The notes below the pieces were generated by a model, which was not told the origin of the DNA, searched no databases, and worked only from the letters and a program-made list of their open reading frames with translations. Shown piece after piece: positions 1-34,325 of a DNA stretch of 34,325 bases; position 1 is the first letter of the stretch; each line of letters starts with the position of its first letter. The translations under genes and the position numbers were made by a program. This DNA comes from an uncultured Chlorobiaceae bacterium (lineage in GTDB: Bacteria; Bacteroidota; Chlorobiia; Chlorobiales; Chlorobiaceae), in assembly GCA_903871235.1 (NCBI GenBank), contig CAIQGA010000078.1, positions 1-34,325 on the forward strand. Direction: 5' to 3'.

Positions 1-447
1 ACAAAAACATTAATTATATTTCATTTTTATGTTCCGATTAATCTCTCCGAATAACCACTTTTTTTGTGGTAATGGAAATCTATATGCGATAAAATTGATA
101 GCTGGGATTAATTGATATAATTCTATTTAACATTTATAAATCGGGAATTGCTGAGTAAAGAGCTTGTTATAGCCCAGTGTTGCAAAAGAGAGAGCTGCGA
201 AATTGTACCGGCCGGAAAAATGAGGATCGCTCAGGTGTAGCGCTTGTTTTCCATCTGCCGCAGACCAGAATAGGTGAGTGAGGCCATCACGCTGAAAAGG
301 CCCCAGAGCAGTGAAACTCCCGCACCAAAAGCGGCGGCAAGGAGTCTTTGGGTTACGGCAACAGGTATTCACTACTCATTATTGAAACGAGCGGTCAACG
401 GCTGAGAGGTTAAAACTATCTGGATAAACTTCGGTTTAAAGCATCGT
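1..447. other. Gene-poor left edge (447 bp)
   Basis: No intact gene can be supported here. The first 130 bases are AT-rich and look like intergenic DNA. Between about 231 and 366 on the minus strand there is a short reading frame resembling the end of a membrane protein (listed separately). Short open frames on both strands in this stretch have no recognisable domain. Confidence 0.5.
231..366 (-). pseudogene. Possible remnant: C-terminus of a membrane protein
   Basis: Reading the minus strand from about 366 down to a TGA at 231-233 gives roughly 44 residues. They contain one hydrophobic segment (LLAAAFGAGVSLLWGLFSVM) followed by a short basic tail ending in ENKRYT. In-frame stops TAG and TGA lie immediately upstream and no ATG, GTG or TTG opens the frame, so it cannot be a complete gene as read. 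An ATG at 372 lies in a different frame. It sits just downstream of the FAD/Fe-S oxidoreductase on the same strand and could be the end of a lost membrane partner. I do not recognise the family, and a chance open frame is possible. Confidence 0.3.
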
Positions 448-2430
448 TCATGAACAGTGGTTCCTGATTGTAACCGGCAGCGACAACGCTCCTGTGGGGC
501 AGCTTTCGGCCATGACGGCAATGTTGACACTCTCTTTGAGCTCTTCAAGCGTGCGCACACAAATCCCGCAGTCAACGCACTTTTCCCGCTCCATGCTGAT
601 CTCATCATTTTCGGCCAGATAAAAATCGGGGTGCTCATGTTTTTGTGCTGCATGAACGGGGAGGTAGCGAGAGGCAAGTTCCCGCAGACGGCAGTCGTTG
701 ATGGCGTTGCAGCGGCATTGCAGGCATCGGAGCGCTTCCGAATGGGCCATCTCTTCGGTATATCCTGTTGCCACTTCATTGAAGTTAGCCGTTCGCTCCG
801 ATGGCGACAGTTCGGTCATGGGCACTCTTTCTGTTGGCACCGCTTTGGAGTACAATGCTTTCGGGGCCTCATCCCGTGCTCCGTAGGATGAGTTGAAGGA
901 GGAGGCCGGAGCGCAGAGGCTCTCGTCATTCAAAAAGAGGTTGATGCTCCTCGCCGCTTTTTTCCCCTGCTCCAGGGCGCGGATGGCCGTATCACTGCCG
1001 GTAACACAATCTCCACCGGCAAAAAGCCATGGTGTTGCCGATTGCAGTGTATCGCTGTTGACCAGCACTTCGCCATACTTTCCGCAGCCAGAGCCCGCAT
1101 CACGTGTCACTGAGTGGTCGATTTGCTGCCCTATAGCCGAAATGATGGTGTCGGTCATGATGGTAAATTCTGACCCTTCAACCGGTACAGGCATCCTCCG
1201 TCCTGAGGCATCGGGTGCTCCTGGCTGCATGGTTATGGCCGTTATTTCGAGTGCACCATTGAGCCTTTTGATCGCCGTTGGCGCGGCCCATTCAAGCAGG
1301 GTGATCCCTTCTGCAAGGGCCTCTCCAATTTCCGGGTCGTTGGCCGGCATTTCGTTTCTTGAGCGGCGGTAGAGAATGGCGACGGTTGAAGCGCCAAGGC
1401 GAAGCGCGGTTCTTGCGGCATCAATGGCGGTGTTTCCTCCGCCGGTTACAACCACCCGTCGCCCTGGCTGGGGTTGCTCTCCGGCTTCCGCTTTGCGAAG
1501 AAACGCAATGCCGCTGATAACACCGGGCTCATCTTCTCCCGGAATATTCATGCGTGACGCTTTTTGAGCACCAACAGCAAGAAAAACAGCATCGAATTCT
1601 GCCTGAAGCGCTTCAAGGGTGACCTCTTTGCCGAACGTAGTGTTGAACCGAAACTCCAGTCCCATGCTGAGCAGGGGGGCGATGTCACTCTCAAGCACAG
1701 CCTCGGGAAGGCGGAAGCGGGGAATACTGTAACGCATCATGCCACCGGCCCTGGCGGCGGATTCAAAAATGGTCACTGCATGGCCCTTGCAGAGCAGGAA
1801 CCAGGCGGCGGCAAGACCTGCCGGTCCTGAACCGATAATGGCTACTTTTTTTCCGGTTTTCGGGGCGATTTCGGGGATGAAACGTTCGGGTTGTTCCCGT
1901 TCCCTGTCGGCGGCATAGCGTTTCAGGGCGCAGATTGAGACCGGCTTGTCAATACCATGCCGTCGGCACTCATCTTCGCAGGGAGCCGGGCAGATACGGC
2001 CGAGAATTCCGGGAAGGGGGATCGTCTGCTTGATGATTTGAATGGCCTCCCTTTCATCATGGCGGGCAATCGCTGCAATAAAGTCAGGGATGTTGCAACC
2101 GGCAGGGCATGAGAGTTCACAGGGCCCCATGCAGTCTCCACCATGTTCTTCGATGATGCGCTCCAGGTTCTGGCGCCTCATTGCCCTGATTTCCGGGTTT
2201 TCGGTTTCGATAACCATTCCCTCTGATACCGGCGTATCACATGCGGGCACAAAGCGATTTTTCCCCTTGATTTCAACAATGCACATCCAGCACGATCCGG
2301 TCTCTTCAAGTGAGCGGTGAAAGCAGAGGGTGGGAATTGCGATGCCTGCCGCCGATGCTGCTTCAAGAATTGATGTTCCGGGTGCTGCCGTCACCGCTTG
2401 CTGGTTGATGGTAAGTGAGAGCTGGTTCAT
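448..2430 (-). CDS. FAD/NAD(P)-dependent oxidoreductase, GltD-like, with N-terminal 2Fe-2S and C-terminal Fe-S domains
   Basis: This 660-residue soluble protein is related to the small subunit of glutamate synthase (GltD family) but is much larger. Residues 1-75 form a 2Fe-2S ferredoxin-like domain with C36, C47, C50 and C64. H96, C100, C104 and C108 resemble the His/Cys cluster site of NuoG-type proteins. C147, C151 and C155 fit the GltD-type cluster region. An FAD-binding GSGPAG motif lies at 200-205 and an NAD(P) motif GGGNTA near 330-335. The C-terminus has CLQCRC near 569-574 and a ferredoxin-like set at C618, C621, C624 and C644 (CPTGAL). It probably moves electrons between NAD(P)H and ferredoxin or another partner; the physiological substrate cannot be read from the sequence. 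It is last in the run ychF-murI-ispH, 42 bases after ispH if transcribed together. Confidence 0.85.
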   Translation of the reverse strand: MNQLSLTINQQAVTAAPGTSILEAASAAGIAIPTLCFHRSLEETGSCWMCIVEIKGKNRFVPACDTPVSEGMVIETENPEIRAMRRQNLERIIEEHGGDCMGPCELSCPAGCNIPDFIAAIARHDEREAIQIIKQTIPLPGILGRICPAPCEDECRRHGIDKPVSICALKRYAADREREQPERFIPEIAPKTGKKVAIIGSGPAGLAAAWFLLCKGHAVTIFESAARAGGMMRYSIPRFRLPEAVLESDIAPLLSMGLEFRFNTTFGKEVTLEALQAEFDAVFLAVGAQKASRMNIPGEDEPGVISGIAFLRKAEAGEQPQPGRRVVVTGGGNTAIDAARTALRLGASTVAILYRRSRNEMPANDPEIGEALAEGITLLEWAAPTAIKRLNGALEITAITMQPGAPDASGRRMPVPVEGSEFTIMTDTIISAIGQQIDHSVTRDAGSGCGKYGEVLVNSDTLQSATPWLFAGGDCVTGSDTAIRALEQGKKAARSINLFLNDESLCAPASSFNSSYGARDEAPKALYSKAVPTERVPMTELSPSERTANFNEVATGYTEEMAHSEALRCLQCRCNAINDCRLRELASRYLPVHAAQKHEHPDFYLAENDEISMEREKCVDCGICVRTLEELKESVNIAVMAESCPTGALSLPVTIRNHCS

Positions 2431-2472
2431 GGGTACAAAGAAAAAACGTTACGGTTCGCTGTGTGGTGTTGG

Positions 2473-3441
2473 CTACGATGGACCAAAGTTCGTTTCAAGG
2501 TGGAGAGCCACTTTTTCAAGGTGCCACATGGGTGTTGAGGTGGCGCCGCACACCCCCACCATATCAACAGTTTTGCCCTCACTCTGGTTCAACCATGCCG
2601 CCTGAATTTCATGAATCTCTTCGATAAAGTAACTCCGGGGATTTGCGGCCTTGCAGATGTTGTAAAGTACCTGGCCGTTTGAACTTTTTTTGCCTGCGAC
2701 AAAGATGATAACGTCGTTGGCGAGAGAGAAGTCGTGCAGCTTCTGGTTTCGGCTCGATACCTGCCGGCAGATCGTATCTTTGAAGATGAGTGAAGGCATC
2801 GGGCGCACTCCGGTCATGGCGGCGGTCATATCGATATCGCGGATGGCCATCCATCCGGCAGTTGCGCTTGAAAGTTGCGGAGTAAAAAGATGCTCAAGAT
2901 TTGCTTTCAGCTCGTAAAATCCCGGAACATCCATGGTGGTCTGGGAGATCAGTGCGCTTTTTTTTGCCCGGTCAAGCGCTTTTGTCTCTTCCGCGTCGCT
3001 GAGGTCGGCATGTTTGATAATGAGGGCCTCGTTGTTGCACTGTCCGTTGATGCCAATCACCTCAGGATGGGTCTGTTTGCCGTAGATGATGATCTGGTAG
3101 CCGAGTTGATGGAGCAATCGTGTTGTGCGCTGCAGCCGGGAGACGACAGGACAGGTTGTGTCGGTAACGGCCAGATTGTTCTCTTTTGCAATGCGGTAGG
3201 TTGAGGGTGGCTCACCGTGTGCCCTGATCAGGACGCGGGCATTTTTCAGCTCTTTGAACCCTTTTTCGTCAACGGTGACAAGGCCGAGTGCTTCGAGTCG
3301 TTTCACTTCGACCTCATTATGGACCACATCTCCGAAAGAGTATAATCCCCCCTCTTTCTGAAGCTTTTCTTCGGCCACATAGATGGTTCCCTGCACTCCG
3401 ATGCAGAATCCTGATGAAGTTCTGTCGAGATTTACTTTCAC
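2473..3441 (-). CDS. ispH: 4-hydroxy-3-methylbut-2-enyl diphosphate reductase (IspH/LytB)
   Basis: This enzyme carries out the last step of the MEP isoprenoid pathway, reducing HMBPP to IPP and DMAPP with an Fe-S cluster. The three cluster cysteines are seen as C13 (GFCIGVQG), C97 (DTTCPVV) and C225 ([11 protein letters not shown]). Substrate-binding motifs VVHN, AHGE, THPE and SQTT are present, as is a C-terminal GATSTP. With the GTG at 3439-3441 the protein is 322 residues and begins [13 protein letters not shown], which matches family members I recall; a second GTG nine bases upstream (3450) is also possible. No clear Shine-Dalgarno sequence favours either. In a phototroph it supplies isoprenoids for carotenoids, chlorophyll tails and quinones. 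Confidence 0.95.
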
Positions 3442-3488
3442 GCTGTACACATTAGAGAGGTCAATAGAGAAAAATCAAACATGAACAA

Positions 3489-4289
3489 CTATACCTCTAC
3501 CAGTTCGACATCCGGCATTTCTGAGCCCATGAAGAGCTGATAGAGCATACTGAATTTTTGGGGCAGATCGCTGACCAGCAGATGCGGAGTGGTTGCATTC
3601 CGGGTTGATGCAAGCAGCCCTGCTTCCGTCAGGAGCTCTCTGGTTCTGAGGGCGACCGCATCAGCCGAGTCGATGATCGTGATTTCAGGCCCTACCGTCT
3701 CTTCAATCACCTTGCGAAGAATCGGGTAGTGGGTACAGCCAAGAACCAGTGTATCAATGCCCTTTTGGGTGATCTCTGCCAGATATTGTGCCGCGATAAG
3801 TTTTGTTGCCGGGTGGTCGATAAAACCCTCCTCAGCCAGTGGAACAAAAAGAGGGCAGGCTTGCGAGATAACCTCTATTTCCTCATTGATCTGGTTGATG
3901 GCCAAACCGTAGGCATTTGACGAAACCGTTGCCAGGGTGCCGATAACGCCGACTCGGTTGTTTTTCGTTACCTCTGCCGCCAGTCGAGCTCCAGCCTTCA
4001 GCACTCCTGTGACGGGGATATGGCCGCACGATTTTTCTACAATATCAAGAGCCAGTGCAGAGACGGTATTGCAGGCGACGATAATGATTTTCGGCTGATA
4101 GCGCATGAGCATGGCGGTATCGTCAGCCGCATATTTTCGGATGGTGATCTGCGACTTTGGCCCGTAGGGTACACGAGCCGTATCGCCAAAATAGATAATC
4201 CGCTCAAACGGAAGGGCCGCCTGTACCGCCTTGACAACCGTGAGTCCTCCAATACCGGAGTCAAAAATACCTATAGGGCTTTTGTTCAA
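3489..4289 (-). CDS. murI: Glutamate racemase
   Basis: It interconverts L- and D-glutamate for peptidoglycan synthesis. The N-terminal [10 protein letters not shown] motif carries the conserved Asp, and the two catalytic cysteines are C73 (ACNTVSA) and C185 (LGCTHYP), numbered from the start chosen here. The frame is open up to a TTG at 4331, but the extra 14 residues are encoded by a tandem heptamer repeat and look unlike the family. The TTG at 4289-4287, giving 266 residues beginning with Met-Asn-Lys-Ser-Pro-Ile-Gly, fits the usual length better. That start codon itself lies in the first repeat unit, so no normal ribosome-binding site is visible. The gene precedes ispH on the same strand with about 47 bases between. 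Confidence 0.93.
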
Positions 4290-4321
4290 TTGACAATTGA
4301 CAACTGACAATTGACAACGGT
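4287..4321. repeat. Tandem heptamer array, five copies
   Basis: Five consecutive 7-base units read on the plus strand: CAATTGA (4287), CAATTGA (4294), CAACTGA (4301), CAATTGA (4308) and a diverged CAACGGT (4315). The array overlaps the probable start codon of murI. Similar short tandem heptamers between genes are known from filamentous cyanobacteria (STRR sequences); the comparison is by form only. Confidence 0.8.
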
Positions 4322-4337
4322 CAGGGTACAATTACTT

Positions 4338-4365
4338 CATTGTCCACTGTTCATTGTCCACTGTC
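4338..4365. repeat. Second heptamer array, four alternating copies
   Basis: Four 7-base units follow each other: CATTGTC, CACTGTT, CATTGTC, CACTGTC. They alternate, so the array also has a 14-base period. It starts 16 bases after the first array, between murI and the 3' end of ychF. Confidence 0.75.
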
Positions 4366-4377
4366 TATTACGAAAGA

Positions 4378-5469
4378 CTATACATTAAAACGAAATACAA
4401 TCACATCGCCATCTTTGACAATATACTCTTTGCCTTCTGAGCGAAGCTTGCCAGCCACTTTAACCTTCTGTTCAGAACCGAGTTCTATAAGGTCGCGATA
4501 GCACATCACTTCAGCGCGGATAAACCCTTTTTCAAAATCAGAGTGGATTGCTCCTGCAGCTTCCGGAGCGGCGGCTCCCTTGCGGATGGTCCAGGCATGA
4601 ACCTCTTTTTCTCCTGCAGTAAAATAGGTTTGCAGGCCGAGCAGGTCGTAGGCCGTTTTGATAAGCCGGTCAAGGCCGGATGTATGCAGCCCGAGGCTTT
4701 CAAGAAATTCCGGACGTTCTTCTTCGGGCAACTCGGCTATTTCTGCTTCAGTTTGTGCACTGATGATCAGCATTTTCGAGCCGGATTCCGCAGCGATTTC
4801 GGCAACCTTTTTGGTATAGTTGTTGCCGTCGGGGAGGTCGGTTTCGGCAACATTGGCCGCGAAGAGAATTGGTTTTGAGGTGAGGAGGAAGAATTGTCGC
4901 GCAATTGCCTGCTCCTCGGCGGTTTCAATGATTTTGCGGACAGGAATGCCGTCACTGAGGCCGCTGATAATCTTTTCGGCCACTTCGAGCTGCAACAAGA
5001 GCTCTTTCTCTTTGCGGGCATTTTTTCTGAGCCGGTCGATCCTTTTTTCCATACTGTCGAGGTCGGCAAGCATCAACTCCGTCTCAATGGTGATGATGTC
5101 GTCAGCCGGGTCGATTCTCCCTTCGACATGAATAATATTGTCGTCATCAAAACAGCGGACAACGTGTACAATGGCGTCAACCTCCCTGATATGCGAGAGA
5201 AACTGGTTTCCGAGCCCTTCGCCCTTGCTTGCCCCTTTGACCAGTCCGGCGATATCGACGATTTCGAGCGTTGCCGGTACAAGCGTCGGGGTTTTTACAA
5301 CATCAGCAATCTGCTGCATCCGTTCGTCCGGCACAAGCACCGTGCCGACGTTGGGCTCTATGGTACAGAAGGGGTAATTGGCAGCTTCAGCCTGTTTTGC
5401 CGTGATGGCATTGAAAAGTGTTGACTTTCCGACGTTTGGCAATCCGACAATGCCGCAGCGAAGTGACAT
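4378..5469 (-). CDS. ychF: YchF/Obg-like ribosome-binding ATPase
   Basis: This 363-residue P-loop protein belongs to the Obg-related YchF group, which favours ATP over GTP and binds ribosomes. The P-loop GLPNVGKST is at residues 9-17 and the switch region [16 protein letters not shown] follows. The base-specificity motif reads NVAE, typical of YchF and unlike the NKxD of GTPases. A central coiled-coil part and a C-terminal TGS domain (from about [15 protein letters not shown] to the end) complete the family pattern. The open frame extends 39 codons further upstream, but the ATG at 5467-5469 ([11 protein letters not shown]) gives the family N-terminus. It diverges from cmk across a spacer of about 110 bases. 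Confidence 0.95.
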
Positions 5470-5580
5470 AAAAAAAATGTTTGTTGAATGAGTGGCCACG
5501 AGAAAAATAATGGTTTTAACATGTAACCAATATGTTTGGAAAAAGCAAATATTTTTTATAAAATGGCAAGCTAATTCAAT

Positions 5581-6314
5581 ATGCACTTGTTCAACAGGAA
5601 ACGGGAAAAAAACGTATCATTATTGCTCTTGACGGGCCGGCAGCATCCGGAAAAAGTACTACAGCACGGAGAGTAGCCGAGCGACTTGGTTATACTTATA
5701 TCGACACCGGTGCCATGTACCGGAGCGTGACCCTCAAGGCCCTCCAGCAGGGCGCCATGGATAGTTTGCGCCATTCCCCCGAAACTGTTTCCGGTTTGCT
5801 TCGCGATATTGCCATACATTTTGATGGTGACCATGTTTTTCTTGATGGCCGTGATGTTACTGCCGAAATCAGGGAGAACCGGGTAAGCCGTGAGGTCAGT
5901 TTTATCAGTTCACTCAAGCCGGTGCGTGACAGGCTCAGGGAGATGCAGCAGGAGCTTGGTCGCAAGGGGTGCGTTGTCATGGATGGACGTGATATCGGCA
6001 CCGTTGTCTTCCCCGATGCTGAACTGAAAATTTTTCTTGTGGCCGATGCCCGCGAAAGGGCCAAACGGCGTTATGCAGAACTGCTGGCCAAGTCTCATGA
6101 CGGCATTGAGTTACCGACTCTTGATATTCTTGAAGAGGAGATAAAAAGTCGGGATCGCGATGATGCCGAGCGAAAACATGCTCCTTTGAAAAAACATGCT
6201 GACGCATACGAAATTGATACAACCAGTTTGACGATAGAGCGCCAGGTCGATATTGTTTGTGACCTTGCGCGGAAAACAGAAATCCGTGGTCGGCTGATTG
6301 ACTCCGGAATGTAG
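5581..6314 (+). CDS. cmk: Cytidylate kinase, apparent frameshift or unusual start at 5'-end
   Basis: It phosphorylates CMP and dCMP with ATP. The P-loop [11 protein letters not shown], the DTGAMYRS motif, [16 protein letters not shown] and the RDRDD lid region identify the family. The frame encoding the P-loop runs from a TAA at 5559 and has no ATG, GTG or TTG before the ATG at 5715, which lies after the P-loop and cannot be the real start. The ATG at 5581 is one frame away. Adding one A to the A7 run at 5606-5612 would join it to the kinase frame, giving an N-terminus [20 protein letters not shown]. Alternatives are an ATT start at 5574, slippage on the A-run, or a sequence error. It lies 94 bases before rpsA on the same strand, an arrangement also found in E. 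coli. Confidence 0.85.
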
Positions 6315-6390
6315 TTGCAGCACAATTGTTTCATCAACCCTAAAACCGCCTGGCCGATATCTCTCGCGGCAGGGCAGGCTCACTTACACG

Positions 6391-6400
6391 AGAGGAAGGA
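6391..6400 (+). promoter_or_regulatory. Strong ribosome-binding site of rpsA
   Basis: The purine-rich sequence AGAGGAAGGA lies 8 bases before the ATG at 6409 and decides this start over the in-frame ATG at 6298, which lies inside cmk. Confidence 0.7.
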
Positions 6401-6408
6401 AAAAATTA

Positions 6409-8184
6409 ATGGCAGAAGCATTTTCACAGGAAAAAAAGGTCAAGGAAAGACCCGCAAGAAAAAAACTCAAATTTTTTGCACACTACGAGCCCGCCGAACT
6501 TGCATTGATGGAGCAGCTTTATTCAAGCACGCTCAATGAAATCACTGAAGATGAGATTATCAAGGGTCGTATCGTTTCGATATCCAACAAGGACGTCACC
6601 ATTGACGTTGGTTTCAAGTCGGAAGGTATTGTTTCCTTGCTTGAATTCAGGGCCGAAGATGAGGTCAAGGTTGGCGATGATGTTGAAGTCTATCTTGAGA
6701 ACATCGAAGACAAGATGGGGCAGCTCATCCTTTCCAAGAAGAAAGCTGACGTTCTGAGAATCTGGGATCGTATCTATGATTCAATCGAGAACGATACCAT
6801 CATTAATGGCAAGATTATCAATCGTGTCAAGGGTGGCATGACGGTTTCCCTTTCCGGTGTTGAAGCCTTCCTTCCTGGCTCGCAGATTGATGTCAAGCCG
6901 GTTCGTGATTTCGACGCTCTTGTTGGTCAGACCATGGACTTCAGGGTTGTCAAAATCAATCCGGTTACACAGAATATTGTTGTCAGTCATAAAGTTATTC
7001 TCGAAGAGGCTTATGCTGCCCGTCGTGAAGAGATGCTTGCCAATATCAAGGTGGGCATGGTGCTTGAGGGTACAGTCAAGAACATTACCGACTTCGGTAT
7101 CTTTGTCGATCTTGGCGGTCTTGACGGTCTGGTGCACATCACCGACATCACCTGGGGCAGAATCAACCATCCTTCCGAGGTTGTTGATCTTGACCAGCCG
7201 ATCAAGGTTGTTGTTGTCGGCTTTGACGAGAACACCAAGAGAGTTTCGCTTGGCATGAAGCAGCTTGAGTCTCACCCTTGGGAAAATATCGAGATCAAGT
7301 ATCCTGTCAGCTCGAAAGCACAGGGTCGCGTTGTCTCCATTACCGATTACGGCGCTTTTGTCGAAATCGAGAAGGGTATTGAGGGGCTTGTCCACATCTC
7401 TGAAATGAGCTGGACACAGCACATCAAGCATCCGGGGCAGTTTGTCACCCTGGGGCAGGAAGTCGAGTGTGTGATCCTCAATATCGACAAGGATCATACC
7501 AAGCTCTCCCTCTCCATGAAGCGTGTGAACGAGGATCCCTGGATTGCTCTTTCTGAAAAATATATTGAAAGCTCCCTGCACAAGGGCAGTGTCAGCAATA
7601 TCACCGACTTCGGTGTTTTTGTTGAGCTCGAGCCTGGTGTTGACGGTCTTGTACACATTTCAGACCTCTCATGGACCAAGAAAATCCGCCATCCAAGTGA
7701 ACTGGTCAAAAAGAACCAGGAGCTGGAAGTCAAGGTTCTCAAGTTTGATGTTCATGCCCGCCGCATTGCTCTTGGCCACAAACAGATCAATCAGGATCCC
7801 TGGGACGAGTTTGAGCAGAAGTATGCCGTAGGTGCCGAAAGTTCAGGAGAGATCTCACAGATCATCGAGAAGGGCGTTATTGTCATTCTGCCTGGTGATG
7901 TTGACGGTTTTGTGCCGGTATCACACCTGCTTCAGGGCGGTGTAAAGGATATTCATTCATCATTCAAGATTGGTGATGATCTTCCGATGCGCGTCATTGA
8001 ATTCGACAAGGAGAACAAGCGCATCATTCTCTCTGCCCTTGAGTATTTCAAGGACAAGAGCAAGGAAGAGATTGAGGCCTATTTGCTCGCTCATCCAAAC
8101 GAGAAAAAAGAGATTGAAGCTGCTACGGCTGAACTTGAGCCACCAGTAAAGTCTTCCGAGAAAAAAGTGAGCGAGAAAGCGTAA
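6409..8184 (+). CDS. rpsA: 30S ribosomal protein S1
   Basis: This RNA-binding protein docks mRNA on the small ribosomal subunit. It has 591 residues with six S1 (OB-fold) repeats at roughly 50-110, 130-193, 215-285, 302-370, 388-456 and 476-543. Repeats 3 to 5 carry the best-kept motifs, such as [17 protein letters not shown] and ISEMSW. The C-terminus is a charged Lys/Glu-rich tail. The start is fixed by the strong ribosome-binding site just upstream. The long minus-strand frame opposite 6781-7656 is a shadow of this gene. Confidence 0.97.
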
Positions 8185-8218
8185 GATAACGAACGTTCTT
8201 TCTTGCTGTCTGTTGTCA

Positions 8219-8260
8219 TGAAAAAAGCCTTCTCTGTTCAGTCAGGGAAGGCTTTTTTCA
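8219..8260. terminator. Bidirectional rho-independent terminator between rpsA and era
   Basis: An inverted repeat pairs TGAAAAAAGCCTTCTCTG (8219-8236) with CAGGGAAGGCTTTTTTCA (8243-8260), with a six-base loop and one mismatch. The A/T runs at the stem base give a T-tract on either strand, so it can serve both converging genes. Confidence 0.9.
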
Positions 8261-8264
8261 TTTT

Positions 8265-9182
8265 CTAATACCCGTAACTTTTCAGAAGGTTGTTTTTCTT
8301 TCGCCAGTCAGGCCGTACCTTGATGAAGAGTTCGAGAAATACCGGACGCCCAAGCATCTCTTCAATATCTTTTCGTGCGGTCTGGCCAAGTTTTTTGAGG
8401 GCGGCTCCCTTGCTCCCAATCAGGATCTGTTTCTGGGTATCACGTTCAACAATTACCGAGCAACGGATAAGATCTTTTCTTGTCGGATCGTTTTCGTGCT
8501 GCTCCTTAAACTCGTCAATGACCACTTCGGTAGAGTAGGGCACTTCACGGCCGTAGAGCAGAAATATTTTTTCTCGTATGATTTCACTCACAAAAAAGCG
8601 TTCCGGAGCCGTACTGAGTGTATCTTCGGGATAGAGTGGATAGGTGAGAGGAAGACAGGGCCGGATGGTGTCGATGAGCTGGGGGAGGTTGCTCGCTTTC
8701 AGTGCTGAAACGGAGAGAACAGCCGCCGGGTTCCAGGTGTTCCTGACAAACTCTTCCGCTTGTTGTTGACGCTCTGCGGTCACAAGGTCGCATTTGTTGA
8801 GCACCGCAATAACCGGTTTTCCTGTCGGTTTCAGCCATTCACTGAAGAGTTCCTCGGCGAAGGGGCGGTCAAAAAAATCTTTTTTGCCTGAAAAGGGGAG
8901 GAGTGCAATAACGACGTCGGCATCCTTGAGGGTATCGCGGATGACTCCGAGCATTGATTCATGAAGCTTCTGCTGCGGCTTCATGATGCCGGGCGTATCA
9001 AGAAAAATAATCTGGCACTTGTCGTTGTGGTAGATGCCGGTAATTTTTTTTCTCGTAGTTTGCGGCTTATGTGTTACAATAGAGAGCTTGTAGTCGAGCA
9101 GCTCGTTGAGAAGGGTTGACTTGCCAGCATTGGGCGGTCCAATAATAATCGCGAAACCGCATGAAAAAGGGGAGGGGGCCAT
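8265..9182 (-). CDS. era: GTPase Era
   Basis: This essential GTPase takes part in 16S rRNA maturation and 30S assembly. The 305 residues show the P-loop GPPNAGKST (15-23), the switch I region with [19 protein letters not shown], the NKCD base motif, and a VSALKAS motif. The C-terminal KH RNA-binding domain includes the [14 protein letters not shown] loop and ends in a basic tail. Length and order are normal for the family. It is transcribed toward rpsA and diverges from rodA across about 105 bases. Confidence 0.96.
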
Positions 9183-9287
9183 GGAACTTTTTTATAAAAG
9201 ATTCAGTCTGTTGATAGACGATGCAATGTCAACTATACTAAATTAAGCTCACTCATGATAATGAAAAAAGGGTAACTCAAGACTCGA

Positions 9288-10526
9288 ATGGAAAAACAAT
9301 CCAGAATTGATCCGTGGCTTTTGGTTCCGACTGCGGGACTTCTTGTTTTTGGACTGATGGCTATCTATAGTGCAACCAACGGTACTGGCGATACGTCGCT
9401 CTTTTTTCGTCAGTCGGCATGGGCGTTGTTTGGTGTCCTTGTCTTGGGGTTTCTTTACTCGAATGATGTCCGTTTTGTCAAGGATAACGCTTACATTTTT
9501 TATGCCATTGGAATTCTTCTTCTTGTGGCGGTTTTGATATTTGGTAAAAAAATAGCAGGACAGACAAGCTGGATGAAAATCGGGGGTCTCAGTTTTCAGC
9601 CTTCTGAAATAGCCAAGATCGCCACTATTATTGCGCTGGCACGATTTTTTTCCGATGACGAAGCTGATATTACTTCAACTAAGTATCTGCTTATTGCACT
9701 GGCTATTTCCTTCGCTCCTGTGCTGCTTATCATGCTGCAACCGGATATGGGTACTATGCTTACCTTTCTTCCATTGATTGCAACCATGCTGGTTATGGCT
9801 GGTTTTGACATCTATGTTCTTATGCTGATTGTTTTTCCTGTTGTTATTGTTGTGTCTGGTTTTTTTAATATCTATCTCATCATTGGTCTTGCGCTGCTTT
9901 TCATGGGAGTGCTCTTCTTCCATCACAAGAAATTCAGGTTTCATCAACTTTTTGTTATCGGTTCAGCTCTTGCTGCCAGCCTTTTTACTCACCGTTTTGC
10001 AAGTGAAATTCTCAAGCCTCATCAGATAAAAAGGATTCAGACATTTATTGATCCCATGTCAGATCCTCGGGGAGCGGGATATAATGCTCTTCAGGCTAAA
10101 ATAGCGATAAGTTCGGGGGGCTTTTTCGGGCAGGGTTTTTTGAAGGGAACTCAGACGCAATTGTGTTTTATTCCTGCTCAGTGGACGGATTTTATTTTTT
10201 GTGTTATTGCTGAAGAACTGGGCTTTTTGGGAGCAGCTCTCTTGATTGCGCTCTATCTTACCCTGATTCTCCGTATAATCTGGGCGATTTTTTCGATCAA
10301 CAACAAGTTTGTCGAACTGACACTTTCAGGATATGTTTCACTGCTTTTTATTCATGTTTTTATCAATATCGGTATGGCACTTGGCATTGTGCCCGTTATT
10401 GGTGTTCCACTGCCGTTTGTCTCTTATGGAGGTTCTTCGCTGCTCGGAAACCTGATTATGGTTGGATTGGCGATGAATTTTTTTCGGAACAGGAGAAGTT
10501 TGGGTTATTCCGGCAGATTCGAGTGA
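9288..10526 (+). CDS. rodA: Rod-shape-determining protein RodA (SEDS glycosyltransferase)
   Basis: A 412-residue multi-pass membrane protein of the SEDS family (RodA/FtsW/SpoVE), which polymerises peptidoglycan strands together with a class B penicillin-binding protein. Family marks are [23 protein letters not shown], the conserved [15 protein letters not shown] loop, [15 protein letters not shown] and the C-terminal [16 protein letters not shown] call RodA over FtsW because of its close fit to RodA-type length and lack of a long cytoplasmic tail; this is a moderate inference. It begins a plus-strand group with the methylthiotransferase gene 12 bases after its stop. Confidence 0.9.
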
Positions 10527-10538
10527 CGCGTTTCCTCT

Positions 10539-11927
10539 TTGCCGATGACTGAAAAAAACAGCAATATGGAAAAGTATACAAAAAAAAGAGTTGCAGCCGT
10601 AACTCTTGGATGTAAATTGAATTACGCTGAAACCTCTGCAATTCTTGATGATTTACGCAGCGAGGGATGGTCGTTGTCGACGATTGAAGAGGGGGCTGAT
10701 CTTATTCTGGTTCATACCTGTGCAGTGACGCAACAGGCTGAACAGAAATGCCGTCAGAAAATAAGGGGGATTATAAAAAAAAATCCTGCCAGTCGCATTG
10801 CAGTTATTGGCTGTTATTCCCAGTTCAATCCAGAGGCACTTGCAGCAATCAATGGAATAGACGCCATTTTTGGCAGCAATGATAAATTTGCTATACAATC
10901 GTATAACGAAATCACTTTCGGCACGAAACAGTTTCCCGTTGTCAAGGTTTCTCCGGTATCGCGGTTGAAAGAGATTTATCCGGGCTATTCACTTGATGCA
11001 GCAGAGAGTGTGGACAGAACCCGTGCGTTTTTAAAAATACAGGATGGCTGTGATTATGGGTGTTCTTATTGTGCGATTCCTCTTTTCAGAGGCCCTTCGC
11101 GCTCATTGCCTGCAACCGGTATTGTTGAGCGTGCTCATCTTCTTGCATTGTCGGGTTACCGGGAAATTGTGCTTACCGGTGTCAATACAGGCGATTATCG
11201 CTCAGGCGGTCTCAAACTGTGTGATCTGTTACGCATGCTTGAAGAGGTCAATGTCAGTCGTATCCGTATCAGTTCCATAGAGCCGGATATTGTTGATAAT
11301 GAGTTGATTTCGCTGGTTGCGAAATCAAAAAAAATTGTACCCCATTTTCATATTCCCCTTCAAAGCGGCTCTGACAGGATCCTCCGGGCCATGCGCCGCC
11401 GTTATACTGCCGCTCTCTACCGCGACAGGGTGATGCAGTCCGTAGAGCGCATTGCGGAGTGTGCCATCGGAGCTGATGTGATTGTTGGCTATCCTGGCGA
11501 AACAGAGGAGGATTTTCTTCTTATGTACCGTTTTCTTGAGGAACTTCCTCTTGCCTCTCTTCATCTGTTCAGTTGCTCAATCCGACCGGGAACCTCGCTT
11601 GCCCGTCAGGTTGCAACCGGGGAGCGCAAGCCGGTTGAATCCGCAGAGATTGCACGGCGCTACAGCGAACTGTCTCAACTTGGAGGGCGACTTGAAGCCA
11701 GTTTTAAGGCTCGTTTTCTCGGTAAAAAGTTTATGGTGCTTTTTGAGCGTTCAAAGCCCGCAGGAGAGGGGGCTCTGCAATGCAGTGGCTACACGCGCAA
11801 CTATCTCAGAGTTGTGGTTGAGTGCGCCGACAGTCGGCAGCAAGAAGCCCTTGAGGGAAGTGAGTTGCCGGTCTTGATTGACTCTCTGGACAAGGATTTG
11901 AATTTAAAAGGGAGAGTGCTATCTTGA
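10539..11927 (+). CDS. mtaB: tRNA methylthiotransferase, MtaB-type (MiaB/RimO family)
   Basis: A radical-SAM enzyme that adds a methylthio group, most likely to t6A37 of tRNA. The N-terminal UPF0004 domain holds three cluster cysteines, C25 (TLGCKLN), C61 (VHTCAVT) and C92 (IGCYSQ). The radical-SAM CxxxCxxC motif is at C171, C175 and C178 (GCDYGCSYC). A TRAM-like RNA-binding segment ends the 462 residues. The LGCKLNYAE opening favours MtaB over MiaB or RimO. ATG codons at 10539, 10545 and 10566 are all possible starts and no clear ribosome-binding site separates them. It follows rodA closely and precedes apt by 51 bases. Confidence 0.88.
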   Translation: MPMTEKNSNMEKYTKKRVAAVTLGCKLNYAETSAILDDLRSEGWSLSTIEEGADLILVHTCAVTQQAEQKCRQKIRGIIKKNPASRIAVIGCYSQFNPEALAAINGIDAIFGSNDKFAIQSYNEITFGTKQFPVVKVSPVSRLKEIYPGYSLDAAESVDRTRAFLKIQDGCDYGCSYCAIPLFRGPSRSLPATGIVERAHLLALSGYREIVLTGVNTGDYRSGGLKLCDLLRMLEEVNVSRIRISSIEPDIVDNELISLVAKSKKIVPHFHIPLQSGSDRILRAMRRRYTAALYRDRVMQSVERIAECAIGADVIVGYPGETEEDFLLMYRFLEELPLASLHLFSCSIRPGTSLARQVATGERKPVESAEIARRYSELSQLGGRLEASFKARFLGKKFMVLFERSKPAGEGALQCSGYTRNYLRVVVECADSRQQEALEGSELPVLIDSLDKDLNLKGRVLS

Positions 11928-11978
11928 GTTCCCTGGGGTTCGGTTCTCTCTTTTTTATCAACGTAATCATTCTTATCC

Positions 11979-12512
11979 ATGCCCATTAAATCCCGTATCC
12001 GTTCGATTCCCGATTATCCGAAAAAAGGGATTCTCTTTCGTGATATTACCACACTTATCAAGGATCCTGTCGGCTTCAGGCTGGTGATTGACAGTTTGAC
12101 GCAGCATTACCTGCAGGATGGAATGGATTTTGATGTTATTGTCGGTATTGAGGCAAGGGGATTTATTATCGGCGGCGCACTCTCCTATACACTTGGCAAA
12201 GGGTTTGTTCCTGTCAGAAAGCCAGGAAAACTGCCTGCTGAGGTTGTTTCGCAGGAGTACCAGCTTGAGTATGGGAGTGACAAGATCGAGATCCATGTAG
12301 ATGCGCTTGTCGCAGGTCAGAGGGTACTTCTTGTTGATGATCTGCTTGCTACCGGAGGAACGGCTCTCGCAGCAGCAGCCCTGATTGAGAAGGTTGGAGG
12401 GATAGTCGCCGAGATGGCGTTCATTGTCAACCTGCCCGATATAGGGGGCGAAAGAAAGCTGCTTGAAAAGGGATACCGTGTCCACTCTCTGACTGACTTT
12501 GAGGGAGAGTGA
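11979..12512 (+). CDS. apt: Adenine phosphoribosyltransferase
   Basis: This purine salvage enzyme makes AMP from adenine and PRPP. The 177 residues contain the type I phosphoribosyltransferase PRPP loop VLLVDDLLATGGTA and family motifs GILFRDITTL, GIEARGFIIG and VPVRKPGKLPA. The length is usual. It ends the plus-strand group after rodA and mtaB and is followed directly by a hairpin. Confidence 0.96.
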   Translation: MPIKSRIRSIPDYPKKGILFRDITTLIKDPVGFRLVIDSLTQHYLQDGMDFDVIVGIEARGFIIGGALSYTLGKGFVPVRKPGKLPAEVVSQEYQLEYGSDKIEIHVDALVAGQRVLLVDDLLATGGTALAAAALIEKVGGIVAEMAFIVNLPDIGGERKLLEKGYRVHSLTDFEGE

Positions 12513-12528
12513 GAGCAAAAAAGAGCCA

Positions 12529-12562
12529 AACGGCAGCTCCGGCTGCCGTTCAGTTCTTGCAG
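12529..12562. terminator. Hairpin between apt and the HU/IHF gene
   Basis: A perfect 9-bp stem pairs AACGGCAGC (12529-12537) with GCTGCCGTT (12542-12550) around a four-base loop. On the minus strand the stem is followed by a T-tract (opposite the A-run at about 12517-12522), so it is a good terminator for the ftsH group. On the plus strand the T-tract is weak, so its effect on apt is less sure. Confidence 0.75.
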
Positions 12563-12589
12563 TAACCCCCTACTTGTTCCGTCGGGAAT

Positions 12590-12898
12590 CTATTCGCTAT
12601 CGACTTTCAGACTCTCACTCACGGCATGTTTGAACTCTTTCGAAATTTTGAAAGTCGGAACGTTTTTAGGCTCAACCGTCACTTTTTCGCCTGTTCGCGG
12701 GTTTCTCGCCTGGCGAAAATTTTTATGACGGATATTGAATGAGCCAAATCCCCTGATCTCAATCCGTTTTCCGGTTTTCAGTGAATCGATGATGCTTTCA
12801 AAAAGGCAGTCAACAACCGATTCCGTTTCATTTTTCGTCAGGCCCGTTCTGTGAGCGATAACGTTGACAAGATCAGCCTTTGTGGTTGTTTTTCCCAT
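12590..12898 (-). CDS. HU/IHF-family DNA-binding protein
   Basis: A small histone-like protein of 102 residues that bends DNA as a dimer. The N-terminal helical part (KADLVNVIAHRTGLTKNE) is followed by IEIRGFGSFN. The arm region reads ARNPRTGEKVTVEPKNVPTF, with the RNPRTG tip and the conserved intercalating Pro. The PKNVPTF form and its slightly greater length resemble IHF subunits more than HU, but which of the two it is cannot be decided from the sequence alone. It is last in the minus-strand group after ftsH and the TauE-like gene. Confidence 0.92.
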   Translation of the reverse strand: MGKTTTKADLVNVIAHRTGLTKNETESVVDCLFESIIDSLKTGKRIEIRGFGSFNIRHKNFRQARNPRTGEKVTVEPKNVPTFKISKEFKHAVSESLKVDSE

Positions 12899-12934
12899 GG
12901 TAAAAGATGGCTTGGGTTGTTATGAAGTAGGTAC

Positions 12935-13309
12935 TTATTTGAACCAAAGATGAAGAGCAACAATTCCCATAAAAACGGCGAAAGCTTTACGCAGCATTTC
13001 ACCTGAAAGATGTATTGCGATTTTTGCCCCGAACGAGGCCCCTGCAAAAAGTCCTGCGGCAATGACAAGACCGATCCAGATGTTCTCTCCTGAAATTTTT
13101 CCATCGCGATAATACTCCATTACACCAAGTATACCAACCGGCAGAAGCAGTGCCATCAGTGACGTTGCAATGGCACCCTGCTGCGTCATACCGAAGAGCA
13201 GTACAAGGGCCGGAACAATAATGATACCTCCGCCAACACCGAACATTCCTGACAGGAGGCCAGCGGCAACACCGACAGTAAGCAAGCCAATGAGTTGCAT
13301 GGGATTCAT
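12935..13309 (-). CDS. TauE/SafE-family membrane protein, half-size
   Basis: A 124-residue hydrophobic protein of the TauE/SafE (sulfite exporter-like) family. It shows the family signature GLLSGMFGVGGGIIIVPAL near the N-terminus and about four membrane segments. Full-length members have two such repeats and about 250 residues; this one is a single half and would have to dimerise. The start chosen is the ATG at 13307-13309 (MNPMQLIG), preceded by GGAGC; the longer open frame upstream only reads the ftsH end in another frame. It begins 14 bases after the ftsH stop on the same strand. The transported substrate is unknown. Confidence 0.82.
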   Translation of the reverse strand: MNPMQLIGLLTVGVAAGLLSGMFGVGGGIIIVPALVLLFGMTQQGAIATSLMALLLPVGILGVMEYYRDGKISGENIWIGLVIAAGLFAGASFGAKIAIHLSGEMLRKAFAVFMGIVALHLWFK

Positions 13310-13323
13310 GCTGTTGCTCCTTT

Positions 13324-15309
13324 TTATTGTGTTGCAGCGCTTGAAGTTGTCTGACCATTCCCTGTAATCTCTGCGATCTCCGTTGCGTTGAGTGATTCCC
13401 TTTCTATAAGGATCTCGGCAAGCCGTTGCAAAACAGCGCTTTTTTCCCGGAGGATATTTTTTGCATTTTCCATGCATGCCATAATAATATTACGAACCTC
13501 GACGTCAATCTGAAGGGCCGTCTCCTCACTGTACTCCCGAATATGGGAGTAATCCTTTCCAAGAAAAACCTCCTTGTGGCTGTCGCCATAGTTGATCGGG
13601 CCGAGCGTTTCACTCATACCCCATTGCCGTACCATCCGGCGGGCCAGATCGGTAGCCTTTTCAATATCGTTGGCTGCGCCTGTACTGCATTCATTAAAAA
13701 CAAGCTCTTCGGCCACCCGGCCACCTAATGCGTAGGTAATCATGGCAAGCAGATACTGCTTGTTATGGGTATAGCGATCCTCAAGCGGCAGGTAGGCGGT
13801 AAGCCCCAGACTCCGTCCTCTTGGAATGATGGTCACCTTGTGGATCGGATCTGATCCTTTTGTATGGATTGAAACCAGCACATGACCCGCTTCGTGATAG
13901 GCTGTGAGTTTTTTCTGTTCATCGGAAATAAACATGCTTTTTCTTTCAGGACCCATCAATATCTTGTCGCGAGCAGCCTCGAAATTGTTGGCTGTAATAA
14001 GTGTCTGATCGGTGCGAGCCGCGAGCAGTGCCGCTTCATTGACAAGATTAGCCAGGTCGGCGCCCGAAAATCCCGGGGAGCTTTTTGCAAGAACGTTAAT
14101 ATCGACATTTTCGTCAAGTGGTGTGTTTCTGGTATGGATTTTCAGAATAGCCTCACGTCCACGGATATCGGGTTTGTCGATGGTGATCTGGCGGTCAAAG
14201 CGTCCTGGTCGCAGCAGCGCCGTATCAAGCACATCAGGGCGGTTTGTTGCAGCAATCAGAATTACATTTTCGTTGGTTGTAAAGCCATCCATTTCAACAA
14301 GCAGTTGGTTCAGGGTCTGCTCTCTCTCATCATGGCCGCCCCCAAGTCCTGCACCCCGGCTTCGTCCGACTGCGTCAATTTCATCAATAAAAACGATACA
14401 GGGCGAATTCTTCTTTGCCTGTTCAAAGAGATCCCGCACCCTTGCAGCACCGACACCGACAAACATTTCAACAAAATCAGCTCCTGAAAGGGAGAAAAAG
14501 GGAACCTTGGCCTCTCCTGCAATGGCTTTGGCAAGCAGGGTTTTACCTGTGCCGGGGGGGCCGAGAAGTAAAACACCTTTTGGAATTTTTCCGCCAATTT
14601 TCTGGAATTTTTCAGGATTTGTGAGAAACTCTACCGTTTCCTGCAACTCTTCGACAGCTTCATCAACGCCAGCAACATCCTTGAAGGTGGTTTTAACCTC
14701 AAATTCACTTACCATCTTTGCCCGGCTTTTACCGAAGCTGAAAATATTTTTTGATTGGGCCCCGTTTTGGTTGCCCATTCGCCTGAACAGAAAAAAATAA
14801 ACGGCACCGAAGATAATCCATGGGGCAAAGAGCATAAAAAAGGTGTTCAGAGCACTTGTTCCCTCCTCAATTTTGAGCCGGATGCCTTTCTCTGCCAACA
14901 TGTCGGCCTGTTCGAGGCTGAACGAGGGAATTCGCACCGCAAAGCGGTCGCTCTGCAGGCTTGTTTTGTTGACCAATTGCAGTTGGGTTGACGCGCCAAG
15001 TTTTCCGTTCAGGATTGCCGACTTATCCTCAAAAGTTTTTACCGTCACCTCGGTGACGAGAGCTTTCGACAGAATGGATTTATACTCGTTATACGTGATT
15101 TCAGGGTTGTCGGTGCTGGCAAAAAATCGTTGAAACATAAAGAGCAGCAGGAGCCCTCCCATCAAAAAAAGAAGAAGACGGGGAAATTTTCCCTGTGGAT
15201 TTTCGCCTCTTCCCTGAATCCATCCCGGGTTACGCTCTTCCTCATTTACCGGTTTGAATTTATTTCGGGAAGCATCTTTTTTTGACCTTTTTTCGAAATT
15301 TTCAGGCAT
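13324..15309 (-). CDS. ftsH: ATP-dependent zinc metalloprotease FtsH
   Basis: A membrane-bound AAA+ protease that degrades damaged membrane proteins and some regulators. From the ATG at 15307-15309 it has 661 residues. A charged cytoplasmic segment (1-43) precedes membrane segment 1 (44-61), a periplasmic domain and membrane segment 2 (156-175). The Walker A motif GPPGTGKT is at 250-257, Walker B VFIDEID near 306-312, and the zinc site HEAGH at 472-476; a conserved Asp for the third ligand lies in [11 protein letters not shown]. The open frame runs 26 codons further up, but the downstream ATG gives a plausible soluble N-terminus. It heads the group ftsH, TauE-like, HU/IHF. Confidence 0.96.
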
Positions 15310-15562
15310 AAAACAGACTGAGTGATGATATAAAATGTAACTTACTATCTTGAAAGTAATTAAAATTAAAGCGACAATCGAAAACAAAAAGTGTTTTTAC
15401 AAAATTTTTGTCGACCTAAAAGTTGTCTCCTTTAAGCCCGGGAATTCAAGAGTTTCGGGTTAATCTTTTATCTTGTGATTGAAAGAGGCAGCTTTTTTTT
15501 AAATTCACTGTTCTTGCCAGAGTTGCCGGTCAAAAAAAACAATTAACAGTACGACGCTTATT

Positions 15563-17071
15563 ATGGTTGGTCAAAGGGTTAGAACCAGGTTTGCACCTTC
15601 TCCTACAGGATATTTACATGTCGGCGGTCTAAGAACGGCCCTGTACAATTACCTGTTTGCAAAAAAAATGCATGGAGAGTTCATTATCAGAATTGAAGAC
15701 ACTGATCAAACCCGGAAGGTTGAGGGGGCGCAGCAGAATCTGATCAAGGCACTTGAATGGGCAGGAATTGTTGCTGATGAAAGTCCTGAAAAAGGCGGAA
15801 ATTTTGGTCCTTATATCCAGTCGGAGAGGCTTGATATCTATGCGGGCTATTGTCAGCAACTGCTTGATGACCAGCACGCCTACTACTGTTTTTCCTCGCA
15901 TGAGGAGCTTGAGGAAAACCGCCAGCTTCAGATAAAACAGGGGCTCCAGCCGAAATACAACAGAAAATGGTTGCCTGAAGAGATGGGTGGCTGTATGCCT
16001 CCAGGTGCCATAAGAAAAAAGCTTGATGAGGGTTCTCCTTATGTCATACGCATGAAGGTGCCCGATTACGTTTCAGTCTGGTTTGAAGATATTATCCGGG
16101 GCCCTGTTGAATTTGATTCAGCAACCATTGATGATCAGGTGTTGATGAAATCTGATGGTTTTCCAACCTATCACTTTGCCAGTGTCATCGATGACCACTT
16201 GATGGAATTCACCCATATCATCCGGGGAGAGGAGTGGCTCTCCTCCATGCCCAAGCATCTTTTGCTCTACGAATTTTTTGGGTGGGAACCTCCAAAGGTT
16301 GCGCATCTGCCGCTTCTGCTGAACGCTGATCGTTCAAAACTCAGCAAACGCCAGGGCGACGTTGCCGTCGAAGATTACATCCGCAAGGGGTATAGCAGTG
16401 ATGCAATCATCAATTTTGTCGCCATGCTTGGCTGGAATGAAGGAGAGGGAAGCCAGCAGGAGGTCTACAGCATGGAGCAACTGATTGAGAAGTTTTCACT
16501 CGAGCGGGTTGGTAAAGCCGGTGCTGTTTTCAATATTGACAAACTCAACTGGCTTGAAAAACAGTATATCAAAAGCCGCCCCAAAGAGAATCTGGTTGCG
16601 GTCATAAGGCCGATTCTTCTGGCCGAGCTTGAGCTTAAGGAGTCGCTGATGCCCCTGGAAGTTATTACCAGTGAGGATTATCTTGAAAATGTTATTGAGC
16701 TGATGCGTGAGCGTGTTGGATTTGAGCATGAATTTGTGACATTCTCTTCCTACTTCTTTTTTGAGCCCGACTCTTACGATGAGGAGGGTGTTAAAAAGCG
16801 CTGGATGGCTGATACCAATGCCCTTCTTCGTGAGTTTCTTGATGTTCTTTACGCCCTTGAAGAGTTCAGTGCCGAGAATATTGAGGCAAGCCTCAAGGAG
16901 TTTGTTGCTCCAAAGGGTCTTAAAGCGGCGGCTCTCATTCACCCGTTGAGGCTCGTGGCTTCTGGTGTCAGTTTCGGGCCGAGCCTCTATCATCTGCTTG
17001 AGGTTCTTGGCAAGGAGACGGTACTGCGTCGCATTCTGAAAGGGATTGAACGTATTGACGTTTCGGTTTAG
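15563..17071 (+). CDS. gltX: Glutamyl-tRNA synthetase
   Basis: A class I aminoacyl-tRNA synthetase that charges tRNA-Glu, which in phototrophs of this group also feeds tetrapyrrole synthesis through glutamyl-tRNA. The HIGH-type motif appears as [12 protein letters not shown] (11-22) and the KMSKS-type motif as SKLSKRQGD near 257-265. The 502-residue length is normal. Whether it also charges tRNA-Gln cannot be told from what is visible. It diverges from ftsH across about 250 bases and ends at a clear terminator. Confidence 0.96.
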
Positions 17072-17090
17072 CAAGGCCATGCAGAAGCCT

Positions 17091-17130
17091 GGAGTGCACA
17101 CTTGTGTACTCCTTATGTTTTTTTTCTTTT
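17091..17130 (+). terminator. Rho-independent terminator of gltX
   Basis: GGAGTGCA (17091-17098) pairs with TGTACTCC (17105-17112), with one G-T pair and a six-base loop. It is followed by a T-rich tract to 17130 and lies 20 bases after the gltX stop. Confidence 0.88.
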
Positions 17131-17167
17131 GAGGTGAAAAAATTATTCCTATATTCTGCCTCTTGAT

Positions 17168-17240
17168 GGACAGATAGCTCAGTTGGTAGAGCAAAGGACT
17201 GAAAATCCTTGTGTCGTGGGTTCGATTCCCTCTCTGTCCA
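17168..17240 (+). tRNA. tRNA-Phe (anticodon GAA)
   Basis: A 73-base cloverleaf folds with acceptor stem GGACAGA/TCTGTCC, D-stem GCTC/GAGC, and anticodon stem AAGGA/TCCTT around the loop CTGAAAA, which gives anticodon GAA. The T-arm has the standard TTCGATT loop; its stem GTGGG/CCCTC has one T-T mismatch. The discriminator is A and the 3' CCA is not encoded. It stands alone between gltX and crtC. Confidence 0.95.
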
Positions 17241-17388
17241 CTCAGGGGTTGCACTTCTTTGTGTTACCCTGATTACTGGATACATTCTCCCTCTTTTTTT
17301 CCTTTCGCTCAACCGTTACCTGCCTCAGCCTCTGTCAAGCAAGGCACGCCTGTAATGGTTCCGAGTTTGAACGTCACCAACCGCCCGC

Positions 17389-18519
17389 ATGAATATTACC
17401 TCAAAGCTTGATCAGGAACTCTGGCACAAGATGCAGGAGCCGGGAGCTTATGAGTGGTGGTATTTCGATGCAGAAGATGCAAAGAGCGGCCTCTCTCTTG
17501 TGATTATCTGGTTTTCCGGTTTTCCTTTTTCTCCCTATTATACGAGTCATTATGAGAAGTGGAAAAAACAACATACTTCAAACCCGCCTCATCCTGCCAG
17601 CTACTCGGGCTTCAGTTTCCAGTTATATGAAAACGGTCGGGAGATCGTAAACTTCATCAAGGAGGGAGGTCGTGAGCTTTTTGAAAGCAGCCATTCCGGT
17701 CTCGGAGTCCGGTTTGAAAAGAACCTCTTTACCCATGATCTACTGAGGGACGAGTACGCTCTCGATATCGATTTTTCCTTTCCCGCCCGATACAAAGCGG
17801 TGAAAGCAACGCTGTTGTTCAAGGTACAGCGAAGGATTTGCTTTGAAAAAAAAGATACGAACAATAACGGCAGGGTTCCTCTTCACCAGTGGCTTTTGAG
17901 TGTCCCTAAGGCTGATGTTGATGGAGCGATTACCATTACCGAGCAAAAAAGTGGCGCGCTTCGCGCCATTCCTGTCAAGGCGAACGGCTATCATGACCAT
18001 AACCTTGGCGCCGTACCCATGCAGGAGTATATTTCACGCTGGTACTGGGGCAGGGCTTTTTCAAGGGAGTTCGATCTGGTTTATTATGTAGTTTTTTTTA
18101 AAAACAACGACTATAAACCCCTTGCGCTCCTGGTTCTGCACGATAACTTGCATGAAACCGTCACCATTCATGAAACCCTGCGATTTCATGAAAGTAATTT
18201 CAAAAAAGGGCTTTTTTCTCCTCTGCACAGCCGCGATCTTGAGTTGCACTATGACGATACCGTCTTAAGAATTCATCACGAAAGAGTGCTCGACGCAGGG
18301 CCGTTTTATCTCAGGTTTGCATCCGCAATCTCATTGCAGAGAGAGGGTAGCAGCGTTGAGGGAATCAGGGGTATATCGGAATTTCTTAATCCCGCCCGTT
18401 TGCAATCAAGGGTTATGCGCTTTTTTACCTGCAGCCGGGTCTGGCGGGATGGAGAGTCGTCGATCATGTACAAGAGTTATAATAGTTTTAAGCGCTCTTT
18501 GGATTGGAATAATCGGTGA
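17389..18519 (+). CDS. crtC: Carotenoid 1,2-hydratase (CrtC)
   Basis: The family adds water to the psi end of acyclic or monocyclic carotenoids; in green sulfur bacteria this gives hydroxychlorobactene-type pigments. The 376 residues show the N-terminal GAYEWWYFDAED motif and the central GYHDHNLGAVPM motif with conserved His and Asp, and the lipocalin-like CrtC fold length fits. No signal peptide or membrane segment is evident. The ATG at 17389 has no clear ribosome-binding site. It is followed by petC and petB on the same strand, a neighbourhood I recall from Chlorobaculum tepidum. Confidence 0.9.
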   Translation: MNITSKLDQELWHKMQEPGAYEWWYFDAEDAKSGLSLVIIWFSGFPFSPYYTSHYEKWKKQHTSNPPHPASYSGFSFQLYENGREIVNFIKEGGRELFESSHSGLGVRFEKNLFTHDLLRDEYALDIDFSFPARYKAVKATLLFKVQRRICFEKKDTNNNGRVPLHQWLLSVPKADVDGAITITEQKSGALRAIPVKANGYHDHNLGAVPMQEYISRWYWGRAFSREFDLVYYVVFFKNNDYKPLALLVLHDNLHETVTIHETLRFHESNFKKGLFSPLHSRDLELHYDDTVLRIHHERVLDAGPFYLRFASAISLQREGSSVEGIRGISEFLNPARLQSRVMRFFTCSRVWRDGESSIMYKSYNSFKRSLDWNNR

Positions 18520-18672
18520 AAAAATTATAAATTCACATTCTGTTCGAGTTGTAATGCATGTTATGCGTAAAAGTTACTGTGGTGCAGGTGTGCATCGCTG
18601 GGTATGTGGCAGTGGCTTCTGTGTGGCGCATGAGTGGTAGATGCCTTTTGATTTTATAACAATAGATTTAAA

Positions 18673-18678
18673 AAGGAG
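18673..18678 (+). promoter_or_regulatory. Ribosome-binding site of petC
   Basis: AAGGAG lies about 10 bases before the ATG at 18689 and decides that start over the in-frame ATG at 18641. Confidence 0.65.
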
Positions 18679-18688
18679 ACAGGTTGTA

Positions 18689-19235
18689 ATGGCACAACAA
18701 GGTAATTTCAAGAGCCCGTCAAGACTGGGTGAACTTGGACATGGTGTTTCACTCTCTTCCGCTGGCACGGTTTCCGAGGGTAAGCCTCGTGCTCAGGGGT
18801 TGAAAGATGTTGATTTTGAACGTCGCAGTTTTCTTGTCAAGATTGTGGGGGGAATCGGTGCAGCAGTCGCCATATCGACTATTTATCCGGTGATTAAATA
18901 TATTGTCCCACCCGTCAAACAGTTTTCAAACCTCAATGAGCAGGTTGTCGGAAAAGCCTCCGACGTTCCTGAAAACAGCGGAAAAATTTTCCAGTTCAAC
19001 AAAGACAAGGTGATCGTCATCAACGATAACGGTCAGCTCACGGCATGCAGTGCAGTTTGTACGCACCTCGGCTGTCTTGTGCATTGGGATAATGCCCAGA
19101 ACCTTATCTCTTGCCCCTGTCATGGAGCAAAATACAAACAGACAGGAGAGATTATCTCCGGTCCTCAGCCTTTTACCTTTGCCCTCCTTTAAAGCAAGGG
19201 TTGAAGGGGAAGATCTCATTATTGCAAAAGCTTAA
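18689..19235 (+). CDS. petC: Rieske iron-sulfur protein of the cytochrome bc complex, with apparent C-terminal frameshift
   Basis: It carries electrons from quinol at the Qo site to a c-type cytochrome. After a soluble N-terminus, FERRSFLVK leads into one membrane anchor (about 50-72). The Rieske box I CTHLGC has C124 and H126, and box II CPCHG has C142 and H145; C129 and C144 would form the disulfide. As read, the frame stops at 19192 (167 residues) just after GPQP. The following bases in another frame encode PLPSFKARVEGEDLIIAKA and stop at 19235, exactly the expected end of the domain. Removing one T from the TTTT at 19171-19174 restores a full protein of about 181 residues. It could be a sequence error or a real lesion. 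petB follows 35 bases later. Confidence 0.9.
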
Positions 19236-19270
19236 CCTTTAATTCTTGAAAACCAAGGGAGTCAGGAAAG

Positions 19271-20461
19271 ATGGCTGAAAACAATCAGAACGCTGTGGCT
19301 GGAAGTGCTCCGGCCAAGCAAAATCCCGTCGTGACCAAAGGCGGTGTCTATAAACCCCCGGTAGAGCGTGCCGACCCGAATCCGTACAAGGATTCCCGAG
19401 TCACTCAAGTTGGCGCCTGGTTTCAGGAGCGCTTTGCTGTCGTTATACCGGTAATCGATTATCTGAAGAAAAAGGAAGTTCCAAAACACCGCCTCTCATT
19501 CTGGTACTATTTTGGCGGTCTTGGCCTCTTTTTTTTCATGGTGCAGATCGTTACAGGGCTGCTGCTGATGCAGTATTACAAACCAACAACTGCTGATGCC
19601 TTTGCCTCATTTGTCTTTCTCCAGAAAGAGGTCTCTTTTGGCTGGCTTGTGCGCCAGGTCCATGCATGGTCAGCGAACCTCATGGTACTGATGGTTTTTG
19701 TGCACATGTTCAGCTCCTTTTTCATGAAGTCTTACCGTAAACCACGTGAGCTGATGTGGTTGACTGGTTCGGTGCTTTTTGTACTCACTCTTGGGTTTGG
19801 ATTTACAGGCTATCTTCTTCCCTGGAACGAGATTGCATTTTTTGCAACCCAGGTTGGGACTGAAGTACCCAAAGTTGCGCCAGGGGGTGCTTTTATCGTC
19901 AACATTCTTCGCGGTGGTGAAGAGGTGACTGGTGAAACGCTTACCCGTATGTTCTCCGTGCACGTTGTACTGCTGCCAGGTCTTCTCTTGTTGCTTCTTT
20001 CAGCCCATCTTCTGCTTGTGCAGATTCTTGGTACCTCAGCGCCAATCGGCTATAAAGAGACCGGACGCATCAAGGGATATGAGAAGTTTTTCCCCACTTT
20101 CCTTGCAAAGGACGCCATCGGCTGGCTGATTGGTTTTGGCCTTATACTCTATCTTGCCGTGTTTTTCCCTGGGCCAATAGGAATTGAAGCCAATCCTCTT
20201 GCTCCTGCGCCTATGGGTATCAAGCCGGAATGGTATTTTTGGGCACAGTTCCTCATGCTTAAAGATTTCAGCTTCCCAAATGGCGAGCTTATCGCGATCT
20301 TCGTTATTACTCTGGGTGCTGGTTTCTGGTTCTTCGTCCCCTTTCTTGACCGTCGCGCTTCACAAGAGCAGAAAAGTCCAATATTTACCATCATAGGTCT
20401 TCTCTATCTTGCGGGTCTGGTTATCAACACCTATCGTGTTTTTGCAGAGTACGGCTGGTAG
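19271..20461 (+). CDS. petB: Cytochrome b of the green sulfur bacterial bc complex (b6-subunit IV fusion)
   Basis: This membrane protein holds the two b-type haems and the quinone sites of the Rieske/cytochrome b complex. Haem ligands are H131 and H145 in helix B and H231 and H246 in helix D; the 14-residue spacing in helix D is the b6f-type spacing. The Qo-site PEWY motif is at 319-322, within one 396-residue chain, so the b6 and subunit IV parts are fused. A polar N-terminal extension of about 75 residues precedes the first membrane segment. A ribosome-binding site (AGGAAAG) precedes the ATG. No cytochrome c1 or f gene follows, as expected for green sulfur bacteria. Confidence 0.96.
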
Positions 20462-20485
20462 ATGAACACTTGCTTTCTTCAAAAC

Positions 20486-20519
20486 AAAAGCCCGGATCAG
20501 CCGGGCTTTTGTTTTTTTA
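20486..20519. terminator. Rho-independent terminator of petB
   Basis: A 10-bp perfect stem pairs AAAAGCCCGG (20486-20495) with CCGGGCTTTT (20501-20510), followed by GTTTTTTT. The A-run on the left side allows weaker use for the converging GH13 gene. Confidence 0.92.
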
Positions 20520-20540
20520 TTCATGGAAAAATTGAGCCGT

Positions 20541-23500
20541 TTACTTTCTTTCCCGTAACAACTCTCCCATCTCATATCCAGACAGAAAAGCCTGCATGTC
20601 AAGTTTTTCTGATGCAGTTACCCATTCGCCGATAACTGCGGTCAGTTTTTTCGGGGTTTGTGGTTTTTGCAAAAGCTCCTGTAAAGCGAGCCAGGTCACA
20701 AGGAGAGTGAAGCGGTGTTCACGGAACCAGTTTTTCTGGTGCCGGTCATCAAATTGCAACATACGACTCAGATGCGGGTGGTTGCGTGCAGAGAGCGTTT
20801 TTACAAGAGTGAGCAAGCGAGCATCCAATGTTTCATCCGTTACAGGTGCAGGCTTTGGAGTAATCATGCAGACCAGCAGGTCGGGCAGGTGTTCGCCCGG
20901 AATGCCGATCATTGGCGATGCCTGATAGAATGTTTCGAGCGCGTCAACCATCAGCCAGTCGTCAATAAGGTTTGAGTGGAGTTCTCCGGCAGATGCAGTC
21001 ATTTGCTGAAGCGTATCAAGCAAAATCCACTGCCATACAATTGCCTGGTACTCTGCTCCCTCTTTGCTGAGGCCAAGAGCGGCCTGAAGTTTTCGGGCAT
21101 TGGGCTCTTTTTTCAGAAAAGCCGGAAAGCAGAGTGCTTCGCCGTAAAGCTTGGCCGCTTGTGACGCAAGGTTAACAGGCACAGCAAGCGGGTGTTCCAT
21201 AAGTTCACTGAATTGCACAGCAACCCTGTCGAGCAGCGTGGTAACTGCTTTTTCAAATTCCTGAATATTCTTCTTTTTCTGACTCTCTTTTTTTTTCGTG
21301 GAGAGCAGTCCGGACGCAAGAGCCGCAGTCACGGTGTGGTGCAGTGGTGACAGGCTCATAATGAGTGCGGCACGCTCTATCGACACTGTTCCGCGCCCGT
21401 TGAGTTCTGCCGAAAGTCGATCGTAAGGTCTGAGTTTTGAGGGCTGCACCTCCCTGAAGTCAAGGAATACGTTATACTTGTAGCCGTCGAGCGCAACAAG
21501 GAGCCCATTGTCGGCAATTTCGCGGCACGAGCGGATAAACTCCATGCCACTGGCATGATCTTTGAAAATAACAAAGCTCCTTTCATCGCGGCTGATACTC
21601 AGTCCCTCCGAGAGTGAGCTTTGCCTGATTTCGTCATGCTGGCGGTAGCCTACCGATGTTTTAATCCAGCCGGTAGTCTGCTCAAAGCTGTTGTTGAAGA
21701 CGACAAGGGCTCTCTCCAGGCCGAGCCGGTTAGAATAGGCAAACACATTCTCGTTCACCGCTCCCTCTGGAGCATAGAGATCATAGAGAAAAAAGTTGCA
21801 TACCTCAGCAAAGAGCGGACGTTTTTTCATGATAGGAAAGATCTCATGGTAGTGTCGCCAGACGAGGTGCTCGTCGGGTTGCTCATCGTAATAGGCTTTG
21901 GCATACTCCATGCCATATTTTTCGGTAAAGCCTTCAACCTGTCCGTGGCCGAACATCGGCAATCCGGGCATGGTCATCATCATCATGCAGACCCCGAAAT
22001 ATTTATCACCCCGACCAAACTGCGCAATGGCAGTATCTTCATCGGGGTTGTTCATGAAGTTGACATAGCGCTTGAGAATTTCCGGATCAAATTCGAGGGT
22101 GTTTTTGATCAGTTGGCGATAATCGGCATTATCCTCTTTTTTGAGCATGTGCATGAAGGCACTGTTATAGACCCGGTGCATACCAAGCGTACGGACAAAA
22201 TAGCCTTCAAGCATCCAGAAAGCTTCAGCAAGCAGCAGGGTATCGGGTACTTCAAGCTGAATGCGGTCAACAACCTCGCGCCAGAACTCTTCGGGTATGG
22301 CCGCATCAAATTCAGTCATGCTCATGGCACAGGCTGAGCGCGATGGTATAGCGGCGCTGTGGCCATGAAGCGGAAACCAGAGGCGCTGGATGTGCCGTTT
22401 TGCCAGCACCATTGCGGCATCGAAACGAATGATGGGGAACATTCGTGCAACATGCAGAATCTGCTGAATTACCCCTTCGCGTACTTCCGCGCTGAGAAAA
22501 TTGAGCTGCGCAGTATCGTTCCACGGCATGATGGTGCCGTCATTGCCATGATAGATGTAGCGCGTATCGCCAGTCAGGTAATCAACCCGCTTGAAGGTGA
22601 CCGCCGCATCGGATCGGTTCCAGTAGCCATCTTCAAGGTAAATGCCGTAACGGGAATCACTACTGAGGTTTAGCCCGTTATAGGAGTAGTTGTAATAGGG
22701 GGCGCTTTCGGAAGAGAGAAACCAGTCAGGATTGTTTCGTACCAGCTCTGAATCCATTGCGGTGTGGTTGGGCACCATGTCGCTGGCAAGGCGGATGCCA
22801 CGCTGCCTGGTCCTCTGCTGGAGGTTCTCATAGCCTTCATGACCACCGATATCGCTGGAAATCTCATATTTTTCAAGAGCATAAGCGGATGCTTTTGCTT
22901 CAGGATTGCCATGCAGTTGCTTGATCTTCTGAGAAGCATGGCTTCGTTGCCAGAGCCCTATCAGCCATAATGCCGTAAAACCCCGCTCAGCAATAAGGTC
23001 AAGCTCAGCATCAGGAATATCCTGCAGCCGTGTAACCGGCCGTCGATAGAGTTTACTGAGCTGATCGAGCCAGACGTATGTACTCTTGGCCAGCATGACC
23101 ACTTCCGGCATCCATGATGAATCCAGAGAGTAATTCGCCGGGGCATTGGCGTCGTCCGGAGCGCTGTACTCGGGCACGTGGGCCTCTTTGTCAAACTCAT
23201 GGCCATCCTTGCGGAGAGCATGTTCCTGTGTCATGCGCTCAAAAAAGAGGTACTTGTCTTCATCCTCAATAAAATTAATGGCATCGCCCATCAATGCCCA
23301 TAAGGGCGACTCTTCAAGCAACCCTCCCCAGTTCATGCGGATATAGCGGAGCTGCTCAAGGATTGAGGATGGCGCATGTCGCATTGGCTTGATAAGCAGT
23401 TCGGCAAGGTCAATGTCGCCCAACCCAACCGGCCCCATCGCCTGCATTGAGCTCCGCATGGTCATAATCAGCTTCTGGTAGGCAGCTTCCCGGAGCAGTT

Positions 23501-24035
23501 TCTCATCGGTCAAAAGATCGGAAAACTGCTCCAGAGCAGGATTCTGGTTATTGACCCAGACAAGGAAAGCCTCCTCAAGGAGCTCCCTTTTGTTCTCCTG
23601 CTGCTTCAGCCAGTTGGCAGCGGTTTCTGCTCCGGCGAAGATTTTCTGCGTAGGAAAGGTGGTGATAAACCGGGAGAGGTACTCTTTCGACTGCTTCGGA
23701 GAAAGCTCTTCGGTCAGCGTTACGTAGACTCGGTCAAGAAAGTCTGGTTGCCGTAACGCGATTGCTTTTGCCATGAGAGAGTGAAAAAGTGCGTGCAGCA
23801 GTTTCATGCCGTGAAACTGCGCTGGCAGTATCGGTTTTGCATCGTCACCCTTCCGCTTTTTCAGAAAATCGTTGATGACGGCACTCTGCCGCTCCGAGGC
23901 TTCGACACTTTCCTTGCCGGAAGATGGTAACGAGAGGAAGTCCGGGTCAGTTAAACCGAAAAGCTCTCTGGCATTTCTGTTGACATAAAAATGCTCTTTG
24001 TTCTGCACCGCTGGAAGTTTTTGTTTGCTTGTCAT
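20541..24035 (-). CDS. GH13 (alpha-amylase family) protein with long helical N- and C-terminal regions
   Basis: A 1164-residue protein with a GH13 catalytic barrel at about 320-800. Region I reads DMVPNHT (D419), region II IIRFDAA with nucleophile D539, and region III LLAEAFW with acid/base E604. Region IV reads NNPDED where most members have NHD, so the usual His is Pro664 and the stabilising Asp would be D665. The LAEAF and N-P-D forms recall GlgE-type (GH13_3) maltosyltransferases, but other regions do not match well. Residues 1-310 and about 860-1164 are mostly helical with no domain I recognise. No signal peptide is seen, so it probably acts on cytoplasmic glucan. The exact substrate, and whether it hydrolyses or transfers, is unknown. 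Confidence 0.85.
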   Translation of the reverse strand: MTSKQKLPAVQNKEHFYVNRNARELFGLTDPDFLSLPSSGKESVEASERQSAVINDFLKKRKGDDAKPILPAQFHGMKLLHALFHSLMAKAIALRQPDFLDRVYVTLTEELSPKQSKEYLSRFITTFPTQKIFAGAETAANWLKQQENKRELLEEAFLVWVNNQNPALEQFSDLLTDEKLLREAAYQKLIMTMRSSMQAMGPVGLGDIDLAELLIKPMRHAPSSILEQLRYIRMNWGGLLEESPLWALMGDAINFIEDEDKYLFFERMTQEHALRKDGHEFDKEAHVPEYSAPDDANAPANYSLDSSWMPEVVMLAKSTYVWLDQLSKLYRRPVTRLQDIPDAELDLIAERGFTALWLIGLWQRSHASQKIKQLHGNPEAKASAYALEKYEISSDIGGHEGYENLQQRTRQRGIRLASDMVPNHTAMDSELVRNNPDWFLSSESAPYYNYSYNGLNLSSDSRYGIYLEDGYWNRSDAAVTFKRVDYLTGDTRYIYHGNDGTIMPWNDTAQLNFLSAEVREGVIQQILHVARMFPIIRFDAAMVLAKRHIQRLWFPLHGHSAAIPSRSACAMSMTEFDAAIPEEFWREVVDRIQLEVPDTLLLAEAFWMLEGYFVRTLGMHRVYNSAFMHMLKKEDNADYRQLIKNTLEFDPEILKRYVNFMNNPDEDTAIAQFGRGDKYFGVCMMMMTMPGLPMFGHGQVEGFTEKYGMEYAKAYYDEQPDEHLVWRHYHEIFPIMKKRPLFAEVCNFFLYDLYAPEGAVNENVFAYSNRLGLERALVVFNNSFEQTTGWIKTSVGYRQHDEIRQSSLSEGLSISRDERSFVIFKDHASGMEFIRSCREIADNGLLVALDGYKYNVFLDFREVQPSKLRPYDRLSAELNGRGTVSIERAALIMSLSPLHHTVTAALASGLLSTKKKESQKKKNIQEFEKAVTTLLDRVAVQFSELMEHPLAVPVNLASQAAKLYGEALCFPAFLKKEPNARKLQAALGLSKEGAEYQAIVWQWILLDTLQQMTASAGELHSNLIDDWLMVDALETFYQASPMIGIPGEHLPDLLVCMITPKPAPVTDETLDARLLTLVKTLSARNHPHLSRMLQFDDRHQKNWFREHRFTLLVTWLALQELLQKPQTPKKLTAVIGEWVTASEKLDMQAFLSGYEMGELLRERK

Positions 24036-24201
24036 AATGGGGAAGTAATACCTGGGGCATTACACGGGTTGAGATTTTGGAGCAGCCCTGCATCTTTTCA
24101 GGGTATGTTCGCCTGTCGTGGAGCAAGGTACGGTATTTCTGCTAAAAATGTCCGACTGTTGCCTGGCTATTTTGCCCGGGCAGAGAAGTGAGTAGACACT
24201 G

Positions 24202-24591
24202 CTATGAGATTTTTTTTTCGATATATCGCCTAAGAGAGGCAAATCCAAGCTCCTTTGCTGCGCGGAGCACTTCAAGTCCGATGACCGAGAGCGCACTTTC
24301 GCTGCGCGACGGGGAGCATTCCGCTGGAGCGCAAGCCTCTTGCCTGACCGGAAGGGAGGTGTTTTTGGGGCGCTTCATGCTTCTGCCAAGCAGCAGGCCG
24401 GCAGTAAAAATAAGTGCTGCGGCGGGAAAGGGGTGTTTTTTGACAAATTTCACCGGCGAAAGCTCAGCCTCAATCTCCTCTTTCAGTTTTTGGGTTCTTG
24501 CCTTGATCTGTGCCTCTCTCTGAGCAATAGTGTTTTGCAACTCGTTGATGCGTGCCTGAATGCCAGCCAAAGGCTCATTTGTTGTTGTCAT
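24202..24591 (-). CDS. Small membrane-associated protein with coiled coil
   Basis: A 129-residue protein. Residues 10-45 are predicted coiled coil (RINELQNTIAQREAQIKA), followed by KKHPFPAAALIFTAGLLLGR, a hydrophobic segment with the Arg/Lys flanks typical of YqjD/ElaB-like and DUF3618-like inner-membrane proteins. The C-terminal third is soluble and ends in a basic helix. Its start overlaps the end of the preceding holin-like gene by 17 bases, so the two are probably translated together. The function is not established; relatives are linked to stationary phase and stress in other bacteria. Confidence 0.7.
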   Translation of the reverse strand: MTTTNEPLAGIQARINELQNTIAQREAQIKARTQKLKEEIEAELSPVKFVKKHPFPAAALIFTAGLLLGRSMKRPKNTSLPVRQEACAPAECSPSRSESALSVIGLEVLRAAKELGFASLRRYIEKKIS

Positions 24592-24994
24592 GGAGCGATA
24601 AAAGAATGTTCTGAATCAGGTTTTTCAAAAGTAACGGCTTGAATCTGGTAAAAAACAGAAAGGATAAGAGAAAAAGCATGCTGACAAAGAGATAGCCGAG
24701 AAAAGGATGACCCAGAAATTCGCCTGCCAGCAGAGCAAAAGTTGTGACAAGATAGGCCACCCCGACAATAAGCAGCATACCAAGAATGGCAACGGTGGCA
24801 ACAATCGAAACCTTCTCTGCTATCTCAATTTTGAGCAGTTCAATCTTTGCCTCAATAATTGCAACCACGTCACCGTAGAGAGAGTCGGCAGTTTCATCAA
24901 GGAGATCCGTAATGCCGGTACCCGTTTTTTTGGAAGAGGTTGAACCCTGCTCCTTTTTTGCCTGACGGTTCATCATGTTTTCCCGAATGGTCAA
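24575..24994 (-). CDS. Phage-holin-superfamily (YqjE-like) membrane protein
   Basis: A 139-residue protein with an N-terminal soluble part, an amphipathic helix (VVAIIEAKIELLKIEIAEK) and two strong membrane segments at about 62-92 and 97-117. This is the pattern of the Phage_holin_3_6/YqjE family, which despite its name is chromosomal and not a lysis gene. It lies between two other small membrane-protein genes in the order YqjD-like, YqjE-like, third protein, like the yqjD-yqjE-yqjK set of E. coli. A second ATG (MMNRQ) a few codons in is an alternative start. Confidence 0.75.
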   Translation of the reverse strand: MTIRENMMNRQAKKEQGSTSSKKTGTGITDLLDETADSLYGDVVAIIEAKIELLKIEIAEKVSIVATVAILGMLLIVGVAYLVTTFALLAGEFLGHPFLGYLFVSMLFLLSFLFFTRFKPLLLKNLIQNILLSLHDNNK

Positions 24995-25000
24995 TACCCG

Positions 25001-25276
25001 TTATCGTCCTCTTTTTATGAACAGTCCGAACAAGAGGCCTGTACCAAGAGAAACAAGCATCGAACGTGCCGGATTTTTTATAATATACTGCCTTGTTTTT
25101 TCGGTATTCTCCAGAATCAACTCATAGGACTCACTTTTCCTGAAGGAAGATAATAAATCCGAGAGGAGTTCACCCAGTTCCTTGAGCTGTTGCGGAATGT
25201 CGGCCTGTTGCTGTGGTTCCTCTGCACTGTTTGCCGCTTCACCGTGATGAATGGTAACCTTGACTTCCTGTTCCAT
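25001..25276 (-). CDS. YqjD/ElaB-like (DUF883-type) small membrane protein
   Basis: This 91-residue protein has a polar, helical N-terminus and a C-terminal anchor. The segment KTRQYIIKNPARSMLVSLG followed by GLLFGLFIKRGR is the usual ending of ElaB/YqjD proteins, which in E. coli sit in the inner membrane through this tail and associate with ribosomes in stationary phase. It is the first of three same-strand genes spaced by 6 bases or overlapping. Assignment is by sequence shape and context. Confidence 0.75.
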   Translation of the reverse strand: MEQEVKVTIHHGEAANSAEEPQQQADIPQQLKELGELLSDLLSSFRKSESYELILENTEKTRQYIIKNPARSMLVSLGTGLLFGLFIKRGR

Positions 25277-25377
25277 AAAAGTGAAAACCCTGTGTTATGC
25301 GTTTGTCCTGCGCGATCGCTGACCCGAAATAGTATGGGTGCAATATATAAAAACAATATGGTCTTTGCATGGCACTC

Positions 25378-26115
25378 TTACCGCAGAAGTCGTCCTCCCT
25401 CCACATTGATTACCTGACCAGTGATATAATCACTTTCAAGAAGAAAGAGGATGGTTTTGATAATATCAAGCGGGTCACCAAGGCGCTGGAGCGCTATTTT
25501 TTTTACCATCTCCTCCTGCGGCTCCATTTTCTTTTTGTTATTCAATGTGACCGTTCCCGGAGCGACAGAGTTCACAAGAATCGTCGGCGCAAACTCTTTG
25601 GCAAAGATTCTTGTCAGGTGCTGAATGCCCGCTTTCGAGACGCTGTACGGTGCAAAATTTCGCCAGACCAGATCGGCAGAAATATCGCTCATGGTAATAA
25701 TGCGCGATACGAATGACTGTTTCTGCATGATGCTGGCTGCCTCCTGCATGGTAAAAAAGGTGCCCTTCAGATTGGTGTCGACCAGACTGTCCCACTCCCT
25801 TTCAGTCACATCAGGAAGGGGAGTGCTGAAAAAATTTGAAGCGCTGGTGATAACGAGGTCAAGCCGTTCAAACTGTTGACGGAATGCTGCAAACGCGCCA
25901 GCAATATCGCTGGTTTTTGCAACATTACACTGAACCATCTGCGATTCAGGGCTTATCCAGCGGATTTTTTCGAGTGTAGCGGCAGCCCTTTCTTCCGAAG
26001 AGTGCCAGGTAAAAAAAATGGTATAACCATGCCCAGCCACAGCAAGCGCAATTTCACTGCCAAGTACACCTGATGCGCCCGTCATGAAGCATACTTTTTT
26101 ACCTGTTGCAGTCAT
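25378..26115 (-). CDS. Short-chain dehydrogenase/reductase, possibly pteridine-reductase-like
   Basis: A 245-residue SDR protein. The cofactor motif TGASGVLG is at 12-19, the catalytic Ser near 143, and YxxxK at Y157 and K161 (PYSVSKAG). Most SDRs have an NNAG motif after strand 4; here it reads TSASNFFSTPL, close to the ASxFxxTPL form of pteridine reductases (PTR1/FolM). That suggests an NADPH-dependent pterin reductase, but FabG-like roles cannot be excluded. It stands alone, about 100 bases upstream of the small membrane-protein set and about 150 bases downstream of modC. Confidence 0.85.
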   Translation of the reverse strand: MTATGKKVCFMTGASGVLGSEIALAVAGHGYTIFFTWHSSEERAAATLEKIRWISPESQMVQCNVAKTSDIAGAFAAFRQQFERLDLVITSASNFFSTPLPDVTEREWDSLVDTNLKGTFFTMQEAASIMQKQSFVSRIITMSDISADLVWRNFAPYSVSKAGIQHLTRIFAKEFAPTILVNSVAPGTVTLNNKKKMEPQEEMVKKIALQRLGDPLDIIKTILFLLESDYITGQVINVEGGRLLR

Positions 26116-26269
26116 CGTTTTGCCCGGTTTAATGTTTTACTGACTGTTACGTAGAACATGAAGAGATGCTAAAAAGTTGATTGGAGCCATCGCTGCATCA
26201 AAAGACCATCAACCCCGCTCTCATTTTGGAGACTCTTTTTTGCAGGTAAAAGGATTTTTTTTGGCCAGA

Positions 26270-27325
26270 TCAACCAAGTTTTCTGAATGAGGAGGCCTTG
26301 ATTGCTGCAAAAAGGGTAGAGCCCACACTGATTTTCAGCTCCTCTGCGGCTGAGTGGACAATTTCAGCAACAAGTTTTTCACCATTGACCAAAAGTACTA
26401 CGCCGACTCTGGCGTCAGAATCAAACATCTCAGAAACCCTGCATTCCAGCAAGTTTCGTGCACTGATGGCTTCAGGATGCTTTTTGAAAAGGATGATCTC
26501 GCGTGACGAGAGTTCAAACAGCGATTGTTTCGTTGGTTCTCCATCTGAAATCAGAAGGGTATTGTGACCCCAGGGGTAAGCATATAAACCGTTATCCTGA
26601 AGCGGATTGGCAAGATGGAGAAGGTTGAGATAGCCTTTCGGACTTTGTGCCATACTGTTTCGTGCCAGTTGGTCAGGAGTTGTTGTTTCAGCCATGCGCC
26701 CCTCCTTAAGCACAACAATCCGGTCAACCATCAGTTGCATCTCAAGGATTGAGTGTGAAATAAACAGGTAGGGTATGCCGAACTCTTCGCTGACGCTTTT
26801 CAGATAGGGAATAATCTGGAACCGCAGGGTATCATCAAGAGCGGAGAGTGGCTCATCCATAAGCAGGAGACGCGGGTTTGCAAGTACCGCCCTGCCGAGG
26901 GCGACGCGCTGTTTTTCACCGCCGGAAAGATTTGCTACGCCTCGCAGCAAAAGTGGTTGCAGTTGAAGCAGATCAATGAGCGCTTCAGGCTTGATTCGGC
27001 GGTTTTCAATGCGGCATCGCCTGTAGCCGTAGAGCAAATTGGCTTTGACGGAGAGATGCGGAAAAAGCATTGCCTGCTGAAAAACAATGGCAATACGACG
27101 GCGTTCAGGGGAGAGATTTACCCCTTTCGCGGTGCTGAAGAGGCACTCGTCATCGAGAAAAATCTCCCCCTTTTCCGGCGGAAGAAGTCCCGAAATGAGA
27201 TGCACGAGTGTTGATTTCCCGCTTCCGGACTTGCCGAAAATCCCGATCCGCTCACCCGAAACCTCCGCTTTCACCTGCAGGAGGAAGTTGCCCTGTTTTT
27301 TTTCAACAGCAATTCGCAGGTTCAC
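26270..27325 (-). CDS. modC: Molybdate ABC transporter ATP-binding protein
   Basis: The ATPase of molybdate import, 351 residues. Walker A GKSGSGKST is at 31-39, the signature LSGGEKQR at 133-140, Walker B LLLMDEP around 154-159 and the switch His in FISHS. The C-terminal part (about 285-351) is a Mop/TOBE-type molybdate-binding domain, usual for ModC and absent from most other importers. Its start overlaps the end of modB by 4 bases, so the two are translationally coupled. It is the last gene of the mod operon. Confidence 0.94.
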   Translation of the reverse strand: MNLRIAVEKKQGNFLLQVKAEVSGERIGIFGKSGSGKSTLVHLISGLLPPEKGEIFLDDECLFSTAKGVNLSPERRRIAIVFQQAMLFPHLSVKANLLYGYRRCRIENRRIKPEALIDLLQLQPLLLRGVANLSGGEKQRVALGRAVLANPRLLLMDEPLSALDDTLRFQIIPYLKSVSEEFGIPYLFISHSILEMQLMVDRIVVLKEGRMAETTTPDQLARNSMAQSPKGYLNLLHLANPLQDNGLYAYPWGHNTLLISDGEPTKQSLFELSSREIILFKKHPEAISARNLLECRVSEMFDSDARVGVVLLVNGEKLVAEIVHSAAEELKISVGSTLFAAIKASSFRKLG

Positions 27326-28008
27326 AATGCGCTCCTTCGATCAAGTTTTTTGCTGAGCAGTTCATGAACGACAAGAACAACGACCGAAATCAGAACGGAG
27401 ACCAGGCAGAGCGAGAGTGCCATGGTGACACTTGAGGGTGAACTGGCATAATCGTAGATAGCCAGCGGAATGGTTTGCGTCAGACCTGGAATATTGCCAG
27501 CAACAATGATGGTTGCGCCAAATTCACCGAGGCTTCGGGCAAACATCAGCGACGAACCAGCCATTATGCCCCGCATAGAGAGCGGGAGAATAATGGTTGC
27601 AAGGGTATCGTACCATGCCGCACCAAGGCTTCGGGATGCCTCAATAAGCTGTTGGTCAATGGACTCCATACCAAGTCGGATTGATCGTACAAGCAGGGGG
27701 AAGCCGACGGTCGCCGATGCAATCACAGCCGCTTTCCAGGTGAAAATGATCGGTATTCCCGATGCATCAAGCAGTTTTCCGATCCAGCCGTTTTTGCCAA
27801 GCAGCAGCAGAAGGAAAAAACCGATCACCACCGGAGGGAGCGTGAGCGGGAGGTTAACAAGCACTTCGAGCACCATTTTCCCTCTGAATTTTTTAAAAAC
27901 AATCAGCCAGGCCAGAGCAAAGCCGAATGGCAGCGCCAGAGCAGTTGCCGCAAGCGCCACTTTCAGAGAGAGCCCTATGGCCGCAATGTCTTCAGGTACC
28001 AGTATCAT
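27322..28008 (-). CDS. modB: Molybdate ABC transporter permease
   Basis: A 228-residue inner-membrane protein with about five or six membrane segments. The cytoplasmic EAA loop, EASRSLGAAWYDTLATIILP, docks on ModC. A GAGGAG ribosome-binding site (opposite 28012-28017) lies just before the ATG. It is placed between modA and modC, and the opening APEDIAAIGLSLKVA-like segment is usual for ModB. Confidence 0.94.
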   Translation of the reverse strand: MILVPEDIAAIGLSLKVALAATALALPFGFALAWLIVFKKFRGKMVLEVLVNLPLTLPPVVIGFFLLLLLGKNGWIGKLLDASGIPIIFTWKAAVIASATVGFPLLVRSIRLGMESIDQQLIEASRSLGAAWYDTLATIILPLSMRGIMAGSSLMFARSLGEFGATIIVAGNIPGLTQTIPLAIYDYASSPSSVTMALSLCLVSVLISVVVLVVHELLSKKLDRRSAL

Positions 28009-28011
28009 AAT

Positions 28012-28017
28012 CTCCTC
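28012..28017 (-). promoter_or_regulatory. Ribosome-binding site of modB
   Basis: Minus-strand GAGGAG three bases before the modB ATG, one of the few clear Shine-Dalgarno sequences in this operon. Confidence 0.5.
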
Positions 28018-28044
28018 GGGGCATTTCTGTTCTGTATATCGTTC

Positions 28045-28782
28045 CTATTTCAAAACAAAGCCGTACTTGAGAAGTACCGATTTTGCCTCGGCACCCTGCA
28101 AAAAGAGATAGAAGGCTTTTGTCTCTTCGTTGTGTGCCGCTTTCAGGGTCAACGCCATCGGATAGGTCACCCTTGGATAGAGTTTTTGCGGTACCACAAA
28201 GAGTAATTTTGCTTTTTGTGCCAGCATGGCGTCGGTGCGGTAAACAAATCCACCATCAACTTCGCCAAGTTCTGCATACATAAGGCACTCTCTGACATCC
28301 TTGGCCATGACCAGCTTGCCTGAAAGTTTTTCGGCAATTCCTGCTTTTGTCATGGCAGCCATGGCATACTCACCTGCGGGGACACTCTTGGGGCTGCCAA
28401 TGGCAATCTTGTCGAGTTTCAGCAGGTCGTTCATCGATGCAACCTTTTTTGTCGTTGTTCCGGCAAAAACCAGTGAGTTCCAGGCAAACATCTTTACGTT
28501 GGCGCCGTCAACAAGATTTTTCTCTTTCAGATACTCCATCCACTGGTTGTTTGCAGCAATAAACAGGTCAGCCGGTGCGCCGTTTTCAATCTGACCGGCC
28601 AGCGTTCCCGATGGGCCAAAATTTTTAATAAAAACCGTCGCAGGATGTTTTGCAGTGTACCTCACGCTCAGCTCATTGATCACCTCTTTCAGGCTTGCAG
28701 CAACAGAGAGGTTCAGCTCACTGGCCATTGCCGGGAGTGCCATGGTGAAGAATACAAAACAGAGGAGGGTGATGCGTTTCAT
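28045..28782 (-). CDS. modA: Molybdate ABC transporter substrate-binding protein
   Basis: The periplasmic molybdate-binding protein. A signal peptide (MKRITLLCFVFFTMALPAMA) is followed by SELNLSVAASLKEVINEL, the standard ModA opening. Later motifs are FGPSGTLAGQIENGAPADLF and GEVDGGFVYRTDA. From the ATG at 28780-28782 it has 245 residues; an in-frame ATG four codons upstream (28794) is possible and neither has a clear ribosome-binding site. It follows modD closely and is separated from modB by 36 bases. Confidence 0.93.
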   Translation of the reverse strand: MKRITLLCFVFFTMALPAMASELNLSVAASLKEVINELSVRYTAKHPATVFIKNFGPSGTLAGQIENGAPADLFIAANNQWMEYLKEKNLVDGANVKMFAWNSLVFAGTTTKKVASMNDLLKLDKIAIGSPKSVPAGEYAMAAMTKAGIAEKLSGKLVMAKDVRECLMYAELGEVDGGFVYRTDAMLAQKAKLLFVVPQKLYPRVTYPMALTLKAAHNEETKAFYLFLQGAEAKSVLLKYGFVLK

Positions 28783-28808
28783 TGTTTGTATCATTGCTAT
28801 GGATTGTT

Positions 28809-29663
28809 TTATGATGGTAATGCAGAAATTGAAACCGCGATATCCGAAGGCTTGCCGAAATAGACCGACGAGAGTACAAGCATGTCAACTCCGGCTTCAG
28901 CATAAGCTGAGGCATTTTGTGCGTTAATGCCTCCTGCGGTTGAAATTTTGACTCCAGGCGCCTCTTTCCGCAATTGCTGAACCAGCAGTGAGAGTGCCTC
29001 AGGCAGAAGCTTGTCAAGCTGAACCACATCAACCCCAGAAGCAGCAATGGCAAGCGCCTCTTCCGCGCTGTCGGCCTCAACAATGATTTTTTGTTCCTGT
29101 GCTTGCGCTTTCAGCTCGGTTACGGTTGTAAGAAAATGGTCAAGCCCGCCGCAGAAAGCGGTATGCTGCCGGAAAACAAGCACCGATTCCGACAAGCCGA
29201 GGCGGTGGGGGAGCGCACCGCCAGCCATGATAGCCTTGATGGCAACCTTTTTTGTTCCCGGAAACGACTTACGGGTTGTGACAACCGTGATGGATGCATT
29301 AACCTCTTTGACCTGCTTCACAATCTTGTGCGTCCTTGTAGCAATACCTGAGGCGTACTCGAGCAGATTCAAGGCAACTTTCCATCCTGCGTGCATGCTG
29401 CTTGCAGAGCCGCTGGCCGAGAGGATGGTCATGCCCGCTTCAACCGTGGTACCGCTTTGCAGCAAAAAGTCAACGCTGGCACCGCATCGTTCAAGCACGC
29501 GCGCCGCCTCCTCCGTGCAGCAGAGTGTTGTTTGTTCACGGCTTGTAAAGGTGATCTTCCCTGGCAGGGCGCCGATGCCGAGCAGCAAGGTCGTCAAATC
29601 ACCGTATGGCATATCCTCGTCAATAAATTTTTCAATATCACTGTCGGGAAGTTGATAAAGCAT
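28809..29663 (-). CDS. modD: ModD, nicotinate-nucleotide pyrophosphorylase-like protein of the mod operon
   Basis: A 284-residue protein of the quinolinate phosphoribosyltransferase fold. Markers are PYGDLTT near the N-terminus, the ATRTHKIV segment, TTRKSFPGTKKVA-like Arg/Lys substrate residues, and the C-terminal KISTAGGINAQNASAYAEAG motif. Members next to molybdate transport genes are called ModD. Their reaction is not settled, although they resemble NadC. Two features favour ModD over NadC: the PGTKK motif and the position as first gene of modDABC. No other NAD-synthesis gene lies in the window. Confidence 0.88.
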   Translation of the reverse strand: MLYQLPDSDIEKFIDEDMPYGDLTTLLLGIGALPGKITFTSREQTTLCCTEEAARVLERCGASVDFLLQSGTTVEAGMTILSASGSASSMHAGWKVALNLLEYASGIATRTHKIVKQVKEVNASITVVTTRKSFPGTKKVAIKAIMAGGALPHRLGLSESVLVFRQHTAFCGGLDHFLTTVTELKAQAQEQKIIVEADSAEEALAIAASGVDVVQLDKLLPEALSLLVQQLRKEAPGVKISTAGGINAQNASAYAEAGVDMLVLSSVYFGKPSDIAVSISALPS

Positions 29664-30112
29664 GAGTGCGCTGTTTGATCGTTATAACATTGTCTCTATT
29701 CCGCTGCTAAAAAAAAGGCTTGTGTTGCTGCCATAATCCTGAATCTGTCACCTGATCGCAGGAATTTCTCCCTGAGGCTGGTCAGGCACGTCCTCCTTGC
29801 CGAATCTTTATTATTTCTGGTTACTTGCTGATAATAGTAAAAAATTTAGGGAAATTAATATTAAATCCTTAATAATTTAATTTATCGGCTCTTTTCGCAG
29901 CTTCTTTTGTTACATAAAGGTTGTTTTATGGCGGGGTCTTGCGCCGGGCATTCCTGTCGTTTTCTCTCTGCCCGTTATGTTTTAGTGAATATAACGCTTA
30001 ATTTCATTTCTGAAAATTCAGAGAGAGGGAGGCTCTTTCTATTTTGGCATGAAGGCGCAAGGAGTCTCTTTTGTTAATTGGTATTTCAGGTTCAAAATTC
30101 GGGCGCGAGCCC
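29664..30112. other. 449-bp non-coding region upstream of modD
   Basis: No supported gene. It contains a nested inverted repeat (29751-29786), an AT-rich block at about 29830-29890 that may hold the mod promoter, and a weak ModE-box-like inverted repeat at 29680-29703 (see findings). The right end borders the decayed ATPase gene. Confidence 0.5.
29751..29786 (-). promoter_or_regulatory. Possible structured leader of the mod operon
   Basis: An outer stem CCTGA/TCAGG (29751-29755 with 29782-29786) encloses an inner stem CAGG/CCTG (29759-29762 with 29771-29774). It lies about 90 bases upstream of modD. It does not match a molybdenum-cofactor riboswitch well by eye; it may be an unclassified leader structure or chance. 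Confidence 0.25.
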
Positions 30113-30874
30113 TCATCTCTCATGAACAATCCGCTCAATCTGGTTGATCATGTAAAAGGGGAGGTTGATCAACTGGAACGCTTTTTCCTGCCGGTTCATC
30201 TTTGCGGTCAGTTCGTGAAGGGAGGGTTTTGCGGAACTGATTCTGATGCCTTCGGTAGATTGTTTTTTTGTCATATAGGCGTGGAGCGACTTTATGGTGC
30301 CGCTTGTACCTGATTTCACCTCTATCGGGTAGACCCGGGTTTCGCTTTCGTAAAGAAAATCGTTCTCTGCCTGCCCTTCCGATTTCGGGGGTTGCCAGTA
30401 GTAGAGTGTCGGGTTGATGTAGGAAGGTTTTGCTGCGAGCAGTTGCTGGCCTGCAAATTGTTCGGCGATGATGCCGCGATTAGCCAACTCCAGGGGTGAA
30501 CCCATGATGCTTTGTGCCGGAACTCCCTGTGCCGCCAGCAGCAGTCCGATATCGATGAACAAAAATTTGCTGATTCTGATTTTTGTGTCGCCGCCGAGGG
30601 GTATGGTCTCTGCGCCGGAGTGCAGTACACGGTAGAAGAGCCGCGCTTAAAGAAATCGTTCAAGAGCCTGGTTTAACTGGCGGTGCTTCATCCAAAAAAA
30701 GGATTGCTTTGCTCTCTTTACTGATCGGTTCACCGCTTATCAGTGAAAAAGCAAAAAGCAGCTCTTCGACCTTGTAGTTTTTGAAGAGGGGTTCAAGATC
30801 TCTATGACCAGCGGTTTGCGCCTGCTCTGGTTATACCATGATTGTATCTCTTCTACGGCACGTCGGTTAAACAT
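30113..30874 (-). pseudogene. Decayed AAA ATPase with DUF4143 C-terminal domain
   Basis: Three pieces of one family can be read in order. The N-terminus (from ATG 30872-30874, about 24 residues, MFNRRAVEEIQSWYNQSRRK) ends where the P-loop should begin. A second piece in another frame (30684-30800) starts DLEPLFKNYK and ends at the Walker B ILFLDEA. A third (from 30685 down to 30113) carries ARLFYRVLHSGAETIPLGGD and the DUF4143 domain with YPIEVKSG, but is broken by a TAA at 30647-30649. The P-loop and the region between Walker B and DUF4143 are missing, so at least two deletions, frame changes and one stop are present. Intact relatives are about 400 residues and often occur as mobile accessory genes of unknown role. 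Confidence 0.85.
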
Positions 30875-30939
30875 TTTCTCCCTCCTTGATCCGGTTTTTT
30901 ATCCTTTCTGTCAGTAAATCTACCACTTTAATTCATTTT

Positions 30940-30968
30940 CTGTATCAAGATGTGCCACCTTAATACAG
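30940..30968. repeat. Inverted repeat in the pseudogene-arsR spacer
   Basis: CTGTATCAAG (30940-30949) is inverted as CTTAATACAG (30959-30968) with a 9-base spacer and one mismatch in ten. There is no T-tract, so it is more like a binding site or the end of a lost element than a terminator. Confidence 0.5.
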
Positions 30969-31069
30969 ATCAAAGTTTTTTTACTTCAAAAGAGTCGTGA
31001 GAGAGTTGCCTTTCAGAATCGTCACTCTGTGCGGTAACTCGTACTATTTTTTTGTTTGTTTTCTTGTTA

Positions 31070-31085
31070 ATCGTATATTTGCGAT
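31070..31085 (+). promoter_or_regulatory. Candidate ArsR operator
   Basis: An imperfect 16-base palindrome, ATCGTATATTTGCGAT, lies 26 bases before the arsR start. The outer ATCG/CGAT arms are perfect. Autoregulation from such a site is typical of ArsR-family genes; the assignment is inferred. Confidence 0.4.
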
Positions 31086-31111
31086 GAACTATTGAAAAAG
31101 AGGGGCTTGTT

Positions 31112-31447
31112 ATGAGGAGAACGTTGTCGGCGGTTGAGTACAGTGGCGATGAGGAGGGGATGGCGTCGATTGCCAAGGCGATCAGTCATCCGGTGAGAAT
31201 AAGGATTTTGAAGCTGCTTGCCAGTCAGCAGTGTTGCTTCACGGGGGAGTTGACGGAGATTATTCCCATGGCGCAGTCTACAATTTCGCAACATCTCAAG
31301 GCGTTGCTTGATTCCGGGCTGATTCAGGGTGAAATTAACCCTCCAAAAGTTCGTTACTGCATTCATCGTGAAAACTGGCTGAAAGCCCATTCGATGTTTG
31401 GTGGTTTTTTTCACGCCGATCTGGCCTGCCGTTACGATTGCCATTGA
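31112..31447 (+). CDS. arsR: ArsR-family transcriptional regulator
   Basis: This 111-residue winged-helix repressor has the pattern HPVRIRILKLL, then a recognition helix MAQSTISQHLKALLDSGLI and a wing GEINPPKVRYCIHREN. Cysteines that could sense arsenite or another metal(loid) are C41-C42 in the helix before the recognition helix, C83 in the wing, and C106 and C110 at the C-terminus; the classic ELCVCDL site is absent. A purine-rich ribosome-binding site (AAAGAGGGG) precedes the ATG. It heads an operon-like run of five genes whose later members are arsC and ACR3, so arsenic is the likely signal. Confidence 0.9.
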   Translation: MRRTLSAVEYSGDEEGMASIAKAISHPVRIRILKLLASQQCCFTGELTEIIPMAQSTISQHLKALLDSGLIQGEINPPKVRYCIHRENWLKAHSMFGGFFHADLACRYDCH

Positions 31448-31550
31448 ACTATGCTCAACGTCCGACTGAAGCAGGGTGGTAAGAGGGTGCAAGCCCTGGA
31501 AATTTTTTTACAATGAGTCATCTTTAGAGAAACTGATAAACGATACAACA

Positions 31551-31853
31551 ATGAAAAAAGTAAAAATTCTTGGCAGTGGCTGTGCAACATGCAATCAGCT
31601 TGTCGATGCGGTAAAAGCAGTTATTGCCGCCGAAGGTATTAACGCTTCAGTTGAAAAAGTGGAGGATATTCAGCAGATCATGGCCTATAACGTCATCTCA
31701 ACCCCGGCGCTCGTTGTCGATGAGCGTGTGCTCTGCAAAGGACGTGTTCCCTCTCGTGAAGAGATTAAGGAGATGTTGATGGCAAAGCCACAGGGGTGCT
31801 GTGGATCTCATGGTACAAAATCGTCGGGTGGTGGTTCAGGATGCTGTTGTTAA
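31551..31853 (+). CDS. Small thioredoxin-like redox protein with Cys-rich tail
   Basis: A 100-residue thioredoxin-fold protein of the 'redox-active disulfide protein 2' kind. The active site CATC (C11, C14) follows KVKILGSG, and the cis-Pro motif reads STPALVVD. The fold ends near residue 80, after which comes a tail with C83-C84 and C98-C100 separated by a Gly/Ser/His linker, which looks able to bind metal or metalloid. The open frame extends upstream, but the ATG at 31551 gives the family N-terminus. Placed between arsR and the permease, it may reduce ArsC or deliver thiol-bound arsenic; this is inference. Confidence 0.85.
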   Translation: MKKVKILGSGCATCNQLVDAVKAVIAAEGINASVEKVEDIQQIMAYNVISTPALVVDERVLCKGRVPSREEIKEMLMAKPQGCCGSHGTKSSGGGSGCCC

Positions 31854-31888
31854 AAAAGCCGCAGTGCAGGATGTTGTGCCGTTTTGAC

Positions 31889-31896
31889 GAGGAGAG
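31889..31896 (+). promoter_or_regulatory. Ribosome-binding site before a 9-codon leader ORF
   Basis: GAGGAGAG lies about 10 bases before the ATG at 31906, which opens a tiny frame overlapping the permease start. It is too far from the permease ATG itself to serve it directly. Confidence 0.5.
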
Positions 31897-31905
31897 ATAT
31901 TTAAA

Positions 31906-31935
31906 ATGCAACAAGTAAACGTATTGAAACGATGA
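31906..31935 (+). CDS. Nine-codon leader ORF coupled to the permease gene
   Basis: ATG at 31906 opens MQQVNVLKR and stops at TGA 31933-31935. The stop overlaps the permease ATG (31932) as ATGA, the classic form for translational coupling. It has a better ribosome-binding site than the permease. Whether the peptide is made or matters is unknown. Confidence 0.35.
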   Translation: MQQVNVLKR

Positions 31936-32996
31936 CGCAAGGTTTCCGGCAGCACCTTCCCAGGGTTTTTGGACAGCAGAATGTTCAATGGTTTTTCTCT
32001 GTTGTTGTCGGAGCCCTGTTGTGGATGCTGCTCTACAACAATCTTGAAGGGTTCGCCTCACTCTCTCTTCAGTTTGCCGGAATTGCCCGCGCCAACCGTT
32101 TTGGTGAAGCGCTCTATTTTTTCCTTTACGAAGTGCCAAAAGTGCTGCTGCTGCTTACGGCGGTAGTCTTTTTGATGGGAGTGGTACACACCTTTATTTC
32201 CGCCGAGCGCACCCGCGCCCTGCTTTCGGGGCGGCGTACCGGGGTTGGAAACGTGATGGCGGCAACTCTCGGTATTGTGACCCCCTTCTGCTCCTGTTCG
32301 GCTGTGCCGCTTTTTATCGGCTTTCTGCAAGCGGGAGTGCCGCTTGGCGTCACCTTCTCTTTTCTGATTTCAGCACCGATGATCAATGAGGTTGCCCTCG
32401 CCCTGCTTTTCGGCATGTTCGGCTGGAAGGTGGCCCTGCTCTATACGGTCATGGGCCTCGCCGTTGCCATCATTGCCGGTATGGTGATTGGCAAACTCCA
32501 GATGGAGCGTTTTCTGGAGGAGTGGGTGCAGAAGCTCCAGGAGAGGGTGGTTTCTGCCGAAGTGGAGGGTGAGTCGATGAGTCTGCCCCTGCGGATTCGG
32601 GAAGGGCTCCACCACGTTCGTGATATTGTCGGCAAGGTGTGGCTCTACATTGTGGTTGGCGTAGGGCTTGGTGCCGGAATTCATGGCTACGTGCCTGAAA
32701 ACTTCATGGCCTCACTGATGGGCAAAAGCGTCTGGTGGTCGGTGCCTGTTGCGGTGCTGATTGGCGTTCCGATGTACTCCAACGCGGCGGGAATTCTCCC
32801 CGTTGTGCAGGCGCTGCTCGGCAAGGGGGCCGCCCTCGGAACGGTGATGGCCTTCATGATGAGCGTCATCGCCCTCTCTGCCCCGGAGATGATTATTCTC
32901 CGCAAGGTGCTGAAGCCCCGCCTGATTGCCCTCTTTGCCGGAGTTGTGGCGCTTGGGATCATGCTGGTGGGCTTTGTCTTCAATCTTGTTTTATAA
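31932..32996 (+). CDS. ArsP/DUF318-family permease
   Basis: A 354-residue integral membrane protein with about eight membrane segments, of the DUF318 (ArsP_1, PF03773) family. The conserved TPFCSCSAVPLFIGF segment with a CxC pair and the matching second-half segment GVPMYSNAAGILPVV identify it. Relatives export metals or organoarsenicals, and the CxC pair is thought to handle the substrate. Here, beside arsC and ACR3, an arsenic-related role is likely but the substrate is not proven. It starts on the ATGA overlap with the leader ORF. Confidence 0.88.
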   Translation: MTQGFRQHLPRVFGQQNVQWFFSVVVGALLWMLLYNNLEGFASLSLQFAGIARANRFGEALYFFLYEVPKVLLLLTAVVFLMGVVHTFISAERTRALLSGRRTGVGNVMAATLGIVTPFCSCSAVPLFIGFLQAGVPLGVTFSFLISAPMINEVALALLFGMFGWKVALLYTVMGLAVAIIAGMVIGKLQMERFLEEWVQKLQERVVSAEVEGESMSLPLRIREGLHHVRDIVGKVWLYIVVGVGLGAGIHGYVPENFMASLMGKSVWWSVPVAVLIGVPMYSNAAGILPVVQALLGKGAALGTVMAFMMSVIALSAPEMIILRKVLKPRLIALFAGVVALGIMLVGFVFNLVL

Positions 32997-33049
32997 AGAA
33001 TCCAGAACTGTCAGTCAACCAATACAAGCTCAAAACAACACTACGACCC

Positions 33050-33478
33050 ATGAAAAAATCAATCCTTATTCTCTGTACCGGAAACTCCTGCCGCAGCCAG
33101 ATGGCCGAAGGATTTCTCCGTTCATTCGACTCCTCACTTGAGGTCTATTCCGCAGGTACCAAACCCGCAGCAGCAGTTCACCCCTTCGCCGTCCAGGTGA
33201 TGCGTGAAGAGTGGGTCGATATCAGCCTGAACATGCCGAAAAGTGTCGATGAATTTCTTGGAAAAGCGTTTGACTATGTGATAACGGTCTGTGACGGGGC
33301 CAATGAATCCTGCCCGGTTTTTACCGGCAAGGTTGAGCACCGCATCCACATCGGCTTTGATGATCCCGCAGATGCCGAGGGGACAAAAGAGGAGCAGCTT
33401 GCCATGTTCCGGCGCGTCCGCAACGAAATCAACCAGCGCTTCCGTCAGTTTTATAACGAGAATTTAAAAGGGAAATAA
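33050..33478 (+). CDS. arsC: Arsenate reductase (ArsC, low-molecular-weight phosphatase type)
   Basis: It reduces arsenate to arsenite with thioredoxin-type electrons. The 142 residues start with the CX5R loop, C9-TGNSC-R15, followed by S16. Two further cysteines, C81 and C88 ([10 protein letters not shown]), match the pair that relays the disulfide in the thioredoxin-coupled ArsC of Staphylococcus aureus. The ATG at 33050 gives the normal N-terminus ([14 protein letters not shown]). It lies 53 bases after the permease and 2 bases before the ACR3 gene. The thioredoxin-like protein of this operon may be its reductant. Confidence 0.95.
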
Positions 33479-33480
33479 CG

Positions 33481-34325
33481 ATGAGCAATGCCACAAAACA
33501 GTTGTCGTTTCTCGACCGCTACCTGACGCTCTGGATTTTTCTTGCCATGGGTCTCGGTGTGCTCTCCGGCTGGCTCTATCCCGCCATTCCGGGCTTCTGG
33601 AACCTTTTTCAGTCGGGCACTACAAACATGCTGATCGCCGTCGGGCTCATTGTCATGATGTACCCACCCCTCGCAAAGGTAAAGTATGAGGAGCTTGGTG
33701 ATGTGTTTCGCAACACCCGGGTGCTTGCCCTCTCGCTGGTGCAGAACTGGGTGATCGGCCCGATTTTGATGTTTGTGCTCGCCGTCCTCCTGCTTTCCGA
33801 CATGCCGCACTACATGGCCGGGCTCATCATGATCGGACTTGCCCGCTGCATCGCCATGGTCATTGTCTGGAATGAGCTTGCCAAGGGAGATACAGAGTAT
33901 GCCGCCGGGCTTGTCGCCTTCAACTCGATTTTCCAGGTGCTCTTCTTTCCCCTCTATGCCTGGATCTTTTTGACGGTGCTGCCCAAATGGCTTGGTATCA
34001 GCTCCTTTACCGTCGATATCTCCATCGCTGATATTGCCCTCTCGGTCTTTATCTACCTCGGCATTCCCTTTATTGCTGGCTTTTTGACCCGCTTTGTATT
34101 GCTGCGTCTGAAAGGAAAGGAGTGGTACGAAGGCTCGTTCATCCCCCGCATCAGTCCGCTGACGCTGATAGCCCTGCTCTTTACCATTGTCGTAATGTTC
34201 TCGCTGAAGGGGAGCTCCATCATCCAGATTCCTTTTGATGTGGTACGCATTGCCATCCCCCTCATGATCTACTTTGTGATCATGTTCCTGCTCTCCTTTT
34301 ATATGGGTCGCAAGTTTGGCGCGGG
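33481..34325 (+). CDS. ACR3-family arsenite efflux permease, partial (cut by window end)
   Basis: The first 281 residues of an arsenite exporter are present and the frame is open to the edge. ACR3 marks are [17 protein letters not shown] near the start, [13 protein letters not shown], and the [15 protein letters not shown] segment whose C123 is the conserved membrane cysteine needed for arsenite transport in the family. About eight of the expected ten membrane segments are visible, and full length is near 350-400 residues. The ATG follows the arsC stop by two bases with a purine-rich site (AAAAGGGA). It completes the arsenic operon. Confidence 0.93.

Follow-up and report, generated by a model that had tools for sequence, protein, structure and literature searches.

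The petC gene for the Rieske iron–sulfur protein is frame-broken in the window (the whole stretch of 34,325 nucleotides analysed here, contig C78 of the genome) at a TTTT run that lies just before its conserved ending. The gene is present in a single copy, its break is found in none of the relatives examined, and such breaks are rare in the sampled genome. Apart from a short T run that is one base too long, petC here is a normal, constrained Chlorobium gene. Most likely this represents no new kind of system, and is either an isolated sequence error or a very young mutation. Of these two, we consider that an isolated artefact is probably the cause.

Structure of the interrupted petC gene

The features of the petC region, all on the plus strand, are as follows.
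18689..19192, plus strand: petC (Rieske iron–sulfur protein) open frame, truncated, 167 aa (sequence and profile search; relatives' conserved start MAQQGNFK)
19171..19174, plus strand: TTTT run, TTT in close relatives (sequence, comparison with relatives)
19173..19235, plus strand: out-of-frame petC remainder LPLPSFKARVEGEDLIIAKA, stop at 19233–19235 (translation, tblastn)
19187..19192, plus strand: CTT TAA, premature stop (sequence; compared with prfB of L267 and with the site described in excerpts of PMC12421855)
19271..20461, plus strand: petB (cytochrome b), intact, 94% identity to G023 (sequence; sole PF13631 match in the genome)

In translation, the petC frame opens with the ATG at 18689, passes through ...CPCHGAKYKQTGEIISGPQPFTFALL and ends at the TAA at 19190–19192, whereas the frame of 19089 (+1) runs through ...PLPSFKARVEGEDLIIAKA to the TAA at 19233–19235. 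What is left of the protein comprises the N-terminal part, the two boxes that bind the cluster and the GPQP loop, after which come FTFALL and the stop. In the closest relatives the sequence is CAGCCTTTACC, where the run has three T. When the petC protein of G023, the closest genome in the comparison set, was used as a tblastn query, the match fell into two parts, 18641–19171 in frame 2 (94% identity) and 19173–19232 in frame 3 (95% identity); the split lies exactly at the T run, and chance is therefore excluded. A sequence-only reading had proposed that petC is frameshifted at TTTT before its conserved ending, and the translations and the tblastn split bear this out. The ending that it expected directly after the stop in another frame was found at 19173–19235, and the one-base difference that it placed in the T run is that between TTT in the closest relatives and TTTT here. 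Its count of 23 residues past box II needs correction, as 21 residues follow CPCHG.

The gene in related genomes

The sequence-only reading had also called for a comparison with related petC genes. We compared 94 related loci, L003–L031 from one collection and L032–L096 from named records; the collections overlap, so that these are not 94 independent genomes. In 92 of the 94 loci petC is in frame to its stop. Counted from where box II begins, 91 loci reach this stop after 40 residues, and so does L080, which has the variant box II CPCHS for CPCHG. The frame of L047 stays open as far as the edge of its contig. L096 covers no more than the first 36 residues of petC and lacks the break region. 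Thus, the frame break is absent from all relatives examined that hold the region. No petC relative was found in viral contigs.

In 64 relatives the surroundings of petC were compared gene by gene (669 comparisons, 734 kb), and three splits were flagged, none of which was judged real by position. One split, flagged twice, is in a plus-strand frame of G023 (30880–31566) that is antisense to a minus-strand gene, and another, flagged once, is in an N-terminal extension of an FtsH-like frame in L053; both were dropped by position only.

Rieske domain and operon context

petC belongs to a Rieske/cytochrome b operon of the Chlorobium type, in which it encodes the Rieske protein. The truncated product matches PF00355 with 58.1 bits over residues 84–161, and its sequence contains both CTHLGC and CPCHG, the cluster-binding box motifs of Rieske proteins. 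For the N-terminal membrane anchor, the profile PF25471 (TM_PetC) gives 28.1 bits against a curated cut-off of 37.1. As for the Rieske/cytochrome b complex of green sulfur bacteria, the petC gene is followed by petB.

The solved soluble Rieske domain of Chlorobaculum tepidum (8hn2) is matched by the truncated product with E 1.3e-37, and is also the first-ranked Foldseek hit (62% identity) when the intact G023 protein is searched by fold. This fold was modelled for the intact G023 protein from a 12-sequence alignment and is confident from about residue 80 on; a helix at residues 54–72 lies within the low-confidence part. In the model the Rieske domain ends in two beta strands, residues 166–172 and 175–180, both of which are past the break. 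Intact relatives align with 8hn2 up to their own last residue, whereas the product of the window, because of one extra base, lacks these two C-terminal strands and hence a complete domain.

Copy number and electron transfer in the genome

The genome, which is closely related to named records of Chlorobium and Chlorobiaceae, comprises 3.30 Mb in 234 contigs, with 99.95% completeness and 3.96% contamination. At the DNA level petC matches one stretch only of its own genome, and at the protein level it matches itself and, with 36% identity, part of a 644-residue frame. Neither search detected a second petC copy or an alternative TTT allele in the assembly. Four Rieske-domain loci exist in all, and the single cytochrome b match (PF13631) is on C78. 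A further Rieske-domain protein, in a 185-residue frame, is located at C96:14947–15192, on a contig other than that of the lone PF13631 match.

According to passages of PMC11269200 and PMC11108878, the Rieske cluster of green sulfur bacteria reoxidises the menaquinol formed in sulfide oxidation, and the thiosulfate route enters separately; an excerpt of PMC8125076 reports soxB in 14% of Chlorobium mOTUs only. In the nearly complete genome studied here soxB was not found, the candidate list being empty, at a cut-off that no genome, the control row included, passed. Because soxB was not found and only one cytochrome b is present, menaquinol oxidation through the Rieske/cytochrome b complex should matter in this organism. 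A dispensable petC is therefore less likely, as far as the sulfur route is considered, other electron donors being possible.

Constraint and the possible age of a lesion

Before the break, petC differs from that of G023 at 45 of the 480 bases and at 11 of the 160 residues, with dN 0.033, dS 0.376 and dN/dS about 0.09, so this portion looks constrained, as expected of a coding sequence under purifying selection. The window matches all but two of the 70 near-invariant columns, and both exceptions are within the shifted end. From about 12 nonsynonymous changes (both branches), about 365 nonsynonymous sites and half of the dS of 0.376 per branch, a real insertion would have arisen, by rough estimate, within about the last sixth of the terminal branch. 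A long-standing lesion is implausible, because petC is whole in the relatives, purifying selection is evident, the near-invariant columns are kept, two strands are lost, and soxB was not found beside a single cytochrome b. The extra base is either absent from the organism or very recent in origin.

Frame-break census of the assembly

For the census, 798 kb of the genome (31 kb masked) were compared with 1.36 Mb of the relative G003. The 210 genes matched (232 kb) contained two frame splits, and petC alone was left after inspection. The other split, in C23 near 5475, was rejected, since the gene's own ATG follows the apparent break and the G003 query is an over-extended frame. In the reverse direction 211 genes of G003 gave three splits, all of which proved on inspection to be over-extended or spurious frames. 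Internal stops were flagged 19 times in the genome and 30 times in G003, many of them close to the N-terminus or within short frames; the conclusion of the census covers frame breaks only, in-frame nonsense lesions lying outside its claim.

The matched coding sequence holds 3,993 homopolymer runs of at least 4 bases, 518 of at least 6 and 51 of at least 8, and no frame break besides that of petC held up on inspection in the 210 genes. A homopolymer-prone platform is therefore not visible, a platform-wide homopolymer error is not supported, and the petC break is isolated. The earlier argument that the break is an error is weakened by this isolation, though the question is not settled by it. The sequence-only reading favoured error on the grounds of two homopolymer differences in core genes; error is still the likeliest cause, but the reason given for it fails.

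Artefact or recent mutation

The smallest of 54 sampled contigs has 1,678 bases, which fits a 1,500-base binning cut-off such as that in the methods excerpt of PMC8125076 (Illumina NovaSeq reads, MEGAHIT, MetaBAT -m 1500), and the assembly thus looks like a metagenome bin, that is, a MAG-like draft. The extra T is probably an isolated artefact of this draft, arising in base calling, in assembly or through a minor allele, rather than a mutation. If so, the organism would make an ordinary Rieske protein that passes electrons from menaquinol to cytochrome c, and a truncated Rieske protein would be attributed to the species in error by automatic annotation. Single-base frameshift artefacts and pseudogenes in draft bacterial genomes likewise show a one-base homopolymer indel with the rest of the gene intact, but the present case is isolated, without a second that held up on inspection in the 210-gene sample. 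This isolation counts against an artefact, as an error-prone assembly should show other breaks among so many runs; T4 is also short for a homopolymer error, and the assembly has no alternative TTT copy.

The same clean record of the sampled genome, in which no assembly-specific error rate is evident, speaks for a real, very recent +1 insertion in the strain or population, resulting in a null mutation. Mutation by slippage is nothing unusual in a short run of T. The Rieske protein left by such an insertion would have 167 residues, would lack the two final beta strands and would probably be unstable, and the menaquinol:cytochrome c step would probably be impaired or lost. On the other hand, petC is whole in every examined relative that holds the region, the constraint before the break and the age bound confine the event to a short time, and no second petC-like gene or soxB was found. 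We therefore regard a real insertion as possible, though less likely than an artefact. If it is real, a green sulfur bacterium in which soxB was not found has a damaged menaquinol:cytochrome c step, which offers a test of the dispensability of the complex.

Comparison with the prfB frameshift site

A third explanation is that ribosomes slip by +1 at CTT-TAA (19187–19192), as in prfB, and yield a full-length Rieske protein. As at the programmed +1 frameshift site of prfB, CTT is right before the stop and coding continues at +1; slipping at CTT T|AAA would lead exactly into the conserved frame and leave the length unchanged, and the product would differ in six residues only (FTFALL for LPLPSF). 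The prfB gene of the same genome has a canonical slip site, GGGGGTATCTTTGAC, after ...RRLEQLRGY (L267, about 1505–1520, C200), so its ribosomes are expected to be capable of such a slip. However, according to excerpts of PMC12421855, the prfB site combines CTTT and TGA with AGGGGG placed three bases upstream and with a C after the stop, and shifting declines when any of these elements is altered. The stimulator in the prfB of this genome is GGGGGTAT, whereas petC has TTTGCCCTC upstream of CTT, with no AGGGGG or other SD-like purine run. petC has CTTT in common with the prfB site, but its stop is TAA rather than TGA and is followed by A rather than C, and the arrangement is conserved in none of the relatives examined. 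A hairpin is predicted over 19175–19270, but it is weak evidence (z −1.89), and 10 of 200 shuffled sequences fold equally well. Recoding by a prfB-like slip is accordingly very improbable. It is just as hard to credit that TTTT is real and fixed in the population and that petC still functions because ribosomes slip by +1 without a stimulator, in which case recoding would have been caught soon after the mutation. An isolated artefact is still the reading that we prefer.

Low G+C contigs

Two contigs, C70 (L245) and C10 (L102), have G+C contents of 0.364 and 0.398, respectively, which are low compared with most of the sample. They are possibly mobile elements or contamination.

The start of cmk

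The cmk gene had been put forward as the second core gene with a homopolymer difference. We rejected this candidate, because the stretch AACAGGAAACGGGAAAAAAACGTATCATTATTGC is identical in the window and G023, the surroundings of its A7 are identical in G023 and G033, and the cmk frame continues through it. What is missing instead is a canonical start; in the window (5560–5720, plus strand) there is no in-frame ATG, GTG or TTG between the upstream stop and the P-loop. Thirty cmk loci were fetched, one of which was not matched by the motif, and a canonical start codon is missing in 10 of the 29 readable loci, the window being counted. The others are L158, L159, L160, L162, L163, L167, L168, L169 and L171; L159 has CTG as its sole candidate start.

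In the clade of the window, translation might alternatively begin at an upstream ATG and enter cmk by shifting −1 at A AAA AAC. However, L167 and L171, which are without this heptamer, have no cmk start codon either. In the start-less loci that we read by eye, GGGA or AGGA lies about 8–9 bases 5' of ATC/ATT ATT ATT, a pattern which suggests that cmk in such loci may start at a non-AUG codon (AUC or AUU).
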